Assembly: GCA_023512435.1 (NCBI GenBank) | Contig: JAILZP010000007.1 | Location: forward strand, 1-64,000 | Length of the DNA stretch: 64,000 nt | DNA from: Peptococcaceae bacterium | Lineage (GTDB): Bacteria; Bacillota; Desulfotomaculia; Desulfotomaculales; Desulfocucumaceae | Direction: 5' to 3' | Shown: piece after piece, positions 1 to 64,000 of the stretch | How positions within the stretch are numbered: position 1 is the first letter of the stretch | How the letters are laid out: the number at the start of each line of letters is the position of its first letter | Program-made: the position numbers and the translations under genes | Notes under the pieces: generated by a model | The model's input: only the letters and a program-made list of their open reading frames with translations | What the model was told of the DNA's origin: nothing | Databases searched by the model: none

Positions 1-702
1 GTGGAGATGACCGCCCGGGGAATGGCCGTGCACCCGCGGTCCGGCGACCTTTCATACCCGGACTTCCAGATGAGCCGCTGCACCCAGTGCAAGCGCTGCA
101 CCGAGGAGTGCCCCTTCGGGGCCATCAACGAGGACGCAAAGGCCAACCCCCTGCCCAACCCAACCCGGTGCAGAAGGTGCGGCACCTGCATGGGGGCCTG
201 CCCGGAGCGGATTATTTCTTTCAAGAACTACTCGGTGCCCATGATCGGCAACATGCTCAAGGCCATCGAGGTTCCGGAGGAGGACGAGGAGAAGCCGAGA
301 ATCCTCATCTTCGCCTGCGAGAACGACGCCATTGCGGCCCTGGACATGGCCGGAATCAACCGCCTCAAGTACAGCAAGTGGGTGCGGATTATCCCGGTCA
401 GGTGCCTCGGATCACTGAACCTGATCTGGGTCAACGACGCCATGTCAAGGGGCATCGACGGCGTCCTGCTGATGGGATGCAAGCACGGGGACGACTACCA
501 GTGCCACTTCATGAAGGGCAGCGAACTGGCCGGCATCAGGCTGTCGAAGGTCTCCGAGACCCTGGACCGCCTGGGCCTGGAGTCCGAGCGGGTGACCATG
601 ACCGAAGTGAGCATCATGGACTACGACAAGATACCCAAGATTATCGGCGACTTTGCCGAGAAGCTGGATAAACTGGGGCCCAACCCGATGAAGGGTTTCT
701 AG
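1..702 (+). CDS. qmoB: QmoB C-terminal part (quinone-interacting membrane-bound oxidoreductase subunit B), 5' truncated
   Basis: The frame is open from the first base, so this is the last 233 residues of a longer protein and the GTG at base 1 is probably internal. Two ferredoxin-type 4Fe-4S clusters are visible (CTQCKRCTEECP near residue 27 and CRRCGTCMGACP near 57), followed by an MvhD-like domain with FACENDAIAALDMAG and LMGCKHGDDYQCHF. The ending GPNPMKGF matches what I recall of QmoB tails. The Qmo complex passes electrons between menaquinone and APS reductase at the membrane. Heterodisulfide reductase-like hdrC and hdrB follow in place of a qmoC membrane subunit, as known in Gram-positive sulfate reducers. 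A HdrA-MvhD fusion is the main alternative; the tail favours QmoB. Confidence 0.85.
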   Translation: MEMTARGMAVHPRSGDLSYPDFQMSRCTQCKRCTEECPFGAINEDAKANPLPNPTRCRRCGTCMGACPERIISFKNYSVPMIGNMLKAIEVPEEDEEKPRILIFACENDAIAALDMAGINRLKYSKWVRIIPVRCLGSLNLIWVNDAMSRGIDGVLLMGCKHGDDYQCHFMKGSELAGIRLSKVSETLDRLGLESERVTMTEVSIMDYDKIPKIIGDFAEKLDKLGPNPMKGF

Positions 703-742
703 GCCCGGGTATCCGGATCATACCATGGAACCAGAAAAAGGA

Positions 743-764
743 AGGACGGCCTTTTGGCCGTCCT
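743..764 (+). terminator. Hairpin between qmoB and hdrC
   Basis: A perfect 9-bp stem (AGGACGGCC / GGCCGTCCT) with a TTTT loop lies 40 bases after the qmoB stop. The tail GACTCCTTTAAAA is not a clean U run, so this may be an mRNA-stabilising or partial-termination hairpin rather than a strong terminator, leaving hdrCB on the same transcript. Confidence 0.55.
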
Positions 765-880
765 GACTCCTTTAAAAAGCAATGAATGACTGTTCATTTC
801 CGAGCTGCATAATAAATAATAAATAATTATAGTTATTGAGGGGATTTGCCAGACAATTTTGGCTAAAGGAGCATAGGAAT

Positions 881-1462
881 ATGACTGAGCGGTTAAAGTA
901 CGATGCCGGTTTTGCCAAGGAAATTTATGCTCTTGAAAACGGCCATTACATCAAAAAGTGCATGCAGTGCGGTATGTGTGACGTTTCGTGCGCCACCAGG
1001 AGAGAAATGGATTTCTCGCCCAGGGAGCTGTTCCTTCTGATGAGGGCAGGGAAGAGAGAGGAGTTTTTTAAGGCCAATACCATATGGATGTGCAGCACCT
1101 GCCTGATGTGCAAGGTTCGCTGCCCCAGGGGAGTTCCCCTGGTGGACGTGATGCACGACCTCAAGAGCCACGCCATCGGCCTGGGCTATGCCGATTCGCC
1201 CCAGGCCACCTTCTACCAGGCCTTCTGGCAGGAAGTGATGGGCCGCGGCAAGGTGTTCGAGGGCGGCCTGATGGCCAGGTACTACCTGAAGCGGGGATGG
1301 AGCGAGATCAGGAAGGGCTTTGAGATGAGAGACCTGGGAATGGACATGGTCAAGCACAGCCGGATATCCCTGAAGCCTCCCAGGACCATAAAAGGAATCA
1401 AGGGCATGCAGGCTGTAGTGGAAAAGGCCAGGGCCCAGATGCGTAAGGAGGTTGGGGGATGA
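881..1462 (+). CDS. hdrC: HdrC-like heterodisulfide reductase iron-sulfur subunit
   Basis: A 193-residue protein starting at the ATG preceded by AAAGGAG nine bases upstream; the longer open frame from 836 lacks such a site. It carries two 4Fe-4S binding motifs, CMQCGMCDVSC (around residue 25) and CSTCLMCKVRCPRG (around residue 66), as in HdrC. It overlaps hdrB by four bases (ATGA), so the two are translationally coupled. In Gram-positive sulfate reducers HdrC/HdrB are thought to replace the QmoC haem subunit as electron partner of QmoAB, probably at the inner face of the membrane. No transmembrane segment is evident, so membrane attachment would need another protein. Confidence 0.85.
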   Translation: MTERLKYDAGFAKEIYALENGHYIKKCMQCGMCDVSCATRREMDFSPRELFLLMRAGKREEFFKANTIWMCSTCLMCKVRCPRGVPLVDVMHDLKSHAIGLGYADSPQATFYQAFWQEVMGRGKVFEGGLMARYYLKRGWSEIRKGFEMRDLGMDMVKHSRISLKPPRTIKGIKGMQAVVEKARAQMRKEVGG

Positions 1463-2340
1463 GATACAGCTTTTATCCGGGCTGTTCCATGGAGGGAGCA
1501 GCCGTTCCGTACCTGAAATCCTTGGAGGCCGTTGCCGGGGCGCTGGGTATGGGCATCGAAGAAATCCCCGACTGGAACTGCTGCGGGGCCACCGTGGCCT
1601 CGGGGGTGGTGGGGGATTATCCCGCCCAGGTCCTTGCCGCCCGCAACCTGGCCCTGGCCGAGCCCAAAGGGCTGGACGTGCTTGTTCCGTGCAGTTCCTG
1701 CTATATGAACCTGGCTCTGGTCAATAGAAAATTTTTGGAGGACGACCACTTCCGGGCTATGGCCAATGATGCCCTGGGGGCCGCCGGCCTGAGGTACAAC
1801 GGCACGCTGAAAGTGCGGCAGATCATCGAGGTATTGGTGAAGGACGTGGGTTTAGACAGGATCAGGACCAAGGTGAAAAAGCCCCTCACGGGCCTGCGGG
1901 TGGCCGGCTACGTGGGGTGCCAGACGCCGCGGGTTTTCCCCTGGGAATTCGACGACCCGGAGCAGCCCGTATATCTGGACCGGATCATTGAGGCGCTGGG
2001 CGCAACTCCTGTAAAATTTCCGATGAAAGCCCGGTGCTGCGGCAGTTCCCACTCCATTACCAGGCCGGAAATCACCACCGGTTCGGGATACAGCATTATC
2101 ACCTGCGCCCTGGAAGACCGGGCCCAGATCATGGTCACCCCGTGTCCCATGTGCCAGATGAACCTTGATGCCTATCAGGGCAAGGTAAGGCAGCACCACA
2201 AACTGGAAGCCTCCATGCCGGTTCTTTTCATCACTCAGTTGATGGCCGTCGCCTTTGACCTGCCGCCCGCCGCCTGGGCGTTTAAGTATAATATAGTATC
2301 CCCCTTTGCGGCTCTGGAGCGCTTCGGAATCAAGCCGTAG
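1459..2340 (+). CDS. hdrB: HdrB-like heterodisulfide reductase subunit with two CCG domains
   Basis: 293 residues with the two cysteine-rich CCG domains that bind the noncubane 4Fe-4S clusters of HdrB. The first has GCSMEG, WNCCGA and PCSSCYMN; the second has GCQTPR, ARCCGSSH and PCPMCQMN. All expected cysteines are present, so the subunit looks functional. It is the last gene of the qmoB-hdrC-hdrB unit and is followed by a strong bidirectional terminator. In methanogens HdrB reduces CoM-S-S-CoB; here, by context, it more likely takes part in menaquinol-linked or electron-confurcating transfer to QmoAB and APS reductase. That role is inferred from gene order, not seen in the sequence. Confidence 0.87.
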   Translation: MRYSFYPGCSMEGAAVPYLKSLEAVAGALGMGIEEIPDWNCCGATVASGVVGDYPAQVLAARNLALAEPKGLDVLVPCSSCYMNLALVNRKFLEDDHFRAMANDALGAAGLRYNGTLKVRQIIEVLVKDVGLDRIRTKVKKPLTGLRVAGYVGCQTPRVFPWEFDDPEQPVYLDRIIEALGATPVKFPMKARCCGSSHSITRPEITTGSGYSIITCALEDRAQIMVTPCPMCQMNLDAYQGKVRQHHKLEASMPVLFITQLMAVAFDLPPAAWAFKYNIVSPFAALERFGIKP

Positions 2341-2381
2341 ACCGGACAAAAGCGGGGAGAGGGAAGAGGAGAGGGTCTGGA

Positions 2382-2423
2382 AAGAATAAAAAATCAGGAT
2401 TTAAATCCTGATTTTTTATTCTT
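2382..2423. terminator. Bidirectional terminator, perfect 42-bp palindrome
   Basis: An uninterrupted perfect palindrome centred on GGATTTAAATCC, with A6/T6 runs and AAGAAT/ATTCTT outer arms, lies between convergent hdrB and the ylbF-like gene. Each strand gives an AT-flanked hairpin with a U tract. It overlaps the stop codon (2416-2418) and last codons of the minus-strand gene. Confidence 0.9.
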
Positions 2424-2766
2424 CGCTGAGCTTGATGCCTTCACGGATCTTTTTGCTTATTTCCTTCATCAGGTCCTGGAAACCGGCGTTGGCCATATGG
2501 GAGGCCCTTACCACCGGGTGCTGCACGGCCGTCTTTTCTGATTCCGACAGTTTTCTTTTCTCTTCGGGGCTCAGATCGATGCCGGCCATCTGCTTCTTAA
2601 GCTGTTCGTGCTGCAGCTGCTGCAATTCCTCCACCAGCCCGCGGGCCTCGGGGTCGTGCATCAGGTCGTATTCAGCCTTTTTCATATTTTTGTATTCTTC
2701 TGTCCGGGCGACCATCCTGCCCAGTTCGATACATTTTTCCATGATCTCTTCCACCAAAGACACCAT
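2416..2766 (-). CDS. YlbF/YmcA-family protein (DUF964-like)
   Basis: 116 residues, almost wholly helical and charged, with the YlbF/YmcA signature pattern: an N-terminal helix with EIMEKCIELGRMVARTEEY, a central Gln/Glu-rich coiled-coil stretch (VEELQQLQHEQLKKQMAG) and a C-terminal amphipathic helix. The family includes B. subtilis YlbF and YmcA, which form the RNase Y specificity complex and influence competence, biofilm and sporulation decisions. The ATG start has a GGGAGGTG site just upstream. It lies downstream of the small yezD-like gene on the same strand, with a hairpin between. Family membership is judged from sequence pattern; the specific role here is unknown. Confidence 0.7.
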   Translation of the reverse strand: MVSLVEEIMEKCIELGRMVARTEEYKNMKKAEYDLMHDPEARGLVEELQQLQHEQLKKQMAGIDLSPEEKRKLSESEKTAVQHPVVRASHMANAGFQDLMKEISKKIREGIKLSEE

Positions 2767-2842
2767 TCACACCTCCCGACCTTAGTTTTCTCCGGTTTAA
2801 TCAAAAAATCCTCCCTGTTGGGTGATTAAAATACCTGATCTA

Positions 2843-2872
2843 TTAAAAATAGCCATGCTTCATCAGCATGGC
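2843..2872 (-). terminator. Intrinsic terminator after the yezD-like gene
   Basis: An 8-bp stem (GCCATGCT / AGCATGGC) with a 5-base loop is followed on the minus strand by TATTTTTAATAG. It lies 28 bases past the stop of the DUF2292-like gene. Confidence 0.75.
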
Positions 2873-2899
2873 CTCACTTCCCTTCCCGTTTGTAACCGG

Positions 2900-3124
2900 T
2901 CAAAAAATGGTGCCTGTGTTCGCCTTGCGGCTTGCCGGCGGCTTGCGGGGCACACTTGGTCCCTGGTCGTCAAGCTTTACGGTTTTTATGGCCTCGTAAA
3001 TCAGCACGGGCTGGCCGTTTTCAACCCGGATCCTTACTTCGCCCCATCCCAGTTCCCTGATAAATTTTATCAGCTGTTTCTCCCGGTTGCTCAGAACCCT
3101 TGAAGGATTGGTTTCGTCAGCCAA
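2900..3124 (-). CDS. Small YezD/DUF2292-like protein
   Basis: About 74 residues from a TTG start with GGGAG about eight bases upstream; a second TTG 18 bases earlier is possible. The central part (LSNREKQLIKFIRELGWG, then VRIRVENGQPVLIYEAIKTV) has the pattern of YezD-like DUF2292 proteins: a short helix followed by a beta hairpin ending in a basic tail. In other sulfate- and sulfur-metabolising Firmicutes such small proteins lie near sulfur-assimilation genes, consistent with this neighbourhood, but no biochemical function is established. The C-terminal tail (PRKPPASRKANTG) is low complexity and basic. Confidence 0.6.
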   Translation of the reverse strand: MADETNPSRVLSNREKQLIKFIRELGWGEVRIRVENGQPVLIYEAIKTVKLDDQGPSVPRKPPASRKANTGTIF

Positions 3125-3236
3125 TTTTTTTCTCCCTTTCAAAGCACCCAGCTATATGTACATTTATTCACAACTATATTATCAAAAAATTAGCTGCTTG
3201 TAAACCATGTGACGAAAAAATGTGACTGCCCGAAAC

Positions 3237-4013
3237 TTAACGGTAGGCCGTTTTTCTGCTCCGGCCCAGCATTTCTTCCACGGCTACGGCTGTGATTATG
3301 GTCAGGCAGGAGAATATGCAGACGAACAGCAGCGGATCCTTTTCAATGTCCAGGGGGCCGCCGGTCAGGCTGCCCTTCAGGTCCAGGGTCCTGCTTTCCC
3401 GGGCCACGATGACGTTGTCCCTGACCGCCATTATCTCTACCTGCACCTGGGGGCTGTATTCCTGCCGCCCGATGTGGAGGGACCCTTTGAACTTGCCGTC
3501 CTGGATTGTGATGCCCCGGTCGATGAATCTGTAGCTGCCTTTTTGTTCATTGTGGTTAATGGCCTTCTGAATTTGCTTGTCACTTTCCGGGCCGGCCAGC
3601 GTCACCCTCTTTTCTTCGGACCATGAATAGGCCGTCGCCATTTTTTTAAGGCTGCCGTATTCGCTTAGGATCTCCTGATTGATGCTGCCCGAACCGATCA
3701 CCTTGTACAGGCCGGGAAGATTGTCCACGATCACGTAGTCGGACGGGATCAGCCCGTTTTTGCCCAGGATGACCTTTTTCCCGGACCCCGTAATTTTTAC
3801 GATTACGTCGCAGCCCTCGTCCACACTGCCCGAAAAGGTCAGGTTGGCTTCTTGGGAAAGGAAAGAGAAACTGGCCTGGGGATCGTGAACAATCAGGGTA
3901 TTGGCGCGAGAAACGCTGGGACACAGGAAAACCGCCAGAGCCAGGGCCAGCGGCAGTAGCCGGGCCGTGACCGTCCGGTGCGGGAATACCCCTGCCTTAT
4001 TTGCCGTCAACAT
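3237..4013 (-). CDS. TIGR02186-type exported/membrane-anchored protein
   Basis: 258 residues with an N-terminal signal peptide (LLPLALALAVFLCPSVSRA), a beta-rich extracytoplasmic region and one C-terminal transmembrane helix (LLFVCIFSCLTIITAVAVEEM) before a short basic tail. This topology and motifs such as GLYKVIGSG match the TIGR02186 family of unknown function, often next to TauE/SafE permeases; a TauE/SafE gene lies about 3 kb upstream on the same strand. The ATG has GGGAGGG at good spacing. The untranslated leader carries a hairpin and a conserved motif repeated upstream of the histidine kinase (see 4045-4108), so expression may be controlled there. Function unknown; a role in sulfite or thiosulfate handling is inference. 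Confidence 0.6.
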   Translation of the reverse strand: MLTANKAGVFPHRTVTARLLPLALALAVFLCPSVSRANTLIVHDPQASFSFLSQEANLTFSGSVDEGCDVIVKITGSGKKVILGKNGLIPSDYVIVDNLPGLYKVIGSGSINQEILSEYGSLKKMATAYSWSEEKRVTLAGPESDKQIQKAINHNEQKGSYRFIDRGITIQDGKFKGSLHIGRQEYSPQVQVEIMAVRDNVIVARESRTLDLKGSLTGGPLDIEKDPLLFVCIFSCLTIITAVAVEEMLGRSRKTAYR

Positions 4014-4044
4014 GAGACATCCCTCCCTGGCGTTAATGGTACTT

Positions 4045-4108
4045 GAAAAAACAGGCCGCTGAACCAGCCCAGGCTGATTATGCGGCCTATCGTTTTTCGA
4101 TTCGGCGT
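4045..4108 (-). promoter_or_regulatory. Candidate structured leader RNA, copy A
   Basis: On the minus strand a conserved block (rc of GGCCTATCGTT, one variable base, TTCGATTCGG) contains a mini-hairpin AUCG-loop-CGAU and runs directly into a stem AGGCCGC/GCGGCCT with an inner CAGCC/GGCTG hairpin, then GTTTTTTC. The ending looks like an intrinsic terminator placed 30 bases before the TIGR02186 start. The same block, 23 of 25 bases identical, precedes the histidine kinase at 6146-6170. I do not recognise a known riboswitch class. Confidence 0.5.
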
Positions 4109-4136
4109 GATCCGATTGTCAATTCCGGCGCAAATA

Positions 4137-4517
4137 TCAATTTACAAACACTGACTGGTCAATGGCCCTTTTTACCGCGCTCTTAAGGTCCACCAGCTGG
4201 AAGGGCTTGGTAATATAGCCCACGGCGCCCCGCTTTATGGCCTCCAGGGCGGTGGGCATGCTGCTGAAGGCAGTCATGAAAATAACCGGTATGTCTGGGT
4301 GGTTCTGTTTAATCTTCAGCAATGTCTCCAGGCCGTCTATATCAGGCATTTTATAATCGAGCAGGACCAGGGAGACCTTTGATTTGCCCAGCACCGAAAT
4401 GCCGTCGTAACCGTTGTCAACAGTAATCACTTCGTATCCTTCGCTCTGCAGGGCTTTTTCGATCGCCCAGCGCATCCCCTTTTCGTCATCGATGACTAAC
4501 ACAGTGGCTCCCGCCAT
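4137..4517 (-). CDS. Single-domain (CheY/Spo0F-like) response regulator
   Basis: 126 residues forming one receiver domain and nothing else. The acidic pocket (VIDDEKG), phosphoacceptor Asp in VLLDYKMPDIDG (about residue 54), Thr in FMTAFSS and Lys in YITKPF are all present, so it should be phosphorylatable. It lacks a DNA-binding domain and so must pass its signal to another protein, as Spo0F and CheY do. It lies 25 bases downstream of the histidine kinase gene and very probably is its partner. Its output target is not visible in the window. Confidence 0.85.
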   Translation of the reverse strand: MAGATVLVIDDEKGMRWAIEKALQSEGYEVITVDNGYDGISVLGKSKVSLVLLDYKMPDIDGLETLLKIKQNHPDIPVIFMTAFSSMPTALEAIKRGAVGYITKPFQLVDLKSAVKRAIDQSVFVN

Positions 4518-4542
4518 TTTGAGGTTTCCTCCTTCGGCTGTC

Positions 4543-6033
4543 TCAAACCGGAAAACAGATTATAAAGGTGGTTCCTTTTCCGGGTTCACTCTCTATTTCA
4601 ATGGATCCCCGGTGTATCTTTATGATTTCCTGGCTGATGGCCAGGCCCAGGCCGGTTCCCTCTTTTTTCCCGGTGTAGAACGGCTCAAAGATTTGCGGGA
4701 TGTTTTCCCTCTCGATACCCACGCCGTAATCCCTTATGGTCACGCATATTTTGTCTTCCCGGGGCTGGAACGTTTTTATGTCCAGCTGCCCCCCTCCCGG
4801 CATGGCCTGAATGGCGTTCATGATGATATTGATAAAGACCTGGTGCAGTTTTTCCCTGTTCCCCTGAAATGCTTTTATACCGTCTTCCTGTTCGAAATTA
4901 ACCCGGATGCCGCTTTTTTGGGCCAGGGGAGCGATGTATTGGACCACCTCTTTAACTATCCCGTTCAGGTCCAGGCTTTCCACCCGGTAGCCCTCGCTTC
5001 GCCCGAAGTCCAGCAGTTCCGCCGTCAGCTTGTTGTGGCGATCAATCTGGCTGGTGATCATATTAAAATGATCATCCATGTTGGGGATCTTGTTTTTTCT
5101 GACCTCTTCGGCAATCAACTCGGCGGTGGCCTGAATTATGCACATGGGATTGCGGATTTCATGGGCGATGTCCGCCGCCAGCCGCCCCAGGGTGGCCAGC
5201 CCTTCGGATCTTTTCAGCTGTTCTTCCAGCTGCTTCTTCTCGGCCAGCCCCCGGGCCATCTTATTTATAGCCGCCGCTATCTGCCCGAGGTCCCCCGGCA
5301 TGGGAGGGATGCTCTTGCTGAAATCCTTTTCGATTTCCCGCAGGCCCCGCAAAATCTGATCGACCCTGGCGTTCACCTGGTTGGTGGCCACCTGGGTGCC
5401 CACAAGGCCGGCGATAATAAGGACCAGGATGATGTACATGATTACGATGCGGGCTTGCCGGCTCCTGGCGAAGGCCGGGTGGATGCGCTCCTCGGCCCAG
5501 ACCACGGCGGCGATTTTGGAATCCACAAAGATCGGGGCCAGGCACTCCAGGAAGTTGTCGTCCCAGGTCTTGCCCACCCTGGTTATGGGTACGCCGCCGG
5601 AGACCACGGCGCTGATTCCCGCCGCCGCTTCGTTGCGAATGCGCGCCTCCCGGGCGGCCTGTTCTTCCGGGGGCCTTTTTTTGTATTCGTGGATAAAGCC
5701 GTGGATGTATATTTTGTCCGTCTCCACCACGTACATGCACAGCCGGACGCCATTGTAGCTTTGGGACATGGGGACGGCCACTTCGTCGAAGGCCTGCTTC
5801 ATGACCTGGTTTAAATCGCGGTCCCGGCCGCCTGCCTCCATTTTATTACATATCTGGCTGGCCAGGTTGTCCGTGATGCCGGACAGCTTTTTTTCCAGGT
5901 TGGTCAGTAGAACATCCTCGGACTTCTCCAGGAAGAATATGTCATAGAATAAAACGATCACGGGTATCAGCAGGAGCAAGGAAACCACTATTATCATCTG
6001 CACCCTGAAGCCCTGCCTGAATAACCCCGGCAT
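4543..6033 (-). CDS. Membrane sensor histidine kinase
   Basis: 496 residues: transmembrane helix 1 (VVSLLLLIPVIVLFYDIFFL, about 16-35), an extracytoplasmic sensor region of about 150 residues, helix 2 (IVIMYIILVLIIAGLVGT, near 200), a HAMP-like linker, HisKA with the phosphoaccepting His in DIAHEIRNPM (about residue 290), and an HATPase domain with NIIMNAIQAM, DYGVGIE and GTGLGLAIS. The sensor region looks like a Cache-type ligand pocket (GVPITRVGKTWDDNF), but the ligand cannot be read from sequence. A single-domain regulator follows, forming a two-component unit. A good sigma-A promoter and the conserved leader motif lie upstream. By neighbourhood the signal may be a sulfur oxyanion; that is inference. 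Confidence 0.88.
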   Translation of the reverse strand: MPGLFRQGFRVQMIIVVSLLLLIPVIVLFYDIFFLEKSEDVLLTNLEKKLSGITDNLASQICNKMEAGGRDRDLNQVMKQAFDEVAVPMSQSYNGVRLCMYVVETDKIYIHGFIHEYKKRPPEEQAAREARIRNEAAAGISAVVSGGVPITRVGKTWDDNFLECLAPIFVDSKIAAVVWAEERIHPAFARSRQARIVIMYIILVLIIAGLVGTQVATNQVNARVDQILRGLREIEKDFSKSIPPMPGDLGQIAAAINKMARGLAEKKQLEEQLKRSEGLATLGRLAADIAHEIRNPMCIIQATAELIAEEVRKNKIPNMDDHFNMITSQIDRHNKLTAELLDFGRSEGYRVESLDLNGIVKEVVQYIAPLAQKSGIRVNFEQEDGIKAFQGNREKLHQVFINIIMNAIQAMPGGGQLDIKTFQPREDKICVTIRDYGVGIERENIPQIFEPFYTGKKEGTGLGLAISQEIIKIHRGSIEIESEPGKGTTFIICFPV

Positions 6034-6078
6034 CTGACACCTCCACGCCCCGCACTTAATTTAAACCCTACTGCTTAT

Positions 6079-6170
6079 GAACAAAGGCCGGGCATCCCTT
6101 CACCATCCCGCGTTATCCCGCTTTGCGGGAGTTGAAGAGGCATCCGGCCTATCGTTGTTCGATTCGGTGT
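6079..6170 (-). promoter_or_regulatory. Candidate structured leader RNA, copy B
   Basis: On the minus strand the conserved block (6146-6170) opens the transcript about 10 bases after the predicted start site. A long hairpin closed by AGGCCGG/CCGGCCT follows, with an inner CCCGC-AAA-GCGGG stem. The kinase ATG lies 46 bases further on. Unlike copy A, the tail CCTTTGTTC is only weakly U-rich. Confidence 0.5.
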
Positions 6171-6186
6171 ATATTTGGTTACTGAA

Positions 6187-6215
6187 ATCATAACAAAGCC
6201 GGTGAGCTTTGTCAA
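6187..6215 (-). promoter_or_regulatory. Sigma-A promoter of the histidine kinase operon
   Basis: Minus-strand TTGACA (6210-6215) and TATGAT (6187-6192) are separated by exactly 17 bases. Transcription would start near 6180, placing the conserved leader motif at the very 5' end of the mRNA. Confidence 0.8.
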
Positions 6216-6424
6216 TAATAATTGAGAAAAAAGTAACATTCCGGACCCTGATAAATGCCGCGCCCGGTGATTTTCAGAAGGTGTCAGTTTGCCCTACAAA
6301 AACATCCTGCACATGGTGACAAGCTTCAAAAGGAGACTTAGTAAACAATGTGAATGTGATATTGTACACAATCTCAAAATGGCAAAGACAGTGAACCCGT
6401 TTTTGTCAGCAGGCTGCCGGAAAG

Positions 6425-6458
6425 AACTGCGGCCGCCCCCGGCAGGGCGGCCGCAGTT
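6425..6458 (-). terminator. Terminator after the CBS-domain gene
   Basis: A perfect 14-bp GC-rich stem (AACTGCGGCCGCCC and its complement) with a 6-base loop begins 13 bases past the CBS gene stop on the minus strand. The tail (TTCTTTCC) is a modest U tract. The rest of 6216-6424 holds nothing I can support. Confidence 0.75.
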
Positions 6459-6471
6459 TCTCCGGCTAGTT

Positions 6472-7056
6472 TTATCTCGCGCTGGCAGCCGTTTTTCCGG
6501 CTGCGGGAGCTTTTTCCAGGGTGTATACGGGTGCGCCGGCGGTGCTGACCAGGGCGCTTACCTCAAGGAAGAGTTCCCTGCTCCGGACCACTCCCACCGC
6601 CAGTCCGTCCCTGACCACGGGCACGTGGCTGGTGGAGTGTTTGGTCATTCCGTATACGGCCTTGATCAGGGGGTCCTCGGCTTCAACGTGAAACTCCGCC
6701 GGCTTCATTATGTCCCTGGCTTTTTTGTCCGTGGCCTCAATGCAACGGTCGGTGAACAGCCCTTCCCAGAACACCGGTATGGCCCATTCCCTGTTGACTG
6801 TCCACCCGCGGTAGGTCCCGCCCTTTAAGAACTGGGGCTCTATGGCGCCCAGCACTTCTTCCAGGCCGATGAATCCGGCCACCAGGCCGTTGTCGTAGAC
6901 CAGGACCGTGTCGTCCACCTTCACGGGATTTCCGCCACCGGGAACCAGGGCCTTTTTCAGGGTGGTGACGATTTCCCTGAATCCGGCCTCGGCGGGCACG
7001 GCCAGGTAGTCTTGCAGGGATAGCATGATATCACCGATTTTTTTCTCTTTGAACAT
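6472..7056 (-). CDS. CBS-domain pair protein beside the TauE permease
   Basis: 194 residues with tandem CBS domains: the first around residues 8-75 (IGDIMLSLQDYLAVPAEAGF, then VDDTVLVYDNGLVAGFIGLE), the second around 110-165 (ARDIMKPAEFHVEAEDPLIK, TSHVPVVRDGLAVGVVRSRE). An unusual insertion rich in Trp and Phe (YRGWTVNREWAIPVFWEGLF) lies between them. CBS pairs bind adenine nucleotides and regulate partner proteins. The gene starts 43 bases downstream of the TauE/SafE permease on the same strand with a good AGGAGG site, so it probably gates or senses energy state for that transporter. The partner assignment is inference from the operon. Confidence 0.75.
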   Translation of the reverse strand: MFKEKKIGDIMLSLQDYLAVPAEAGFREIVTTLKKALVPGGGNPVKVDDTVLVYDNGLVAGFIGLEEVLGAIEPQFLKGGTYRGWTVNREWAIPVFWEGLFTDRCIEATDKKARDIMKPAEFHVEAEDPLIKAVYGMTKHSTSHVPVVRDGLAVGVVRSRELFLEVSALVSTAGAPVYTLEKAPAAGKTAASAR

Positions 7057-7099
7057 AGTCTCAGCCTCCTCTTATAAAATTTTTTTAATTGCCCAATGA

Positions 7100-8137
7100 C
7101 TATCTTGCGTCCTGAACCGTCGTCCGGCTGTGCAGTTCCAGTTGAGCCTGCTTGGCCTCGGCCACGCCCTTGATCAGGAGGATGATAACGATGGCGCTTA
7201 AGGTGCAGGCCGATCCCAGCATCAGCACGCCGGCGGCGGTGGACCACTGGAGCTGCTTGAAGATAACCGCCACGCCGGCCAGCAGCACGGTCACGGCAAA
7301 GTACAGGCGGATGCGCATTCCCTTGACATAGGCGGTGGCCACCGACCCTATCTGGGCGCCCACACCGGCTCCCAGCAGCATCACCATGGCCCCGATCACC
7401 TCAACCCGGCCGGCTATGGCGTAGGTGTATGAACCCCAGAGGTTGGAAATAAGTATGCCCAGCAGGTCGGTCCCCACCGCCACGGTGGTGGGCAGGCCCA
7501 TCAGGTAGATGAACATCGGCACCCTTACGAATCCACCGCCCACTCCCAGGAAGCCGGAAACGAAGCCGGTGAATATTCCCAGGGCGATGATCAGCCACAG
7601 AGAGTACGCCTTGATGCCCGATGTGGGGAGGGAGATCATCGGGGGGATCCTGAGGTTTTGCAGCTTCCTGGCTATTGGCGAAATATCGGCCTCGGCCTTA
7701 AGGCTGCCGTCCTCGTTGATCTCCTGCCGCTTTTGGAACTTGACGTACTCGGCCAGCATGAAGGCGCCCACGCCGAACAGAAGGGCGATGTAGACTATCC
7801 GTACGATTGGCCCCACCTGGCCGATCTTCTCAAGGTACATGATGGTCTGTTTTCCGAGCTGGACTCCGTACATGCCGGTCAGGCCGACGATAATCCCCAG
7901 TTTCCAGTCCACGTGCTTCAGCAGGGCGTGTTTGAAGGTGGCCACGATTGATTTGCCGAAGATGTGGGCGATGTCGGTGCCGATGGCAAAAGCCATGGGA
8001 AAACCGAATATGTTCAGGGCCGGGGTGACCATAAAGGCGCCTCCCACGCCGAAGAAGCCCCCCAGCACACCCACGCAAAAACCGATCAAGAGCAGCGCGT
8101 ACGGATTGACAACGGTGTCAGCAATTGGAAGATACAT
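7100..8137 (-). CDS. TauE/SafE-family anion permease (probable sulfite/sulfonate exporter)
   Basis: 345 residues with two repeats of the glycine-rich TauE signature: GFCVGVLGGFFGVGGAFMVT near residue 16 and GFVSGFLGVGGGFVRVPMF near residue 202, plus seven to eight hydrophobic helices. A charged cytoplasmic loop (KFQKRQEINEDGSLKAEADI) splits the halves. Members export sulfite, sulfoacetate or other small anions across the cytoplasmic membrane. The ATG follows AAGGAGGTAAGG. A 53-residue membrane protein lies 92 bases upstream and a CBS protein downstream, giving a three-gene unit. Proximity to qmo-hdr genes suggests sulfur oxyanions as substrate, but this is not shown by sequence. Confidence 0.85.
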   Translation of the reverse strand: MYLPIADTVVNPYALLLIGFCVGVLGGFFGVGGAFMVTPALNIFGFPMAFAIGTDIAHIFGKSIVATFKHALLKHVDWKLGIIVGLTGMYGVQLGKQTIMYLEKIGQVGPIVRIVYIALLFGVGAFMLAEYVKFQKRQEINEDGSLKAEADISPIARKLQNLRIPPMISLPTSGIKAYSLWLIIALGIFTGFVSGFLGVGGGFVRVPMFIYLMGLPTTVAVGTDLLGILISNLWGSYTYAIAGRVEVIGAMVMLLGAGVGAQIGSVATAYVKGMRIRLYFAVTVLLAGVAVIFKQLQWSTAAGVLMLGSACTLSAIVIILLIKGVAEAKQAQLELHSRTTVQDAR

Positions 8138-8229
8138 TCCCCTTACCTCCTTAATCTTTATCTCTTTATTTGGCTTATCTGCGCCTTTCCTTTATCTCTT
8201 TTTGTTCCCTTCAGGAATATAAATTTTGA

Positions 8230-8391
8230 TCAGTGGGCGCCTCCCTTTACACCCAGCAGGCGGAGCACCAGCTCGGTGATCAGCCCCAGGGAAATTCCCA
8301 TACCCGCCATGATGCCCAGGGTGATCAGCCCGTACATGTTTTTGTCAGCGGCATAAAGGGTTTTTACGTACTCATTGAACATTTCTATCAT
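8230..8391 (-). CDS. 53-residue single-span membrane protein upstream of the TauE permease
   Basis: The reading is MIEMFNEYVKTLYAADKNM, then a hydrophobic segment GLITLGIMAGMGISLGLITEL, ending in LGVKGGAH. The start ATG has GGGAGGG six bases upstream, better than most genes here, and codon use resembles its neighbours. It heads the tauE-CBS unit and is likely a small subunit or chaperone of the permease. Too small for most gene callers. I do not know a family name for it. Confidence 0.65.
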   Translation of the reverse strand: MIEMFNEYVKTLYAADKNMYGLITLGIMAGMGISLGLITELVLRLLGVKGGAH

Positions 8392-8730
8392 TTTTTTCCC
8401 TCCCGTGTTTTTTGTCTTGCTTTAGAGTCTGGAAGCCGGAATTATTGTCACTACACAACGATTTTTCCGCTTTTCAGCACCTCCGGGGGCTTTTTTAAGG
8501 CGGCAAATCCCGCGGGCCCAAAAAATTTCTTTTGTGGTGCCAATATGTGCAATAAATAACTTGATTTAAAAGACCCGTTGTGCTATATTGGAAGTGCCAA
8601 TTATTTTGTTTTTATCTTGATTTGTGCCGGCCGCCGGCTTGTGCCCGGAAGGGCCGGTGAAGGTTGTTTTTTCCAGGAAGACCCGGAAAGTTTTTGCAAG
8701 CCTGCATGTATAATAATGCACATGCGCGCT
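8392..8730. other. Spacer between the tauE unit and the insertion sequence
   Basis: About 340 bases without a convincing gene. It should contain the minus-strand promoter of the tauE unit. At 8546-8561 lies TGTGCAATAAATAACT, which matches the left half of the palindromes seen on the other side of the IS (10749, 10832). Confidence 0.5.
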
Positions 8731-8768
8731 GGTCAAAAACCTTGGTTCTTAATAACTGCAGTTGCCTT

Positions 8769-10454
8769 CTATAAGACCGCCCCCTTTATCAACGTTCTTG
8801 GGACTTCGGACACCCCGAGGGCCGCGAGAATCTCTTTCTGGATTCCGTGGGCCGGGGTTACAAATCTTATTTCTTTGTGGTTCATTTGGTTGACGGTGAG
8901 TTTGATATCCTCCAGGATTTCCAGGGCGTTTCTGGCGCTTATTTCAATGTTGTGCTGCTGCAGGATGTTTTCCAGGGCCTTTTCCACAAGATAGGCCATT
9001 ACCGAGATAAATACGTATCCTCTGATCCTGGATTCGGTATAATCACCGGGGCCGGTGTCGATGTTTTTAATCAGCCGGAATTCATCCCTGGCCTCGGCGT
9101 AGTGGGTGTATGCGTTTATGATCTCCACCGGGGAGAGATCCCTGGCGTTGGTCTTGATTACAAACTTGCCGCTGCGGGCGATTTCCCGGTCGATGACGTC
9201 CTGCCTCCGGCGGTAGGCAAATTTGTTGTTTTTGTCATCGTACGTGTATTCAAAATAGCGCCGGCAAAAGGTGTCTTTGAGAAGGTTCTTCGCCTTGTAG
9301 AAATTTGCCTTGGCGTTGAAGCTGCACTTGCTTTCCACCCATTTTTGTATTTCCGCCAGCTCTTTTTCGATGCTGTTCAGCCTGTTTTCCAGTATGAACA
9401 GGTTTTCGGCCGCCTTCTCCGGGTTGCAGCAAAGCAGGTAGCGGTTTCCGGCGGCCTCGATTTCACGGTAGAGAAGGTCGTCGCCGATAGTTTCAAATTT
9501 TTCGGAGGGCGCTTCCAGGTGGCTTTCCAGGGGGCCCAGTTCCCGGTTGTAACTGAGCTCAAGGCCCATTATGTACTCGTATCCGTAAGCCACCAAAAGC
9601 CTGACGTTCTCCTCGGTGATAATTTTCTGGTCGCCTACAAATATGCATTTTTCAACAGCGTACTGGTCCATGATCTGGGAAACCCGCCTGGGCACCGTAT
9701 CGCCGTCCGCGAAGCTGCCCATGAACACTCTGTGGCCCAGGGGGATGCCTTTTTCGTTGACCAGGATGCTCAGATCAACCTGCTTTCTGTCCGGCGGCCG
9801 GCCGATAAAGGACCTTGTGCCGCGCTGGCCGCTGGTTTCGCCGGCGGCCCTTTCAAAAAACCCCCTGGTCAGGTGGCAGAACACCGTTCCCGACTCCGCC
9901 GGGAAGAGGTTCTGGACAGCCTGGAAAATTTCCTTTTCCAGGGGCTCCTTGATGGCCGTGAGGGCGTCCAGGGCCCTGGAAAAATGTTCGGGGGTAAGGT
10001 TCCTTCCTTCCAGCTGGGGCAGGTAAAGACTGCGGTACCAGTCGCTAAGGGTCTTGCTGTTTTTGGGCTTGAGAACCTGGTTCATCACCATGATCTCCGC
10101 CAGGTGGGGGAGGATCGCCGGCTTTTCCGGACCCGTCAGATCCCGGATGATTTTGTTGATGCCCAGCCTGGACCAGACTTTGTGCAGGGCCAGGACATCG
10201 CCAAAGTGAAGCACCTTTTTGGTTTCGAAGGAGGTGTCTTCAGTTTCCAGCCCGCATATTCTGGCCAGGCCGGTGATCAGCCCCTGGACTTTTTCGGGCG
10301 TCAGATCCTCTATGTTGCCCAGGTTGGCAATAACGCGCTGCTTAACCTTGCTGCCTTCCCGGTAGTTTTCGATCAGCTTTACATAGGTGTATTCTTTTCC
10401 GTTGCTTTTGCTTACTACCTTGCGGAAAAACATCACTACACCAACTTTCGGCAT
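8769..10454 (-). CDS. IS1634/IS4-superfamily DDE transposase
   Basis: 561 residues, the usual full length for IS1634 transposases, with no frameshift. The N-terminus (VVSKSNGKEYTYVKLIENYR) is typical of the family. Candidate DDE residues are the Asp in RKQVDLSILVNEKGIPLGH, the Asp in CIFVGDQKII and the Glu in YAEARDEFRLIKNI. The second Met (10433), giving MFFRKVVSK, is an equally plausible start; neither has a strong ribosome site. The element looks intact and possibly active. Confidence 0.85.
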   Translation of the reverse strand: MPKVGVVMFFRKVVSKSNGKEYTYVKLIENYREGSKVKQRVIANLGNIEDLTPEKVQGLITGLARICGLETEDTSFETKKVLHFGDVLALHKVWSRLGINKIIRDLTGPEKPAILPHLAEIMVMNQVLKPKNSKTLSDWYRSLYLPQLEGRNLTPEHFSRALDALTAIKEPLEKEIFQAVQNLFPAESGTVFCHLTRGFFERAAGETSGQRGTRSFIGRPPDRKQVDLSILVNEKGIPLGHRVFMGSFADGDTVPRRVSQIMDQYAVEKCIFVGDQKIITEENVRLLVAYGYEYIMGLELSYNRELGPLESHLEAPSEKFETIGDDLLYREIEAAGNRYLLCCNPEKAAENLFILENRLNSIEKELAEIQKWVESKCSFNAKANFYKAKNLLKDTFCRRYFEYTYDDKNNKFAYRRRQDVIDREIARSGKFVIKTNARDLSPVEIINAYTHYAEARDEFRLIKNIDTGPGDYTESRIRGYVFISVMAYLVEKALENILQQHNIEISARNALEILEDIKLTVNQMNHKEIRFVTPAHGIQKEILAALGVSEVPRTLIKGAVL

Positions 10455-10511
10455 TTCTTGATAGAGGGGCGGTTTTCCGCCGCCGCAGAATGGGTTTGGT
10501 CACTACACGAT

Positions 10512-10527
10512 TGTGATAGATTGCACA
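10512..10527 (-). promoter_or_regulatory. CRP/FNR-like palindrome, site 1
   Basis: TGTGATAGATTGCACA (plus strand), with TGTG and CACA arms eight bases apart, lies 58 bases upstream of the transposase start inside the IS. It resembles sites 2 and 3 read on the other strand. Confidence 0.4.
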
Positions 10528-10748
10528 TTCAGCGGCCAAATAATATGCTTCCTTGGATTTTTGTTGTCATTACGTATTCGGCGTTTTTCAGAGGAAGCAT
10601 CATCCAGATTGTTTCATTAAACTTGTTTTGTTTTTGAGGCTGGTTTTTGACCCTGTCCCGGTGTGTGGAACCTCCTGTCCTTACGCAATTGGGGCCTTTC
10701 TTTTAGCACTATTTTTAGTTAACCCTAGTATATATGATAATCAGTAGA

Positions 10749-10764
10749 TGTGCAATAATTCACA
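10749..10764. promoter_or_regulatory. CRP/FNR-like palindrome, site 2
   Basis: TGTGCAATAATTCACA has TGTG-N8-CACA symmetry, close to the TGTGA-N6-TCACA sites of CRP/FNR-family regulators. It lies outside the IS, in a 260-base AT-rich spacer without a gene. Confidence 0.4.
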
Positions 10765-10831
10765 TTTATGTTGCAATTTTAAAAATCTTCTGTAACACTA
10801 CTTGATCATATTATATACCGGCAAGAGAAAA

Positions 10832-10847
10832 AGTGCAATAAATCACA
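10832..10847. promoter_or_regulatory. CRP/FNR-like palindrome, site 3
   Basis: AGTGCAATAAATCACA differs from site 2 at three positions and lies 83 bases from it, about eight helical turns. Confidence 0.4.
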
Positions 10848-10897
10848 TTAATCCGGGTAAAATTTTTGCGTGAGTGGCTGCCGGCCTCGGGGCGGAT

Positions 10898-10933
10898 AAA
10901 AAAGCGGCCCCTGTTGTGGGCCGGAGGTTTTTT
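10898..10933 (-). terminator. Terminator of the acyl-CoA ligase gene
   Basis: On the minus strand CGGCCC-loop-GGGCCG is followed by CTTTTTT, with an A run on the other side, so it could act in both directions. It begins at the stop codon of the ligase gene. Confidence 0.8.
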
Positions 10934-12449
10934 ATATCATTTTCCGGAGCTCTCCCCTTAAAAGTTTTCCCGAGGTGGTCTTGGGCAGGTTTTCCACGAA
11001 CCTGATGTGCTTTGGTATCTTGTACCTGGCCAGCTTTTCGGCGCAAAACTCCTGTATTTCTTCGGGGGTGACCCGGCTTCCTTCTCTCAGGAGAACGAAG
11101 GCCATGACCTCTTCGCCCATGATGGGATCCGGGACGCCTATCACCGCGGCATCGAAAATCACCGGGTGGGAGTACAGGACTTCCTCTATCTCCCTGGGAT
11201 GAATATTCAGGCCGCCCCTTATAATCAGGTCCTTTTTCCTGTCCACGATGTAAAAGTAGCCGTCGCTGTCCATGTACCCGAGATCGCCGGTGTGGAACCA
11301 GCCGTTCCTCATGACCCAGTTCGTTTCTTCGGGCCGGTTGTAATATCCCTTCATGACATTGTGGCCCCTGACCACGATTTCACCGATCTGGCCGGCGGGC
11401 ACTTCACGGTCCTCGTAGTCCACAATTTTCACTTCCACCCCCGGTATCGGCAGGCCTATGGAACCGGCCTTGTAAGGTCCGTCCAGCGGCATAACGGTGA
11501 CCACCGGGGAGGTTTCGGTAAGGCCGTAACCCTCGATCAGTTTCAGGCCGAATTTTTCCTCGAAGGCCCTGAACACGTCCGGCGGGGTCGGCGCCGCGCC
11601 GGTAAAGGCCAGCCGCCAGGAGGAGAGGTCGTACCTGTCTGTGTCCGGGAACTTGACCAGCAGGGCGTACATGGTGGGGGGGCCGAAATAAAAGGTTATC
11701 TTTTCTTTCTGTATAGCTTCCAGCAGAGGTCTGGGACCTCTCCAGCCGTCGTGCACAACCAGGCTTGCGCCCACCAGCAGGGAGACGTTCATAACGCAGG
11801 TCTGGGCCGCGGCGTGGTGGGCCGGGGCGATCAGCAGGGAGCGGTCCGAGGACGTTATGTTGCAGCACTGGGCAAAGGTAAGGGCGTTTCTGTACAGGTT
11901 ATGGTGGGTAAGCATGGCCCCCTTGGGGGTGCCGGAAGTGCCCGAGGTGTACATCAGTTCTATGACATCGTGCCTGCTGGGGATCTTGTCGGGCTGGAAG
12001 GTGTCTTCGCCGGAATCGATCACTTTTTCATAAGACTGGACGCCTTTTTCCTCTCCTTTATAGCCGGTGGCGATAATCCCGCGGCTGATCTTTATTTCTC
12101 CGGACAGCTTCAGAAAAAGGGGAACCAGCTGCCGGCTGGTGATCACGGCGGCGGGGAGGGCATCCAGCATGATTATGCCCAACTCGTTCATGGTGTAATT
12201 GGGATTCGCCGGCACCACTATGCCCCTTATTTTAATTATGGCATAATAGGAAATGATGAATTCGGGGCAGTTCTCCATAACCAGGAGCACCCTGTCCCCC
12301 GGCAGAATGCCCAGTTGCATGAGCCCGTTGGCGAGTTTGTCAATCATGGTGTTGAGCTGTCTATAGGTAATCCGCTGGTCATGGTAGACGATGGCCTCTT
12401 TTTCGGGGTTGAGTCTGCTTTGTTCGGCCAGCTTCAGGGGGAGATTCAT
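10932..12449 (-). CDS. AMP-forming acyl-CoA synthetase (fatty/aromatic acid-CoA ligase family)
   Basis: 505 residues from an ATG preceded by AAGGAGGT; the frame extends upstream but without a translation signal. The ANL signature is complete: P-loop YTSGTSGTPKGAMLTHHN (around residue 172), GYGLTETSPVV, the GWFHTGDLGY hinge region, KKDLIIRGGLNIHPREIEE and catalytic Lys in TTSGKLLRGELR near the C-terminus. It activates a carboxylic acid to the acyl-adenylate and then to acyl-CoA in the cytoplasm. Substrate cannot be read directly; medium/long-chain or aryl acids are typical. It is monocistronic, flanked by the IS on one side and a divergent small gene on the other. Confidence 0.88.
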   Translation of the reverse strand: MNLPLKLAEQSRLNPEKEAIVYHDQRITYRQLNTMIDKLANGLMQLGILPGDRVLLVMENCPEFIISYYAIIKIRGIVVPANPNYTMNELGIIMLDALPAAVITSRQLVPLFLKLSGEIKISRGIIATGYKGEEKGVQSYEKVIDSGEDTFQPDKIPSRHDVIELMYTSGTSGTPKGAMLTHHNLYRNALTFAQCCNITSSDRSLLIAPAHHAAAQTCVMNVSLLVGASLVVHDGWRGPRPLLEAIQKEKITFYFGPPTMYALLVKFPDTDRYDLSSWRLAFTGAAPTPPDVFRAFEEKFGLKLIEGYGLTETSPVVTVMPLDGPYKAGSIGLPIPGVEVKIVDYEDREVPAGQIGEIVVRGHNVMKGYYNRPEETNWVMRNGWFHTGDLGYMDSDGYFYIVDRKKDLIIRGGLNIHPREIEEVLYSHPVIFDAAVIGVPDPIMGEEVMAFVLLREGSRVTPEEIQEFCAEKLARYKIPKHIRFVENLPKTTSGKLLRGELRKMI

Positions 12450-12570
12450 GTTGGTACCTCCTTGTGCGCCAACCGGCGTGAAGTAGGTGATGACCGCAAC
12501 CTGGCACCACCTGTTTATTTCTCTTTTAGCGGTGAAAATCCTTCTTTTTAGGTGCGAAAGGAGTGTGGCA

Positions 12571-12708
12571 ATGGAAGGCCGGCAGGGAAAGAACAGGCCG
12601 GGGAAAATAAGGCTGGGAAGGCTGGCCGTGGACCCGGTCTTTTTGACGGTCTTTGTGTTCTTCATGCTTTCCAGCCTGATCGTGCTGGTTTTCATCCTAG
12701 CCCGATAG
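12571..12708 (+). CDS. 45-residue single-span membrane protein
   Basis: A small gene with GAAAGGAG seven bases before its ATG. The product has a basic N-terminus (MEGRQGKNRPGKIRLG) and one transmembrane helix (FLTVFVFFMLSSLIVLVFIL). It is divergent from the acyl-CoA ligase and overlaps the end of the convergent glcF-like gene by 12 bases. I recognise no family. The ribosome site and topology support a real gene. Confidence 0.5.
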   Translation: MEGRQGKNRPGKIRLGRLAVDPVFLTVFVFFMLSSLIVLVFILAR

Positions 12709-13872
12709 GCCGTAGGAGGCGTAAAAAAGCTGGGCCGGGTGGCAGACTGATATGCCGCTTGCTTTCAGGCCCCTGTCCAGTTGGATGGTGCAGGAGGGGC
12801 AGGCGGTGGCCACCCTTTGGGCGCCGCTGGATTTGATCCGGGCGGCGTAGCGCCCGAGAATTCCGGCGCTCAGGGCGCGGTGTTTGAGGGAGAAGGTGCC
12901 GCCGCCTCCGCAGCAGGCGCTGCCCCCCGGTATCTCAACCGGTGCAATTCCCGGGATGAGGTCCAACACCTGCAGTATCCGGCCCCCCAGTTTCCGCCCG
13001 TACCTCAGGTGGCACGGGTCGTGGCAGGCAACGGCGCCGCCCTCCAGTTCCCGGGACGGCCTGGGCGGGTTCAACACCCCGGCCAGGAATTCGCTGAATT
13101 CATAGACCGGCTGCGAGTGCAGGCCGAATCCGTTTTCTGTCAGGTGGTGGCTGCATGACGAGCAGTCGGTGACCACGGCGTCCAGCCCGAAGCTGCCGAA
13201 GATCCGGCGGTTTTCGTCCAGAAGCCGCCGGGCCAGGTCGCGCTCCCCGGCGGTCTCCAGGGGGAGGCCGCAGCAGTGCGATGGAGGCGTGATCACTTCG
13301 CAGCCCAGGTGCCTGAGCACACGCACCGTGCTAAGGGCCACTTCGGGCAGGAGGTGATTGGTGGCGCATCCCAGGAAATAGCCCACCTTCAGCCGGGGCT
13401 TTCTGTTTTCCGGGACGGATATGACGGGGATGCGGGACCGGGCCGGCTTCCCGGGGGCAAGGCCCAGCCAGGGATCCGCCAGCTTCTTCAAAGCGGCGGC
13501 AAAAGCCGGAAAACTTCCCAGGAGGTGCTGCCTGGCGAAAATTTGCCTGAAGATCAGCCTGTGGGGGCTGTAGGGCCTGGCCTCCGCCGTCAGGGCCCTG
13601 GCGGCCTTGATGATCCGGTCCACCGGGAGTCCCGAGGGGCATTCCGCGGCGCAGGCGCCGCAGGTCAGGCAGAGGGACAGGATGCGTTCGGCCTGCCGTC
13701 CCGGACTGATTTCACCCTTCTGCAGCAGGCCGGCCAGGTAGACCTTTCCCCTTGGGGAGGCCGGTTCTCTTCCGGCTTCGGCCAGGACCGGGCAGACGTA
13801 GCGGCACTGGCCGCAGCGGACGCATTTTTTGAGGTATTCTTCTTTTGCATCCAGTTTTATCGAAGCTGACAT
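12697..13872 (-). CDS. glcF: GlcF-type iron-sulfur subunit of a glycolate/D-lactate oxidase
   Basis: 391 residues. The N-terminus holds two 4Fe-4S ferredoxin motifs, CVRCGQCRYVCP (about residue 17) and CLTCGACAAECP (about 68). Two CCG-type cysteine domains follow: CCGLPLE with DCSSCSHH, then DPCHLRYG, ACCGGGGTF and ACPSCTIQ. This is the architecture of GlcF and related D-lactate dehydrogenase partners. It passes electrons from the FAD subunit, encoded just upstream with a four-base gap, to the quinone pool or an electron-transfer flavoprotein. Substrate could be glycolate, D-lactate or another 2-hydroxy acid. Confidence 0.85.
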   Translation of the reverse strand: MSASIKLDAKEEYLKKCVRCGQCRYVCPVLAEAGREPASPRGKVYLAGLLQKGEISPGRQAERILSLCLTCGACAAECPSGLPVDRIIKAARALTAEARPYSPHRLIFRQIFARQHLLGSFPAFAAALKKLADPWLGLAPGKPARSRIPVISVPENRKPRLKVGYFLGCATNHLLPEVALSTVRVLRHLGCEVITPPSHCCGLPLETAGERDLARRLLDENRRIFGSFGLDAVVTDCSSCSHHLTENGFGLHSQPVYEFSEFLAGVLNPPRPSRELEGGAVACHDPCHLRYGRKLGGRILQVLDLIPGIAPVEIPGGSACCGGGGTFSLKHRALSAGILGRYAARIKSSGAQRVATACPSCTIQLDRGLKASGISVCHPAQLFYASYGLSG

Positions 13873-13876
13873 TTTG

Positions 13877-15286
13877 TCACCACGGATGGTAGATTTTGCC
13901 GGGGTTCATCACTCCCCGGGGGTCCAGGGCTTCCTTGATCCGGCGCATGGTTTCCAGGGCGTTGCCGTGTTCCAGGGGGGAATAGGCCGACCTGACCATG
14001 CCCACTCCGTGTTCACCGGTGGTGGTCCCGCCGAGATCTATGGCCAGCCTGTGAATCTCGTCCACAAGCCTGTCCAGCCGGGCCACCTCGTCGGGGTTGT
14101 CCGGGTCGATCACCAGGGCGGTGTGGATGTTTCCATCGCCTATGTGGCCGTATGCCACCACCACAATGTCGTATTGCCGCCCCAGATCCTTGATTTTCCT
14201 CAGGGCTTCGGCCACCCTGCCCAGGGGAACGCAGACGTCCTCGCCGGCGAAGACCCTGGTGCCGTCCGGCCGGAGCCTTGCTGCGGCGGCCGCCACCACG
14301 CTTCTTCCCTGCCACAGGGCCGCCATGCGCTGCGGGTCTGTGCTCCATTCCACCGCGGCACCGTTTTTTTTCATGATTTCCTCGATTTCCCGCCCTTCCC
14401 ACTCCACCGAGGCGGGGTTTCCATCCACCTCGAAAAGCAGTATGGCTTCCACCGGGGGAAGGTTTGTCTCCGGCCGGTACAGGTTGACCGCCGCTATGGC
14501 CGACTGATCCAGAATTTCTATGCCCGAGGGCAGTATCCCCGCCCGGTATACGTCCAGCACCGCTTCCGGCGCCTGTTCCAGCCTGTCAAAGCAGGCCATG
14601 GCGATGCCCCTGGCCCGGGGCCGGGGCCATACCCGGAGCCGGATCAGGGTGATCACCCCCAGGGTTCCCTCGGATCCCACGAAAATTTTGGTCAGGTTGA
14701 TCCCGCTGGCGTTTTTCAGGGAGCGGCAGTTCTGTCCCCCGGTGACGATGACCTCTCCGTCGGGCAGGACCACCTCCAGGCCCAGGATGTACTGTTCTGT
14801 GGTGCCGTATTTGACCGCCCTCATGCCGCTGGAATTGTTGGCCACCATGCCGCCCAGGGTGCACATGCGGGTGCTGCCCGGGTCCGGGGGGAAAAAGAGC
14901 CCGAACCGGGCCAGGTGTTCGTTGAGCCGGGAGTGCACCACCCCGGGCCGGACCAGGGCCTGCATATTGGGCACGTCCACTTCCTCGACGGTGTCCCAGC
15001 CGGACAGGTCCATGACGATGCCGCCCCTGGCCGGAACGCAGCCGCATGTTTCCCCGCTGCCGGCCCCCCGGGGGGTGACCGGAATCCCGTTCTTACAGGC
15101 AAAGGCCATGATCCCGGAAACCTCGGCGGTGGACCGGGGAAGCACCACGATATCCGGACAGTAGCGGCCGCGGACGGATAGAAAGGAGCTGTCGTAAGAG
15201 TAGAGCCTCCTTTCCAGTTCGTTGTGCAGAATCCTGTCCGGGTCCACAATTTTTTTCATGGCTTTTAACAAAGCGGCGCTGTCCAT
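13877..15286 (-). CDS. glcD: GlcD-type FAD-linked 2-hydroxyacid oxidase
   Basis: 469 residues of the VAO/PCMH flavoprotein family. The FAD-binding domain has VLPRSTAEVSGIMAFACKNG, PRGAGSGETCGC and FVGSEGTLGVITLIRLRVWP. The C-terminal substrate domain ends with the GHIGDGNIHTALVID and HGVGMVRS motifs typical of GlcD/D-lactate dehydrogenases. It oxidises a 2-hydroxy acid (glycolate or D-lactate) and hands electrons to the iron-sulfur subunit encoded next. The ATG is preceded by GGGGGAT. No lactate permease or ETF genes lie nearby, so the electron acceptor is unclear. Confidence 0.87.
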   Translation of the reverse strand: MDSAALLKAMKKIVDPDRILHNELERRLYSYDSSFLSVRGRYCPDIVVLPRSTAEVSGIMAFACKNGIPVTPRGAGSGETCGCVPARGGIVMDLSGWDTVEEVDVPNMQALVRPGVVHSRLNEHLARFGLFFPPDPGSTRMCTLGGMVANNSSGMRAVKYGTTEQYILGLEVVLPDGEVIVTGGQNCRSLKNASGINLTKIFVGSEGTLGVITLIRLRVWPRPRARGIAMACFDRLEQAPEAVLDVYRAGILPSGIEILDQSAIAAVNLYRPETNLPPVEAILLFEVDGNPASVEWEGREIEEIMKKNGAAVEWSTDPQRMAALWQGRSVVAAAAARLRPDGTRVFAGEDVCVPLGRVAEALRKIKDLGRQYDIVVVAYGHIGDGNIHTALVIDPDNPDEVARLDRLVDEIHRLAIDLGGTTTGEHGVGMVRSAYSPLEHGNALETMRRIKEALDPRGVMNPGKIYHPW

Positions 15287-15387
15287 TCAGATCCCCCAAA
15301 ACGCTTTTTTGCCGTAACCCGGCGGCAATACTTGTCAACTGAATATTTATCATTCATTATACCACAGGAGGCCGCCCGCAGGGCGGC

Positions 15388-16671
15388 TTATTTACTTTGG
15401 AGGTATTTTGAATAAAGGGCGGATTTGCTCATGACTATTATTTTGGGGATCATGTCCCCTTTTCCGTGTAAACGGCCCCTTCCCGACGGGTGGTAAATGC
15501 TCAGGACAAGCCCCTGGTAGAAGGAGAAAACCTTTTTGACCAGGGGGGAGGGTATGTCCACCGGGGTGAAGCCCGCGGCGGCCGCCCCCCTGTGCAGGGT
15601 GGTCACGCCCGCCAGGAAATTCGTCTCTTTCAGGACGGGGTCCCTTGAGATGTGGACGGCCAGCGCGGGAAGCGAGCGGCGAAGTTCCCCGGCGACCCGG
15701 ACGCCTATCCTTACGGGGCTTGTTTCACCTTCAAGGAGGGCGGCCAGGTAATCGTTGTTGATGTGGACTTCGCAGACCTTTTCGCCGGGGAGGAGGGTCT
15801 CCCCGCCTGGCAGCCGCACCCCGGGACCGCAATACCGCCTTGCCGAAGTACGGAAAAGGGTGGGTCCGCCGTCTTCCCCGGGAACGTCGCGGATGCGCAG
15901 GGCCAGCCTGAAAAAAGCGTCCCACGCCCGCCAGAGTTTCAGCCGCCGTTTGCCGGGGCAGGTCTGGCGGCCGGGGAAAAGGTCGCCGAAAAGGGTTATT
16001 TGATACCCGCGTTCTTTGAGTTCATTAATAATCCCCGGCAGCGCGGAGATCATTTTGTCGGGGGAGCCGGGGGACGCGCCCGGCTCGGTGTCGCTGTCGT
16101 GAAAAACCAGGATGGATCCGCCGTTGAGCCTTTTTCTGACCTTTTTCTCAATGTTTTCGGTGGTGGCCCCCCTGGTCCAGTCCCAGCTCATGAATGACCA
16201 TAAAACCACTCTTTGCCTGATCAGGAGGCGGCTTATGTAGGAAAACAGATTGAAGAGGCCCCAGGGAGGCCTGAAGGCCGCCGGCGGGGACCCGGTGATC
16301 TCCTCGATGGCCCGGTAAGATTCCATCATTTCCCTGACCGTCCCAACGGGCCCCAGCAACCAGGGAAGGCGGTGCCTGAACCCGTGGCTGCCTATTTCAT
16401 GCCCGTCGGTTACTATCCTCCTGATAATATCCGGGTGCCTGCGGGCCTTTTCGCCCACCACGAAGAAGCAGGCCCTGACTCCGGCCGCCCTTAACACGTC
16501 CAGCACCCGGGGGGTGTAGCGGGGGTCCGGCCCGTCGTCAAAGGTGATGATTACCCTGCTGCTTAAGGGCAGCCGGCTGATCACCCCCAGGCTGCAGAGG
16601 CGGGCCAGAACGGTGGGCCCGACGGCGTAGACAATGGCTGTGATGGTGATATACCGGATCAAGTCTTCCAC
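15388..16671 (-). CDS. Polysaccharide deacetylase with C-terminal YkoP-like domain
   Basis: 427 residues from a GTG start. An N-terminal hydrophobic segment (YITITAIVYAVGPTVLA) anchors it to the membrane. The NodB deacetylase domain shows the metal motifs IITFDDGPDPRY (about residue 40), HEIGSHGFRHRL, FRPPWGLFN and SILVFHDSD. The remaining 190 residues form a second domain (YkoP-like) of unknown function, seen fused to such deacetylases in some Bacillota. It probably removes acetyl groups from peptidoglycan or another surface glycan. The histidine pair is SHGFRH rather than the usual HSxxTH spacing, a minor variation. Monocistronic, divergent from the GH18 gene. Confidence 0.8.
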   Translation of the reverse strand: MEDLIRYITITAIVYAVGPTVLARLCSLGVISRLPLSSRVIITFDDGPDPRYTPRVLDVLRAAGVRACFFVVGEKARRHPDIIRRIVTDGHEIGSHGFRHRLPWLLGPVGTVREMMESYRAIEEITGSPPAAFRPPWGLFNLFSYISRLLIRQRVVLWSFMSWDWTRGATTENIEKKVRKRLNGGSILVFHDSDTEPGASPGSPDKMISALPGIINELKERGYQITLFGDLFPGRQTCPGKRRLKLWRAWDAFFRLALRIRDVPGEDGGPTLFRTSARRYCGPGVRLPGGETLLPGEKVCEVHINNDYLAALLEGETSPVRIGVRVAGELRRSLPALAVHISRDPVLKETNFLAGVTTLHRGAAAAGFTPVDIPSPLVKKVFSFYQGLVLSIYHPSGRGRLHGKGDMIPKIIVMSKSALYSKYLQSK

Positions 16672-16861
16672 TGTGCCTCAAGCCCCCCGGTAAAATGGGA
16701 TCCGCTTTGGCTTATTATGCCCGCAAAGGCCCGTGATGTACAAATGCCGTGGTATTTCCTGGGCGGGCTGGCAATAATCAATCATACCGCGAAAGGATTT
16801 TTCCTGGTATTATATTAGATGTCGAATGGTGTCAATTATTATAAAAAAATGGGAGGTTAGA

Positions 16862-18121
16862 ATGAGAAGGAACGGCAGGTTATTTCTGTGCATTTTAACC
16901 CTGGTTTTGATCCTGGCTCCGGTTTTTCCGTCACTGGCGGCAGGCGGGGCCGGGGACACACTGCAGGTGGGCAGCAGGGGTGACCGGGTGGCCGAACTCC
17001 AGCTTTTGCTCCAGAAGGCCGGCTTTTTTCCTGCGAGCCAAAAGGCAACCGGATACTTCGGCTGGATTACCTACAGGGCCGTGACGGACCTGGAGAAAAA
17101 ATACGGTTTGCCGGTAAACGGCAGGGTGGGGGCCGATGAGTGGAACATACTGTACCGGCTCAAGATGCCCAAGGCGGTTATGGGCTACTATACGGTGGAT
17201 TACCCGGGGGACAGGCTGTCTTACAATTCGCTTTTGAATTACGGCTGGCTGGTCAACCAGGTAGCGATGTTTGACTTTTTCGTGGACGGGAATGGAAATC
17301 TGAAGGGCGGACCCTCCGCCGGGGGGATTGATCTGGCCCGGAAAAGAGGGGCCAAAACCCTGATGGTGGTGCATAATGTCAAGGCCGGGTCCTTCGACAG
17401 CCAGTCCGCTTACAGCGCCATATCCGTAAAATCCAACCGCGACAGACTGGTTGACAATATAGTCAGTGAGATTGAAAAAAACGGGTATGACGGTGTAAAC
17501 ATAGATATAGAGGGAATCCCCCCTTACGGCAGGGATCATTTCAACGCCTTTCTGGAACAGCTGAGCGGTACCCTGAAGCCGAAATCGAAACTGATCACCC
17601 TGGCTGTTCCGGCCAAGACCGGCGACCAGGGCAACAGCTGGACGCAAGCCTACGACTACAAAACAATAGGCCGGCTGGCTGACTATGTGGCAATCATGAC
17701 CTACGACGAACACTGGATGAACGGGACTCCCGGGCCGGTGGCCTCGCTTCCCTGGGTAACCCGGGTGATCGAGTATTCGGCCGGGGTGATCCCGCCAAAC
17801 AAGATCCTGATGGGAATAGGCTGCTACGGCTACGACTGGCCGGACGGGAAGAAAGGGACACCGGTAAAGTGGAAGGATGTCCCGAATCTGGCCGCCAAAT
17901 ACGGTCCCGCCGGATGGAACAACATATACAGCGTCCCTTGCCTTACATACACCGTGAACGGAGTCAGGCACCAGGTATGGTTCGAGAACCGCTACAGCCT
18001 GGCCATAAAGCTGAACCTTGTGGAGAATTACGGCCTGGGCGGCATAGCCATGTGGAGGCTGGGTTTTGAGGACGCTTCCTTCTGGGATACCGTGGAGAAA
18101 AGGCTTATTGGAAAGAATTGA
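16862..18121 (+). CDS. Secreted GH18 glycosidase with peptidoglycan-binding domain (SleL/YaaH-like)
   Basis: 419 residues from the ATG with GGGAGGT five bases upstream. A signal peptide (LFLCILTLVLILAPVFPSLAAG) is followed by a PG_binding_1 domain (LQVGSRGDRVAELQLLLQKA and YGLPVNGRVGADEW) and a GH18 TIM barrel with the catalytic motif YDGVNIDIEGIP, in which the final Glu is the acid/base. The pattern AIMTYDEHW and the final GLGGIAMWRLGFED agree with spore cortex-lytic N-acetylglucosaminidases of the SleL/YaaH group. A role in spore germination or cell-wall turnover fits a spore former. Confidence 0.85.
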   Translation: MRRNGRLFLCILTLVLILAPVFPSLAAGGAGDTLQVGSRGDRVAELQLLLQKAGFFPASQKATGYFGWITYRAVTDLEKKYGLPVNGRVGADEWNILYRLKMPKAVMGYYTVDYPGDRLSYNSLLNYGWLVNQVAMFDFFVDGNGNLKGGPSAGGIDLARKRGAKTLMVVHNVKAGSFDSQSAYSAISVKSNRDRLVDNIVSEIEKNGYDGVNIDIEGIPPYGRDHFNAFLEQLSGTLKPKSKLITLAVPAKTGDQGNSWTQAYDYKTIGRLADYVAIMTYDEHWMNGTPGPVASLPWVTRVIEYSAGVIPPNKILMGIGCYGYDWPDGKKGTPVKWKDVPNLAAKYGPAGWNNIYSVPCLTYTVNGVRHQVWFENRYSLAIKLNLVENYGLGGIAMWRLGFEDASFWDTVEKRLIGKN

Positions 18122-18124
18122 AGG

Positions 18125-18180
18125 TTGGGGATTGGGGATTGGAGCCCGCCACCGTTCTCCAATTCCCAACTCCCGATTCC
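18125..18180. repeat. Heptad repeats in inverted arrangement between convergent genes
   Basis: Forward units TTGGGGA, TTGGGGA, TTGGAGC are followed 15 bases later by complementary-sense units CAATTCC, CAACTCC, CGATTCC. The two halves can pair (GGATTGGAG with CTCCAATTCC), so the block may serve as a hairpin terminator between the GH18 gene and the small minus-strand gene. Confidence 0.6.
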
Positions 18181-18190
18181 GTTTCCGTTT

Positions 18191-18334
18191 TCAGGCCTTT
18201 CTGGTGACGGCCAGGAGATAGATTTCTCCCGATTTGGCATCCCTGTTCATCCTTTTTTCGGCTTCCCGGAGAATTTCAAACTGACCTTCATCAAGCGGGG
18301 CCACTTCCATGCCTTTGGTGTCTATACCGGCCAC
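18191..18334 (-). CDS. 47-residue conserved-looking small protein
   Basis: The product reads VAGIDTKGMEVAPLDEGQ, then FEILREAEKRMNRDAKSGE, then IYLLAVTRKA: a compact amphipathic helix followed by a short strand. GTG start with GGAGGGAGGG upstream. The composition, helix pattern and absence of any competing gene argue for a real small protein. I recall similar short proteins with EFEILREAEKR-like helices in other clostridial genomes but cannot name a family. Confidence 0.55.
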   Translation of the reverse strand: MAGIDTKGMEVAPLDEGQFEILREAEKRMNRDAKSGEIYLLAVTRKA

Positions 18335-18419
18335 CTTCCGTCCCTCCCTCCGCTCCTTGTATTTCTTTTCCGGTTTGTTTATTTTTCCCCGGCGGCATCC
18401 TTATTAGAAGTATTTTTTG

Positions 18420-18449
18420 TTGATTTTTGCCCCGGACCTGAAATATAAT
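18420..18449 (+). promoter_or_regulatory. Promoter of feoAB
   Basis: TTGATT and TATAAT are separated by 18 bases. The AT-rich stretch after the -10 (AATTAGTGATAACGG) may hold an iron-regulator site, but no clean Fur box is visible. A fur-family gene lies 3.7 kb downstream. Confidence 0.6.
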
Positions 18450-18514
18450 TAATTAGTGATAACGGTTCTCTTTTTCATTAAAATTATCCGCAGTCCTGCT
18501 GGAGGGTTTTGCCG

Positions 18515-18778
18515 GTGACGCTGGACATGGCCCGGAGAGGGCAGAAGGTAAAAATAGTCTCTTTACCCGATGAGTATACCAGGGCCCAGGCCATACGGTT
18601 CGGCATTTCCGAGGGGACCGTGGTCACCTGCCGGGAGGCGGTTCCCTCCGGGCCTATAGTGATAGTAAAAAACAGGCAGGAAATTGCCATCGGCAGGAAC
18701 CTGGCCCGGAGGATAGCAGTGGAACCGGTGGCCGCCGGAGAGCGGAAATGCGCCGCCCGGGGCCTGAAGGGAAGTTAA
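18515..18778 (+). CDS. feoA: FeoA ferrous iron transport accessory protein
   Basis: 87 residues from a GTG spaced eight bases from GGAGGG; a TTG six bases earlier is too close to that site. The SH3-like FeoA fold is evident: VKIVSLPDEYTRAQAIRFGI, then EGTVVTCREAVPSGPIVIV and RQEIAIGRNLARRIAVEPV. FeoA is a small cytoplasmic protein needed for FeoB activity in Fe(II) uptake. feoB follows after a 77-base spacer containing a hairpin with a U tract, which may lower feoB relative to feoA. Confidence 0.88.
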   Translation: MTLDMARRGQKVKIVSLPDEYTRAQAIRFGISEGTVVTCREAVPSGPIVIVKNRQEIAIGRNLARRIAVEPVAAGERKCAARGLKGS

Positions 18779-18791
18779 GGCCGGGCCTGCC

Positions 18792-18824
18792 ACCCGCTTT
18801 GCAGTGTGAAGCGGGTTTTTAATT
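18792..18824 (+). terminator. Terminator or attenuator between feoA and feoB
   Basis: ACCCGCTT / AAGCGGGT forms an 8-bp stem with a 9-base loop, followed by TTTTAATTT. No separate feoB promoter is evident, so partial readthrough is likely. Confidence 0.7.
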
Positions 18825-18855
18825 TGAGCCGGGTGCTAAAAAAGGGGAGAAAGAC

Positions 18856-20808
18856 TTGGACTGCCGGGATTTTGGGAAAAAGGCCGGAGCGGGAAAGGAT
18901 ACGAAGTACATTGTGCTGGCGGGAAACCCCAATGTGGGGAAAACAGCAATTTTTAACGGGCTTACCGGCGCATACGGGGATGTCAGCAATTTTCCGGGCA
19001 CCACGGTGGATACCTGTTACGGCCGCATCGGCAGGGATATAATTATCGACACGCCCGGGGCGTACGGCATTTCGTCTTTCACCGGCGAGGAAAAACTGGT
19101 CCGGGATCTCGTTCTTTCAGCCGACGTGGTCATAAATGTGGTGGACGCCGCCCGCCTGGAGAGGGACCTTTTTCTCACCCTGCATCTCATTGACCTGGGG
19201 ATTCCGGTGGTGGTGGCCCTGAACATGGCGGATGAAACGGCCAGGTACGGGCTTAAAATAGACATCTGCCTCCTGGAGGATGTCCTGGGTGTACCGGTGG
19301 TGCCCACGGTGGCGGTGGATAAGCGGGGGCTGGGCGGCCTGGCGGAAAGGCTGCCCGAGGCCCGCAGGGGGGTCAGGGACCCGGCGCTTGCCCGCAGGCT
19401 GGCTGAAATGGCCCGGGAGCTGGGTACGTCGGAGGCCATGGCCCTCCTTCTCCTGGAGGGGGATGCCACAACGGCCGGGGTGCTGGATCTCCCCCCCGGC
19501 ACTGAAAGGATGCCGCTTTATAGGAAGAGGCGGGAAAGGGTAAATGAGATTGTCAGGCTGGTCAGCGGCGGCAGCGAATCAACGGGCGGCTTTCTGGATA
19601 ATCTGGGACACATTATGATCAGGCCGCTGACCGGCTTTCCGATCATGGTCCTGGCCATGGCCCTGGTGTATTTGTTGGTGGGGGTTTTTTTCGCCCAGGT
19701 GGTGGTTGACTTTACCGAGGGCTGGCTGATGGAGGGATTCTATGAGCCCCTGGTGAGGTCGGCCCTGGCCGCCTACGTGGACCTCGACTCTCCGGCGGGG
19801 GAAATCCTGGCCGGCCGGTTCGGCCTGTTGACCATGGCCGTCACTTATGTTTTGGGATTGCTAACCCCCCTGGTGGTGGGATTCTTCCTGGTGCTTTCGG
19901 TGCTGGAGGACTGCGGTTACCTGCCCCGGGTGGCCATTCTGACGGACAGGCTCCTGGCTGTCATCGGCCTTAACGGTCTGTCGGTGATTCCCCTGGTGCT
20001 GGGATTCGGCTGCATAACCGCCGCCGTCATCACCACCCGGCTGCTGCCCAGCGACAGGGAGAGGCGCATTGCCGTCTTCCTGCTTTCCCTGGCCGTTCCC
20101 TGTTCCGCCCAGCTGGCCCTGGTTACCGCCATTATGGCCAGGCAGGGATCAGCCTACTTTTTACTCTACGGCCTGATTATCCTTACCGTGATGACGGCGG
20201 CGGGAGTTGCGCTGTCGAGGATCCTGCCCGGCGAGCCCGCGCCGCTTCTGATGGACCTGCCCCCGCTGCGCCTTCCGAGGCTGGACAATGTTCTGGTCAA
20301 AACCCGGATGCGATCCTGGCATTTTCTAAAAGAGGCCTTTCCCCTTTTCGTGGGAGGCGCCCTGTTCCTCAGCCTGCTGAAGGTGACCGGCGCCCTGGAT
20401 TCGATCCAGTCCTGCCTGGAACCCGTCACCGTGGGCTGGCTGAACCTGCCCCGGGAGTCCGCCGCCGCTTTTATCATGGGTTTTATCCGCAGGGAGTTCG
20501 GCCCGGCGGGAATGATAAACTTTCCCATGACCGAAGGGCAGACTTTCGTGCTCATGCTCACCCTGACCCTCTTTGTGCCCTGCATAGCCTCGGTGATGGT
20601 AATTTTCAAGGAGCGGGGCTGGAAAGAGGGAGTGTTGATCTGGATTTCCGTTCTGGTGCTGGCCTTCCTCGTCGGGGGATTGGCGGCGAGGCTTTTGGGC
20701 GCGCTTTCCGGCATCGGAGGCTCCGCCGCCCCGCTGCTTATGACGGGGGTGGTGGCCCTGGCGCTGGCCGGGGTTTTGGCTGTGTCAAATTTAGGAAAAA
20801 GGATATGA
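18856..20808 (+). CDS. feoB: FeoB ferrous iron transporter with N-terminal GTPase
   Basis: 650 residues. The G domain has G1 GNPNVGKTAIFN (about residue 24), the FPGTTVD switch, G3 DTPGAYG and G4 ALNMAD (Asn-Met-x-Asp). A helical GDI-like linker is followed by a membrane domain of about eight helices with paired Gate motifs (including GFGCITAAVITTRLL and LAVPCSAQLALVTAIMA). TTG start with GGGGAG six bases upstream. It imports Fe(II) under anaerobic conditions, matching the iron-sulfur-rich metabolism seen here. Length is slightly short of E. coli FeoB (773), mainly in the linker. Confidence 0.92.
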   Translation: MDCRDFGKKAGAGKDTKYIVLAGNPNVGKTAIFNGLTGAYGDVSNFPGTTVDTCYGRIGRDIIIDTPGAYGISSFTGEEKLVRDLVLSADVVINVVDAARLERDLFLTLHLIDLGIPVVVALNMADETARYGLKIDICLLEDVLGVPVVPTVAVDKRGLGGLAERLPEARRGVRDPALARRLAEMARELGTSEAMALLLLEGDATTAGVLDLPPGTERMPLYRKRRERVNEIVRLVSGGSESTGGFLDNLGHIMIRPLTGFPIMVLAMALVYLLVGVFFAQVVVDFTEGWLMEGFYEPLVRSALAAYVDLDSPAGEILAGRFGLLTMAVTYVLGLLTPLVVGFFLVLSVLEDCGYLPRVAILTDRLLAVIGLNGLSVIPLVLGFGCITAAVITTRLLPSDRERRIAVFLLSLAVPCSAQLALVTAIMARQGSAYFLLYGLIILTVMTAAGVALSRILPGEPAPLLMDLPPLRLPRLDNVLVKTRMRSWHFLKEAFPLFVGGALFLSLLKVTGALDSIQSCLEPVTVGWLNLPRESAAAFIMGFIRREFGPAGMINFPMTEGQTFVLMLTLTLFVPCIASVMVIFKERGWKEGVLIWISVLVLAFLVGGLAARLLGALSGIGGSAAPLLMTGVVALALAGVLAVSNLGKRI

Positions 20809-20861
20809 CATACTGGATATAGAATGTAAAATTGAAGATGATGTCAATACCGGGGGAAGGC

Positions 20862-22091
20862 ATGAGGAAGACAGCGGTTATATTCATAGCGGCCCTTCTT
20901 TTTATTGTTCTGGCGCCTGTTGAGGCGCCGGCGCAGCCCGAGGTTTCGGCCGAGGCGGCCGTTTTGATGGATATGAAAAACGGCCAGGTGCTTTACCAGA
21001 AGAATGCGGACAGGAGAATGTACCCGGCCAGCACCACCAAGATACTTACCGCCCTGATCGCCATAAAGAGGGGCAATCTCAGCGACATGGTGCAGGTGAC
21101 CCATGAGGCCGCCGCCACCGACGGGTCCTCGGTGGGCCTGCAGGAGGGCGAATACGTAAAACTGGAGAATCTCCTGTACGCCATGATGCTTTCTTCGGCC
21201 AACGACGCCGCCGAGGCGGTGGCCGAACACATAGGGGGATCGGTTAAGGGTTTCGTGGAGCTTATGAACAGCGAGGCCCGGGCCTTAGGGGCGGTGAACA
21301 GCCATTTTGCAAATCCCCACGGCCTGCATGACCCGAACCACTACACCACGGCCGCCGACCTGGCCCTGATCGCCCGGGAAGCCATGAAAAACAACATTTT
21401 CAGAAAATACGCCGGGACTTACTCCTACCATTTTGAAAGAAATCTTCCCAGGCCGGTGAACGGGATTCCCCAGGAGGATTTTGTCAACCTCAACAGGCTC
21501 CTGTGGCCCGGGTCGGCTTTTGAATACAGGGGGGCAACGGGGGTCAAGACCGGGTATACGGACGAAGCCAGACGCTGCCTGGTGTCCAGCGCCGAAAGGG
21601 GCGGCCGGGAACTTCTGGCGGTGGTCATGAAAACTGAAAACGACGGGATTTATAAAGACTCCATCGCCCTTTTGGATTACGGGTTCCATAATTTCAAGCA
21701 GGTCTTGCTGGTGGAGGAGGGCGCCCAGGCCGGCAGGGCAATAGTCAAAAACGGGCTGGAGAAGGAAGTGGGGGCGGTTGCCGCCGGGAGCTTTTATTAC
21801 AACGTGCCCGTGAACGGGAGTACCCCCGTGGAGAAGAAAATTAGCCTTGACGGAACCGTGGAGGCCCCGGTAAAAAAAGGGAAAAAATTGGGCGCCATGA
21901 TCTTTGTAATGGGCGGCAGGGAAATCGGCAGCGTTGACCTGGTGGCTGACCGGGATGTGGGCCGGGAGCCGTTTTTCCGCTGGTGGTACGGGGCGGTGAT
22001 TATGGGTCTCCTGGGCCTGTTTATCCGTGCCCGGGCCAGGGCCCGGCGCCGCCGCTACTTTCTGTACAGGAAAAGAAAGTATTATTACTAG
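20862..22091 (+). CDS. dacF: D-alanyl-D-alanine carboxypeptidase (DacF-type PBP)
   Basis: 409 residues from the ATG after GGGGGAAGG. Signal peptide (AVIFIAALLFIVLAPVEAPAQ), then the S11 peptidase domain with catalytic STTK (about residue 60), SAN (around 118) and KTGYT motifs. A PBP5 C-terminal beta domain follows, then a membrane anchor (WYGAVIMGLLGLFIRARARA) and an extremely basic tail. The enzyme trims the terminal D-Ala from peptidoglycan stem peptides on the outer membrane face. The DacF name is by similarity to sporulation carboxypeptidases of this length; DacA/DacB types are possible. Confidence 0.85.
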   Translation: MRKTAVIFIAALLFIVLAPVEAPAQPEVSAEAAVLMDMKNGQVLYQKNADRRMYPASTTKILTALIAIKRGNLSDMVQVTHEAAATDGSSVGLQEGEYVKLENLLYAMMLSSANDAAEAVAEHIGGSVKGFVELMNSEARALGAVNSHFANPHGLHDPNHYTTAADLALIAREAMKNNIFRKYAGTYSYHFERNLPRPVNGIPQEDFVNLNRLLWPGSAFEYRGATGVKTGYTDEARRCLVSSAERGGRELLAVVMKTENDGIYKDSIALLDYGFHNFKQVLLVEEGAQAGRAIVKNGLEKEVGAVAAGSFYYNVPVNGSTPVEKKISLDGTVEAPVKKGKKLGAMIFVMGGREIGSVDLVADRDVGREPFFRWWYGAVIMGLLGLFIRARARARRRRYFLYRKRKYYY

Positions 22092-22130
22092 AAGGAATCC
22101 GGCCGCTGGGCCGGGCCCGGATCAATAAAT

Positions 22131-22160
22131 TTGACAGTTGCAAGCGGGCTTTAATATACT
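22131..22160 (+). promoter_or_regulatory. Promoter of the fur-family gene
   Basis: TTGACA and TATACT are separated by 18 bases. The transcript would start near 22167, which rules out upstream starts for the regulator and supports the GTG at 22201 (or 22192). Confidence 0.65.
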
Positions 22161-22200
22161 AAAACTGGAGGCGGCTTTAACAGCCCCGGGGGTGAAGCCG

Positions 22201-22641
22201 GTGAAAGATGTTATTACTGACGTCGGGGAGAAACTGAAGGCCAGGGAATACAAACTGACCCCCCGCAGGGAGTCCATTCTGAGGGTATTGCTGGAGAACA
22301 AGGACAAGCATCTCAGCGCCGAAGAGGTGTACAACCTGGTCAAGGAAAAGGCGCCGGACGTGGGCCTGGCCACGGTCTACCGCACCCTGGAGCTTTTTTC
22401 GGACTTTGACATTATTCACAGCATGGATTTCGGGGACGGACGCAAGCGCTACGAGTACGGGGACAGCGAGGCCACCGGCCATCACCACCATCACGTCATT
22501 TGCCTTAAATGCGGCAAAATTTTCGAGGTGGCCGAGGACCTGCTGGAGGACCTGGAGTTAAGGGTCAGCCGCGATCTTGACTTCGAGGTGGTGAACCACC
22601 AGTTGAAGATTTTCGGCTACTGCAAAAACTGCAGGGCATAA
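22201..22641 (+). CDS. Fur-family metalloregulator
   Basis: 146 residues from a GTG behind GGGGGTG. The winged helix (YKLTPRRESILRVLLENKD, then LATVYRTLELFSDF) binds DNA. The metal region has a GHHHHHVICLKCGK stretch and a C-terminal CKNC, so the structural zinc Cys4 site (CLKC and CKNC) is complete. The histidine run is typical of Fur/PerR/Zur. Subtype cannot be settled from motifs; feoAB 3.7 kb upstream makes iron-sensing Fur attractive, but PerR is possible in an anaerobe. Monocistronic. Confidence 0.85.
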   Translation: MKDVITDVGEKLKAREYKLTPRRESILRVLLENKDKHLSAEEVYNLVKEKAPDVGLATVYRTLELFSDFDIIHSMDFGDGRKRYEYGDSEATGHHHHHVICLKCGKIFEVAEDLLEDLELRVSRDLDFEVVNHQLKIFGYCKNCRA

Positions 22642-22909
22642 AAAATTTTTTTAATATATGTGAAAACTATAACAATATTTCAAGGTAAATACTGGTTATG
22701 CTGACGAAGTTATGATAAAATATTAGTAGCAGAAACATATATTGCCATAATATGGATGCTTTGTTTGGCCTCCGGTTAAAGTTAGGGCTGTGAATGTGGC
22801 CGCAGGTTAAGTCGAAAAGCATCGATATATGTGATATTATGAACAACATATTGAAACAGCCGGGGCCATGTGGTAATATTTACCATGTCCGGTAAAGGGG
22901 GTGCTGCCC
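22642..22909. other. AT-rich spacer upstream of the DUF4912 gene
   Basis: No gene seen. It holds an inverted repeat GGTAATATTTACC (22872-22884) just ahead of the next ribosome site, which could be an operator or translational hairpin, and several AT-rich promoter-like stretches none of which is decisive. Confidence 0.4.
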
Positions 22910-23443
22910 ATGTATAAAGGTGTTATCGAATCGCTCCCCGGATTCTACGACGACAACATTGCCGGCTTTTTTCCCCAGGGCCCCGGAGTTGTTTTTGTTT
23001 ACTGGGAGTTGTCGGGCATCCAGTGGGAGATTGCCTCCTCCCTGGGAGGCGCCGTCCTGATCAGGCTGTGCAGGGTTATTGAAGGCGAAGGCTTTGATTA
23101 CGAGTACATCCCGGTCAGTGAGGTGGACCTGCCTCCAGGTACGAACAACTGGTATTTTGACGGGCTGGATCCGGATTCGGAGTACTGTTTTGAAATTGGC
23201 TGCAGGCTTCCGGACGGGAGCTTTTTTTCGCTGGTCAGGTCTGAAAAAACCGCCACGCCCCCGGTTCCGAGGTTCAATGCCCCGCCCGGGGAACGGGAGG
23301 CCCAGTGGAATCTCCCGCCCGGTGTTCCCCAAGTCCGGCCGGACGCCGGGAAGGCGGAAATCACGGGAGTGAACCTGGATCTTAGGGAAGTTATGGAATC
23401 AATGGCGTTTTATATGGGCTACGACACTCAACTGACCGGATGA
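22910..23443 (+). CDS. DUF4912-domain protein
   Basis: 177 residues from the ATG behind AAAGGGGGTG. The core (VVFVYWELSGIQWEIASS, then ILIRLCRVIEGEG-like strands, NNWYFDGLDPDSEYCFEIGC) has the pattern of DUF4912 proteins: a beta sandwich with the characteristic YWE motif. The C-terminal third is Pro-rich then helical. It lies 21 bases upstream of the GH57-GT4 fusion gene, and DUF4912 proteins commonly accompany GH57 polysaccharide enzymes. A carbohydrate-binding or anchoring role is plausible but not shown. Confidence 0.75.
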   Translation: MYKGVIESLPGFYDDNIAGFFPQGPGVVFVYWELSGIQWEIASSLGGAVLIRLCRVIEGEGFDYEYIPVSEVDLPPGTNNWYFDGLDPDSEYCFEIGCRLPDGSFFSLVRSEKTATPPVPRFNAPPGEREAQWNLPPGVPQVRPDAGKAEITGVNLDLREVMESMAFYMGYDTQLTG

Positions 23444-23464
23444 TTAGAGAATGGGGTGAAGATC

Positions 23465-26260
23465 ATGGTCCGAGGCCTTATTTCCATTTTGCTGCACGCC
23501 CACCTGCCCTTCGTGCGGCATCCCGGTCACAGGCGTTCACTGGAAGAAAACTGGTTTTTTGAGTCGTGCACCGAGTGTTACATACCCCTGCTGGAAACCT
23601 TTGAAAGGCTGGCGGAGGAGGGGGTTGATTTCCGCCTGACAGTATCCCTGTCTCCAACCCTCCTTTCCATGATGACGGACGACCTGCTGAAAGAAAAATT
23701 CCTGGATTACCTCCACCGCATGGTCGGGCTTGGAATGGCCGAGTGTGAAAGGACCGCCCGGGATGCCGAATTAAACAGGCTGTCGCTGATGTACCTCCGT
23801 CACCTTGAAAATGTGCGGAGGTATTTTAACAGCTGCGGGGGAGATTTGCCCTCCAGGTTCGGGAACCTCTGGTCCGGGGGAAAGCTGGAGCTGATCACCA
23901 CCTGCGCCACCCACGGCTATTTGCCGCTGATCCACAGCGACGAGGCCCGGAGGGCCCAGATCCAGGCGGGTCTTGACCTGTTCGCCGGTCTGTTCGGGAA
24001 AATGCCGCCGGGGTTCTGGCTTCCCGAATGCGCCTATGACCGGGGAGTGGACACGCTGCTGCAAGAATTCGGAATCAAGTACTTCGTGGTGGATACCCAC
24101 GGCCTTCTCAGCGCCGCACCGGAACCCGCCCGCGGCGTGTACGCCCCGGTTCAGTGCCGTTCGGGGGTGGCCGTTTTCGGCCGGGACCCGGAAAGTTCCA
24201 GGCAGGTGTGGGAAAGAAGGGCCGGTTATCCGGGGCACCCGGATTACAGAGAGTTTTACCGCGACATAGCCTACGACCTTGACCTGGACTACCTGGGGCC
24301 CTACCTGCCGGACGGGCCGGTGAGGGCGGACACGGGCTTTAAATATTACCGGATCACCGGCCGGGGAGACCGCAAAGAGGTTTATCTGCCGGACGCGGCC
24401 GGGAAAAGGGCGGAAATTGACGCCCGGCATTTTGTCGCGGCCAGGGTCCTGCAGCTTGAGGGGGCCCTGGCCCGGATGGACAGGATTCCCCTGGTGCTTG
24501 CCCCCTATGACGCCGAGCTGTTCGGACACTGGTGGTATGAAGGACCCCTGTGGCTGGAAAAAGTCCTGCGCCTGGCCGCCGGGGAGGAGAAGATCCAAAC
24601 GGTTACTCCCGGGGACTACCTGGACCTTTTCCCTGAAAACCAGGTGGTTGACCTGCACATGAGCAGCTGGGGCGAGGGGGGGTACAGCTACGTCTGGCTG
24701 AACCCGAAGAATGACTGGATATACAGGCACCAGCACGTTGCCGAGGCCAAAATGGCGGAACTGGCGGACAGGCACCGGCAGGCCGGGGGGTTGGTCCGGC
24801 GGGCCCTGAACCAGGCGGGCCGGGAGCTTCTCCTGGCCCAGAGCAGTGACTGGGCTTTTATCCTGAAAGAGGAAACCACCGTGGGCTATGCCACCCGCAG
24901 GGTTGTCGATCACCTGAGAAATTTCCTGGCCCTGGCCTCCCAGGTTGAGTCCGGGACCATAGATGAAGTAATGTTGTCCGGGCTGGAAGCCCGCGACAAT
25001 ATTTTTCCCGGCCTGGATTTCGGCGTGTTCGGGACCAGGAAGGTGAGTCCCGGGATTTTTAAGGGCGAGGGTCTTAAAGTGATCATGCTTTCCTGGGAAT
25101 ACCCGCCCCGGACCGTGGGCGGACTGGGCAGGCACGTGCACGGCCTTTCCAGGGCCCTGGCGGGGTTGGGAGTGGAGGTCCACGTCTTCACCTGCCCGGC
25201 CCGTGATAAGCCCCCCTATGAGGTGGACGGGGCGGGGGTGCACGTTCACCGGGTAAGCCGGGAGGAACTGGATACCGGGGACTTTCTGGAGTGGCTGTCC
25301 AGGCTCAATGGCGCGATGGTCAGGGGGGTTGAGGAAAGCGGCCTGTGCCGGGGTTATTTTCACCTGGTCCATGCCCACGACTGGCTGGTCAGGGATGCGG
25401 CCAGGGAAATATCCGGGAAATACGGCCTGCCGCTGGTGGTGACCATACACGCCACCGAGCACGGACGGAACAGGGGAATATTTACCGGTCTGCAGAGGCA
25501 GATTCACGAAATCGAGAGGGACCTGGTGGCCGGGTCCAGCCGGGTCATCTGCTGCAGCAGCTACATGGCCAGGGAAGTGGGAAGGCTGTTCGGAGGCGGG
25601 CGGGGAGGAATCAAGGTCATTCCCAACGGGGTTGATGCCGGAAGCCTGGCGGCGGGCACCTCCCGTCACGGTGAGTTTGAACCGTTCTCCGGGGGCCCGG
25701 TCATCGCCTTCCTGGGCAGGCTGGTCCCGGAGAAAGGAGTTCAGGTGATCATCGAGGCGCTGCCAATGATCAGGAACAGCCACCCCCGGGCGGTGCTGGT
25801 GGTGGCCGGGAGGGGCCCTTACGAGAATGATCTGAGGAAGCTGGCCGAAAAACATGGTGTGGCCGAAAACGTGAAATTCATCGGCTTCGTTGACGACGCC
25901 GGCCGGAACCGCCTGCTGGCCGAAGCTTCGGTGGCGGTCTTTCCCAGCATATACGAGCCCTTTGGCATTGTGGCCCTGGAGGCCATGGCGGCCGGAACCC
26001 CGGTGCTGGTTTCGGACACCGGGGGCCTCGCGGAAATAATCAGCCACGGGATCGACGGGCTGAAAGTTCCGCCGGGGAGGCCCGACCTGCTGGCCCGCTA
26101 TGTGGTTGAACTGCTGGACCGGCCGGACCTGGCCCGGAGATTTGGCCGGAAGGCCTACAGGAAGGTGGTCAGCCGCTACGACTGGAACCAGATCGCCTTT
26201 GAAACGGTCAGGGTGTACATCGAGGTGTTGAGGAGGGATCGGGGGAGGGAGACCGCATAG
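23465..26260 (+). CDS. GH57 1,4-alpha-glucan branching enzyme fused to a GT4 glycosyltransferase
   Basis: 931 residues. Residues 1 to about 520 form a GH57 domain: the N-terminal LLHAHLPFVRHP, the nucleophile Glu in GFWLPECAYDRG and the catalytic Asp in APYDAELFGHWWYEG, followed by a DUF1957-like C-terminal helical part. From about 540 a GT-B glycosyltransferase begins at VIMLSWEYPPRTVGGLGRHV and ends with AFLGRLVPEKGVQVI and EPFGIVALEAMAAGTPVLVS, the GT4 nucleotide-sugar signature. The fusion suggests coupled chain elongation and branching of an alpha-glucan such as glycogen in the cytoplasm. Starts at GTG 23456 or ATG 23465; the latter has the better GGGGTGA spacing. Confidence 0.85.
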   Translation: MVRGLISILLHAHLPFVRHPGHRRSLEENWFFESCTECYIPLLETFERLAEEGVDFRLTVSLSPTLLSMMTDDLLKEKFLDYLHRMVGLGMAECERTARDAELNRLSLMYLRHLENVRRYFNSCGGDLPSRFGNLWSGGKLELITTCATHGYLPLIHSDEARRAQIQAGLDLFAGLFGKMPPGFWLPECAYDRGVDTLLQEFGIKYFVVDTHGLLSAAPEPARGVYAPVQCRSGVAVFGRDPESSRQVWERRAGYPGHPDYREFYRDIAYDLDLDYLGPYLPDGPVRADTGFKYYRITGRGDRKEVYLPDAAGKRAEIDARHFVAARVLQLEGALARMDRIPLVLAPYDAELFGHWWYEGPLWLEKVLRLAAGEEKIQTVTPGDYLDLFPENQVVDLHMSSWGEGGYSYVWLNPKNDWIYRHQHVAEAKMAELADRHRQAGGLVRRALNQAGRELLLAQSSDWAFILKEETTVGYATRRVVDHLRNFLALASQVESGTIDEVMLSGLEARDNIFPGLDFGVFGTRKVSPGIFKGEGLKVIMLSWEYPPRTVGGLGRHVHGLSRALAGLGVEVHVFTCPARDKPPYEVDGAGVHVHRVSREELDTGDFLEWLSRLNGAMVRGVEESGLCRGYFHLVHAHDWLVRDAAREISGKYGLPLVVTIHATEHGRNRGIFTGLQRQIHEIERDLVAGSSRVICCSSYMAREVGRLFGGGRGGIKVIPNGVDAGSLAAGTSRHGEFEPFSGGPVIAFLGRLVPEKGVQVIIEALPMIRNSHPRAVLVVAGRGPYENDLRKLAEKHGVAENVKFIGFVDDAGRNRLLAEASVAVFPSIYEPFGIVALEAMAAGTPVLVSDTGGLAEIISHGIDGLKVPPGRPDLLARYVVELLDRPDLARRFGRKAYRKVVSRYDWNQIAFETVRVYIEVLRRDRGRETA

Positions 26261-26266
26261 TATATA

Positions 26267-26291
26267 GGAATTGGGAATCAGGAATTGGGGA
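26267..26291. repeat. Heptad repeat after the GH57-GT4 gene
   Basis: GGAATTG, GGAATCA, GGAATTG, GGGAG: a degenerate 7-bp-period array in the 188-base spacer, which otherwise holds nothing supportable. Confidence 0.65.
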
Positions 26292-26448
26292 GTATCGGGA
26301 AAGGCCCCGGAGGGTGAAACCGGGGAGCAGGTTTACCATTTCCCCTGTTGAACTGCACTGAGACCATGGAATATAATAACCGGGTAAGGATATCGATTCC
26401 CCATCCCCGCTTTTTATAGTGATCCGCCAAAAAGGAGAGTGTTCTTAA

Positions 26449-27525
26449 TTGTCTTTTAAGCCTGCGGGGCTGCTTACCGGCATCGGCAGCGTGCCCTATA
26501 CCGATCCAGCTGAAGCCCTTTCCCTGATCTTCAGCAATATGCCCGAAATACCCCACTGGCCCCAAATGCCCTTAAGGGGGCCTGGGGAAGGGTTTGTCTT
26601 CCAGTTTTTAACCCCCCTGGTGAGGGCGGGCCTGATCAGGATTGAAGGCGGCAGGGCCTATTTCGACACCGAAAGCGACCGGTGGGGGGAGGGTATGACC
26701 GAGTTCTATGCCGCCTACCTGGCGGCGGCCGAGGGGGACCCCGAAGCCCTGGAGGCCTTTTCCCTGCCGGAGGAGGCGGCCGCGGGGTTTTACGCATTTT
26801 CGGACCACATCAGGGAAAAAGGACCCGGGGACGCCGTCTATTTCAAGGGACACCTGGCCGGCCCGCTGACAGTGGGGTTCAACCTCAAGGACGCCGGGGG
26901 GAGGCTGGCCTATTATCAGGACCAGCTGCGGGACCTGCTGGTAAAAACCCTGGCCCTGCACGGCCGCTGGCAGGCCGTGAAACTGGCCGCCCTGGGCCGG
27001 CCGGCCATCATTTTTGTTGACGAGCCGGGTATCAGCGTTTATGGAAAGTCCAGTTACATAACGGTCACAAGGGAGATGATCAAAAAGGACCTGAACGAAA
27101 TTTTCGGCCAGATTCACGCCGCCGGGGCCCTGGCCGGGGTGCACTCCTGCGACGCCATCGACTGGTCCATCCTTTACCAGTGCGACCTGGAGATCGTCAA
27201 TCTGGACGCCTATAATTTCGGGGACTCCCTGATACCCTTCTCAGCCGGATTAAAGGAGTTTATTTTAAGGGGAGGCATACTGGCCCAGGGGATAGTGCCC
27301 ACCAGCGGCGAGGCCTTTGCCGAGACCGCGGAAAGCCTGATCGGCAGGCTGGAAGGCATATGGGATCAACTGCGGTCAAGGGGAGTGCCGGGCCGGCGGC
27401 TGATTGAACAGACCATGATCACGCCGGCCTGCGGCACCGGCCTCCTGGACCCCGGGCTGGCCGCCCGCATATACCGGCTGGCCCGGGAGGTGTCCGGGGC
27501 GGTAAGGGAGAGTATCGGCGCATGA
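26449..27525 (+). CDS. MetE/UROD-like methyltransferase-family protein
   Basis: 358 residues from TTG with AAGGAGAG upstream. The fold signatures of cobalamin-independent methionine synthase/uroporphyrinogen decarboxylase proteins are visible: an N-terminal TGIGSVPYTDPAEALSLIF, the strand AIIFVDEPGIS, and zinc-ligand-like motifs VHSCDAIDW and TPACGTG. It lacks the N-terminal half of full MetE. Such short proteins often transfer methyl groups to corrinoid proteins or thiols, but the acceptor is unknown. It overlaps the next gene by four bases (ATGA), so the two are cotranscribed. Confidence 0.7.
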   Translation: MSFKPAGLLTGIGSVPYTDPAEALSLIFSNMPEIPHWPQMPLRGPGEGFVFQFLTPLVRAGLIRIEGGRAYFDTESDRWGEGMTEFYAAYLAAAEGDPEALEAFSLPEEAAAGFYAFSDHIREKGPGDAVYFKGHLAGPLTVGFNLKDAGGRLAYYQDQLRDLLVKTLALHGRWQAVKLAALGRPAIIFVDEPGISVYGKSSYITVTREMIKKDLNEIFGQIHAAGALAGVHSCDAIDWSILYQCDLEIVNLDAYNFGDSLIPFSAGLKEFILRGGILAQGIVPTSGEAFAETAESLIGRLEGIWDQLRSRGVPGRRLIEQTMITPACGTGLLDPGLAARIYRLAREVSGAVRESIGA

Positions 27526-28328
27526 TCCACGACTACCACATTCACACCTCCCGGTGCGGCCACGCCCGGGGAGAGATTCAGGAATACATAGACCGGGCGC
27601 GGAGAATGGGGCTTTTGGAAATCGGCATTTCCGACCATGTGCCCATGTACTGGCTCCCCCCGGACCGGAGAGATCCCGGCCTGGCCATGGACGGGGCCCA
27701 TTTTCCGGGTTATGTAAGAGAGGTCCTGGAGATGTCCGAAAAACACTCCGACATCGGAATCCGCCTGGGAGTGGAAGTGGACTACATCCCGGGATTTGAG
27801 GAGGAAGCCGCTGCCGCCCTTTCGGGCCATCCCTTCGATTACGTGATTGGATCGGTTCATTACATAGGCGGGTGGGCTTTCGACAGTCCGAAATACCTGG
27901 AGGAGTACGGCCGGCGGGACATAGGGGAGGTCTACCGGGATTATTTCAACCTTGTCAGCCGGGCGGCCGGGTCAGGCCTTTTCGACATCATCGCCCACCC
28001 GGACCTGGTGAAAAAATTCGGATTCAGGCCTGAAGGGGACCTGGCCGGCTTTTACCGGCAGGCGGCCAGGTCCTTCGCCGAGGCGGGGGTGTGCGTGGAG
28101 GTCAATACCGCCGGACTGAGGTGGCCGGCCGGGGAAATATATCCCTCCCTGGAGTTTCTAAAAATATGCCGGATGGAGGGCGTTCCGGCGGTTGCCGGTT
28201 CCGACGCTCACCTCCCGGAACAGGTGGGATGGGCTTTTGACCAGGCCAGGGAACTCCTGCTGGCGGCCGGCTATACCGAGGTGGCCCTGTTCAGGGGCAG
28301 GCGGAGGCGGATGGTGAAGATACTTTGA
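27522..28328 (+). CDS. PHP-domain phosphatase, HisJ-like histidinol-phosphatase family
   Basis: 268 residues with the four metal-binding PHP motifs: DYHIHTSRCGHARG at the start, ISDHVPM, GVEVDYIP with GSVHYIGGW, IAHPDLVKKFG, and GSDAHLPEQVGWAF near the end. This set matches K-type histidinol-phosphate phosphatases (HisK/HisJ), which act in histidine biosynthesis. No other his genes are near, so the substrate may differ; PHP phosphoesterases are often misassigned. Translationally coupled to the MetE-like gene. Confidence 0.78.
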   Translation: MIHDYHIHTSRCGHARGEIQEYIDRARRMGLLEIGISDHVPMYWLPPDRRDPGLAMDGAHFPGYVREVLEMSEKHSDIGIRLGVEVDYIPGFEEEAAAALSGHPFDYVIGSVHYIGGWAFDSPKYLEEYGRRDIGEVYRDYFNLVSRAAGSGLFDIIAHPDLVKKFGFRPEGDLAGFYRQAARSFAEAGVCVEVNTAGLRWPAGEIYPSLEFLKICRMEGVPAVAGSDAHLPEQVGWAFDQARELLLAAGYTEVALFRGRRRRMVKIL

Positions 28329-28334
28329 AAATAC

Positions 28335-28366
28335 CTCATTCTGAAGGCCTCATTCTGTCGGAATCC
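28335..28366. repeat. Dispersed 32-bp intergenic repeat, copy 1
   Basis: CTCATTCTGAAGGCCTCATT followed by CTGTCGGAATCC; 28 of 32 bases match the copy at 50921-50952. It is followed by GAATCCA heptad-like units to 28376. The 412-base spacer 28329-28740 otherwise holds a terminator and the mraZ promoter region. Confidence 0.6.
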
Positions 28367-28485
28367 AGAATCCAGACCCACACGCCGCCAAAAGGCACCA
28401 CCTCCGGCTGAACCGGCTCCATGCCCGTCGCTTGCGGACTCTTGATTCCCCGCGCTCGTGAGAATAAATAGTCAATTCTCTATTG

Positions 28486-28510
28486 CCGCACATCATGTGC
28501 GGTATTTTTG
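28486..28510 (+). terminator. Intrinsic terminator before the dcw cluster
   Basis: CCGCACA-TCA-TGTGCGG, a 7-bp stem with 3-base loop, is followed by TATTTTTG. It separates the PHP gene from the dcw promoter. Confidence 0.8.
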
Positions 28511-28633
28511 TTGCTTTTTACAATATATTGATGACTGATGTTCAGATAGAACCAACATGTTGACATTGAATAACGACTTGTAAAAATTAATATTTATCTC
28601 CGGGGTCTAATTCAAAAAATTTTTTTCAAACTA

Positions 28634-28662
28634 TTGAAAAAAAGAAGGATTTGGTATATAAG
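28634..28662 (+). promoter_or_regulatory. Promoter of the dcw cluster (PmraZ)
   Basis: TTGAAA and TATAAG are separated by 17 bases. The predicted start, about 28669, lies directly upstream of the MraZ-type direct repeats. Confidence 0.65.
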
Positions 28663-28672
28663 TATAGAATAT

Positions 28673-28712
28673 AAGTGGGGAAAAGTGATTAAAAGTGGAT
28701 CTAAGTGGTGTA
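28673..28712 (+). promoter_or_regulatory. MraZ operator: four 10-bp direct repeats
   Basis: Four consecutive units aagtggggaa, aagtgattaa, aagtggatct and aagtggtgta repeat with exactly 10-bp period just upstream of mraZ. MraZ is known to bind tandem GTGG/TGGG-type repeats with this period in its own promoter and repress the dcw operon. The second unit is the weakest (GTGA). Confidence 0.85.
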
Positions 28713-28740
28713 ACGATGGTTGCAGGTGGGGTGAAGGACC

Positions 28741-29178
28741 ATGTTTATAGGTGAATACCAGCATACCATCGACGCCAAGGGTAGACTTTTTATTCCGGCC
28801 AAATTTCGCGAAGGCCTGGGAGACAAGTTCATCCTGACCAAGGGATTGGACGGATGCCTGTTCGTGTACCCCCCCAAGGACTGGACGGCTCTTGAGCAAA
28901 AAATGCGTTCCCTTCCCTTTACCAGGGCGGATGCCCGGGCCTTTATGCGGTTTTTTTTCTCGGGGGCCACTGAATGCGAGGTGGACAGGCAGGGAAGGAT
29001 TCTGATTCCTTCAAACCTGCGGGAATATGCCGGGCTGGAAAAGGAAACCATGATCATAGGGGTGTCCTCCCGGGTGGAAATTTGGGCCCGGCAGCGCTGG
29101 GAGGAATACAGCATGACCGCATCGGCCTCCGCCGATGAGATTGCCGAAAAAATTGTGGACTTTGACCTGGGCATATAA
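28741..29178 (+). CDS. mraZ: MraZ transcriptional regulator of the dcw cluster
   Basis: 145 residues with two AbrB-like half-domains: [20 protein letters not shown] at the N-terminus and [20 protein letters not shown] near residue 80. Both contain the DxKGR/DxQGR DNA-contact motif. MraZ forms ring oligomers and represses its own operon by binding the direct repeats seen directly upstream. It heads the dcw cluster in the usual position. Confidence 0.95.
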
Positions 29179-29330
29179 GGAGACCCCGGGAAAGGCGAAG
29201 GCTCCGCGCAGGAGACAGGATTTTCAGCAGGGTCGCCGCCCCGGGGCCTTTTTAGCAGGCCCGTACAGGGATAGGAGGACTGAATATAGACAGGGGGACT
29301 GAAGGTGAGTACAGGTACGAACACCGGCCG

Positions 29331-30248
29331 GTGCTGGTCCGGGAGGTTCTGGACTGCCTAAAGCCCGATGACAAGGGAATATACGTGGACTGCACCCTGG
29401 GCGGGGCCGGCCACAGCTACGAGATATTGAGGGCGTCCTCGCCCGGGGGAAGGGTTATCGGCCTGGACCGGGATGCCGACGCCATAAAGGCCGCGGCCCG
29501 CAGGCTGGCTGAATTTGGGGACAGGGCCGTCCTGGTGCGCGGCAATTTCAGGGATTTGCCGGGAATTCTGGACAGACTGGGTGTCATACAGGTGGACGGG
29601 ATTCTTTTTGACCTGGGTGTGAGTTCCTACCAGCTGGACAACCCGCACCGGGGCTTCAGCTACCAGAAGGATGCCCCCCTGGACATGCGCATGGACAGGG
29701 AGGGCGGGGTGACCGCCGCCGACCTGGTTAATAAGCTGCCCGCGGAGGATCTCAGGCAGATTATCCGGCAGTACGGCGAGGAACAATTCGCCGGGAGGAT
29801 CGCTTCCTTTATCGTCAGGGAAAGGGAAAAGGATCCCATTACCACCACCGGCCGGCTGGCGGACATTGTCAAGCGGGCCATCCCGGCAAAGAACAGGCGG
29901 GAAGGTCCCCACCCCGCCAGGAGGACCTTTCAGGCCCTGCGCATAGCGGTCAACAGGGAACTGGAAGCCCTGGGGGACGCCCTGCGGGGGACGGTGGACC
30001 GCCTGAAGCCGGGCGGAAGGGTCTGCGTGATTGCCTATCACTCCCTGGAGGACCGCATGGTGAAGGATTTCTTCCGGGAGATGACGCTGAAATGCGTGTG
30101 TCCGAGGGATTTTCCGGCCTGCGTGTGCGGAAAGAGCCCCCTGTTGAAGGTTGTTAAGCCGGGGGGGATAACCCCGTCGGCCGCGGAAATAGAGGAAAAC
30201 CCGAGGGCCAGAAGTGCCCGGCTGCGGGCGGCCGAACGTCTCCCGTAA
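29331..30248 (+). CDS. rsmH: 16S rRNA (cytosine1402-N4)-methyltransferase RsmH/MraW
   Basis: 305 residues from the first canonical start. SAM-binding motif [16 protein letters not shown] (about residue 18), then GLDRDADAI, the [19 protein letters not shown] signature and the C-terminal [19 protein letters not shown]. It methylates C1402 of 16S rRNA. The conserved N-terminal HxPVL region ([12 protein letters not shown]) begins upstream of the GTG at 29331, so translation probably starts earlier. The only well-placed signal is AGGAGG at 29273-29278 followed seven bases later by an in-frame ATA (29286); no ATG, GTG or TTG occurs in frame before the preceding stop. Confidence 0.9.
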
Positions 30249-30429
30249 CAAATCTTCTTTTCAGGACAGTGATATCCGGCTCTTGGCGGCAGACCGCAAG
30301 GGACGAGCATAGGGCCGGTTCAGCCGGAGGACTAAGCAGCGAGGCTTTAATCCGCTTCCGGCCCCGAATTTTCATTATGTGGGGTTCTTGATGGTTGCTG
30401 TTCTAAACAGGCTGGAGGGTGAATAAGCT

Positions 30430-30942
30430 GTGGTAGTAGCGCAAGAGCGGTACGATCATTACAGTCTGCCCGAAGAGGAAAGCCGGGTGACCCGGCGCCC
30501 CAAAAGAAACTTGCTCCCTGGCAAAGGAAGGTACGCCCTGACCCTGCTGGTGTTGCTCACTTTCTGCACCGGCATGCTGATTGCCTTTTATTACTCCCAG
30601 GTGATCATTTCAGGTTATAAAATATACAGCCTGAACAATAAGCTGACGTCCCTCCGCCAGGAGACCGTCTCGCTCGCCGAGGAGGTTGACAGGCTTAACT
30701 CCCTGGGCAGGATAGAGCACTTGGCCACCACCAGGTTGAAGATGGTCAAGCCCGGCAGCAGGGACGTGGTAGTGGTAAAGGCCAATCTGATTGCGGAGAA
30801 CAGCCGTGGAAACCCTGCCGGGTCAAAGGCGGAACCGGGCAGCGTCCAGAGCGGACAACAGGCCCGGGGGCGGCAGGACGCCGCCGGCAGAAACAAGGTG
30901 GTACAGGCCTTTGCCAATTTAATAGGAATAAAGGGGAGTTAA
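30430..30942 (+). CDS. ftsL: FtsL-like septum-formation initiator
   Basis: 170 residues from GTG with GGAGGGTG upstream. A cytoplasmic basic N-terminus is followed by one transmembrane helix (YALTLLVLLTFCTGMLIAFYY, about 37-57) and a leucine-zipper-like extracytoplasmic coiled coil (LNNKLTSLRQETVSLAEEVD) ending in LGRIEHLATTRLKMVKP, the typical FtsL/DivIC tail. The final 60 residues are low complexity (Gly, Gln, Lys rich) and probably disordered. Position between rsmH and the class B PBP is standard for ftsL. It forms the FtsQ/DivIB-FtsL-DivIC complex at the septum. Confidence 0.85.
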   Translation: MVVAQERYDHYSLPEEESRVTRRPKRNLLPGKGRYALTLLVLLTFCTGMLIAFYYSQVIISGYKIYSLNNKLTSLRQETVSLAEEVDRLNSLGRIEHLATTRLKMVKPGSRDVVVVKANLIAENSRGNPAGSKAEPGSVQSGQQARGRQDAAGRNKVVQAFANLIGIKGS

Positions 30943-30984
30943 AAGGGTCAAGCCACCGGGTGGGCTGGTCGGAGGGAGAATTGT

Positions 30985-33171
30985 ATGCGCACTACCGGCA
31001 TACTAATTCGCAGAAGGCTCACCTGGCTTTTTTTGCTTTACTGGGCGGCCTTCGCGGCACTCATATTCAGGCTGGCCTGGATCCAGTTTGTCCAGGGCGA
31101 CTACCTCCAGGAAAAGGCCCTGGAGGTCAGGATGCGGGACGTACCGGTGGAAGCCAAGCGGGGGACCATATACGACCGGAACGGCAACGAGCTGGTGACC
31201 AGCGTAAGCTCCGACTCGGTTTACGCCATTCCGTACCAGGTTAAGAATCCCCGCCAGGTGGCGGATCTCCTGGCCCCGGTGCTGGAAATGGACGCCGACC
31301 GCCTGTACCGGATCCTGACCCGGAAGTCATGTTACGAGTGGATAAAGAGAAAGGTAAAGCCGGAAGTTTCGGCGAAGATAAAGGAATTAAAGCCCGAAGG
31401 CATTCACCTGGTTGAAGAAAGCCGGCGGTTTTACCGGCACGAGACCCTGGCCCCCCACCTGCTTGGTTTCACCGGTGTGGATAACCAGGGCCTGATGGGT
31501 ATTGAAAAGTCATACGACCAGGTCCTCAAGGGCAAGCCCGGCCGAATCCTGGTGGAGCACGACGCGGCGGGACGCAGTGTGCCAGACCCCATCCACCGGT
31601 ACTATGCCCCCGAACAGGGCAACAGCCTGGTGCTTGCCCTGGATGAAAACATCCAGTATTTTGTTGAGCGGGAACTGGACAAGGTTGTGGCCAGGTACCG
31701 GCCCAAGCTGGCCGTGGCCATTGTAATGGACCCGCAGACCGGTGAGGTTCTGGCCCTGGGGAACAGGCCCACCTTCAATTCCAACAACTGGAGCGAAGCG
31801 CCCAGGCAGGTCTGGGACCGCAACCCCGCCATCTGGTACAACTACGAGCCCGGGTCCACCTTCAAGATTGTCACCGCCTCAGCCGCCATAAGCGAGAAGG
31901 CCGTAAATCCCGCCGACCGTTTTTTCGATCCGGGGTACGTCAAGGTGGCCGACCGGACCATCAGGTGCTGGAGGGCCGGGGGGCACGGAAGCCTGAGTTT
32001 TGAAGAGGTGGTCATGCATTCCTGCAACCCGGGGTTTATAGACGTGGCACTGAGGTTGGGCAAGGAGAAATTTTATAAATACGTCAAGGCCTTCGGCTTT
32101 GGTGAAAAAACAGGCATTGAGCTGGACGGGGAGGCCGCCGGAATTGTCATCAATGAAAAGAACGCCAGCAACCTGAACATAGCCACCATGGCCATAGGCC
32201 AGTCCATTGCGGTTACCCCCATCCAGCTGGTGTCGGCCACATGCGCCGTGGCCAACGGCGGGACCCTGATGAAACCCATGCTGGTAAAGGAGATCAGGGA
32301 CAGCACGGGGAAAACCGTTAAAACTTGCAGGCCGGAACCCATCCGCAGGGTTATGGACAAAGATTCGGCGGACCGGGTAAAGGCCCTGCTGGAGAACGTG
32401 GTGGCCAGGGGCACCGGCAGAAACGCCTTTGTGGAAGGCTACCGGGTGGCCGGCAAAACCGGCACCGCCCAGGTGGTGGGGGAAAGCGGCGGTTACGTGG
32501 CCGGCCGGTACGTGGCATCCTTCACCGGCTTCGCCCCGGTGGAAAACCCCAGGGTGGCCGTAACGGTAATGATTGCCGAGCCCCAGGGGGGAATATACTA
32601 CGGCGGGGTGGTGGCCGCCCCGGTTTTTCAGGCCATAATGCAGGATACCCTGCATTACCTGGGGGTGCCCGAGGATCCGGGCCTGGTGAAGCCGCCGGAC
32701 CCGCAAGCATGGTACCAGGCTCCCCGGGTTAAGGTCAAGGTGCCCAACGTGGTCAACTACCCGGTGCATGAAGCCGTGAGGATGCTGAGGGCCCAGGGCC
32801 TTTCCTTCCAGACCAGGGGCGGGGGATCCATTGTATACAGCCAGGTGCCCCAGGGCGGCGCCGAGGCCATGAGTGATGTCACGGTTCTTCTGGATTTGAA
32901 CCCGCCCGGGGTGGAAGGGGAACAGGGGGTAACCGTTCCCAATCTCGGCGGCCTTACCGAGAAAGAGGTAAGGAGCCTGCTGGAAGATATGGGGCTGGTT
33001 CTGGACCCGGTGGGGACCGGCCTGGCATGGACCCAGAACCCTCCGCCCGGGAGCAAGGTGAAGAGGGGAACCGCGGTCAGGGTTGAGTTCAGGCCCCCGG
33101 GGACCGGCCGCCCGGACGACCCGGAGGCTGTGCCCGGCATGGCTTACGGCGGTATTATGATCATGGACTGA
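30985..33171 (+). CDS. spoVD: Class B penicillin-binding protein (SpoVD/PBP2B-type) with two PASTA domains
   Basis: 728 residues. A membrane anchor (LTWLFLLYWAAFAALIFRLAW) is followed by the PBP dimer domain (RGTIYDRNGNELVTS) and the transpeptidase domain with catalytic Ser in PGSTFKIVTA (about residue 292), HSCNPGF as the SxN equivalent and AGKTGTAQVV. Two PASTA repeats (VPNVVNYPVHEAVRMLRAQG and VPNLGGLTEKEVRSLLEDMG) end the protein. It crosslinks peptidoglycan at the septum or spore cortex with the SEDS protein encoded downstream. Whether it serves vegetative division (pbpB) or the cortex (spoVD) cannot be told, since only one such gene is in the cluster. Confidence 0.9.
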   Translation: MRTTGILIRRRLTWLFLLYWAAFAALIFRLAWIQFVQGDYLQEKALEVRMRDVPVEAKRGTIYDRNGNELVTSVSSDSVYAIPYQVKNPRQVADLLAPVLEMDADRLYRILTRKSCYEWIKRKVKPEVSAKIKELKPEGIHLVEESRRFYRHETLAPHLLGFTGVDNQGLMGIEKSYDQVLKGKPGRILVEHDAAGRSVPDPIHRYYAPEQGNSLVLALDENIQYFVERELDKVVARYRPKLAVAIVMDPQTGEVLALGNRPTFNSNNWSEAPRQVWDRNPAIWYNYEPGSTFKIVTASAAISEKAVNPADRFFDPGYVKVADRTIRCWRAGGHGSLSFEEVVMHSCNPGFIDVALRLGKEKFYKYVKAFGFGEKTGIELDGEAAGIVINEKNASNLNIATMAIGQSIAVTPIQLVSATCAVANGGTLMKPMLVKEIRDSTGKTVKTCRPEPIRRVMDKDSADRVKALLENVVARGTGRNAFVEGYRVAGKTGTAQVVGESGGYVAGRYVASFTGFAPVENPRVAVTVMIAEPQGGIYYGGVVAAPVFQAIMQDTLHYLGVPEDPGLVKPPDPQAWYQAPRVKVKVPNVVNYPVHEAVRMLRAQGLSFQTRGGGSIVYSQVPQGGAEAMSDVTVLLDLNPPGVEGEQGVTVPNLGGLTEKEVRSLLEDMGLVLDPVGTGLAWTQNPPPGSKVKRGTAVRVEFRPPGTGRPDDPEAVPGMAYGGIMIMD

Positions 33172-33362
33172 GACGGGCCTGATTTCCTCGGGCCGGCGGT
33201 CCGGCAGTGGCGGGGAATATAAGCTTTCCGGAAGGCCGCAAGCCGCCGCTTGCAGCCCAAGACCCAATAGTTGCCGTTCTAAGCCTTTCGCGCCCTCCGG
33301 GGCGGCAGGCTTAAAAAAACAGCCCGTTGGGAAATAATACCTGTTAGAAAGGAGACGGGTCT

Positions 33363-34862
33363 GTGCAACTGGGTGAGTTGATTAAAAATATAGAAGTTCT
33401 GAAGCTTGACGGCAGCGACCAGGTGGAGATAAAGGGCGTCTCCCATGACTCCAGGACCATCGGGCAGGGTTACCTGTTTGTCGCCGTTAAGGGATTCAAG
33501 ACCGACGGGCACCTGTACGTGGGCGACGCCGTGCAGGCCGGTTCCCGGGCGGTGCTGGTGGAAAAAGAAGTGGAGGTTCCGCCCGGGGTAACCCGGGTGC
33601 TGGTGAAGAATACCCGGGCCTCACTGGCCCGGCTGGCGGCTGATTTTTACGGCAGGCCCTCGGAAAGGACCAGGGTGGTGGGAGTTACCGGAACCAACGG
33701 CAAGACCACCACCACCTACCTGATCGCCTCCATTTACCGTTCCGCCGGCATGAAGGTGGGCCTTGTCGGCACCATCGCCAATTACGTCGGGGACAGGAAG
33801 CTGGAAGTCAATCATACCACGCCCGAGGCCCACGAATTGCAGAAGCTGCTGCGGGACATGGCGGATGAAGGGGTGGAGGCGGCGGTGATCGAGGTCAGTT
33901 CCCACGCCCTAGCCCTGGACAGGGTAAACGGCTGCGAGTTCGACGTGGGGGTGTTCACCAACCTTACCCAGGACCACCTGGACTTCCACCGGGATATGGA
34001 GGATTACCTGCAGGCCAAGGCCAAACTGTTTAAAAGTTTGGGCGGCGGAGTTAAAAAATGGCCCAAGTTTGCGGTGGTCAACCTGGACGACGCCTATGCG
34101 GGCAGGATCATTTCCCAGGCCGGGGTGCCGGTGATTACCTACGGCCTGTCCGGGGACGCCGATGTGAGAGCCGTGGACATACGGGTTTCAGGCCGGGGAA
34201 GTTCCTTCACGGTGGTCAGCGGCCAGGGGAGCGTCGGGCTGAATATAAAGCTGGCCGGCCTTTTCAACGTTTACAACACCCTGGCGGCCTTTGCGGTGGG
34301 GCTGGGCAGCGGCTTCGGCCAGGAACTGGTGGCAAAATCCCTGGAGGCGGTGGATGGTGTTCCGGGGAGATTTGAACTGGTGGACCGCGGCCAGGACTTT
34401 ATGGTGGTGGTGGATTACGCCCACACCCCGGACGGCCTTGAAAACATACTGAAGGCGGCCCGGGAGGTTGCTTCCGGCCGGATCATAGCCGTTTTCGGCT
34501 GCGGCGGTGACCGGGACCGCACAAAGCGCCCGATCATGGGCAGAATAGCAGGCCTGTACAGCGACCTGCCCATCATCACGTCGGATAACCCCAGGACCGA
34601 AAATCCCCTCCGGATTATAGACGACGTGGAGGAGGGCATCAAAGGGGTGCTTGATCCCGGGCGGTACAGGGTCATACCCGACCGGCGGGAGGCCATCAGG
34701 ACCGCCATCATGGAGGCCCGGAAGGGTGACCTGGTGATCATAGCGGGCAAGGGACACGAGGGTTACCAGATCGTAGGCGGCCGGAAGCTGCACTTCGACG
34801 ACCGGGAGGAGGCAGGTAAGGTTCTTGATTCCATTTTGAACAAAAAATCTCCGGGTGAATAA
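33363..34862 (+). CDS. murE: MurE UDP-MurNAc-tripeptide synthetase, meso-DAP type
   Basis: 499 residues from GTG with AAAGGAGACG upstream. Mur ligase P-loop TGTNGKTTTTYLIASI (about residue 110), the carbamylated-Lys region and the C-terminal substrate motif DNPRTENP. The DNPR sequence is the known determinant for meso-diaminopimelate rather than lysine, so the wall should be DAP-type. It adds the third residue to the stem peptide in the cytoplasm. The 190-base spacer before it holds no gene. Confidence 0.95.
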   Translation: MQLGELIKNIEVLKLDGSDQVEIKGVSHDSRTIGQGYLFVAVKGFKTDGHLYVGDAVQAGSRAVLVEKEVEVPPGVTRVLVKNTRASLARLAADFYGRPSERTRVVGVTGTNGKTTTTYLIASIYRSAGMKVGLVGTIANYVGDRKLEVNHTTPEAHELQKLLRDMADEGVEAAVIEVSSHALALDRVNGCEFDVGVFTNLTQDHLDFHRDMEDYLQAKAKLFKSLGGGVKKWPKFAVVNLDDAYAGRIISQAGVPVITYGLSGDADVRAVDIRVSGRGSSFTVVSGQGSVGLNIKLAGLFNVYNTLAAFAVGLGSGFGQELVAKSLEAVDGVPGRFELVDRGQDFMVVVDYAHTPDGLENILKAAREVASGRIIAVFGCGGDRDRTKRPIMGRIAGLYSDLPIITSDNPRTENPLRIIDDVEEGIKGVLDPGRYRVIPDRREAIRTAIMEARKGDLVIIAGKGHEGYQIVGGRKLHFDDREEAGKVLDSILNKKSPGE

Positions 34863-34887
34863 AAAGAATTTTTTCGGGAGGAATCCG

Positions 34888-36294
34888 GTGTTTTCATTAA
34901 ACGTATCGCAAATCGCCGGGGCCATTTCCGCCTCCGTGACCGGTCACGGCGGGGACATTGTGTTCAGGTCGGTCTGCACGGACTCCCGGGCGGTAAAAGA
35001 GGGGGACCTGTTTGTTGCCCTGCGCGGGGAACGCTTTGACGGGCACGAGTTTGCCGCGCGGGCGGTACAGTCCGGCGCCCGGGGCGTGGTGGCGGACCGT
35101 CCGGTGGAAGGCCTGCCGCCCGGCATTCCTGTTTTTTTGGTCAGGGATACCCTGGGGGCCCTGCAGGACCTGGCCAGGTACAACCGGCAGCGGTCCGGGG
35201 CGCCGGTGGTGGGGGTGACGGGCAGCTCCGGCAAGACCAGCACCAAGGACCTTGTGTACAGCGTGCTTTCAGCCAGGTACCGGACCCTGAAGACAGAAGG
35301 AAACCTTAACAACGAGGTGGGGGTGCCCCTGACCCTGCTGAGGCTGGACGAGGGCCACCAGGCGGCGGTGGTGGAAATGGCCATGCGGGGCATGGGCGAG
35401 ATCGACCTCCTGGCCCGCATCGCCCTGCCCGACGGGGCTGTGATTACCAACATCGGGGAAGCCCACTTCGAACTGCTGGGGTCGGTGGACAACATCGCCC
35501 GGGCCAAGGGCGAAATACTGGACCACGTACCGGACCGGGGTTTCGCCGTGCTGCACGGCGGCAGTCCCTACATCCGGAGGGAGGCCGCGCGCTGCCGGGG
35601 CAGGGTGATATTTTACGGCGAGGACCCGGGATTGGACCTGTATGCCCGGGACATCACCCCCGGGGCCGGGGGCAACCGGTTCGTGGCAGTCTTCCGGGGC
35701 CGGGCCGAAGAGTTTTTTGTGCCCTTGCCGGGGCGGCACAACGTGATCAACAGCCTGGCCGCCATTGCCGTGGGAAGGGAACTGGGGCTGGAGTTCCCGG
35801 AAATCCGGGACGGCCTGTCCGCGGCCAACCTTTCCGCCATGCGCCTGGAATTATCCCAGTGGAACGGGGTCAAAATAATCAACGATTCGTACAACGCCAA
35901 CCCGGCCTCAACCAGGGCGGCCGTGCAGGTGCTGGCCGAGATGGCCGGTGAGTCCAGGAAAATAGCGGTACTGGGAGATATGCTGGAGTTGGGGGACAAG
36001 TCCGAATCCGCCCACCGGGAGGTGGGCAGGGCGGTTTGCAACGCCGGTGTGGACCTCCTGGCGGCAGTGGGGGACCGGGCCAGGCACATCGGCCTGGGCG
36101 CCCGGGAGGCAGGCCTTTCCCCCGGCCGGATTCACTATTACCGGACGGCCCGGGAAGCCGCCGGGGAATTGAAAAAATTTCTCCGTCCGGGGGACGTGGT
36201 TCTGGTTAAAGGGTCAAGGGGCATGAAAATGGAGGAATTTGTTTTCGCCCTCAGTGGACGGCAGGAGGAAGACGCTAATCATTCAGGGTCTTGA
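34888..36294 (+). CDS. murF: MurF UDP-MurNAc-tripeptide:D-Ala-D-Ala ligase
   Basis: 468 residues from the GTG behind GGGAGG; a GTG at 34855 overlapping murE lacks a good site. The Mur ligase P-loop VTGSSGKTSTKDLV (about residue 108), ATP-site NNEVGVPLTLL and the GSRGMKMEEF C-terminus are typical. It completes the pentapeptide by adding D-Ala-D-Ala. It follows murE with 25 bases between and shares its transcript. Confidence 0.93.
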   Translation: MFSLNVSQIAGAISASVTGHGGDIVFRSVCTDSRAVKEGDLFVALRGERFDGHEFAARAVQSGARGVVADRPVEGLPPGIPVFLVRDTLGALQDLARYNRQRSGAPVVGVTGSSGKTSTKDLVYSVLSARYRTLKTEGNLNNEVGVPLTLLRLDEGHQAAVVEMAMRGMGEIDLLARIALPDGAVITNIGEAHFELLGSVDNIARAKGEILDHVPDRGFAVLHGGSPYIRREAARCRGRVIFYGEDPGLDLYARDITPGAGGNRFVAVFRGRAEEFFVPLPGRHNVINSLAAIAVGRELGLEFPEIRDGLSAANLSAMRLELSQWNGVKIINDSYNANPASTRAAVQVLAEMAGESRKIAVLGDMLELGDKSESAHREVGRAVCNAGVDLLAAVGDRARHIGLGAREAGLSPGRIHYYRTAREAAGELKKFLRPGDVVLVKGSRGMKMEEFVFALSGRQEEDANHSGS

Positions 36295-36382
36295 CCCGGT
36301 CAACATTTTCCACTATTTGCATATGCTTATTGATAGGTATTTTAAGCGACAGGAGGTGCCGGTCCGGGGCCGGAAGGAAAAG

Positions 36383-37354
36383 ATGGAAGGTATAGTGCTT
36401 GCCGCAGGCAAATCGCTTTTGTTGTCGTTCATAATTACGGCCCTTCTGGGCCCCATTGCCATACCGGCGCTGAGAAGGCTGAAATTCGGGCAGCATGTGC
36501 GGGATGACGGACCCGCCAGCCATCTTTCCAAGGCCGGCACCCCCACCATGGGCGGGATATTTTTTCTGGCCGGCATAGCTGTGGCGGGGGTGTTTATGGC
36601 GGCCAGGTTCCCGGAAGGGGTGCTGTTGCTGGCCACATTGCTGGGGTTCGGCCTGATCGGATTCATTGACGATTTCCTCAAGATTGCGCTGCGCCGGCCC
36701 CTGGGCCTCAGGGCCAGGGAAAAACTGGCGGGTCAGTTTTTGATCGCGGCGCTGCTGGCTTTTCTGGCGGTGTCCACCCTGGGCCGGGGGACCGATGTGG
36801 TCATCCCCTTCAGCCTGAAAACCGTTGAGCTGGGAATGTCTGCCTACATGGTTTTCGCCATGGTGACCGTGGTGGCCGCCGCCAATGCCGTGAACCTGAC
36901 GGACGGGCTTGACGGCCTCGCGGCCGGTGTAACGGCGGTTGTATCCCTGGCTTTTGTGGTCGTCGCCCTGGTTCTAAACAGGGCCGGAGTCGCGCTGATA
37001 ATGGCGGCCGTGGCCGGGGGGTGCCTTGGTTTTTTGCTGTTCAACCGTCACCCGGCCCGGGTGTTCATGGGGGACACGGGTTCCCTGGCCCTGGGCGGGG
37101 CCCTGGGGGCGGCGGCGGTGCTGACCAGGAGTGAACTCTTTCTGTTAATCATCGGCGGCGTGTATGTCCTGGAGACCCTGTCGGTGATGGTGCAGGTTTT
37201 CTCCTTCCAGGTCTTCGGCCGCAGGGTGCTCAGGATGAGCCCCCTGCACCACCATTTCGAGCTGGGCAACTGGAGTGAAAACCGCATTGTTGTAACCTTC
37301 GTCGGCGCCACTGTGCTTTTTTCTGTGATCGGCGTAGCCGGACTTGCAAGATGA
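36383..37354 (+). CDS. mraY: MraY phospho-MurNAc-pentapeptide transferase
   Basis: 323 residues from the ATG behind GGAAGGA. About ten transmembrane helices. Signature motifs: DDGPASHLSKAGTPTMGG (residues 40-58), the catalytic Asp pair region FIDDFLKI, NAVNLTDGLDGLAAG and GDTGSLALGG, with MSPLHHHFEL near the C-terminus. It transfers phospho-MurNAc-pentapeptide to undecaprenyl phosphate to make lipid I at the membrane. Confidence 0.95.
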   Translation: MEGIVLAAGKSLLLSFIITALLGPIAIPALRRLKFGQHVRDDGPASHLSKAGTPTMGGIFFLAGIAVAGVFMAARFPEGVLLLATLLGFGLIGFIDDFLKIALRRPLGLRAREKLAGQFLIAALLAFLAVSTLGRGTDVVIPFSLKTVELGMSAYMVFAMVTVVAAANAVNLTDGLDGLAAGVTAVVSLAFVVVALVLNRAGVALIMAAVAGGCLGFLLFNRHPARVFMGDTGSLALGGALGAAAVLTRSELFLLIIGGVYVLETLSVMVQVFSFQVFGRRVLRMSPLHHHFELGNWSENRIVVTFVGATVLFSVIGVAGLAR

Positions 37355-37387
37355 GGGGATTGGGGATTAGTTTAGGGAGTTGGGTCT

Positions 37388-38752
37388 GTGGAACTGAAGG
37401 ATAAAAGAGTGCTGGTGGTGGGGGCCGGGAAAAGCGGCATGGCCGTGGCCAGGTTTCTGACCGGGAAGGGATCCCGGGTTGTTCTCACCGATTCAAGGGA
37501 AGAAGATCAATTCGACGGTCAACTGGGCGATCTGAGGCACATGGGGGTCGCCACGGCCCTGGGCGGTTATCCCCCGGTGAGGGGCAATTTCGACCTGCTG
37601 GTGATCAGCCCCGGGGTCCCCTTGAACATACCCCCGGTGGTGGAGGCCGGGGAAGCGGGAATTCCGGTGATCGGGGAACTGGAACTGGCCGGCAGGTTTG
37701 CCAGGGCGCCGATTATCGCCATTACCGGCACCAACGGCAAGACCACCACCACCACGCTGGTGGGAGAGATATTCAAGGACGCCGGGCACCGGGTGCTGGT
37801 GGCCGGGAACATCGGGCTGCCGCTGGTGGAACAGGTGGAGTCCTACGGCCCCGGGGATGTCATTGTGGCCGAAGTATCCAGCTTTCAGCTGGAAACCGTG
37901 GTTCATTTCCGCCCCAGGGTGGGCGTTGTTTTAAACCTTACTCCGGATCACCTGGACAGGCACGGGGACATGGCCGGGTATGCCGCCGCCAAAAGCAGGA
38001 TTTCCATGAACCAGCGCCGGGGGGATTACCTGGTTTTGAATTATGACGACAGCCTGACCAGGGAGATGGCGGGCCGGGGCGAGGGGGATGTTATATTTTT
38101 CAGCCGCCGGCATATTTTAGAAAGGGGAGTGTTTGTCCGGCAAAACGCCGTCACGGTTTCCCTGGACGGCACGGTGAAGGCCGTTCTGAACGTTGGAGAA
38201 CTGCGGATACCCGGGGCGCACAACCTTGAAAACGCCCTGGCGGCCACGGCGGCCTGCCGGGTAATGGGAATACCGGAAGAGAGCATTGCCGGAACGCTCC
38301 GCAGGTTCACAGGGGTGGCCCACCGGCTGGAATTCGTGGCTGAAATAGACGGCGTAAGATATATAAACGATTCCAAGGGAACCAACCCGGATGCCAGCAT
38401 CAAGGCGGTGGAGGCCTTCCCGGGGCCCCTGGTGCTGATTGCCGGGGGGAGAAACAAGGGCAACGATTTTACCGGGTTCACCCGCCGGGCGGCCGGTAAA
38501 ACCAGGGCCATGGTGGTGGTGGGGGAGTGCGCCGGGGAGATGGCCAGGTCGGCGGCGGAGGCCGGGATAAAAAACATACTGTGGGCCGGCAATTTCCGGG
38601 AGGCCGTACTGCTGGCCAGGTCTGCGGCCCGGCCCGGCGACGTGGTCCTGCTTTCCCCCGCCTGCGCCAGCTGGGACATGTTCAAAAACTTTGAGGAAAG
38701 AGGAGACCTGTTTAAGCAGATAGTGAGGGAAATGGCAAGTGAAGGCAGTTAG
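37388..38752 (+). CDS. murD: MurD UDP-MurNAc-L-alanine:D-glutamate ligase
   Basis: 454 residues from GTG. N-terminal Rossmann GAGKSGMAVARFL, P-loop ITGTNGKTTTTTLVGEIF (about residue 113), EVSSFQLETV and the C-terminal domain with NDSKGTNPDASIKAVE and LSPACASWDMFKNFEERGD, all standard for MurD. It adds D-Glu to UDP-MurNAc-L-Ala. The preceding spacer carries a short GGGGATT heptad pair (37355-37368), and the stop codon opens the heptad array at 38751. Confidence 0.95.
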   Translation: MELKDKRVLVVGAGKSGMAVARFLTGKGSRVVLTDSREEDQFDGQLGDLRHMGVATALGGYPPVRGNFDLLVISPGVPLNIPPVVEAGEAGIPVIGELELAGRFARAPIIAITGTNGKTTTTTLVGEIFKDAGHRVLVAGNIGLPLVEQVESYGPGDVIVAEVSSFQLETVVHFRPRVGVVLNLTPDHLDRHGDMAGYAAAKSRISMNQRRGDYLVLNYDDSLTREMAGRGEGDVIFFSRRHILERGVFVRQNAVTVSLDGTVKAVLNVGELRIPGAHNLENALAATAACRVMGIPEESIAGTLRRFTGVAHRLEFVAEIDGVRYINDSKGTNPDASIKAVEAFPGPLVLIAGGRNKGNDFTGFTRRAAGKTRAMVVVGECAGEMARSAAEAGIKNILWAGNFREAVLLARSAARPGDVVLLSPACASWDMFKNFEERGDLFKQIVREMASEGS

Positions 38753-38798
38753 CTGTTAGCTAGCGGCTAGCGGCTAGCAGCTAGAAGCTGACAGCTGA
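38751..38798. repeat. Heptad repeat between murD and ftsW
   Basis: Seven degenerate units: agctgtt, agctagc, ggctagc, ggctagc, agctaga, agctgac, agctga. It begins inside the murD stop codon and fills the spacer up to the ftsW ribosome site. Confidence 0.75.
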
Positions 38799-38815
38799 TC
38801 CGGGGGTGGCCTGAT

Positions 38816-39922
38816 GTGCCCGTGAAGAAGAAGTCTCCCGATTTTATCCTGTTTATAACGGTTATGATGCTGATCAGCATAGGCGTCGTCATGGTCTTCA
38901 GCTCCAGCAGCTATTACGCCATGTTTCCGCCTTTCAACAACCCGTTCTGGTTTTTGATCAGACAGTTGATTAACGCGTTGTTGGGCATTTCAGTCATGAT
39001 TATAATGATGAAGTACGACTACTGGAAGTTGAAACGGTGGGCTCCTGTAATGCTGGCGGCCGCCGCAGTGCTGCTGGTTCTGGTGCTGACGCCGCTGGGG
39101 ACCTCCAGGCTGGGGGCCCAGCGCTGGATCAACCTGGGATTTTTCAGCTTTCAGCCTTCGGAGCTTGCCAAGCTGTGCGTGGTCATATTTACGGCCGCCA
39201 GCCTTTCCCAAAAGGGGATCAAGGTGCGGAACTTCAGGGAAGGGGTGCTGCCCTTCCTGGTTTTAGCAGCCGTTTTTGCCGGCCTGATCCTGGCTGAGCC
39301 AGACCTTGGAACTGCCATAACCCTGGTGGGTACCGTATTTATCATGCTCTTCTGCGCCGGGGTGAGGCTGTCCACTCTTGCCGCCATTGGGATATTGGGC
39401 GCGGGGGCTGTAATTGCCGCCATTTTTACTGAGGATTACAGGAGAGACAGGTTTCTGGCCTTTCTAAACCCGGAAGAGGACCCCACCGGGGCGGGATGGC
39501 ACATTCTCAATTCCCTGATGTCCCTCGGTTCCGGAGGACTTCTGGGCACCGGGCTGGGACAGGGCCGCCATTCCAAGTTCCTGTACCTGCCGGAAAGGCA
39601 GACCGACTTTATTTTCGCCGTTATCGGGGAGGAACTGGGATTCATCGGCGGTTGCCTGGTGATCCTTTTGTTTATACTGTTTATATGGAGGGGCTTCAAG
39701 ATCGCCATTACTTCGCCGGACCCCTTCGCCAGCCTTCTGGCGGCCGGGATTGTTTCCGGCGTGGCCCTGCAGGCCATTATCAACATCGGTGTGGTCACCA
39801 GCTCACTGCCCATCACGGGCATCACCCTGCCCTTCGTCAGCTTCGGCGGAACGTCGCTGGTCTTCACCCTTATGGGGGTCGGGGTGCTGCTCAACATATC
39901 ACGATATATAACGCCGAAGTAG
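38816..39922 (+). CDS. ftsW: SEDS-family lipid II polymerase/flippase (FtsW/SpoVE)
   Basis: 368 residues from GTG with GGGGGTGG upstream; ten transmembrane helices. SEDS signatures are clear: QRWINLGFFSFQPSELAK (about residue 103), AEPDLGTAI, the PERQTDFIFAVIGEELGFIG loop and GITLPFVSFGGTSLV near the C-terminus. It polymerises glycan strands together with the class B PBP encoded upstream. Only one SEDS gene lies in the cluster, so it may serve septation, cortex synthesis or both. Confidence 0.92.
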   Translation: MPVKKKSPDFILFITVMMLISIGVVMVFSSSSYYAMFPPFNNPFWFLIRQLINALLGISVMIIMMKYDYWKLKRWAPVMLAAAAVLLVLVLTPLGTSRLGAQRWINLGFFSFQPSELAKLCVVIFTAASLSQKGIKVRNFREGVLPFLVLAAVFAGLILAEPDLGTAITLVGTVFIMLFCAGVRLSTLAAIGILGAGAVIAAIFTEDYRRDRFLAFLNPEEDPTGAGWHILNSLMSLGSGGLLGTGLGQGRHSKFLYLPERQTDFIFAVIGEELGFIGGCLVILLFILFIWRGFKIAITSPDPFASLLAAGIVSGVALQAIINIGVVTSSLPITGITLPFVSFGGTSLVFTLMGVGVLLNISRYITPK

Positions 39923-39990
39923 CGGCTGGCAGCTGGCAGCTAGCGACTAGCAGCTAGAAGCTAGAAGCTGGCGGCTGCCAGCTAACAGCC
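39921..39990. repeat. Heptad repeat between ftsW and murG
   Basis: About ten degenerate units such as ggctggc, agctggc, agctagc, gactagc, agctaga, agctaga, agctggc, ggctgcc, agctaac. It starts in the ftsW stop codon and ends just before the murG ribosome site, mirroring the murD-ftsW array. Confidence 0.75.
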
Positions 39991-40007
39991 ACGGGGGTGT
40001 TGGTCGG

Positions 40008-41123
40008 TTGAGGTTTATAGTCACCGGTGGCGGCACCGGGGGACACATTTATCCGGCCCTGGCCATCGCCGGGGGCTTGAAGGAAAGGTTCGGGGCAGAA
40101 GTTTTTTACATAGGGGGAACCCGGGGGCTGGAGTCCGGGATAGTTCCCAGGGAGGGCCTCCCTTTTCGGGCCATCCCCCTGGCGGGGTTCAGGCGCGGCC
40201 TGTCGCCTTCCAACCTGGCGGCCGCCTGGAAGGCCGCCACGGGGGTGAACAAGGCGCGCCGCCTGATTAAGGAAATCCGCCCGGCCGCCGTAATCGGCAC
40301 CGGCGGCTACGTTTGCGGCCCGGTGGTGCTGGCGGCGGCGCTGTCGGGGATACCCACCATGATCCACGAGCAGAACGCCTATCCGGGCATAACCAACCGG
40401 ATCCTGTCCAGGTTCGTCCGCTGCGTGGCCCTGACTTTCGGGGAGGCCCGGAAGTTCCTTCCGGCCGGGGCCAGGGTTAAAATAACCGGGCTTCCCATAA
40501 GAAAGGAAATGCTTACCAGGGAGCGGGAGGAAGGCAGGCAGAGACTCGGCCTGCCCCCGGACGGTTTGCTGGTCCTGTCTTTTGGCGGCAGCCAGGGGGC
40601 CAGGAGCATAAATAACGCCATGATCCACGTGCTGAAACGGTTTGCCGGCCGGAGGGGGATTCATTTCCTGCACGTGACGGGCCCCGCCAATTACGGCCGG
40701 TTCATGGAGGAAATCGGCAGGGGTATGAATGTGCCTGAAAGTGGGAATATTACCATTAATTCCTATATGCACGACATGCCCAGCGCCCTTGCCGCGGCAG
40801 ACCTGGTCATCTCCAGGGCCGGGGCCGCGACGCTGGCCGAAATCACCGCCGTGGGGCTGCCGGCAATACTCGTCCCTTATCCGCATGCCGCTGAAAACCA
40901 TCAGGAGCACAATGCCCGGGCACTGGAGAGACGAAAGGCGGCGGTGGTGATCAGGGACCGGGACCTCACCGGAGTCCTGCTGGCCGCGGAACTGGAGAGG
41001 ATTACCGGGCAGCCGGAACTGCTGGAGGAAATGGCCCGGGCCAGCAGGGAACTGGGCAAACCAGGGGCGCTGGGCGATATCCTTGACTGTGTTCAGGATA
41101 TATTGGATAATAATCCAAAGTGA
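40008..41123 (+). CDS. murG: MurG lipid II synthase (N-acetylglucosaminyltransferase)
   Basis: 371 residues from TTG with GGGGGTG upstream. GT-B fold with the N-terminal GGGTGGHIYPALAIA loop, the HEQNAYPGITNRILS signature and the UDP-GlcNAc motif SRAGAATLAEITAVGLPAIL plus PHAAENHQEHNA. It adds GlcNAc to lipid I on the inner membrane face, making lipid II. Confidence 0.95.
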   Translation: MRFIVTGGGTGGHIYPALAIAGGLKERFGAEVFYIGGTRGLESGIVPREGLPFRAIPLAGFRRGLSPSNLAAAWKAATGVNKARRLIKEIRPAAVIGTGGYVCGPVVLAAALSGIPTMIHEQNAYPGITNRILSRFVRCVALTFGEARKFLPAGARVKITGLPIRKEMLTREREEGRQRLGLPPDGLLVLSFGGSQGARSINNAMIHVLKRFAGRRGIHFLHVTGPANYGRFMEEIGRGMNVPESGNITINSYMHDMPSALAAADLVISRAGAATLAEITAVGLPAILVPYPHAAENHQEHNARALERRKAAVVIRDRDLTGVLLAAELERITGQPELLEEMARASRELGKPGALGDILDCVQDILDNNPK

Positions 41124-41478
41124 GCAGGGGAGGCCGCACCAAAAAGTCCGCCTTGGAAGGGGTTCGTGCGAAAAAGGCGCACATATTTTTGGTAGATTTT
41201 TACCGGGCTTTACGGGGCCTGGTTTAACATTTTTGTTCACGACAACAATAGCAGGCATTATGCCGGGATCAAAGGCGATAGATGTGGATATGGTCAAAGA
41301 CATTCATCCCCGGCGGTTGACTGCCGGCAGCTTACAGCTTGCGGCTTGCGGCTTGAAGGTGGACAACCCTCCCCGGCAGGGGCCCGGTAACACCTCAAAG
41401 ACAGTAAGCATACTATAATTTATCCTTGGGCAAACCTGATCTTGGGCATAATTTCCGACAGAAGGGAGTGGTATTGAT
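41124..41478. other. murG-murC spacer with heptad repeat
   Basis: 355 bases without a supportable gene. A short open frame from about 41260 lacks a ribosome site. At 41325-41359 five heptads lie in tandem: CGGCAGC, TTACAGC, TTGCGGC, TTGCGGC, TTGAAGG. Confidence 0.5.
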
Positions 41479-42882
41479 TTGCAGCATATTCCCGAAAGGA
41501 TTCACTTTATAGGCATAGGCGGGGCGGGGATGAGCGGGCTGGCCAGGATATTGATCGAACTTGGGCACAAGGTAAGCGGATCGGACCTGAGTCAAACCCA
41601 TATCACCCACAGGCTTGAATCCATGGGGGCAAAATGCAATACCGGACATGTCGCCCAAAATGTGGAAGGTGCGGAGCTGGTGGTGGTTTCCTCCGCCATC
41701 AGGCCGGATAACCCTGAACTGGTAAGGGCCGTCGAGAAAAATATACCGGTCATACACCGCGGGGAATTGTTGGCCCTGCTGATGAAAAGGCAGTCGGGGA
41801 TTGCGGTGGCCGGCGCCCACGGCAAGACCACCACCACTTCCATGCTGGCCATGGTTCTGGAGAAGAACGGCTTTGACCCCACCATAGTTATCGGAGGTGA
41901 ATTGAACGACATCGGCGGAAACGCCAAGTTGGGGCGGGGTCAATTCCTGGTGGCGGAGGCCGACGAAAGCGACGGTTCCTTTTTAAAGCTTTCTCCCCAA
42001 ATTGTCGTGGTGACCAATGTGGAGAACGACCACCTGGACTACTACGGGTCGGTCGAAAAGATAAAGGAAGCCTTTTCTTCCTTCCTGGCCAGGGTTCCCG
42101 GCGACGGCCTGGCCGCGGTCTGCCTTGACGACCCGGGACTGCGCGAGGTGCTGGGGGGATACGCCGGCCCCCTGGTCACATACGGAATTCAGGCCGGTGA
42201 AGCCGACTACGTGCTTAAAGACATTTTTCTGAACGGGATGTTCTCCAGAGGGCAGGTCTATTACCGGGGCAGGCGCCTGGGCACCCTGGAACTGAGCATT
42301 CCGGGCCAGCACAACCTGCTGAACGCCATGGCCGTGGTGGCGGTGAGCCTGCACCTGGGCATGGATTTCGGCGCCGTTGCCGGCGTCCTGGTTAAGTTTA
42401 AGGGCGCCGGGCGCCGCTTCCAGCTGACCGGGGAGTGGTCCGGAATCAGGGTGGTGGATGACTACGCCCACCATCCCAGTGAGATCAAGGCCACCCTGAA
42501 GGCCGCCAGGCAGGTGGGCGCAAAAAGGGTAATCACGGTTTTCCAGCCCCACCGGTACACCAGGACCTCTCTCCTCAGGGAGGAGTTCGGAACCGCCTTT
42601 CTGGATTCCGACGTGGTTATCGTGGACGATATATACTCCGCCGGTGAAAAGCCCATCGAGGGCGTAAGCTCGAGGTTGATCATCGAGGCCATGGAGAGGA
42701 ACGGGCAGGAAAATGTGATCTACCTGGGTTCCCGGGAAAAAATAGTCGATTACCTGGAGGATTTTGTCCGGCCCGGGGACCTCGTGCTGACCATGGGGGC
42801 GGGCAACATCTGGGTTGCCGGGGAGCGCCTGGTGGAAAGGCTGCGGCAGTCCGCCGGGAGGGGTCTCCATGCCGGTTCCTGA
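41479..42882 (+). CDS. murC: MurC UDP-MurNAc:L-alanine ligase
   Basis: 467 residues from TTG with GGGAG upstream. N-terminal FIGIGGAGMSGLARIL, P-loop AGAHGKTTTTSMLA (about residue 112), AEADESDGSFL and the C-terminal DDYAHHPSEIKATL and QPHRYTRT motifs identify MurC. It adds the first residue (L-Ala) to UDP-MurNAc. It overlaps murB by 14 bases. Confidence 0.95.
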   Translation: MQHIPERIHFIGIGGAGMSGLARILIELGHKVSGSDLSQTHITHRLESMGAKCNTGHVAQNVEGAELVVVSSAIRPDNPELVRAVEKNIPVIHRGELLALLMKRQSGIAVAGAHGKTTTTSMLAMVLEKNGFDPTIVIGGELNDIGGNAKLGRGQFLVAEADESDGSFLKLSPQIVVVTNVENDHLDYYGSVEKIKEAFSSFLARVPGDGLAAVCLDDPGLREVLGGYAGPLVTYGIQAGEADYVLKDIFLNGMFSRGQVYYRGRRLGTLELSIPGQHNLLNAMAVVAVSLHLGMDFGAVAGVLVKFKGAGRRFQLTGEWSGIRVVDDYAHHPSEIKATLKAARQVGAKRVITVFQPHRYTRTSLLREEFGTAFLDSDVVIVDDIYSAGEKPIEGVSSRLIIEAMERNGQENVIYLGSREKIVDYLEDFVRPGDLVLTMGAGNIWVAGERLVERLRQSAGRGLHAGS

Positions 42883-43780
42883 ACATTGCGGTGAACTCCG
42901 CAGGCTGATTGACAGCCCCGTGATGTTCGGGGAACCCATGCATTTGCACACCAGTTGGCGAATTGGCGGACCGGCGGATATATTTGTGGAACCCCTGGGA
43001 ATTGAAGATTTAAAGGCGGTAATTGCTTACGCCCGTAATAAGGGCCTGCCCCTGACGATCATCGGGGCCGGAACAAACCTGCTGGTCAGGGACGGCGGAA
43101 TCAGCGGCATCGTGGTGAAGATTGCGGGCGGTTTTGCGGATATCAGGGTGGACCGGGTTACCGTCACCGCCGGCGGGGGGGCTAAGCTTCACCGCCTGGC
43201 AAAGGCGGCAAGGGAAGCCGGTCTGGGCGGCCTTGAGTTTATCGCCGGCATCCCCGGGTCGGTAGGCGGGGCGGTGGTCATGAATGCCGGGGCCTACGGT
43301 TTTTCCGTGGGCGACCGGGTCCGGGAGGTGACCTGCCTCGACCTTGAGGGGAACCTGCGACGCCTGGACGGCGGGCAGATGGAATGGGGGTACAGGAAAA
43401 GCGTCCTGCAGGGCAGTGACTTAATCGTGGTGGAGGCTGTTTTCGGGGGATTTCCCCGGGACAGGGACCTGATTGCCGCGGACATGGAAAAAATACTTGG
43501 CAGCCGGAAGGCCAGGCAGCCTCTGGAGTATCCCAGCGCCGGCAGCGTCTTTAAAAACCCGCCGGGGAATTACGCCGGCAGGCTGATCCAGGAGTCCGGC
43601 TGCCCGGGGATGCGGGTGGGGGACGCCCAGGTGTCCACCAAGCACGCCAATTTTATCGTCAATCTGGGGCGGGCCACGGCCTCCGACGTACTGGGCCTGA
43701 TTGCGGCGGTTCAGGAGAGGGTGCTGGAAAAATTCGGCGTAAGTCTGGAAATGGAGGTAAAGGTTCTGGGGCGTGACTGA
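42869..43780 (+). CDS. murB: MurB UDP-N-acetylenolpyruvoylglucosamine reductase
   Basis: 303 residues from the ATG behind CGGGAGGGG, overlapping the end of murC. FAD-binding motifs TSWRIGGPADIFVEP, GAGTNLLVRDGGISG and GIPGSVGGAVVMNAGAYG, then WGYRKSVLQ and the catalytic-loop SAGSVFKNPPGNYAG. It reduces the MurA product to UDP-MurNAc, so it acts directly after the enzyme whose gene is interrupted 16 bases downstream. Confidence 0.95.
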   Translation: MPVPEHCGELRRLIDSPVMFGEPMHLHTSWRIGGPADIFVEPLGIEDLKAVIAYARNKGLPLTIIGAGTNLLVRDGGISGIVVKIAGGFADIRVDRVTVTAGGGAKLHRLAKAAREAGLGGLEFIAGIPGSVGGAVVMNAGAYGFSVGDRVREVTCLDLEGNLRRLDGGQMEWGYRKSVLQGSDLIVVEAVFGGFPRDRDLIAADMEKILGSRKARQPLEYPSAGSVFKNPPGNYAGRLIQESGCPGMRVGDAQVSTKHANFIVNLGRATASDVLGLIAAVQERVLEKFGVSLEMEVKVLGRD

Positions 43781-43795
43781 GGCGGAGGTATTGGA

Positions 43796-44266
43796 ATGCA
43801 AAAGTATATGATTGTCGGCGGCAACCGGCTGCAGGGAAAAGTTAGGGCGAGCGGCAGCAAAAATGCCTCCCTGCCCATACTGGCGGCCTCCCTGCTGGGG
43901 TCCGGGGAAAGTGTCATCCACGACGTGCCGAACCTGAAAGATGTTTCAGTAATGATGGAAGTGCTGCAGTGCCTGGGCGCCGGGATTAGAAGAGAAGGCA
44001 ACACGGTGTGCGTAGACGCGAAAAAAATTGATAACCTGGAAGTAAGCGAAGAACTGATGAGAAAAATGAGGGCTTCCAACCTGGTTCTCGGGCCCTTGCT
44101 GGCCAGGTTTAAGAAGGTGACCATCAGCCATCCGGGCGGGCAGTTTACCTCATTGCATCATTCCGGAGAGCCCGGAGGATTCCAGCCCCTGCGAACATTG
44201 CAGGCCCGCCCCCTGGGGGGAGAAACCGGCGTGAGGCGGGTTTTGTGCTCTTGTCATGATTCTTGA
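43796..44266 (+). pseudogene. murA: murA 5' part, interrupted by the serine-recombinase element
   Basis: Residues 1-115 (43796-44140) are normal UDP-GlcNAc enolpyruvyl transferase: MIVGGNRLQGKVRASGSKNA, RKMRASNLVLGPLLAR and VTISHPGG. The next residue in MurA should be the catalytic Cys (PGGC; Cys115 in E. coli), but the frame runs into the element and adds about 41 unrelated residues before a stop. The matching remainder, starting at PGGCNIGTRPMDLHLKG, is at 49925-50842. Joining the halves at the shared GG gives 417 residues, close to the E. coli length. As it stands this copy encodes only part of domain 1 and should be inactive unless the element excises or the two halves complement. Confidence 0.93.
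44117..44154 (+). other. Left attachment site (attL) of the murA element
   Basis: murA sequence up to GCCATCCG, the putative crossover GG at 44135-44136, then the element arm CGGGCAGTTTACCTCATT (44137-44154). That arm is the imperfect inverted repeat of the right-end arm AATGAGGTGAACTACCCC, 15 of 18 positions matching. Confidence 0.82.
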
Positions 44267-44289
44267 AGGTTTATGTCCGGTCCGCCGGG

Positions 44290-45708
44290 CTAGAAATACA
44301 GGTCCCTCCGGCCCTGTTCAATCATTTTGAGACGGTCCAGGGTCAGCCGGCGGACCTCCGGGCTGGAGATGGCGTCCAGGTGTTCGGCGATGGCTTTCTC
44401 GCCCGCTTCCCGGGTGGCCGGGGAGGCGTAGTCCTCCAGGAACTCCTTAAAGGTGAGGATGGCGTTGGGCTGGCAGACGTTCTGAATTTGCCCGCTTTTG
44501 GCCAGGGCCATGAAACGGTCGCCGGTGCGGCCCCTGCGGTAGCAGGCCGTGCAGAAGCTGGGGATGTGGCCCGAAAGGCAGACGCTGCGCAGCACCTCGT
44601 CGGGACTGCGGTGGTCCTCCACCTGGAACTGGGGGGCCTCCCCGGCGGGGCCGGCGCAGGAGGACTTCCTCTCCTGTTCCAGCCTGTAGCCCCCCACCCC
44701 GGTGCACGACCCCGCGCTGATCTGGGATACCCCCACGGCCATCAGTTCCTCCCTGAACTCCGGCCGCTCCCGGGTGGACAGGATAATGCCGGTGTAGGGA
44801 ACGGCCAGGCGCAAAACGGCGATAATCTTTTTGAAATCGGCATCCCCCACCAGGCATGGGAAGCTGTCGCAGTCCACGCCCTGCGCCGGGCGCAGCCGGG
44901 GCACCGAGACGGTGTGCGGCCCGACGCCGAACTCCTCTTCCAGGTGCAGGGCGTGCGCCAGAATGGCCAGCACCTCGAATTTAAAGTCGTACAGGCCGAA
45001 CAGCACCCCCAGGCCCACATCGTCTATGCCGCCCTCCATGGCCCGGTCCATGGCCGTGGCGTGGTAGTCGTAATCCCGCTTTGGCCCGGCGGGGTGCATG
45101 GCCGCGTAGGTCTCCCGGTGGTATGTTTCCTGGAAAAGTATATAGGTGCCGATGCCCGCTTCCTTTAAGCGGCGGTAGTTTTCCGCCGTGGTGGCGGCGA
45201 TGTTGACATTGACGCGCCGGATGCTGCCGTTTGCTTCCTTTACATCATAAATGGTTTCGATGGCCTCCAGGATGTATTCCATCGGGCAGTTCCGGGGATC
45301 TTCCCCGGCCTCCAGGGCCAGCCGTTTGTGCCCCAGGGACTCCAGCACCTTCACCTCTTCCCTCAGTTCGTCCATGGTCAGCCTCCGCCGGGGAAATTCG
45401 TTGTCCCGGCGGTAGCCGCAGTACACGCAATTGTTCACGCAGTAATTGCTGACATACAGCGGGGCAAACAGGACCAGCCGCCGGCCGTATATCTTTTCTT
45501 TAACCTCCCGGGCCGCCCGGTACATTCCGGCCAGCAGTTCCCCGTCCTCCAGGTGCAGCAGGACGGCGCACTCCCGGAGGGTCAGACCCCCGGCCAGGCG
45601 GGCCCGGTCGATAATCCGCCGGGCCTGTTCCCTGCCTGCAGTGCGGGCCTCCTCCAGCCACCCTTGAATCCGCCCCTCATCGATAAAGTCCGCCCGCATG
45701 GTTTTCAT
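44290..45708 (-). CDS. hydG: HydG, [FeFe]-hydrogenase H-cluster radical SAM maturase
   Basis: 472 residues from the ATG behind AGGAGGTGATT, overlapping the hydE stop by ATGA. The radical SAM cluster motif is C-VNN-C-VY-C. The C-terminal auxiliary cluster has the HydG-specific C-x2-C-x22-C pattern beginning CTACYRRGRTGDRFM, which separates it from ThiH. HydG cleaves tyrosine to give the CO and CN ligands of the H-cluster. All known ligands are present, so it should be functional. It is the last gene of the hydFEG operon and ends 150 bases from the left edge of the element. Confidence 0.95.
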   Translation of the reverse strand: MKTMRADFIDEGRIQGWLEEARTAGREQARRIIDRARLAGGLTLRECAVLLHLEDGELLAGMYRAAREVKEKIYGRRLVLFAPLYVSNYCVNNCVYCGYRRDNEFPRRRLTMDELREEVKVLESLGHKRLALEAGEDPRNCPMEYILEAIETIYDVKEANGSIRRVNVNIAATTAENYRRLKEAGIGTYILFQETYHRETYAAMHPAGPKRDYDYHATAMDRAMEGGIDDVGLGVLFGLYDFKFEVLAILAHALHLEEEFGVGPHTVSVPRLRPAQGVDCDSFPCLVGDADFKKIIAVLRLAVPYTGIILSTRERPEFREELMAVGVSQISAGSCTGVGGYRLEQERKSSCAGPAGEAPQFQVEDHRSPDEVLRSVCLSGHIPSFCTACYRRGRTGDRFMALAKSGQIQNVCQPNAILTFKEFLEDYASPATREAGEKAIAEHLDAISSPEVRRLTLDRLKMIEQGRRDLYF

Positions 45709-46763
45709 GTGCAATCACCTCCTGAAAATTTAATGGCATGGCCGTAATCCCGGGCAACCGGCCGGGCCAGCCCGGCCAGCAGCGCCTTGACGTTCTCCAG
45801 GGCCCGGCGGGGTTCATCCGTGATATCCGCCTTTTGGGGGTAGATGAGGTACCTGTCCCGCACCTCCGGCGGTGTGAAATTGACCATAATCACATTGGCG
45901 CCGCAGGTTAGGGCCGCCTTTCGCCCCCCGGGCGCCAGGGTGCCCAGGGCGGTGGTGGCCGGGAGGTGCGCCCGGGGCAGGCACAGCCTGGCCACGGCCA
46001 GGGTCTTCAGGGTCAGTTCAAGGCTTCCGGCTGCGGCTTCCTTCAGGGGAGTGTCCGGGTGGGGCAAAAAGGGGCCGATGCCGGCCATGTCCGTTTCCAG
46101 TTCGCGCATCAGCAGTATGTCCCCGGCCAGGCTGTCCAGGCTTTGGCCCGGCAGGCCCACCATGTTTCCGGACCCGGCCTGGTAGCCCAGTTCTTTCAGC
46201 CAGTGCAGGCACTCCAGGCGGGCCTGCAGGCTGCTGCCCGGCTTGAGGCATCGAAAAAGCTCTTCATCTGATGTTTCGTGCTTCAGCAGGTAGCGGTCGG
46301 CCCCGGCCTCCCGCCAGATCCTGTAATCTTCACGGCTGCGCTGGCCCAGGGAGAGGGTTACCGCCACGCCCCGCCTGCGCTTGATTTTTTCAACCAGCCC
46401 GGCAATGTACGGGCCGCTGTACAGCGGGTCCTCCCCGGACTGCAGGACCACGGTGCGGAATCCCATGGCCGCCGCCTTATCCACCGCGGACATTATTTCC
46501 CCTTCGTCCAGGCGGTAGCGGGGAAGCCGCCGGTTGTCCCGGCGCAGGCCGCAATACAGGCAGTTGTTGCGGCAGTGGCTGGAGAACTCGATGATCGCCC
46601 GCAGGTGGACGGCATCGCCCACCTTGGCCCGGCGGACCCGGCCGGCGGCCCGGAAAAGGGCGGCAGCCTGGCTGCCCCGGGCCGAAAGAAGGGTGACAAT
46701 ATCCTGCCTGCCCGGTTTTTTCCCATCCAGTACTACTTTCAGGGCGGCGGAAAAACGGTCCAT
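45705..46763 (-). CDS. hydE: HydE, [FeFe]-hydrogenase radical SAM maturase
   Basis: 352 residues. The radical SAM motif C-RNN-C-LY-C is followed by GLRRDNRRLPRYRLDEGEI, a typical HydE stretch, then VLQSGEDPLY and the GNMVGLPGQSLDSLAGDI loop. HydE acts with HydG in building the dithiomethylamine-bridged diiron unit of the H-cluster. BioB and PylB are relatives, but the neighbours HydF and HydG settle the assignment. It starts two bases after the hydF stop. Confidence 0.93.
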   Translation of the reverse strand: MDRFSAALKVVLDGKKPGRQDIVTLLSARGSQAAALFRAAGRVRRAKVGDAVHLRAIIEFSSHCRNNCLYCGLRRDNRRLPRYRLDEGEIMSAVDKAAAMGFRTVVLQSGEDPLYSGPYIAGLVEKIKRRRGVAVTLSLGQRSREDYRIWREAGADRYLLKHETSDEELFRCLKPGSSLQARLECLHWLKELGYQAGSGNMVGLPGQSLDSLAGDILLMRELETDMAGIGPFLPHPDTPLKEAAAGSLELTLKTLAVARLCLPRAHLPATTALGTLAPGGRKAALTCGANVIMVNFTPPEVRDRYLIYPQKADITDEPRRALENVKALLAGLARPVARDYGHAIKFSGGDCT

Positions 46764-46765
46764 GA

Positions 46766-47992
46766 CTATCCAGCCCCGTTTTCGTCCAGCAGCGCCAGCA
46801 TATCCGGGAAGGGCCCCAGGGCGCGCCGCAAAATGCCGTGCAGGCGGGCGATGAGCACTCCGTAGTTGACTATGGGCACTCCGGCGGCCTGGGCGGCCAT
46901 GATCCGGCTGATCATCTCCCGGCGGTTAATCATGCAGGCGCCGCAGTGTATGATTAAGCGGTACCGGGCCAGGTCCCGGGGCAGTTCGATGCCGCTGGAC
47001 CACCCGAAGCGCAGGTCTCCTCCCACCGCCTGCCGCAGCCAGCGGGGGATTTTCACCGTTCCGATGTCGTCGGCCACCCGGTGGTGGGTACAGGCCTCGG
47101 CAATCAGCACCTCGTCGCCGGGCTGAAGGTCTTCCACCGCCAGGGCCCCCCTGACCAGCGTGGCCAGGTCGCCCTTGTAGCGGGCAAAAAGGATGGAAAA
47201 AGAGGTCAGAAGCACCCCGGGGGGTGTGTCCGCGTCCACCTTCGGGAAAGCCTGGGAGTCCGTGATGACCAGGGCCGGGGGTTTTTGCAGCAGGCCGAGG
47301 GCGGCCTTCAGTTCCCGCTCCTTGACCACCATGGCCAGGCAGTCGTGGTCCAGCAGGTCCCGGATGGTCTGCACCTGGGGCAGGATCAGCCTGCCCCGGG
47401 GGGCGGCCAGGTCGATGGGCACCACCAGCAGCGCAAGTTCTCCGGGGGGCACCAGGTCGCCGGCAATGGTGGGGGCGGTCCAATCCTTGGGGGCGACCCT
47501 GATCATGGCCTGCTTCAGGTCGGCAATGCCACGGCGGGTCAGGGCGCTGACCCTCACCCAGGGTATTGGGGGGAGGGAGGAACCGGAATCTTGGCGGTCC
47601 GGCGGCAGGTCGGTTTTGTTCAATACCCCGATTACCGGTATATTCCTCTCCCCGGCCGCGTCAATGATACCCCTTTCCACTTCGCCGGGGCCGGTCCGGT
47701 GGTCCGCCACCAGCAGCGCCAGGTCGGTTTTGTCCAGCACCGCCAAACTTTTGGCCACCCTCAGGCTCCCCAGTTCCCCGGTGTCGTCCAGGCCCGCCGT
47801 GTCGATCAGGACCACCGGGCCGATGGGCAGGATTTCCATGGACTTGTACACCGGGTCGGTGGTGGTGCCGGCCACCGGCGAAACAATGGCCACCTCCTGC
47901 CCGGTGAGGGCGTTGATCAGGCTGGACTTGCCGGCGTTGCGCCGCCCGAAGATGGCGATGTGCAGCCTTGATCCGCGGGGTGTGTCATGCAC
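46766..47992 (-). CDS. hydF: HydF, GTPase scaffold for [FeFe]-hydrogenase maturation
   Basis: 408 residues from GTG with GGGGAGG upstream. The N-terminal Era-like GTPase has G1 GRRNAGKSSLIN (about residue 15), SPVAGTTTDPVYK, DTAGLDD and LNKTDL. The C-terminal iron-sulfur domain shows the diagnostic CTHH (CxH) and HCGAC (HCxxC) ligands. HydF carries the diiron precursor built by HydE and HydG and delivers it to the hydrogenase. It is the first gene of a three-gene minus-strand operon with its own promoter region, so the element carries the whole maturation set. No hydrogenase structural gene is in the window. Confidence 0.95.
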   Translation of the reverse strand: MHDTPRGSRLHIAIFGRRNAGKSSLINALTGQEVAIVSPVAGTTTDPVYKSMEILPIGPVVLIDTAGLDDTGELGSLRVAKSLAVLDKTDLALLVADHRTGPGEVERGIIDAAGERNIPVIGVLNKTDLPPDRQDSGSSLPPIPWVRVSALTRRGIADLKQAMIRVAPKDWTAPTIAGDLVPPGELALLVVPIDLAAPRGRLILPQVQTIRDLLDHDCLAMVVKERELKAALGLLQKPPALVITDSQAFPKVDADTPPGVLLTSFSILFARYKGDLATLVRGALAVEDLQPGDEVLIAEACTHHRVADDIGTVKIPRWLRQAVGGDLRFGWSSGIELPRDLARYRLIIHCGACMINRREMISRIMAAQAAGVPIVNYGVLIARLHGILRRALGPFPDMLALLDENGAG

Positions 47993-48047
47993 CGTTCCCG
48001 CCTCCCCGGCCGGGGTCCTTTTTCAGCCGGCCTTTTCTACCTGTATA

Positions 48048-48079
48048 ATTATATAAATTAAAGTGATCATTTATCACAA
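48048..48079 (-). promoter_or_regulatory. hydFEG promoter with overlapping palindromic operator
   Basis: On the minus strand TTGTGA (48074-48079) and TATAAT (48048-48053) are separated by 20 bases, longer than ideal. A perfect inverted repeat GTGAT-CATTT-ATCAC (48063-48077) overlaps the -35, the place expected for a regulator of the CRP/FNR type or a repressor. Confidence 0.55.
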
Positions 48080-48193
48080 AATCCCGGTTTATGACTTTGC
48101 CGGCCTTTACTCCGGGGAATGATACCGGGGTTTTATTTTTCATCGGACAATCATCCTCTACATATATTTACAAAAAACAAAGGATGACCGGGG

Positions 48194-48433
48194 ATGAAGC
48201 AGGGCGGCAAAAAAAAGGAATTTATTGTCAGGCATCACTGGAAGAATGGAAGATTCTCAGCCGAAAAATTTAAAAAGGCGCTTGAACAGATATTTGACCA
48301 CTGGCTGCTGTCGGAGGAAGGCCGGGATCCGGAACCGGGCGGCCTGAAAGCCGGAAAAACCGATCTTGAAAAAGACGGGGGGTTCCCAGCCGATGGGGAT
48401 AAAAGCGGGATACGTGAGGCTCTCCCGGGATGA
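48194..48433 (+). CDS. Small basic protein overlapping the recombinase gene (candidate directionality factor)
   Basis: 79 residues from an ATG preceded by AGGATGACCGGGG. The product has a Lys-rich N-terminus (MKQGGKKKEFIVRHHWKNG) and one clear helix (SAEKFKKALEQIFDHWLLSE), then a charged tail. It overlaps the recombinase start by 41 bases in another frame, so the two are probably cotranscribed and translationally coupled. Serine integrases need a small recombination directionality factor to excise; its size, charge and position make it a candidate, but no family similarity is recognised. Confidence 0.5.
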   Translation: MKQGGKKKEFIVRHHWKNGRFSAEKFKKALEQIFDHWLLSEEGRDPEPGGLKAGKTDLEKDGGFPADGDKSGIREALPG

Positions 48434-49889
48434 GGACGGGCAAAGTGAAAGCATAGAAGGCCAAAAGACGGTAATTGCACATTATTACAGGAACGTGCTG
48501 CATTACACGGGGGAAATAGTCTTCTTCGTTGACGACAACTGCAGCGGGATGAATTTTGACCGGCCGGACTTTCAAAGGATGAGAAGGGAAGCCCTGAACA
48601 ACAACCTGGATATCGTGGTTTTCAAAGACCTGTCCAGATTCGGCCGGGACAGCGCGGATACCCAGAAGTACTGGAAGGAGTTTGTCCTCAAGTGCGGTGT
48701 GAGACTGATTGCCGCCTCGCAAAACCAGGACTCCCTGGACAGGCACACCAGGAAGACCCTTGGCCTTTACGCCTGGCTCAACGAACAGTACGTGGAGGAC
48801 ATATCGGAAAAAATCCTGGAGAATTTCAGGTCCAGGCAGAAAAAAGGGGATTTGATCATTACGGTCCCGTACGGCTATGTAAAACGGGGGAAATCGGTCA
48901 GCGTCGACGAATTCGCGGCGGAGACGGTAAAAAGGATATTTAGTCTTTACCTGGCCGGGTACGGGTATAAAAAGATCGCCTCAATCATGAATGCGGAGGG
49001 AATACTGACGCCCTCGGCGTATAAAAACCGGTCCGGCGCACTGCCGGCGTGGAGCTTTCAGGCGGTGAAAAATATTTTGACCAATGAGTTTTACACCGGC
49101 GTCCTGCTGCAGGGGAAAACTTATAAGAAAGAAATAAAAGGCAGGTCTTTCCGCACCCCCCCCGACCGGGTGCTGAAATTTCCCGGCCACCATGAAGCCA
49201 TTATTGACAGGGAGGTTTTCGACCTGGTCCAGGAGACCCTCAAGGACAGAAAAAAAAGGTCGTTCAGGGGTGCAAAGATCACTGCTCCCCGCCTTTTCTC
49301 GGGAAAGATAGTTTGTGAGAAGTGCAAAAAGACATACCTGTTCAAATCCAGGAGAAAAGGCGGCCCCGGATATTATATTTGCGGAACGCGCTACAAGTAC
49401 GGCCCGGAATACTGCAAGAACATCACCATCCCCGAGAACAGGCTTGCCGGATTGATCCGGGAACAATTGAGAGAAAAGACGGATGAGAACAGGGAAGTGT
49501 TGCCGGAACTTAAAAGCAGGGCCGGCAGGCGGCCGCACTACGGAAAGACAGACATGGTCATCGCCAGGATAAGAAAGGAAATAGAAAAAAGGGAAAACAC
49601 GCTTAAAAAAATATACCTGGACAGACTTGAGGCCAGAACCGGGTTCCCCGAATACCTGCTGGAACAGCTTATCAGCCGGACGTCCTCGGAGATAGACAGT
49701 CTAAGGCGGCAGCTGGAGTCGGCAACGGCCGCCCGTGACGCTTCCGCGGACCGGCGGGAAGCGCCGGAAGACCTGGACGGAAAACTGCTGAGATTTATTA
49801 ACAGGCCGCTGGCCCGGAAGGACGTAGAGATTTTTATAAAAGAAATCAGGATTGACGGCGGGATAATCGACGTATACTGGAATATATAA
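48393..49889 (+). CDS. Large serine recombinase
   Basis: 498 residues from the ATG behind GGGGGG; an upstream TTG at 48366 is possible. The N-terminal resolvase domain has the catalytic Ser in GYVRLSRDED (about residue 10) and the DLSRFGRDSADTQKY motif. A recombinase domain follows (VPYGYVKRGKSVSVDEFAAE, then IASIMNAEGILTPSAYKNRSG), then a zinc ribbon (CEKCKKTYLFKSRRKGG with later Cys residues) and a coiled-coil segment (IRKEIEKRENTLKKIYLDRL). This is the TnpX/Ccr/integrase architecture. The gene ends 20 bases before the right attachment arm, as usual for integrases next to their attP. Base composition looks lower in GC than the surrounding mur genes. Confidence 0.93.
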   Translation: MGIKAGYVRLSRDEDGQSESIEGQKTVIAHYYRNVLHYTGEIVFFVDDNCSGMNFDRPDFQRMRREALNNNLDIVVFKDLSRFGRDSADTQKYWKEFVLKCGVRLIAASQNQDSLDRHTRKTLGLYAWLNEQYVEDISEKILENFRSRQKKGDLIITVPYGYVKRGKSVSVDEFAAETVKRIFSLYLAGYGYKKIASIMNAEGILTPSAYKNRSGALPAWSFQAVKNILTNEFYTGVLLQGKTYKKEIKGRSFRTPPDRVLKFPGHHEAIIDREVFDLVQETLKDRKKRSFRGAKITAPRLFSGKIVCEKCKKTYLFKSRRKGGPGYYICGTRYKYGPEYCKNITIPENRLAGLIREQLREKTDENREVLPELKSRAGRRPHYGKTDMVIARIRKEIEKRENTLKKIYLDRLEARTGFPEYLLEQLISRTSSEIDSLRRQLESATAARDASADRREAPEDLDGKLLRFINRPLARKDVEIFIKEIRIDGGIIDVYWNI

Positions 49890-49900
49890 GGAAAAGATCC

Positions 49901-50842
49901 GTGGCGGCCAATGAGGTGAACTACCCCGGGGGATGCAACATCGGGACCAGGCCCATGGACCTGCACCTGAAAGGGCTCCAGCGCATGGGGGCCGTCATTT
50001 CGGAAAGATACGGCTACATCACGGCGGAGAGCCGGGTGCTGACCGGGGCCGAGATTTACCTGGATATGCCCAGCGTGGGGGCCACGGAAAATTTGATGAT
50101 GGCGGCGGTGCTGGCCAGGGGGACCACCATGATTAAAAACGCCGCCAAGGAGCCCGAGATAGTGGATTTGCAGAATTTTCTCAACCGCTTGGGAGCCGAC
50201 ATAAAAGGGGCCGGTACGGACGTAATCAAGATCAGAGGAGTGGAATCCCTGGGCACCGCGGAACACACGGTTATTCCGGACCGGATTGAGGCCGGGACTT
50301 TCATGGTGGCCGCGGCCATGACCGGCGGTGATGTGGTGATCACAAATGTCATTCCCGAGCATTTCGAGGCGGTGACGGCTAAGCTGAGGGAGGCCGGGGT
50401 GGAAATCACGGTGGGGGACGGCCAGGTCAGGGTAAGGGGAAATCCGCCCTACAGGTCGGTGGATGTCAGGACCCTGCCCTATCCCGGTTTTCCCACCGAC
50501 ATGCAGCCCCAGTTCATGGCCATGATGTCGGTGGCCCGGGGAACCAGCATAATCACCGAGACCATATTTGAAAACAGGTTCAAGCACGTCAGCGAGCTCC
50601 GGCGGATGGGGGCCGACATAAAGGTGGAGGGCCAGACCACCATCATCAAGGGAGTTTCCAAGCTCAGCGGGGCGGTGGTGGAGGCGTCCGACCTGAGGGC
50701 CGGGGCGGCCCTGATCCTGGCGGCCCTGGTGGCCGAGAACGGAACCGTGGTTGAAAACATAGATCACATCGACCGGGGCTACGACCGCCTGGAAAACAAA
50801 TTCGGATCACTGGGGGCAAGAATAATCAGAGTGCACAGTTGA
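49901..50842 (+). pseudogene. murA: murA 3' part with the catalytic cysteine
   Basis: From codon 49934 (Cys) to the stop, 302 residues of MurA: CNIGTRPMDLHLKG, SVGATENLMMAAVLA, PEIVDLQNFL, TVIPDRIEAGTFMVAAAM and the C-terminal RMGADIKVEG and DLRAGAALILAAL. Eleven extra residues come from the element side, ending PGG. A GTG with AAGGA seven bases upstream could allow translation of this half alone, so a split enzyme is conceivable. The half ends with an ordinary MurA C-terminus. After excision it continues in frame from the 5' part without any base change. Confidence 0.92.
49910..49947 (+). other. Right attachment site (attR) of the murA element
   Basis: Element arm AATGAGGTGAACTACCCC (49910-49927), core GG (49928-49929), then murA sequence GGGATGCAACATCGGG. 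Together with the left arm it reconstructs a 38-bp near-palindromic attP centred on GG. Confidence 0.82.
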
Positions 50843-50865
50843 TGCCCTCTTTTTTGGTTTTATAA

Positions 50866-50893
50866 TGGACAAGTTCTTACGGGTTGATATAAT
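50866..50893 (+). promoter_or_regulatory. Internal promoter between murA and ftsQ
   Basis: TGGACA and TATAAT are separated by 16 bases. It lies downstream of the element and could keep ftsQ, sbp, ftsA and ftsZ transcribed even though the dcw transcript is broken at murA. Confidence 0.55.
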
Positions 50894-50920
50894 AATATAA
50901 GCTGTACCACCTTAAAAACA

Positions 50921-50952
50921 CTCATTCTGAAAGCTTTATTCGGTCGGAATCC
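50921..50952. repeat. Dispersed 32-bp intergenic repeat, copy 2
   Basis: CTCATTCTGAAAGCTTTATT followed by CGGTCGGAATCC; 28 of 32 bases match copy 1 at 28335-28366, in the same orientation relative to the dcw genes. Confidence 0.6.
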
Positions 50953-51019
50953 GCCGGTTTAATCCCGAATTGGGACGGAGCAAGATGGAAAGGCTATAAG
51001 AGCGGCAGGAAGTGGTATA

Positions 51020-51739
51020 TTGTCAGGAAGGCCTTCCAGGTATAATTTTCTGCAGAGCGTTTTCTTTATTGTCCTGATTTTGACCGCCGCCTACGTTCTG
51101 GCCCGTTCGCCGGTTTTTGAGGTGCGGGAGATAAGGGTGGCGGGGAACAGCTCCTTGACTCCGGAAACAATAATTTCGGCCTCGGGAATCAACCAGGGAG
51201 AGAACATTTTCAAGCTGGACCTCAAATCCAGCGCCGGGAAGCTGAAGAGTATACCCCTGGTAAAAAGCGTGGAGATGGCCAGAAGACTCCCGTCGACGGT
51301 GGAAATCAAGGTGGAGGAGAGGAAGCCCCGGGCGCTGCTGCCGGTTGGGGACGGCTTCATTCAGGTGGACGAGGATGGGGTTTGCCTGCAAAAGGGTGAT
51401 CTTGCGGGAAGCCAGCTGCCGGTGGTGACCGGGGTTAATTTTTCAGCTCCGGCCCCGGGAGGACAGATTAAGTCGGAAGCCCTGGACAGGGCCCTGGCTG
51501 TTGTTATGGAGCTGCCCGCGGGGCTGCTGCCGATGTTGTCGGAAGTCAACGTCAGCGGGGACCAGTTTGTGGCTTATACCCTTGACGGTATCCAGTGCCG
51601 CCTGGGTATGCCCGGCGACATCGGGCAAAAAGGGGAGGTCCTGATGAAGGTTTTGAACGAACTCAAGGTGAAGGGGAAACGGATTGAATACATAGACCTT
51701 TCTTACACGGGCTCTCCGGTGGTGAAGTATGCGGAGTGA
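51020..51739 (+). CDS. ftsQ: FtsQ/DivIB cell-division protein
   Basis: 239 residues from TTG with AGGAAGTGG upstream. A short basic cytoplasmic tail and one transmembrane helix (LQSVFFIVLILTAAYVLARS) are followed by the POTRA domain (VFEVREIRVAGNSSLTPETI, IFKLDLKSSAGKLKSIPLVK) and the FtsQ beta domain. It works with FtsL/DivIC to recruit and activate septal synthesis. Position between murA and the DUF881-sbp-ftsA genes is usual for this lineage. Confidence 0.9.
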   Translation: MSGRPSRYNFLQSVFFIVLILTAAYVLARSPVFEVREIRVAGNSSLTPETIISASGINQGENIFKLDLKSSAGKLKSIPLVKSVEMARRLPSTVEIKVEERKPRALLPVGDGFIQVDEDGVCLQKGDLAGSQLPVVTGVNFSAPAPGGQIKSEALDRALAVVMELPAGLLPMLSEVNVSGDQFVAYTLDGIQCRLGMPGDIGQKGEVLMKVLNELKVKGKRIEYIDLSYTGSPVVKYAE

Positions 51740-51830
51740 GCCATATAGCCGGATCACTGGGTCAGGACAATGCTTCAAGCAATCAGCCAATTTCAGCCCC
51801 GGTGGAGGCGTACCGGGAATGCCTTGACCA

Positions 51831-51864
51831 TTCTGGATTCTGACTTCTGGATTCTGGATTCCGG
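51831..51864. repeat. Heptad repeat between ftsQ and the first DUF881 gene
   Basis: TTCTGGA, TTCTGAC, TTCTGGA, TTCTGGA, TTCCGG in tandem, in the 166-base spacer before a GTG-started gene. Confidence 0.7.
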
Positions 51865-51905
51865 CAAAAAAGAATTTCATGAGAGTAATCAAAGGGGGTG
51901 TCCCG

Positions 51906-52625
51906 GTGCGACCGAAGCCTTTTCACCTTGCCCTGGCCCTGGTGGGTCTGGTCCTGGGAATTTTGCTGTCGGTACAGTTCAGGCTGACCACGGAGACCAT
52001 GAAGACTCCCCAGGTTTCCCGGGTGCAGGCCATGGCGGCCAAGGTCAATGAAGCCAGGTCTGAACGTGACCGGAAACAGGAGCAGGTGAACAAAATGCGG
52101 GCCGACCTGGACAAGATAGCCGCCGGAGCCGAGCTTGGCCCCTTAAGGGTTGATTTGACGGCCGCCCGCATTGAGGCCGGTCTGGCCGGGGTTACCGGCC
52201 CGGGCATCGAGGTCACCCTGAATGACAGCAATATGGCCGCCAAGCCCGGGGAAAACCCGAACCTGTACGTGCTGCATGACGAGGATATCCTGAGGGTGCT
52301 GAACGAGCTCAGGGCGGCGGGGGCCGAGGCCCTTGCCATTAACGGCCAGCGGGTGCTGGCCACCAGCGAGGTGCGCTGCACCGGGCCCACCATCCTGATC
52401 AACAGAAACCAGCGCCTGACTCCTCCCTTCGTGATCAGCGCCGTAGGCAACCAGGACAATCTGGCCAACTCCCTCAAAATGAGGGGAGGGGTGATTGAAT
52501 ACCTGCAAGTCTTCGGCATCCAGGCAAGCGTCAAGAAGGTATCCAATCTGAACATTCCCGCTTTTTCGGGCGTAATCAGCTTTGATTATGCCAAACCGGA
52601 GGCGGAGGTGCGGAATAACCAGTGA
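51906..52625 (+). CDS. DUF881 protein, first copy
   Basis: 239 residues from the GTG behind AAAGGGGGTG; an ATG at 51879 lacks a ribosome site. One N-terminal transmembrane helix (LALALVGLVLGILLSVQFRL) is followed by a coiled coil (AKVNEARSERDRKQEQVNK) and the DUF881 domain (GPGIEVTLND, EDILRVLNELRAAGAEALAI, GPTILINRN). Proteins of this family (YlxW/YlxX in Bacillus) sit in the division cluster between ftsQ and ftsA and have no established function. It overlaps the next gene by four bases. Confidence 0.85.
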   Translation: MRPKPFHLALALVGLVLGILLSVQFRLTTETMKTPQVSRVQAMAAKVNEARSERDRKQEQVNKMRADLDKIAAGAELGPLRVDLTAARIEAGLAGVTGPGIEVTLNDSNMAAKPGENPNLYVLHDEDILRVLNELRAAGAEALAINGQRVLATSEVRCTGPTILINRNQRLTPPFVISAVGNQDNLANSLKMRGGVIEYLQVFGIQASVKKVSNLNIPAFSGVISFDYAKPEAEVRNNQ

Positions 52626-53320
52626 ACAAGTCGATGTACCTTTCCATCGGTGTGATCACCATGATTCTGGGCGTCATGCTGGCCGTCCAGTTTCGCACCA
52701 ACAGGTTTATAGAGCAGAGTGTGCCGGCGGACCGGGCCCAGGAGCTTCAGGTGGAGTACAGCAAGCTGGAAAAGGACATCCGGAAGTTTGACCGGGAGAT
52801 CGAGGACCTTACCTACAAGCTGGAACAGGCCAAAAAAGGACAGATGCAGGCCCGGGAAGCCATCCAGGACGAGCTGAAAAAGGCCAGGATCAATGCCGGG
52901 CTGGTTACTGTATCGGGTCCCGGCATCGAGGTGGTTATGGACAACCCCCCCAGCCAGTCCAGGAGGAACAGCATATTCATCATCCGGGACGTCGATCTGC
53001 TGAGGGTGGTGAACGAGCTGTGGGGGGCCGGGGCCGAGGCCGTTTCCATCAACGGCCAGAGAATGATTTCCACCTCCGAGATCAGGCAGGCCGGGTCCTT
53101 TATCAACATAAACCTGGAGCGGATCGAGCCTCCGTTTCAAATCCTGGCCATCGGCAGCCCGGAGAAGCTTAAAAGCGCCCTGGAAATAAGCGGGGGGCTG
53201 GCGGATTACTTCAAGGACCTGGGAATAGTGGTCAAAATCCAGTCTCACAGCAGTTTAACCGTGCCGGCATATAGCAAGAGCCTGCAGTTCAACTATGCCA
53301 AGGCCGTTTGGAAAGGATGA
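52622..53320 (+). CDS. DUF881 protein, second copy
   Basis: 232 residues from GTG, overlapping the previous gene. Same plan: a transmembrane helix (SMYLSIGVITMILGVMLAV), a long coiled coil (VEYSKLEKDIRKFDREIEDL) and the DUF881 domain (GPGIEVVMDNPPSQ, DLLRVVNELWGAGAEAVSIN). The two proteins are homologous and likely arose by tandem duplication. Probably membrane-attached partners of the divisome. Confidence 0.85.
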   Translation: MNKSMYLSIGVITMILGVMLAVQFRTNRFIEQSVPADRAQELQVEYSKLEKDIRKFDREIEDLTYKLEQAKKGQMQAREAIQDELKKARINAGLVTVSGPGIEVVMDNPPSQSRRNSIFIIRDVDLLRVVNELWGAGAEAVSINGQRMISTSEIRQAGSFININLERIEPPFQILAIGSPEKLKSALEISGGLADYFKDLGIVVKIQSHSSLTVPAYSKSLQFNYAKAVWKG

Positions 53321-53326
53321 TTCAAA

Positions 53327-53668
53327 TTGTGGATGGGAGTATGGCTGGCGGTTATAGGCCTGGCGCTGGGAATCGCCTTGGGATTGAATTTGCCCTTCAC
53401 CATTCCCCAGGCGTACGCCAAGTACATGTCGGTGGCCGCCCTGGCCGCCCTGGACTCGGTTTTCGGGGGAATCAGGGCCGCCATGGAGGACCATTACGAC
53501 AACAAGATATTTATCACCGGCTTTTTCAGCAATGCCCTGCTGGCCGCCGGCCTGGCCTTTATCGGGGAGCGGCTGGGCATAGACCTGTACCTGGCGGCGG
53601 TGGTTGCCTTCGGGGTGAGGCTGTTCCAAAACCTGGCCATTATCCGCAGACACTTGCTTAAAAAATAA
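53327..53668 (+). CDS. sbp: Small basic protein Sbp (DUF1290)
   Basis: 113 residues from TTG with AAAGGATGA upstream. Three hydrophobic helices (WLAVIGLALGIALGLNLPF, SVAALAALDSVFGGIRAAME, AGLAFIGERLGIDLYLAAVV) and a basic end (IIRRHLLKK). Its place between DUF881 genes and ftsA is the same as B. subtilis sbp. Function unknown; membrane protein of the division region. Confidence 0.85.
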   Translation: MWMGVWLAVIGLALGIALGLNLPFTIPQAYAKYMSVAALAALDSVFGGIRAAMEDHYDNKIFITGFFSNALLAAGLAFIGERLGIDLYLAAVVAFGVRLFQNLAIIRRHLLKK

Positions 53669-53799
53669 ATTTCACCGGTAAAAAAGGGAAACTGCCACTA
53701 ATGTTGAATTTTACAGTTTAAGCAAAGCTTGGTGGAGTGTCGTGACGGACCCCCGGCGGGGGGCTGAAATAGCAGGAGGGAAGGTAAAAAAGCAGGTTC

Positions 53800-55080
53800 A
53801 TGGATACTGTAGCCGGCCTGGACATCGGTTCTTCCCATGTTGTTGTCGCGGTGGCTGTCCCGCCAAGCCCTGCTGCAAGGGAATGGAAAAACACCAGGGA
53901 GTCCGGGGACGCCAGGTCTTCATTGGCGGCCGGGGCGGCGAAGGATTATAAGGTGGAGTTTTCGGGCACTCTGGGCCTGCGCAGGGGGCGGGTCAGTGAT
54001 CCGGCCGCCCTGTCCGCCTCCATCAGGGATGCCCTGTCCCGGGCCGAAACCGCCGCCGGGGCAAAGGTGGGCACGGTTTGTCTCGGGCTGCCCGGACACA
54101 CCGTTGAGTTTTACCGGAAAAAGTACAGCAGCCTGATCGGGAAAAGGCGGATCAACCAGCAGGATATAGAAAGGATCAGCCGCCTGGCCATGGTTTCCGA
54201 CCTTCCGCCGGGACGGAGAATAATCCAGGCGATCCCGGTGGAATATGCGGCGGACGGTGTCCCGGCGGACGGGATACCCCTGGGGATGTACTGTTCCAGG
54301 CTGGAAGCGGAGTTCGTGATCATTGCCGCCGACAGCATCCTGGTTGACCAGCTGGTGGAGACCGTTCACGGGACGGGGGTGAAGGTGGTTGATGTTGTTC
54401 CGTCCACCCTGGCCGCCGGCGGGGTCCTTCTCGACCAGGCGCAGCAGAGGCTGGGGGCGGTCCTTGTCGATATAGGGGTTTCCTGTACCGGCATTCTGAT
54501 TTATAACCACGGGTACCCCGTGGCGTTTGACGTTATTCAGGTGGGCGGCGGACACATTACCAGCGACCTGGCCATTTGCCTGAGAACAACCCTGGAGGGG
54601 GCCGAGGAGGTTAAGATAAACGTCGGACTGGGCCCCAAAAGGGCCGAAGGCGAAGACGGCAGGCAGGGCGGACCGGGCGTGGTCACCATTCCCCGCCTGA
54701 GCGGATCCGGGTTTAACCGGGTTCCGCTGAAAAAAGCCGTCAGCGTAATTGAGGCCAGAATATGCGAGATACTGGAGTTGGCCGGATCGTCAGTCAGCAG
54801 GCTGACCGGAGGCCTCGGTTTGCCCGGCGGAATGGTTTTGGCCGGAGGAGGGGGCAGGCTGAAGGGCCTTGACCTCTTTGCGGCTGAATACCTGGGTGTC
54901 AAGGTCCGTCAGGGAGCCCCGGGAATTGAGGACGAAAACTCCCGCATCGCCGCGAACACGGCGGGGGCGGTTGGATTACTGAGACAGGTGAAGAAATTTT
55001 TTTACCCGGCTGAGGCGGAACAACTGCCGCCGGCCGATTTGCTGAGCAGGGTCAGGGCTATTTTCAAGGTCTCCCGTTGA
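53800..55080 (+). CDS. ftsA: FtsA actin-like division protein
   Basis: 426 residues. Actin-family phosphate loops (GLDIGSSHVVVAVAV at the start, VLVDIGVSCTGILIYN around 226), SHS2/1C domain with VCLGLPGHTVEFYR, and a C-terminal amphipathic helix (LLSRVRAIFKVSR) that would bind the membrane. It anchors FtsZ filaments. An insertion of about 20 residues after the first strand (REWKNTRESGDARSSLAAG) and a Gly-rich loop near 285 are less usual. ftsZ follows after 42 bases. Confidence 0.9.
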   Translation: MDTVAGLDIGSSHVVVAVAVPPSPAAREWKNTRESGDARSSLAAGAAKDYKVEFSGTLGLRRGRVSDPAALSASIRDALSRAETAAGAKVGTVCLGLPGHTVEFYRKKYSSLIGKRRINQQDIERISRLAMVSDLPPGRRIIQAIPVEYAADGVPADGIPLGMYCSRLEAEFVIIAADSILVDQLVETVHGTGVKVVDVVPSTLAAGGVLLDQAQQRLGAVLVDIGVSCTGILIYNHGYPVAFDVIQVGGGHITSDLAICLRTTLEGAEEVKINVGLGPKRAEGEDGRQGGPGVVTIPRLSGSGFNRVPLKKAVSVIEARICEILELAGSSVSRLTGGLGLPGGMVLAGGGGRLKGLDLFAAEYLGVKVRQGAPGIEDENSRIAANTAGAVGLLRQVKKFFYPAEAEQLPPADLLSRVRAIFKVSR

Positions 55081-55122
55081 ATACTCGGAATAAAAAAAGT
55101 CGGTAAAGGGAGGATAAGCTGA

Positions 55123-56172
55123 ATGCTGGATTTTGAGATCGAACTTGAGCAGTTCGCCACTATAAAGGTGATTGGAGTGGGCGGCGGGGGCAACAACGCC
55201 GTCAACAGGATGATCACCGCCGGTCTGAAAGGGGTCGAATTTATAGCCGTGAACACTGACGCCCAGGCCCTGCAGCTTTCCCAGTCGGACATCAAGATCC
55301 AGATCGGGGCGAAACTGACCAAGGGTCTGGGAGCCGGGGCCAACCCCGAAATCGGGCAGAAGGCCGCCGAGGAGAGCAGGGACGAGATAATCAAGGGCCT
55401 CAAGGGCGCCGATATGGTTTTTGTCACCGCCGGCATGGGCGGGGGGACCGGTACCGGGGCCGCGCCCCTGGTGGCGGAGGTGGCCAAGGAAATGGGCGCC
55501 CTCACCGTCGGGGTGGTGACCAAGCCCTTCACCTTTGAAGGCCGGAAGAGGATGGCCCAGGCCGAAATGGGAATCCAGAACCTGAAGGCAAAGGTGGATA
55601 CGCTGATTACCATTCCCAACGACCGTCTGCTGCAGGTCATTGACAAACATACCTCCATCATGGAGGCCTTTCGCATTGCGGACGACGTGCTGCGCCAGGG
55701 AGTGCAGGGCATTTCGGACCTGATTGCGGTGCCGGGACTGATCAACCTGGATTTTGCCGACGTGAAAACCATTATGAGGGATACCGGTTCCGCCCTGATG
55801 GGGATCGGGGTGGCCGCCGGCGAAAACAGGGCCGCCGAGGCCGCAAAGATGGCCATATCCAGCCCCTTGCTGGAGACATCCATCGAGGGGGCCAGGGGGG
55901 TTTTGCTGAATATAACCGGCGGATCCACCCTGGGGCTTTTTGAAGTGAACGAGGCCGCGGAGATCATCGCCCAGGCGGCCGATCCCGAAGCCAACATAAT
56001 TTTCGGCGCGGTCATTGACGAGAGGCTGGAGGACGAGGTCAGGGTGACCGTCATCGCCACCGGTTTTGAACAGAAAGCGGCCAGAAAGGACAAGACCAGG
56101 CCGGAGATTGAGCTGAAGTCCTTCAGCGGAAGTGATGAACTGGACATTCCGGCGTTTTTGAGAAGAAGGTAA
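55123..56172 (+). CDS. ftsZ: FtsZ tubulin-like division GTPase
   Basis: 349 residues. N-terminal [14 protein letters not shown], the tubulin signature [20 protein letters not shown] (about residue 104), the T7 loop region [11 protein letters not shown] and the C-terminal peptide DIPAFLRRR that binds FtsA. It polymerises into the Z ring. The linker before the C-terminal peptide is short. Confidence 0.97.
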
Positions 56173-56206
56173 AAATAGCTTGTCTTGAAAGGTACGGGTC
56201 GGAATA

Positions 56207-56234
56207 CAGAAGACAGAAGTCAGAAGACAGAATG
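56207..56234. repeat. Heptad repeat after ftsZ
   Basis: CAGAAGA, CAGAAGT, CAGAAGA, CAGAATG in tandem, placed between the ftsZ stop and its terminator. Confidence 0.7.
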
Positions 56235-56248
56235 GTAATGCGCCATAC

Positions 56249-56274
56249 AGCCGCTTGTTATGGGCGGCTTTTTT
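56249..56274 (+). terminator. Terminator of the ftsAZ transcript
   Basis: AGCCGC / GCGGCT stem with a 9-base loop and a run of six T. The following 290 bases to spoIIGA are AT-rich and should hold its promoter; I see no decisive Spo0A boxes. Confidence 0.75.
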
Positions 56275-56566
56275 ATTGCATGTGCGTTGAAGACCCGGAA
56301 CGGGGACCCTCCGGCAAATAGCGTGTATTGTGGGTTAATTACCGGGCTATAGCCGGAAATTGCCGGCAGAAAAAAATATGGCGGAACAAATAGTGACAGA
56401 TATTTCCAGTCCTGGCGTATATAATTAATGCCAGGGCTGCTTTGTTGGGCTTGTATAAGTTACTGGAAAGAAATCTATGCCCAGGTTCAGATAAACTGCT
56501 TGTCATATATAAGGAACCGGGGCCATATACTGGTGGGAGAGCCCTTACTTTCCGGAGGTGCCCTTA

Positions 56567-57487
56567 ATGTACACCACGGTGGTGTACCTGGATAAGGTCT
56601 TTTTAGGCAACCTTCTGGTCAACGGGGTAATTCTCTGGGCCGCCGGCAGGCTGAGCCAGGTGAGGGTAAAGCATTACCGGGTATTGATTGGCGCCGGCCT
56701 GGGCAGCCTTTATTCCCTGGTCTTCTTCCTGCCCGGGGCGGAACAGTTTTTTTCTTTTTTAGCCAAGGTCATGGTTTCCCTGGCCATGGTGGCCGCGGCC
56801 TTTGCGCCCCTGCCGCCCAGGAAATTCGCCCTTTGCCTGTCCTTTTTCTACCTGGTGTCCTTTGCCGCCGGAGGCATGGTGATCGGCTTATCCTACCTGG
56901 CCGGCCATGCCGGGGGGTTTGGGCAGTCCGGAAGTATTGCGGCCGTGGCCCACAGGCACCTGTGGCCGGGCCTGTTGCTGGCGCTGGTTGTGTTATGGGC
57001 CGGTTCGGCCGTGCTGCCCAGGTACTTCAGGGGAAGGAACAGGAAAGAGGCGGTTAAGCTGCCCATTACCATATATCTTGAGGGAAAGAGGGTTACGGTA
57101 CGGGGGTTGGTGGACACCGGCAACAGCCTGTGCGATCCGGTTTCCGGGGATCCGGTGGTGGTGGTGGAGCACGGCGCCGTCAGGGACGTGCTGCCGGGCC
57201 CGATGAAGGATCCGGCAGTCTGCGCCGGGGACGCCGTCGGCGTGATTGAAAGGATGATGGACACTCCCTGGTCCGTCAGGCTCAGGCTGATACCCTTTCG
57301 GTCCCTGGGAAGCCACCGCGGGATCATGCTGGGAATAAAGCCGGACAGGATTGAATTTTCCAGTGACGGCCGGGCCCGGAAAGTGGATAAAGTGGTGATC
57401 GGAATACACGGCAGGAGGCTTGACCCGGGCCGTGACTATAACGCCATCATCAACCCCTCCCTGCTGGACCGGGCCATTCCCGCGTAA
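56567..57487 (+). CDS. spoIIGA: SpoIIGA membrane protease that processes pro-sigma-E
   Basis: 306 residues from the ATG behind GGAGGTG. Five transmembrane helices fill the first half. The C-terminal cytosolic domain carries the aspartic-protease-like motif GLVDTGNSLCDP (about residue 180), which in the known enzyme forms the active site. It cleaves the sigma-E prosequence in the mother cell after the SpoIIR signal. sigE follows after 97 bases, as in other spore formers. Confidence 0.92.
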   Translation: MYTTVVYLDKVFLGNLLVNGVILWAAGRLSQVRVKHYRVLIGAGLGSLYSLVFFLPGAEQFFSFLAKVMVSLAMVAAAFAPLPPRKFALCLSFFYLVSFAAGGMVIGLSYLAGHAGGFGQSGSIAAVAHRHLWPGLLLALVVLWAGSAVLPRYFRGRNRKEAVKLPITIYLEGKRVTVRGLVDTGNSLCDPVSGDPVVVVEHGAVRDVLPGPMKDPAVCAGDAVGVIERMMDTPWSVRLRLIPFRSLGSHRGIMLGIKPDRIEFSSDGRARKVDKVVIGIHGRRLDPGRDYNAIINPSLLDRAIPA

Positions 57488-57584
57488 CGGGACGCCGGCC
57501 GGAAAACGGCATAACTGGCCCCTGCCGCGCAAACCGGGTCCATCGCTGATGCGGGCAGAAGAACGACTGGGGGAGGAATGAGAA

Positions 57585-58310
57585 GTGTTTAAATTGTGGA
57601 AGATCAGGCTGACACTCCGCCTGACCCTGGTAAGGCTTCTCCGGTGGCTTGGAGAATGGCCCGAGGTATACTATGTGGGCAGCAGTGAGGCCCTTCCGCC
57701 CCCGCTTTCCAACGACGAAGAGCTTTTTTTAATCAATAAGCTGGAGGCCGGAGACGGCGCGGTGCGCAGCGTGCTGATCGAGCGGAACCTCCGCCTGGTG
57801 GTTTATATCGCCAGGAAATTTGAAAGCACCGGGATAGGTATCGAGGACCTGGTTTCCATAGGCACCATCGGACTGATCAAAGCGGTGAACACCTTTGACC
57901 CGGCCAAAAAAATCAAGCTGGCCACCTACGCTTCCCGCTGCATTGAAAACGAGATTCTGATGTATCTCCGCCGGAACAGCAAGACAAGGACCGAGGTTTC
58001 CTTCGACGAGCCGCTGAACATCGACTGGGACGGCAACGAGCTTCTCCTGTCGGACGTGCTCGGCACCGACAACGATGTAATCTACAAGTACATCGAGGAG
58101 GAGGTGGACAAAAAACTCCTGCATCTGGCCCTGGAAAGGCTGACGGGAAGGGAAAAAAGGATCATGGAGCTGCGCTTCGGCCTCAACAACGGGTCCGAAA
58201 AAACACAAAAAGAGGTTGCCGACATGCTGGGCATATCCCAGTCCTACATATCAAGGCTGGAAAAGAGGATCATCAAGAGGCTGAAAAAGGAAATTCACCG
58301 CATGGAGTAG
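57585..58310 (+). CDS. sigE: Sporulation sigma factor E (pro-sigma-E)
   Basis: 241 residues. The N-terminal membrane-binding prosequence ([18 protein letters not shown]) ends at [16 protein letters not shown], matching the known [12 protein letters not shown] cleavage region. Region 2 ([20 protein letters not shown]) and region 4 ([31 protein letters not shown]) are intact. Directs early mother-cell transcription once processed by SpoIIGA. Confidence 0.96.
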
Positions 58311-58369
58311 AATTCAGCCGCCGGACGCAGGCCGCCGGTTGTCGGTATGGATTTTGGCTTTCGGATTTC

Positions 58370-58396
58370 GCCGCCCGCAAGGGTGGCTTGTTTTTT
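58370..58396 (+). terminator. Terminator after sigE
   Basis: GCCGCCC-GCAA-GGGTGGC with one G-T pair, followed by TTGTTTTTT. Confidence 0.75.
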
Positions 58397-58423
58397 GTAT
58401 AGGAGGGCGGCATGTCGAATTAT

Positions 58424-58452
58424 GTATAAACGCATAGTGCGGGGGCAATAAT
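58424..58452 (+). promoter_or_regulatory. Sigma-F/sigma-G promoter of sigG
   Basis: GTATA, a 15-base spacer, then GGCAATAAT. This fits the B. subtilis sigma-F/G consensus (GYATA, then GGNNANNNT) and lies 46 bases before the sigG start, where spoIIIG carries such a promoter. Confidence 0.7.
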
Positions 58453-58498
58453 GAGATTGAAGCAAACGCATAAAGCTGGATAAGGGTGGGAGCCGCCG

Positions 58499-59272
58499 AT
58501 GCTTGTCAACAAGGTGGAAATTTGCGGTGTAAACACTTCTAAACTCCCCGTACTGACCGGATCCCAGATGCGCTCCCTGTTTGAGGCCATGCACAAAGGA
58601 GATGCCAGTGCCAGGACCCAGTTGATCAACGGCAACCTGCGCCTGGTATTAAGCGTTATTCAGAGGTTTACCAACCGCGGTGAGTACGTTGACGACCTTT
58701 TCCAGGTTGGCTGCATCGGGCTGATGAAGGCCATCGACAATTTCGACCTGTCCCAGAACGTCAAGTTTTCCACCTACGCGGTTCCCATGATCATAGGAGA
58801 AATAAGGAGGTATCTCCGGGACAACAACCCCATCCGGGTCAGCCGTTCCCTGCGGGACGTGGCCTACAAGGCCCTGCAGGTCAGGGACACCCTGGTGAAC
58901 AGGTATTCCCGGGAACCCTCCGTCAACGAAATAGCCGGTGAGCTGAAGATTCCCAGGGAAGAGGTGGTTTTCGCCCTGGACGCCATCCAGGAGCCCATAT
59001 CCCTCTTCGAGCCCATCTATCACGACGGCGGGGATCCCATTTTTGTGATGGACCAGATCAGCGACGACAAGAACCAGGACCAGAACTGGCTGGAGGGCAT
59101 CGCCATCAGGGACGCCCTGCGTAAATTGAGCGACCGGGAGAAGCACATCCTGACCCTCCGCTTTTATGAAGGCAAAACCCAGATGGAGGTGGCCGAGGAG
59201 ATAGGGATTTCCCAGGCCCAGGTTTCGCGCCTGGAAAAGGCCGCCCTGAACCACATGAAGAAATACCTTTGA
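58499..59272 (+). CDS. sigG: Sporulation sigma factor G
   Basis: 257 residues from the ATG behind AAGGGTGGGAG. The N-terminus VNKVEICGVNTSKLPVL is the conserved SigG opening, followed by region 2 (NGNLRLVLSVIQRFTNRGEY, LFQVGCIGLMKAIDNFDL) and region 4 (LSDREKHILTLRFYEGKTQ, ISQAQVSRLEKAAL). It controls late forespore genes. The sigE-sigG order is conserved in spore formers. Confidence 0.96.
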   Translation: MLVNKVEICGVNTSKLPVLTGSQMRSLFEAMHKGDASARTQLINGNLRLVLSVIQRFTNRGEYVDDLFQVGCIGLMKAIDNFDLSQNVKFSTYAVPMIIGEIRRYLRDNNPIRVSRSLRDVAYKALQVRDTLVNRYSREPSVNEIAGELKIPREEVVFALDAIQEPISLFEPIYHDGGDPIFVMDQISDDKNQDQNWLEGIAIRDALRKLSDREKHILTLRFYEGKTQMEVAEEIGISQAQVSRLEKAALNHMKKYL

Positions 59273-59352
59273 TTTTGTACGAATACCGGTTTAATTTGAT
59301 GAAACATTGACCACACTGGTAGATAAAGCAGATTGCCGGGAGAAGTGGTCAG

Positions 59353-60045
59353 TTGAGACGGTTTTTGTACATTTGCGCAGTGGCGGCGGCCATTGCCGCC
59401 GCAGCCGCGGGACTGCGGGCCGAGGGCGCCGGCTGGGCGCCGGCGGTTGGGGATTCCTCCCTGATCCGGTTTCACGTGATTGCCAACAGCGACTCCCCCG
59501 CCGACCAGGCCCTCAAGCTGAAAGTCAGGGATGCCGTTATCCGGGAGATGACCCCCGTCCTGGCCGGGGTTGACGATGCAGGGGAAGCCAGGACCAGGGT
59601 GGACGCCAGCCTCGGGCTGATTAAGGCGGCGGCCGAAAGGGCCGTGGCGGAAAACGGGTACGGTTACCCGGTGGAAGTAATGCGGGGGAACTACGATTTT
59701 CCGGAGAAAACCTACCGCGTGAGGATCGGGAATGAAGGGGAGGCCCGGGACCTCACCCTTCCGGCCGGCCGTTACGAGGCCGTGAGGGTGGTCATCGGGA
59801 GCGGAAGGGGCGCCAACTGGTGGTGCGTGCTGTTTCCTCCGCTCTGTTTCGTCGGCCCCGCCGAAGAAAACCTTCCCGCAGGGGACCCGGACCGGAAGGA
59901 CGGGGTCCCGGTTGAGGCGCCGGCCTTCCGGTATGCCCCGGAAAGGCCTGAAATGGCGGAATGCGGGGCGGCCGTCCAATACAGGTTCAAGTTGGTTGAC
60001 TGGTATAAAAAAATCAGGAATTGGGAACTGGGAATCGGGAATTAG
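59353..60045 (+). CDS. spoIIR: SpoIIR intercompartment signalling protein
   Basis: 230 residues from TTG. Signal peptide (FLYICAVAAAIAAAAAGL) then the SpoIIR core: LIRFHVIANSDSPADQALKL, VMRGNYDFPEKTYR, LPAGRYEAVRVVIGSGRGAN and WWCVLFPPLCF. It is made in the forespore and triggers SpoIIGA to process pro-sigma-E. The last ten residues (IRNWELGIGN) are encoded by a 7-bp-period repeat, suggesting that a spacer repeat has extended the C-terminus. Confidence 0.92.
   Translation: MRRFLYICAVAAAIAAAAAGLRAEGAGWAPAVGDSSLIRFHVIANSDSPADQALKLKVRDAVIREMTPVLAGVDDAGEARTRVDASLGLIKAAAERAVAENGYGYPVEVMRGNYDFPEKTYRVRIGNEGEARDLTLPAGRYEAVRVVIGSGRGANWWCVLFPPLCFVGPAEENLPAGDPDRKDGVPVEAPAFRYAPERPEMAECGAAVQYRFKLVDWYKKIRNWELGIGN
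60017..60044. repeat. Heptad repeat forming the 3' end of spoIIR
   Basis: GGAATTG, GGAACTG, GGAATCG, GGAATTA; the TAG stop lies in the last unit. Same family as the spacer repeats elsewhere in the window. Confidence 0.7.
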
Positions 60046-60109
60046 GGCCCGCTTCTAAACCAGGCATCCTCCTCATATAAATAATGTAGTACGGGAGGTG
60101 CCCCAAAAA

Positions 60110-60394
60110 ATGGTAAAGATTTCAGAACTCAGGTTGAGGGAAGTCATCAATGTTACCGACGGCAGGCGCCTTGGACCCATCAAGGATATTGACATTGACC
60201 TCGAAGAAGGCCGGATCAGCGCCATAATCCTCCCGGCATACGGCGGCAGGATTATGGGCTTTTTCGGCAGGGACAGCGAGATCGTCATACCCTGGGACAA
60301 GATAGTGAGGATAGGTGTGGACGTTATCCTGGTGGAACTGGTTGTCCCCCAGGAAGCCCGGTCGGGTTATTATTACAGCCGCGAAAAGTGGTGA
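60110..60394 (+). CDS. YlmC/YmxH-family PRC-barrel sporulation protein
   Basis: 94 residues from the ATG behind GGGAGGTG. The PRC-barrel pattern is clear: LRLREVINVTDGRRLGPIKD, IDLEEGRISAIILP and SEIVIPWDKIVRIGVDVILV. The family (YlmC/YmxH) occurs in spore formers next to spoIIR or sporulation sigma genes; exact function is unknown. Confidence 0.8.
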   Translation: MVKISELRLREVINVTDGRRLGPIKDIDIDLEEGRISAIILPAYGGRIMGFFGRDSEIVIPWDKIVRIGVDVILVELVVPQEARSGYYYSREKW

Positions 60395-60488
60395 TCCCGA
60401 AGCCCGCTCCGTATTTCGGGCGCCTTAATCCGGGCCGGCGGCTGACAGGCGGCAAATCCGAAAAATTGCAAAAATTTAAATTAGCAAT

Positions 60489-60516
60489 GGGAGGGAAGTT
60501 TATTCTCTCCCTTTTT
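60489..60516 (+). terminator. Terminator before nrdR
   Basis: GGGAGGG / CTCTCCC, a 7-bp stem with one G-T pair and a 9-base loop, followed by TTTTT. Confidence 0.75.
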
Positions 60517-60540
60517 AATTAATGGCACCTTTTTCCGTTT

Positions 60541-60596
60541 TTGCCGGATGGAACAATATATAGTATAATGACCTTGCCGCCTATACAATATAGTGT
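60541..60596 (+). promoter_or_regulatory. nrdR-nrdD promoter with two NrdR boxes
   Basis: TTGCCG (60541-60546) and TATAAT (60564-60569) are 17 bases apart. Two near-palindromes, ACAATATATAGT (60553-60564) and ACAATATAGTGT (60585-60596), have centres 32 bases apart, three helical turns, which is the known spacing of paired NrdR boxes. The first overlaps the promoter spacer and -10. This predicts autorepression of nrdR and nrdD. Confidence 0.75.
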
Positions 60597-60639
60597 TGGC
60601 CTGGTGTTCAGCGTTAAAACCCAGCCGGGGGTGTGCGCA

Positions 60640-61107
60640 TTGAGATGTCTGTACTGCGGGTTTTCAGACAGCAGGGTGCTTGATTCAAGGCCGGCTGAAG
60701 ATGGAAATTCAATCCGGCGGCGGAGGGAGTGCGGAGGTTGCGGACGCCGCTTCACCACCTATGAAAGGGTGGACGAAATTCCCCTGATGGTGGTGAAAAA
60801 GGACGGCCGGCGGGAGCCCTTCGACCATAAAAAACTGCTTTACGGGCTGGCCAAGGCCTGCCAGAAAAGGCCCATCTCCATGGAAAAGCTGGATGCCACC
60901 GTCAACGCCATAGAGCGTGAACTCCGCAACACCGCGGAAACCGAGATCAGCAGCCGGGATATCGGGGAAAAGGTGATGGATCACCTGAGGCAGCTGGACG
61001 AGGTGGCCTACGTCCGGTTTGCCTCGGTGTACCGGGAATTCCACGATGTCAGCAGCTTCCTGGGAGAGATAGAAAAGCTGATGAGGGCCAACAACCGGGA
61101 TCAATAG
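60640..61107 (+). CDS. nrdR: NrdR transcriptional repressor of ribonucleotide reductase
   Basis: 155 residues from the TTG behind GGGGGTG, giving the canonical MRCLYCG start. N-terminal zinc ribbon (CLYC and CGGC), the [18 protein letters not shown] motif, then an ATP-cone ([20 protein letters not shown]). NrdR senses dATP/ATP and represses nrd genes through paired boxes such as those just upstream. nrdD follows after 30 bases. Confidence 0.95.
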
Positions 61108-61137
61108 CCAATAGCTTTATGCATAAGGAGGCGGGCG

Positions 61138-64000
61138 ATGTTCAAGGTAATCAAGAAGCGGGACGGGCGGGAAGTTCCCTTCGACGAAACAAAAATCACC
61201 GACGCCATTTTCAAGGCGGCCAGGGCGGTGGGCGGGGAGGACCGCCAGACAGCCATGGAGCTGACCATCGAAGTGCTGAAGATGCTGAAGAAAAAGTACA
61301 ACGGGAGCGTTTTCGGCGTGGAGGACGTGCAGGACGTGGTGGAGAAGGTGCTCATCGAGGCCGGCCACGCCCGCACCGCCAAGGCCTACATCCTTTACCG
61401 GGACAAGCGGACCCGCATCAGGGAGGCCAAGGGGGACCTGATGGACGCGGTGGAGGAGATCCTGGAGGAAACAAACCGGGAAAACGCCAACATCAGCAAT
61501 TCGCCCTCGGCCAAGATGCTCCAGATAGCCAGCGCGGCCAGCAAGAAGTTCTACCTGACCAGGCTGATCCCGGAAGAGATGTCCCAGGCCCACGTCAGGG
61601 GCGACATTCACATACACGACCTCGACTTTTACGGCAAAACGCTCACCTGTGTGCCCGATTTTGAGTATACCCTCATCAGGGACAGCCAGGGCGATGTGCG
61701 CAGGGTAAGCTTTGATTTTTTCAATAAACTGATGTCTCTTAATCAAACACAGGTAAGAAAACTGGAGGGTTATGAACTCCTGCCGGTGTCGGGTTATCAA
61801 ATTTTAGGCCGCACGGGCTGGACCAAAATTGAAAAAGTCATGCGCCGGAAGCTGGCGCCCGGGGAGAACCTGTACCGCATCAAGCTGCGCAAGGGGCTGC
61901 CTTTGCATTTGACGGGTGAACACAAGGTTCCGGTCATGCGGGACAGCCGGGAAGTGCTTTTGCCCGTGAAAGAAGTTAAAAAAGGGGACCGCCTGCTGCT
62001 GGCCGGGCAGGAATTCGACCCTGATTATGAAATACCGGTGCTGGATCTGTTCGTGGCCGGACGGGACAGGATACCCTGCGGAATTACCATTAGAAACGCG
62101 CAAAAATTAATTTACTGGCTTAAATACAATTATGACGATTTTAACTTTAAACTGACCGTGGGGGCCAAACAGAGCGTTAGGGGCGGCTGGATGCTCAGCG
62201 GAGAGGAATACGCAAAGATCGCCGAAAAGTACAGCATACCGTACGAAGTCAAAAAACATCTTACAGTGACCACCACCAAGGGAAGCAAGACTTTACCCGC
62301 CTACCTGCCGGTTTCGCCGGAGTTGTTCAGGCTGTTGGGTTATATCCTGGCGGAAGGGCATGTTAATGTTTCCTCTTCCGGCAGGTCGATAGCCATTATC
62401 AACGCTGATGAGCGGATTCAGCAGGACATTGACCGCTGTGTTGAGGCGGTGTTTAATGACCGGACAACGGTGATTTACACGGATGGCAGCAAACTAAGGC
62501 AAAAAGGGCGCATGCTTAACGGGTCGGTTTACACGGCTTTCCTGCAGAACGTTTTGGGATTAAAATTCGGCGCCGCAGAAATGGACATTCCGGATGTGGT
62601 CAACAACGCTTCGGTTGAATTAAAAGCGCACTTTCTGCAGGGTTTGTTTGACGGCGACGGCCATTACGGCGACGGGAGAATCAGCTACGGGACAGTCTCC
62701 GGGAATTTCGCCGGGAAATTGATCCTGATGCTGCAGGGAATGGGCATTTCCGCTTCCTGCCAGAGAATCGGATCCCTGGGCACGCCTGTGGTGGTCAACG
62801 GGGTGGAGGTAACCAGGCGCAATTACGACACCCACGTGGTGAACATTCTCGACGCGGAAAACATTAAGAGATTTCTGGCAGTGGTGGAAAGCGCCAAGGA
62901 TCGGCAAAGGATCAGGGATTACGCCTATACTGTGCCGGGCAGGAACCTGAATCCCCGGGACGTCATGGCCGTGGACGAGGTGGCGGGATACGACCGCTTC
63001 GTGTTTGACCTTGAAACCACGGAGCACTGGTTTACCGTGAATGACTACGTGGTGCACAACTGCATTCAGATCCCCCTGGGCCGGCTGCTGGCCGAGGGGT
63101 TCAACACCGGGCACGGCTACATCAGGCCGCCCAAGCGGCCCACCTCGGCCACGGCCCTGGCGGCCATCATCCTCCAGAGTTCCCAGAACGACATGCACGG
63201 AGGGCAGTCCTTCGCCTTTTTCGACCGGGACATGGCGCCCTTCGTGGAAAACGCGGACGACTTCGAGACCTACCAGGCCATGGAGGCGCTGATATACAAC
63301 CTTAACAGCATGCATAGCAGGGCGGGGGCCCAAGTTCCATTTTCTTCCATTAACGTGGGGACGGAGACTTCTGAAGCCGGCCGCCGGGTTGTGCGCAACC
63401 TGCTGCTGGCCTACGAGGCCGGGCTGGGGAACGGCGAGAACCCCATTTTCCCCAACATCATTTTCAGGGTCAAGGAAGGGGTTAACCTGAACCCCGGGGA
63501 CCCCAACCACGACCTTTTCAAACTGGCCGTGAAGGTGGCCTCCAAGCGGCTGAACCCGACCTTCAGCTTCATGGACTCCTCCTTCAACCGGGAGTACGGC
63601 GACCAGGTGAGCTACATGGGCTGCCGCACCAGGGTGATGGCCAACCGGCGGGGGCCGGTGGTGACCGACGGGCGGGGGAACCTTTCCTTCACCACCATAA
63701 ACCTGCCCCGGGTGGCCATCAGGGCCGAGAGAAACCTGGAAACGTTCTACCGGTACCTGTCCGAGATCATGGACCTGGCCGCGCGCCAGCTCTACCACCG
63801 CTTTACCGTTCAGGCCAGGCTCAAGGTGAAGGATATGCCCTTCGTGATGGGGCAGGGTCTCTACATCGGGTCGAAGGACCTGAAGCCGGAAGACCCCATT
63901 GAGCCGGTGATCGTCAACGGCACCCTTTCGGTGGGATTTATCGGGCTGGCCGAGGCCCTGGTGGCTCTGACCGGCGAGCATCACGGGCAGAGCGAGGAGT
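61138..64000 (+). CDS. nrdD: NrdD anaerobic ribonucleoside-triphosphate reductase with intein, cut by window end
   Basis: The frame is open from ATG (AAGGAGG upstream) to the last base, 954 codons so far. Residues 1-90 form an ATP-cone (FKVIKKRDGREVPFDETKIT). The extein resumes after the intein: GKTLTC joins IQIPLGRLLAEGF, then SQNDMHGGQSFAFFD, NPTFSFMDSSFN and later class III core. The glycyl-radical site near the C-terminus lies beyond the window. It makes dNTPs without oxygen and needs an NrdG activase, not visible here. An intein fills codons 171-641, so splicing is required for activity. Confidence 0.92.
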   Translation, partial: MFKVIKKRDGREVPFDETKITDAIFKAARAVGGEDRQTAMELTIEVLKMLKKKYNGSVFGVEDVQDVVEKVLIEAGHARTAKAYILYRDKRTRIREAKGDLMDAVEEILEETNRENANISNSPSAKMLQIASAASKKFYLTRLIPEEMSQAHVRGDIHIHDLDFYGKTLTCVPDFEYTLIRDSQGDVRRVSFDFFNKLMSLNQTQVRKLEGYELLPVSGYQILGRTGWTKIEKVMRRKLAPGENLYRIKLRKGLPLHLTGEHKVPVMRDSREVLLPVKEVKKGDRLLLAGQEFDPDYEIPVLDLFVAGRDRIPCGITIRNAQKLIYWLKYNYDDFNFKLTVGAKQSVRGGWMLSGEEYAKIAEKYSIPYEVKKHLTVTTTKGSKTLPAYLPVSPELFRLLGYILAEGHVNVSSSGRSIAIINADERIQQDIDRCVEAVFNDRTTVIYTDGSKLRQKGRMLNGSVYTAFLQNVLGLKFGAAEMDIPDVVNNASVELKAHFLQGLFDGDGHYGDGRISYGTVSGNFAGKLILMLQGMGISASCQRIGSLGTPVVVNGVEVTRRNYDTHVVNILDAENIKRFLAVVESAKDRQRIRDYAYTVPGRNLNPRDVMAVDEVAGYDRFVFDLETTEHWFTVNDYVVHNCIQIPLGRLLAEGFNTGHGYIRPPKRPTSATALAAIILQSSQNDMHGGQSFAFFDRDMAPFVENADDFETYQAMEALIYNLNSMHSRAGAQVPFSSINVGTETSEAGRRVVRNLLLAYEAGLGNGENPIFPNIIFRVKEGVNLNPGDPNHDLFKLAVKVASKRLNPTFSFMDSSFNREYGDQVSYMGCRTRVMANRRGPVVTDGRGNLSFTTINLPRVAIRAERNLETFYRYLSEIMDLAARQLYHRFTVQARLKVKDMPFVMGQGLYIGSKDLKPEDPIEPVIVNGTLSVGFIGLAEALVALTGEHHGQSEE
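61648..63060 (+). other. NrdD intein with LAGLIDADG homing endonuclease, 471 residues
   Basis: Begins with Cys1 (CVPDFEYTLIRDSQGD) and ends YVVHN followed by Cys+1. Block B is LPLHLTGEHKVPV with the TxxH Thr and His; block F/G is YDRFVFDLETTEHWFTVNDY. Two dodecapeptide-like motifs, LLGYILAEGHV and FLQGLFDGDGHY, mark a LAGLIDADG endonuclease domain with acidic residues intact, so it may still home. The insertion splits TLT-CIQIP in the NrdD core. Confidence 0.92.

Follow-up and report, generated by a model that had tools for sequence, protein, structure and literature searches.

The region described here belongs to a 64,000-nucleotide stretch of a Peptococcaceae bacterium genome, called the window below. 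On the minus strand the genes run in the order TauE/SafE transporter, CBS-domain protein, sensor histidine kinase, receiver-only response regulator, TIGR02186 membrane protein, DUF2292-like small protein and YlbF-like protein (Table 1). Two copies of a short conserved element lie in this island: copy B, with a promoter of its own, precedes the kinase, and copy A is positioned between the receiver gene and TIGR02186, where no convincing promoter of its own was recognised. The original prediction had singled out both as 25-base blocks of a leader RNA, and these are real, since the pattern CCGAATCGN5CGATAGGCCG, with three mismatches allowed, matches the window only at 4083-4105 and 6145-6167, both times exactly and on the minus strand, against a chance expectation of 0.04 and with two matches in no shuffle. 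The elements described around the blocks, namely an AUCG/CGAU mini-hairpin, a closing stem AGGCCG/CGGCCT, a U run behind copy A and a promoter before copy B, are likewise present in the sequence, the promoter ending 17 nt ahead of the hairpin. The same genome carries a third copy, copy C (C73:48262-48284), which is preceded by a TTGACA-N17-TACTAT promoter and followed by the genes of a small membrane protein and of a TauE/SafE protein.

Table 1. Positions in the window of the two element copies and of the neighbouring genes.
Feature	Position	Strand	Basis
Predicted antiterminator hairpin of copy A, CGCC-GA-AUCG-AAAAA-CGAU-A-GGCC	4084-4107	-	sequence pattern, family covariation, ViennaRNA
Intrinsic terminator of copy A, GGCCGC...GCGGCC (4054-4087) and U run (4046-4053)	4046-4087	-	sequence, ViennaRNA MFE
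Predicted antiterminator hairpin of copy B, CACC-GA-AUCG-AACAA-CGAU-A-GGCC	6146-6169	-	sequence pattern, ViennaRNA
Terminator of copy B, GGCCGG...CCGGCC (6086-6149) and UUUGUU	6080-6149	-	sequence, ViennaRNA
Promoter of copy B, TTGACA (6210-6215)-N17-TATGAT (6187-6192)	6187-6215	-	sequence, family promoter pattern
TIGR02186/Alph_Pro_TM membrane protein, target of copy A	3237-4013	-	PF09608, E 4.5e-9
DUF2292-like small protein, next gene after TIGR02186, proposed antiterminator	2900-3124	-	profile E 3.1e-31; co-occurrence
Sensor histidine kinase, target of copy B	4543-6033	-	HATPase_c 4.4e-28, HisKA 6.2e-12
Receiver-only response regulator after the kinase, no output domain	4137-4517	-	PF00072 5.8e-32
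TauE/SafE (TSUP) transporter, same island, upstream of copy B	7100-8137	-	PF01925 1.8e-44
CBS-domain protein, same island	6472-7056	-	PF00571 2.7e-9

The hairpin, the terminator and their covariation

The conserved part of the element is a 24-nt hairpin, GGCY-RA-AUCG-AACAA-CGAU-A-GGCC, built from an outer stem GGCY/GGCC, a 2x1 internal loop RA/A, an inner stem AUCG/CGAU and a pentaloop AACAA. Its 3' GGCC doubles as the base of the 5' arm in an intrinsic terminator (the common bases are 4084-4087 in copy A and 6146-6149 in copy B), so that the hairpin and the terminator are mutually exclusive. The mini-hairpin joined directly to a larger stem, as the element had first been drawn, is a static picture of the terminated state only. 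It does not describe the whole, since two mutually exclusive hairpins define the element, and it misses the pairing of GGCC with an upstream GGCY (GCC in copy A, CC in copy B) that makes up the predicted antiterminator. The outermost C-C of the copy A hairpin is unpaired, and copy B, with only two outer pairs, is a weak member of the set.

Among 61 distinct hairpins with eight pairs each, pairing is kept in 94.9% of cells and six of the eight pairs show two-sided changes, values that none of 500 shuffles matched on any measure; when the partner is shifted by one column, pairing falls to 30-36%. Variants of the inner stem include AUGG/CCAU, AUCA/UGAU and AUUG/CAAU. The unpaired bases A7, A16 and A21 and the AACAA loop are strongly conserved, the pentaloop reading AACAA at 68 of 88 sites. 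These 88 sites are what remained of 93 after a filter for a terminator with a good stem and a U run. The terminators vary freely in sequence and in length (24-68 nt), their stems differing beyond GGCC while the hairpin is kept.

With the 5' GGCY of the hairpin called S1, its 3' GGCC S2 and the 3' arm of the terminator S3, S2 changes jointly with both S1 and S3 across the 88 sites, giving three-way sets such as AGCC/GGCU/AGCC (8 sites), GGCU/AGCC/GGCU, GGUC/GACC/GGUC and GGUU/GACC/GGUU; in G098 the stem is AACU/AGUU and the terminator end carries AACUUUUU. Watson-Crick pairs between S1 and S2 number 294 against 266 expected (0 of 5000 shuffles), and at sites with an S2 other than GGCC 115 of 120 S1-S2 pairs are standard (1 of 5000 shuffles as high), both figures being uncorrected for kinship among the genomes. 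Pairing statistics for S3 are biased, since the 3' arms were located by complementarity to S2, a bias from which the S1-S2 test is free. Covariation, which had been read from how the two closing stems of the window differ, is weak on that basis and becomes real with about 90 homologues, where at the level of sequence it supports both exclusive structures.

Sequence analysis thus finds an intrinsic terminator before a gene together with a conserved alternative hairpin that has a strand in common with it, the arrangement of a transcription attenuator. A promoter-like site stands upstream of 57 of the 88 elements, mostly 18-35 nt before them, compared with 19% in shuffles. The terminator is predicted to be more stable than the antiterminator at all 88 sites (medians -23 versus -7.5 kcal/mol). 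When folded with ViennaRNA, the first 40 nt of copy A form the antiterminator (-7.2 kcal/mol), as do those of copy C, and the minimum-energy structure of the whole copy A element is the terminator, at -28.3 kcal/mol, compared with -17.7 kcal/mol when the antiterminator is imposed; the first 40 nt of copy B give the mini-hairpin alone and a second small hairpin. Given these energies, the predicted default is termination, with a brief opportunity for a factor to hold the antiterminator.

Some sites depart from the single arrangement. Tandem copies about 70-170 nt apart precede one gene at L091:7444/7519, L097:7053/7219, L082:7076/7173 and L098:4504/4575, forming two attenuators in series. At L099:6185 (G048) and at L100:6488 and 6740 (G049) the hairpin is kept and a separate terminator, AAGGCGGG/CCCCGCCTT, comes after it; the 5' arm of that terminator could pair instead with GCCGCUUU directly behind the hairpin. 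These three copies depart from the simple scheme, and the logic there could be inverted, the bound hairpin meaning off; in their minimum-energy structures hairpin and terminator fold together.

Distribution and target genes

When 84,980 species genomes were scanned for the exact pattern, 28 stretches came back, the majority belonging to the Desulfotomaculum group (Pelotomaculum, Desulforudis, Desulfofundulus, Desulfoscipio, Desulforamulus, Desulfovirgula and Ammonifex); hits to Xenorhabdus, Erythrobacter and a Verrucomicrobia MAG (L044, L041, L032) show no terminator in the flanks inspected and were dismissed as chance. Within the class to which the window belongs, allowing up to two mismatches gave about 95 sites in 32 of 113 genomes, against about 3 for a reversed-pattern control, and a covariance model (R1) added G098. 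The further copies in related genomes on which the original prediction depended therefore exist: about 90 of them in 33 of the 113 genomes and in 22 genera, many of them grouped into a single island per genome. Lower-scoring R1 matches (under 28 bits) in G174, G346, G280 and G069 were taken as chance after their flanks had been read by eye. In a sample of 399 genomes from the phylum, strong matches occurred only in the order and in one further MAG (G186, outside the class and 84% complete), where the motif lies at a contig end and the DUF2292-like protein was not detected. The motif was not matched in the plasmid collection.

As had been suspected, the element matches no RNA family of the library searched: the copies have no match in Rfam release 15 at the gathering threshold or at E<=10, and 20 loci around other copies gave none except one ordinary tRNA. 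In the literature searched, AACGATAGGCC was not found, nor were Desulfotomaculum, antiterminator and sulfite found together. The attenuator family is thus real and widespread, absent from Rfam and from the literature searched, and of a mechanistic class that is already known.

Genes placed first or early after the sites encode TauE/SafE-type transporters with a paired small membrane protein, DUF2292-like proteins, the kinase with its receiver-only regulator, Usp and CBS proteins, sodium:sulfate symporters, TIGR02186 proteins, FNT channels and a beta/gamma-crystallin-like protein (named by eye; it has no Pfam match), and several sites lie within operons. The regulon mainly serves the transport of sulfate, sulfite and related anions, with a two-component system besides, and these targets, together with the covariation, uphold the earlier view of a conserved structured leader motif in one largely sulfur-related regulon. 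The host order, Desulfotomaculales, consists mostly of sulfate-reducing bacteria, and across 22 genera a single RNA switch stands over a sensor kinase, a small protein and transporters of the TSUP and sodium:sulfate types. A genomic survey of the transporters of sulfate reducers refers to physiological control under sulfate limitation; a keyword search of its text gave no regulator by name (PMC5840216).

The motif and the DUF2292-like protein do not simply track sulfate reduction, since dsrA is found in 77 of the 113 genomes of the class, 51 genomes with dsrA have no motif and six motif genomes in family f16 have no dsrA. G085, G086 and G096 (L078, L079, L080), f16 genomes that lack dsrA, each have a single recognised copy, located before an FNT-family channel that adjoins NADH/formate-dehydrogenase-like genes. 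The switch is therefore not limited to sulfur genes, and this target suggests that the signal may be wider than sulfur.

Proposed mechanism and alternative readings

During synthesis of the leader the 24-nt hairpin would fold first. If no factor were bound, the longer terminator hairpin would win and the downstream genes would stay off, whereas a trans-acting factor holding the 24-nt hairpin would deprive the terminator of the base pairs beside the U run, where an intrinsic terminator is most sensitive, and RNA polymerase would read through. We infer this direction, on when bound. The most likely factor would be the DUF2292-like protein, small and mostly basic, whose gene lies downstream of copy A in the window, so that it would also regulate its own synthesis; the signal is perhaps sulfate or sulfite status, conveyed through the kinase. 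That the element is an attenuator controlled by antitermination, with the DUF2292-like protein as the most likely factor and a regulon mainly of sulfate and sulfite transport, is the reading we prefer, at a probability of about 0.7.

The DUF2292-like protein and the kinase were picked as candidates for their membership in the island. With a profile built from the island DUF2292-like proteins, a strong member (85-109 bits) is detected in 33 of 33 motif genomes of the class and in one of its 80 other genomes (G044), a contrast whose Fisher test ignores phylogeny; G105 has a weak member, and no score above 53 bits occurs outside the order in the phylum sample of 399 genomes. The island kinase, as a control, reaches at least 270 bits in 22 of the 33 motif genomes. 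Since the gene lies within the motif island in most genomes, co-inheritance accounts for part of the co-occurrence. In seven genomes (G048, G085, G086, G088, G096, G097, G098) the gene is unlinked from the site, its product lies outside the set from which the profile was built, and no hairpin was found in the roughly 320 nt upstream of it. The proteins are about 60-80 amino acids long and mostly basic (median pI 9.7, range 5.0-10.6). We propose the DUF2292-like protein as the trans-acting antiterminator, RNA binding being suggested by the co-occurrence, the unlinked copies and the basic charge. Its AlphaFold model is poor (pLDDT 60.6) and unfit for a fold search, and a PDB sequence search gave nothing convincing and no solved relative.

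The same attenuator might be served by another RNA-binding protein that binds the 24-nt hairpin, with the DUF2292-like protein only a co-regulated member of the regulon, an alternative to be taken seriously that nevertheless falls well short of even odds. It would account for the many DUF2292-like genes directly behind the motif, where they stand like other regulon members (14 of 86 first genes), and for the canonical DUF2292 proteins of organisms without the motif, for example G026, G027, G031 and B. subtilis; it accounts less easily for a protein that is unlinked and without a recognisable upstream motif in seven genomes, yet present wherever the class has the motif. Among known binders, the RAT recognised by the BglG/SacY/LicT proteins is a hairpin of about 24-30 nt with an asymmetric internal loop and a 3' side common to the terminator. 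The present hairpin resembles it in size, in the asymmetric loop and in its 3' side, and differs in sequence from what we take to be the RAT consensus. A BglG-type regulator was rejected, as CAT_RBD proteins occur in two of the 113 genomes, neither of which has the motif.

ANTAR attenuators (EutV, NasR, AmiR) also use an alternative hairpin that overlaps the 5' arm of the terminator, with several attenuators per gene cluster and a two-component system in the regulon, and ANTAR proteins are encoded in 99 of the 113 genomes, a near universality that makes their presence uninformative. ANTAR sites consist of two small hexaloop hairpins with A at position 1 and G at position 4 (PMC3369931), whereas here a single conserved hairpin with the pentaloop AACAA and no second hexaloop hairpin is found; the RNA signature is thus wrong for an ANTAR regulator, and the response regulator of the island has neither an ANTAR nor any other output domain.

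A small riboswitch, in which the hairpin itself binds a metabolite or anion such as sulfite, sulfate, APS or thiosulfate, was implicit in the in-line probing first suggested. Like small transcriptional riboswitches, the element is a leader that precedes transport genes and has two mutually exclusive structures; the strong conservation of the unpaired adenines and of the loop speaks for this reading, as does a regulon of anion transporters. Unlike them it matches no Rfam family, and its conserved part, one short hairpin before a freely varying terminator, is too small for a recognisable aptamer. The f16 genomes examined have their only recognised site before the FNT channel, and the co-occurring protein would be left unexplained. 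With a 24-nt core and the protein in every motif genome of the class, a ligand riboswitch is less likely than a protein-bound antiterminator, and we regard it as unlikely.

Very improbable is a DNA operator, in which a transcription factor would bind the near-palindrome AATCG-N5-CGATA and the terminators would be incidental. The core is indeed a dyad, and in many cases a promoter-like -10 box is found 18-35 nt upstream of it, but the conserved AACAA loop lacks symmetry, covariation links the outer stem to the middle segment and to the terminator, a terminator using the same GGCC follows almost every site, and several sites are internal to operons. A dispersed repeat, or ordinary terminators alike by chance, would suit the multiple copies and their clustering in one island per genome and is the least probable reading of all, as the hairpin is conserved while the terminator stems beyond GGCC differ, compensatory changes are frequent and functionally related genes follow in 22 genera.

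With this element, the mechanism and the part played by DUF2292-like proteins become open to direct tests, and the island protein is a specific candidate for a new antiterminator type. We know of no function for DUF2292/YezD or for the island subfamily. Twenty of 32 island proteins match DUF2292 (PF10055; YezD of B. subtilis) weakly, the best at 7.8e-5, and the protein of the window scores 16.5 bits against a cut-off of 22 bits, some relatives lying just above it. B. subtilis yezD is listed as being of unknown function (PMC6385201). The island proteins differ from canonical DUF2292 as a separate subfamily, whose profile is not matched in genomes with canonical members only (G026, G027, G028), and no hairpin copy was noticed when the regions around five canonical DUF2292 genes were inspected by eye. 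That the island protein founds a new class of RNA-binding antiterminators, acting on a single 24-nt pentaloop hairpin in a sulfate/sulfite transport regulon of Desulfotomaculales, and that the wider DUF2292/YezD family may bind RNA too, is a tentative proposal to which we give slightly less than even odds.

G044 (L140, G044:C225) has three tandem DUF2292-like genes between a receiver-like gene and a sodium:sulfate symporter-like gene; no hairpin copy is recognisable there, and it has possibly diverged or been lost. The gene run behind copy A ends with a YlbF/YmcA-like protein (window 2416-2766; NCBIfam 1.3e-5, below the cut-off); the YlbF/YmcA proteins of B. subtilis act on mRNA processing. 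A transposase-like HTH protein, possibly a domesticated regulator, is encoded directly behind the switch in two genomes (L101, the ORF behind 6856, and L082, the ORF behind 3006), the former matching PF01527 at 1e-6 in a scan of L101 only. An IS-like protein of 510-560 amino acids adjoins the island in the window (8769-10454) and at L086, L089 and L111, and at L102 a 72-amino-acid N-terminal version of it lies directly behind a copy.

Follow-up and report, generated by a model that had tools for sequence, protein, structure and literature searches.

The findings presented here suggest that a redundant murA gene of this Peptococcaceae bacterium probably harbours a small, non-phage, site-specific integrative element with a metabolic cargo, which would be excisable in principle. 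The sequence analysed (the window) comprised 64,000 nucleotides of a 106.8-kb contig (C12) from a draft genome of 3.18 Mb, 80 contigs and 88% completeness. In it, the murA gene of the division/cell-wall cluster (murA1) was interrupted by 5,793 bp after codon 115, one codon before the catalytic residue of MurA1. The split gene and its junctions comprised the following features:

43796..44140, + strand, murA1 5′ part (codons 1-115), ending in ...TISHPGG; Pfam EPSP_synthase positions 3-105
44117..44154, + strand, putative attL, 18+2+18 bp around the core GG at 44135-44136, the core being placed by attP symmetry
44135..49927, + strand, integrated element, 5,793 bp, taken as the distance between the cores
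49910..49947, + strand, putative attR, 18+2+18 bp around the core GG at 49928-49929, placed by attP symmetry and by the corresponding arm in the sister species
49930..50842, + strand, murA1 3′ part, resuming at G-G-Cys with the catalytic Cys116 of the rejoined protein

The murA1 5′ frame ran 41 codons into the element up to a TGA at 44264-44266, while the C-terminal 302 codons occupied positions 49934-50839, with the stop at 50842. When the halves were joined at the GG core, the sequence CCG-GGG-GGA-TGC was obtained and a 417-residue MurA was read in frame with no stops. The initial annotation had described a murA split by a precisely excisable 5.8-kb element, the first 115 residues ending in HPGG and the rest resuming at PGG-CNIGTRPM, and these coordinates, the joint and the length of the rejoined protein were all reproduced. 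An exact rejoining that keeps the host gene in frame, as read here from the sequence, is also a property of the gene-intervening elements of sporulation. The predicted junction of the restored murA is AGCCATCCGGGGGGATGCAAC.

In order to place the crossover, all possible dinucleotide cores were scored. The best was GG, at 44135-44136 and 49928-49929, and the attP reconstituted from it, AATGAGGTGAACTACCCC-GG-CGGGCAGTTTACCTCATT, formed an inverted repeat centred on GG that was the most symmetric of all. Its arms, AATGAGGTGAACTACCCC and AATGAGGTAAACTGCCCG, were complementary at 15 out of 18 positions, which only one of 200,000 position pairs drawn at random from the window attained, so that the junctions lie well outside chance expectation. 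The predicted junction of the circular form is GAACTACCCCGGCGGGCAGTTTACC. A dinucleotide common to attL and attR, symmetric attP arms and an uninterrupted attB in relatives (see below) are features of large serine recombinase elements, and the ends of the element behave as the attL and attR of such an enzyme.

The contents of the element had not been described in the initial annotation. Five genes were found within it: hydG, hydE, hydF, a 79-residue ORF (ORF79) and a recombinase gene. They are listed here with the signals between them:

44290..45714, − strand, hydG, [FeFe] hydrogenase H-cluster radical SAM maturase; TIGR03955, 650.8 bits (cut-off 312)
45705..46763, − strand, hydE, [FeFe] hydrogenase H-cluster radical SAM maturase; TIGR03956, 342 bits (cut-off 254.6)
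46766..47992, − strand, hydF, [FeFe] hydrogenase maturation GTPase; TIGR03918, 572 bits (cut-off 325.6)
48048..48077, − strand, candidate sigma-70-like promoter for hydFEG, GTGATA-18-TATAAT, from a consensus scan
48105..48135, + strand, short hairpin with a trailing T-rich run, located upstream of the module of ORF79 and recombinase, from alignment and RNA folding
48140..48168, + strand, weak sigma-E-like box, TCATCGG-14-CATATATT, chosen after the fact; the sister species has it too
48194..48433, + strand, ORF79, 79 residues, 55% identical in the sister species, with no family match
48366..49889, + strand, large serine recombinase, 507 residues from a TTG start, with Resolvase, Recombinase and zinc-ribbon domains

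The three hyd assignments rest on NCBIfam equivalogs with their own cut-offs. The hydFEG promoter candidate is weak, since the scan returned three matches in the region when 1.9 were expected. The hairpin was also present in the sister species, and RNA folding gave -10.9 and -14.0 kcal/mol. The recombinase gene, which contained an in-frame ATG at 48393, was intact, with all three domains encoded on a single protein; the right core lay 39 bp from its end. ORF79 had no homologues near other recombinases and its AlphaFold2 model was of low confidence; its size, position and conservation make it a candidate recombination directionality factor. None of the five genes was a phage structural or replication gene, as a prophage would carry, and neither relaxase nor conjugation genes, which mark integrative conjugative or mobilizable elements, were present among them. 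Since the element holds no genes for leaving the cell, it has to depend on some other route of transfer.

The recombinase matched TnpX in a PDB search, TndX in plasmids (28% identity) and Ccr models. The enzymes of Tn4451/Tn5397-type elements (TnpX/TndX) and of SCC elements (Ccr) are therefore the closest named recombinases by sequence, although the cargo and target of those elements differ. Assignment to an SCC element was rejected, with scores of 97, 79 and 70 bits against CcrA/B/C cut-offs of 700-900. The fdxN element of heterocystous cyanobacteria is alike in being a serine recombinase element within a metabolic gene, but the recombinase scored 79.3 bits with its XisF model, against a cut-off of 375.

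Regarding the cargo, the element's hydEFG genes were the only copies detected in the genome, a statement that is provisional because the draft is 88% complete. For hydF, the whole-genome search returned the element's gene as the only full-length copy, the other matches being general GTPases. A single [FeFe] hydrogenase gene (PF02906, group A6) was found, and it lay outside the element, so that the maturation genes required by this enzyme appear to reside on the element. A cell that lost the element should then forfeit hydrogenase activity, and selection should act to keep the element in place. Among the other genomes of the family, G002 and G006 had [FeFe] hydrogenase genes and no HydF match, possibly reflecting incomplete genomes or maturation supplied otherwise.

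The search for a second murA proposed by the initial annotation was carried out and revealed an intact gene (murA2) on contig C63. It encodes 416 residues with a GGCAIG motif, in which GGC is catalytic, and lies in the order atpA-atpG-atpD-atpC-murA-spoIID-spoIIID-mbl/mreB (names other than murA and spoIIID come from reading the translations). Its product shared 75-84% identity with the equivalent paralogue in other members of the family, and 57% with MurA1. Loss of murA1 should therefore be survivable, and its splitting need not stop wall synthesis. This gives direct support to the earlier suggestion that the insertion is tolerated through another murA. A wall gene is indeed split, as the initial annotation described, but with murA2 present murA1 may not be essential.

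We then compared the locus with its relatives. An uninterrupted murA of this type was found in five of six other family members (G002, G003, G005, G006 and G007), while the sixth, G004, gave no match close enough for this paralogue. Across the order, 105 of 113 genomes had the matching murA, and an internal split was confined to two species, the present one and its sister species, Desulfovirgula sp. isolate Tomsk_2_57_21 (hereafter Tomsk), the only other genome of the genus compared; the few other short murA frames lay at contig ends. Two further genomes of the order each carried a murA with one in-frame TAA inside the match (G087:C6:29499-30401 and G088:C31:48435-49340).

In Tomsk, murC-murB-murA(1-83) ended at a contig end, and another contig carried a small ORF homologous to ORF79, the recombinase gene and the corresponding att arm (AATGAGGTAAGTTATCCC-GG), followed by the 3′ part of murA, a gene for a TPR protein and ftsQ. 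The right junction fell on the same base as here at the DNA level, and the recombinases were 78% identical. The contig bearing the 5′ half stopped 96 bp before the core, leaving the left junction unassembled, and no convincing match to a left att arm was found. Decayed att arms in a related strain with the same split had been named as a sign against a working switch; instead, the right arm and recombinase of Tomsk were intact. The TPR-protein gene, on the opposite strand between murA and ftsQ (L087:3737-4414, contig C136), was absent from the window.

Outside the genus, searches of GTDB contigs, viral contigs and the order's 113 genomes found no close relatives of the recombinase, and the next best matches were 31-34% identical. 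One recombinase from another family of the order (32% identity) lay about 5 kb from hydEFG (G030:C1:198000-217000, L071), beside TnpB-like and thymidylate-synthase-like genes named from reading their translations. No murA 3′ half was confirmed in viral contigs, and phage records gave distant MurA matches alone, nearly all of which, among the 20 listed, spanned the whole query.

The DNA beside the Tomsk recombinase was different, with candidate RecD-like and YdjM-like fragments (read from the translation), and the Tomsk hydEFG genes were located at a hydrogenase locus. Homology to them set in a short distance upstream of hydF and went no further than where hydG ends. Between the two species, dS was mostly 0.54-0.95 for the wall-cluster genes and hydA, with 0.73 for the murA 3′ half, and 0.31-0.36 for hydEFG, about half as much. 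Values this low indicate that the two lineages probably came to share hydEFG later than the species split, as expected for mobile cargo.

The recombinase gene itself had a dS of 1.17, and its divergence at four-fold sites was similar to that of host genes. Of its 42 G/C-A/T differences, 40 ran one way, and the GC content at four-fold sites was 0.76 in one species against 0.47 in the other. This contrast makes simple common inheritance doubtful and repeated arrival at one attB as likely; the composition would suit either two independent arrivals or amelioration that was very unequal. The proposal of a recent integration needs qualifying: the integration is supported, whereas 'recent' is not simply right, given that Tomsk is split at the same base and that its recombinase differs at 22% of residues. 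Constraint was strong throughout, with dN/dS of about 0.11 for the recombinase and about 0.10 and 0.06 for the murA halves.

Altogether, these data are best accounted for by a large serine recombinase that would have recombined a circular form, through its attP, into an attB of murA1 located at the Gly codons that precede the catalytic Cys. Serine integrases produce such an arrangement from attP and attB by the recombinase alone, and excision normally needs a directionality factor. The same recombinase could in principle reverse the integration, possibly with ORF79 as that factor. In the assembled state murA1 is disrupted, murA2 would supply the enzyme, and the element-borne hydEFG would mature the one detected [FeFe] hydrogenase of the cell, which may be what retains the element. 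With a murA2 paralogue present, this passive explanation is sufficient. The strong constraint on the murA halves speaks against it, being more than a merely tolerated break requires, although a young insertion would look alike.

The initial annotation had also raised the idea of a switch that turns MurA on by excision. As in skin or gin, a recombinase expressed under sigma-E in the mother cell, together with ORF79, would excise the element and rebuild MurA1 for the spore wall or cortex; losing hydEFG would then be harmless, since the mother cell dies. We regard this developmental reading as a minority possibility. The layout resembles that of skinCd, in which the recombinase adjoins the 3′ half and the small directionality factor has 72 residues (PMC5025042), and the element is non-phage, like gin (PMC5595907). 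The genome contains spoIVA and spoIIID, and the murA1 locus lies near spoVD-, spoVE-type and spoIIGA-sigE-sigG-type genes (named from reading translations). Upstream of ORF79 both species carry the box, TCATCGG-14-CATATATT here and TCATCGG-15-CATATATT in Tomsk, which may be compared with TAATATT-13-CATATATA at spoIVA of both genomes. However, the box was picked post hoc and its -35 fits at 4 of 7 positions only; the strict pattern occurred three times, and a looser one 20 times, over 128 kb of strand, which puts the chance for a 370-bp upstream region at about 1-6%. Another sigma-E-like box, TCATATA-14-CATATACT, was seen at window positions 56503-56531, just upstream of a spoIIGA-like gene at 56558, and a similar one precedes the Tomsk homologue (L087:10389).

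Selection on murA1 bears on the same question. The dN ratio of the murA 3′ half to murC was about 0.54 here and 0.51-0.61 in intact relatives, so that murA1 is constrained here as it is where it is uninterrupted, which favours a switch. In Tomsk the ratio was about 1.2, roughly twice that expected (p = 0.035, marginal and from approximate counts), a hint of relaxed use. Moreover, no excised form was seen among the viral contigs searched for the attP circle, and no published sporulation role of a third MurA was found. The sporulation genes, the conserved box and the constrained halves lend the switch indirect support, but a regulated sporulation switch seems rather unlikely. Somewhat more doubtful still is a domesticated switch particular to this lineage: excision in the mother cell would rebuild MurA1 for spore wall synthesis and discard hydEFG, so that vegetative H2 metabolism and a sporulation-phase wall enzyme would be alternative states of the one locus. 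The faster Tomsk 3′ half and the presence of murA2 would also suit a dead insertion, with murA1 as a broken paralogue heading for loss and the element kept solely for hydEFG; this is improbable, as neither half has a frameshift or stop in either species, and the att arms and the constrained recombinase are intact. An assembly chimera might be suspected in a metagenome-derived draft of 80 contigs, but both junctions lie inside one contig and fit one symmetric attP, and the right junction recurs in the separately assembled Tomsk genome, making such an error very unlikely. It is equally hard to credit that the halves are translated independently and associate into a functional enzyme with no need for excision. 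Both are open and constrained, and translation of the 3′ half could begin at a GTG at 49901, yet the break falls in the catalytic loop and the 5′ product would bear 41 foreign residues. To our knowledge, a two-chain MurA split in this way has no precedent.

The integrative element that we favour has counterparts among serine recombinase elements already known to split and restore genes, namely skin, SPbeta, gin and yin. The gin element in gerE of Bacillus cereus ATCC 10987 is likewise non-phage, with a serine recombinase and a small factor (here the candidate ORF79), a symmetric attP on a central dinucleotide and in-frame gene restoration, but it measures 28.6 kb, has three recombinases and has been shown to excise in sporulation (PMC5595907). 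The element described here, known from sequence alone, has 5.8 kb, one recombinase, a hydEFG cargo and a wall enzyme as target. In skinCd, within sigK of Clostridioides difficile, the recombinase gene also immediately precedes the 3′ portion of the interrupted gene, and the element contains a small factor gene, as ORF79 may be here; unlike our element, skinCd is prophage-like, with 19 genes, a sigma-factor target and a proven directionality factor under sigma-E and SpoIIID (PMC5025042). Such directionality factors are known from skinCd (CD1234, 72 residues; PMC5025042) and from gin (GirX; PMC5595907). The SPbeta prophage in spsM of Bacillus subtilis shares insertion by a serine recombinase and precise excision that restores the host gene, but it is a large active prophage in a spore-envelope gene (PMC4191935).

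The mechanism is known, while the target (murA) and the cargo (hydEFG) appear to be new. Within a partial coverage of the literature, we found no published description of murA as an attB, as the initial annotation had supposed, and no report of hydEFG as cargo of such elements. If the element moves, a core wall enzyme would join sporulation regulators as a target of gene-splitting recombinase elements, the element would be a minimal natural unit in which an attP and a single recombinase go with a metabolic operon of three genes, and hydEFG would have a route to spread apart from the hydrogenase gene. With the gene split at the same base in two species, whether the element is a passenger or a switch can be tested directly.

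Follow-up and report, generated by a model that had tools for sequence, protein, structure and literature searches.

A small open reading frame (ORF) at 48194..48433 on the plus strand of the window, i.e. the whole stretch of 64,000 nucleotides analysed here, is, as judged from its conservation in a second species, a coding gene tied to the large serine recombinase gene that it overlaps. By analogy with known systems, its product may be the recombination directionality factor of this recombinase, whose element splits the cell-wall gene murA; we consider this role plausible, with roughly equal chances of being right or wrong. The directionality factors of serine recombinases have no sequence in common, which makes them hard to recognise, and the set of reversible DNA switches grows with every new pair.

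The small ORF and its overlap with the recombinase gene

The small ORF begins with an ATG, encodes 79 residues and ends 41 nt inside the recombinase gene (48393..49889, plus strand; ATG at 48393, with an alternative TTG at 48366), whose frame is +1 relative to its own. A GGA lies 9 nt upstream of the small-ORF ATG, and one is found at similar spacing in the copy from the second species (G001, see below). The extent of the frame and its overlap with the recombinase start are exactly as described in the earlier note. The shared stretch (48393..48433) is identical in G001 at 36 of its 41 nt. The same note called the protein lysine-rich, which holds for the window copy (12 K in 79 residues, pI 9.0) but not as a general trait, since the G001 copy has 6 K in 78 residues and a pI of 5.6. 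AlphaFold models of the small protein from two runs were poor (pLDDT 56.5 and 59.5) and present a single long helix at about residues 23-40.

An element of the large serine recombinase kind in murA

The recombinase carries the Resolvase (PF00239, 1.2e-19), Recombinase (PF07508, 6.4e-26) and Zn_ribbon_recom (PF13408, 2e-9) domains, and matches the integrase family phrog_95 of PHROG (8.4e-90). Its residue S20, which we take to be the catalytic serine, is invariant in 10 of 10 aligned sequences. With these domains and the serine, it is by its sequence features a large serine recombinase, and its nearest solved relative by sequence is TnpX (2mhc, E 6.3e-14).

The gene pair occupies the right end of a 5.8-kb element, on the plus strand, with hydG, hydE and hydF on the minus strand. 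The element separates a 5' part of murA (43796..44136 up to the core, plus strand; PF00275, TIGR01072 positions 1-117) from a 3' part (49928..50842 from the core, plus strand; PF00275, TIGR01072 positions 109-415). An inverted repeat and a join test delimit attL at 44129..44155, made of a murA half and the element arm AGTTTACCTCATTG (44142-44155), and attR at 49909..49935, made of the element arm CAATGAGGTGAACT (49909-49922) and the other murA half. When the flanks are joined in frame across the short core, all 11 joins listed yield an open murA of 417 codons. The possible crossover dinucleotides, in register and identical at both ends, are CC 44132-44133, GG 44135-44136 and GG 44138-44139. 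The middle GG is the likely core; matched with 49928-49929, it stands exactly 5 nt from either element arm, so that the reconstituted attP is a 40-bp dyad and the circle would measure 5793 bp. With a restored target, a dyad attP and an identical 2-bp core, the element is, as far as its sequence anatomy goes, one of the large serine recombinase kind.

The only exact copy of the 16-base attL arm in the genome of the window is attL itself; when up to three mismatches were allowed, 20 copies were found against 2 for the reversed control, and 13 against 11 in G001. Downstream of the G001 recombinase there is again the 3' part of murA, with a similar attR, and a 5' fragment of murA ends another contig of this genome; the arm search found no attL there, the best copy having 2 mismatches. 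In G005 and G002, murA is unbroken at the equivalent site. A search by motif pattern among 11 stretches (L127-L129 left out) found no murA site in L123 and L124.

Conservation in a second species

A homologous small ORF is present at 1028-1264 of locus L004, from a Desulfovirgula sp. MAG of the same genus as the window (G001, isolate Tomsk_2_57_21, DYET01000021.1). The two copies match with an E-value of 1.4e-22 and about 55-56% identity over residues 1-77, their lengths agree within one residue, and in G001 too the ORF has this frame offset and an overlap of the same kind with a downstream recombinase that is 78% identical to that of the window and lies at the same murA site. All 199 nt before the overlap align without gaps. 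They contain 67 differences, distributed as 21/15/31 over codon positions 1/2/3 (permutation P 0.0046), and among the six frames the small-ORF frame alone is free of stops in both species. When the 67 changes were placed at random in 5000 trials, the frame stayed open in 2.1%, a pN/pS as low as the observed 0.40 occurred in 0.12%, and both together never occurred; the two other forward frames have pN/pS ratios of 0.94 and 1.17. Over the 65 aligned codons that precede the overlap, the small ORF has a Nei-Gojobori dN/dS of 0.22, compared with 0.10 in the recombinase. The signal of constraint comes from the first 43 codons (9/7/19 by codon position); between codon 44 and the overlap, conservation is poor (12/8/12).

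Since the frame is open and constrained in two species, the small ORF is a coding gene tied to the recombinase. The earlier note had proposed to look for conservation of this ORF beside related recombinases and had named poor conservation of the frame among homologous elements as a refutation of its idea; in the single homologous element found, the same pair is present with the frame and the overlap kept.

The known copies of the small ORF are these two. A search of 100 genomes gave matches at E ≤1 in 23, among which, beyond the genome of the window, G001 alone is convincing (the next best has an E-value of 0.0018). In a phylum-wide search, the only matching genome among 398 was that of the window itself, and a scan of a named collection with two peptide patterns gave one relative, the G001 sequence, among 102 pattern matches.

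The conserved region extends upstream of the small ORF: in the leader up to 48193, 65 of the 81 nt of 48113-48193 are identical in G001. Similarity starts at about 48110, at a terminator-like hairpin with a T-run (48109..48140, plus strand; -10.9 kcal/mol, z -2.3) that has a counterpart in G001 (-14.0 kcal/mol, z -2.3) and marks the border between cargo and integration module. Because the sequences to the left of this border differ between the two species and the module itself matches, the integration module looks like a unit that can be joined to different cargo. A pattern scan returned two promoter-like sites and one terminator-like site, all within 48000-48077 and outside the conserved leader (shuffle means 0.6 and 0.7); the hairpin at 48109..48140 is absent from the sites that it listed.

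Searches for relatives of the small protein

The earlier note recognised no similarity for the small protein, and our searches agree: no family of Pfam, NCBIfam, PHROG or PDB was recognised. For the window copy there were no Pfam or NCBIfam matches up to E 10 and a single PHROG match at E 0.14, and the G001 copy gave three Pfam matches, all below their cut-offs (best E 0.024). The PDB searches returned no meaningful match (best E 1.3 and 0.14). Candidate relatives among phages and plasmids amounted to 5 phage records and 1 plasmid record, every one at E 6 or worse, and two short peptide patterns per query found no encoded relatives in the 23 viral stretches retrieved with the recombinase or in the 56 retrieved with the small ORF. 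No DNA-binding family was recognised in the small protein.

Several specific assignments were tried and rejected. TnpW (PF14202) gave neither a Pfam match nor a score with a two-sequence TnpW profile. For DUF6870 (PF21757) there was also no Pfam match, and a mechanically trimmed profile of the C-terminal part of this family gave P 0.11 for the window copy and 0.012 for that of G001. Membership in the A4 family described below was not supported either, as hhalign to A4 found nothing and the A4 profile gave no notable score. Finally, no similarity to YotN/SprB, the solved factor of SPbeta, appeared in the PDB searches, the library of which includes the 9dxd fusion.

A profile of 20 upstream-ORF segments, trimmed by hand after the window ORF had been seen and with this ORF excluded, ranked the window copy 3rd and the G001 copy 1st among 6995 ORFs (P 4.5e-4 and 1.1e-5). 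Against shuffles, the same profile, with its segments chosen after seeing the window ORF, placed them 7th and 1st of 4002. Without the DUF6870 segments, the ranks were 10th and 5th of 6995, and a profile of the reversed segments gave P 0.17 (window) and 0.073 (G001). The first, eleven-segment profile gave E 50 (window) and 12 (G001) among 17461 ORFs, and its iteration led to ranks 309 and 190 of 17461.

The absence of relatives is no objection to a directionality factor, because known factors share no significant sequence similarity with one another, according to the accessible text of PMC5025042. We found no description of the small ORF or of its recombinase/murA/hydEFG element in the literature covered, with most subscription papers lying outside this coverage. 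If the small protein is indeed a directionality factor, its sequence would be new, and its role and layout would be known ones.

Small ORFs beside related recombinases

We examined 121 loci, namely those of the window and of G001, three further groups of 28, six and five, and 80 viral ones (the best 80 of 201). BLAST identified the recombinase in 119 of them (L027 and L032 being without), at 25-36% identity for all but the window and G001. Many of these related recombinases have a small ORF just 5' on the same strand, from several families. For example, TnpW (PF14202), a family named after the TnpX transposon, is encoded upstream of the recombinases in L017-L019. ORFs of the DUF6870 type (PF21757) are present in 59 of the best 80 viral loci (L141-L220, e.g. 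L145, L151 and L170), as detected with a profile of ours, mostly just before the recombinase; two of them were tested against Pfam. SHOCT-like proteins occur in L022 and L031 and, as judged by eye, in L023, L025 and L026; there were also short ORFs without a name.

An unnamed family, called A4 here, is characterised by a stretch like KISDMLVFLMYRKLK (consensus KIxDMLVFLxYRKLK, seven sequences aligned). All 12 distinct sister-clade loci with enough upstream sequence (L005-L015 and L117) have an ORF of this family in the same slot, five of them assigned by eye; a further row of the A4 clade (L115) starts too near its contig end to be judged. None of the seven A4 ORFs tested had a Pfam or NCBIfam match over the cut-off.

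A profile built from eleven of these ORFs detected 65 ORFs at E <1e-5 in the examined loci, and 54 of the 65 come from loci other than the eleven that supplied the profile. When weaker ones and three identified by eye are included, there are 74 distinct ORFs, of which 73 are on the strand of the recombinase and 67 end 45-300 nt before the recombinase match; ORFs of the DUF6870 and short groups were not seen to overlap the recombinase. In a recombinase tree of 67 of the 118 usable sequences, with the DUF6870 and unlabelled rows thinned, the pair of the window and G001 groups with the A4 clade and L223 (support 97/85), away from the TnpW and DUF6870 types. The kind of small ORF follows this tree, with 16 changes compared with 41.7 after shuffling, a contrast inflated by near-copies and based on labels partly assigned by eye.

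TnpW, DUF6870 and A4 proteins resemble the window ORF in slot, strand and shortness, the recombinases behind them being about 28-36% identical to that of the window, and many of them contain a segment that by eye resembles a strand-turn-helix. We found no paper on DUF6870, and ORFs of this type are candidate partner proteins of serine recombinases. No function was found for these same-slot ORFs, and together they turn one guess into a list of testable pairs.

Comparison with known recombinase-factor pairs

The best precedent is the skin element of B. subtilis. As given in the accessible part of PMC6957869, skr encodes 64 residues directly upstream of spoIVCA, overlaps it by 101 nt via a +1 frameshift, and is required for the excision that rebuilds sigK. 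The window ORF has the same arrangement: it lies directly upstream of its recombinase gene, which its 3' end overlaps in the +1 frame, within an element that splits a host gene. The likeness is one of layout, and the overlap is 41 nt instead of 101 nt. In addition, skin splits sigK and excises in sporulation, whereas the element of the window splits murA. By analogy, the skr arrangement supports the factor guessed in the earlier note. If this is confirmed, the overlapping skr/spoIVCA layout recurs and becomes a usable search rule.

Other systems offer a more general parallel. In the accessible text of PMC5025042, CD1234 (53 residues) of the C. difficile skin element, which acts with CD1231, is needed for excision and not for integration. 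GirX (42 residues), the factor of the gin element in gerE, works with GirC, was shown to act in excision, blocks integration and was found by deletion mapping, according to the part of PMC5595907 that was accessible. AlphaFold complexes led to the proposal of a factor for the yin element, and unlike factors were modelled onto the same, C-terminal part of their recombinases (PMC10747680, accessible in part). As far as these partial accounts go, CD1234-CD1231, SprB-SprA of SPbeta, GirX-GirC and, by prediction, yin all tie a small protein of the element to a large serine recombinase in a gene-splitting element, as here. Among these factors, YotN/SprB showed no similarity to the window ORF in the PDB searches.

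Some large serine recombinases differ in this respect. TnpX of Tn4451 needs no other transposon protein (as cited in PMC3783163), TndX of Tn5397 is sufficient for both integration and excision (PMC3783163, PMC5704250), and CcrA/CcrB act without a factor (PMC5595907), in each case as stated in the accessible portions. TnpX and TndX thus excise without a directionality factor in these sources, and the likeness of the window recombinase to TnpX is that of its nearest solved relative.

Possible functions of the small protein

If the small protein is a directionality factor, the small ORF and the recombinase gene, at the right end of the element, would be expressed together, presumably from a shared message, and their 41-nt overlap would couple the translation of the two frames. 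Acting by itself, the recombinase would join attP and attB and so insert the element into murA. The small protein, translated from that message ahead of the recombinase, would bind to the enzyme and turn it towards attL x attR, so that the element would be cut out and murA restored. The factor proposed in the earlier note keeps part of its case. In its favour are a real, constrained and co-conserved gene in the same element as the recombinase and with no recognised relatives, the same pair at the same murA site despite a different sequence on the left, intact-looking attL and attR, the skr precedent and the small ORFs of the sister clade. It is weakened by recombinases of the TnpX/TndX kind, which need no factor, by the ORF being known in only two copies, by the poor models and by the lack of a YotN/SprB match. 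Moreover, a factor always made together with its recombinase would require a separate explanation for insertion by the recombinase alone, which also counts against it.

Those same factor-free systems suggest that the small protein could instead be a regulator of the integration module, e.g. an autorepressor or a stabiliser of the recombinase, with the recombinase excising on its own and the small protein not setting the direction. The slot itself is no proof of a factor role, as TnpW occupies it in L017-L019 and yet TnpX is the sole transposon protein reported as required in the accessible sources. We regard such a regulator as unlikely, though deserving serious attention: the window recombinase groups with the A4-type clade (97/85) and not with those bearing TnpW, and the small protein contains no recognised DNA-binding family. 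The overlap, the position of the recombinase start inside the small ORF and the conserved leader would also fit an ORF that acts mainly in cis, its translation loading ribosomes on the recombinase start and its peptide mattering little. This appears improbable, because the constraint on the protein peaks in the first 43 codons, far from the overlap, where a coupling device needs no fixed peptide. Finally, a spurious open frame or a fossil might be suspected from the two available sequences and the poor conservation between codon 44 and the overlap, but it is hardly tenable, as none of the 5000 random placements combined an open frame with so low a ratio, no other frame is free of stops in both species and neither of the two other forward frames shows constraint; the conservation tests led us to reject a spurious ORF.

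Cargo of the element and state of murA

The recognised cargo consists of hydG (44290..45714, TIGR03955, 9.3e-196), hydE (45705..46763, TIGR03956, 3.7e-102) and hydF (46766..47992, TIGR03918, 5.4e-172) only, all on the minus strand. The hydF of the element encodes the sole HydF above the curated cut-off in the genome of the window, which is 88% complete, and an [FeFe]-hydrogenase gene that passes the cut-off lies elsewhere in this genome, on contig 39. A second, full-length murA is present on contig 63. In G001, the hydF-hydE-hydG cluster is located on contig 178 (L120, 11969-15670), with an above-cut-off [FeFe]-hydrogenase gene about 650 bases away; a single HydF passes the cut-off in this genome, in which the contig that carries the element begins 1 kb upstream of the small ORF and so truncates the element.

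It is conceivable, if doubtful, that the pair acts as the switch controlling a gene-intervening element whose benefit to the cell comes in growth rather than in sporulation. Such an element would have two states, one in which the sole hydE-hydF-hydG set is kept and the second murA is split, and one in which the small protein triggers the restoration of murA and the hyd genes leave on the circle; the small protein would then found a new and very restricted family of factors. Confirmation of the factor role would also show whether reversible insertion links hydrogenase maturation to a cell-wall gene.

The two parts of murA are split in both species yet strongly constrained, with dN/dS values of 0.06 (5' part, 83 codons) and 0.10 (3' part, 304 codons). 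Recent separate insertions or regular excision would both explain this constraint. The dS values between the window and G001 are 1.18 for the recombinase, 1.02 for the small ORF, 0.72 for the 3' part of murA and 1.13 for its 5' part (83 codons), and their use as an insertion date is distorted by base composition (the recombinase has a GC content of 38% in G001 and 52% in the window). The hydF, hydE and hydG genes have dS values of 0.31-0.36. Twelve other genes in the flanking cluster, kept from 30 ORF pairs after removal of murA, the recombinase and 16 pairs taken as shadow frames, have higher values, 0.58-0.88; the lower values of the hyd genes suggest a later transfer of the hydF/E/G cargo.
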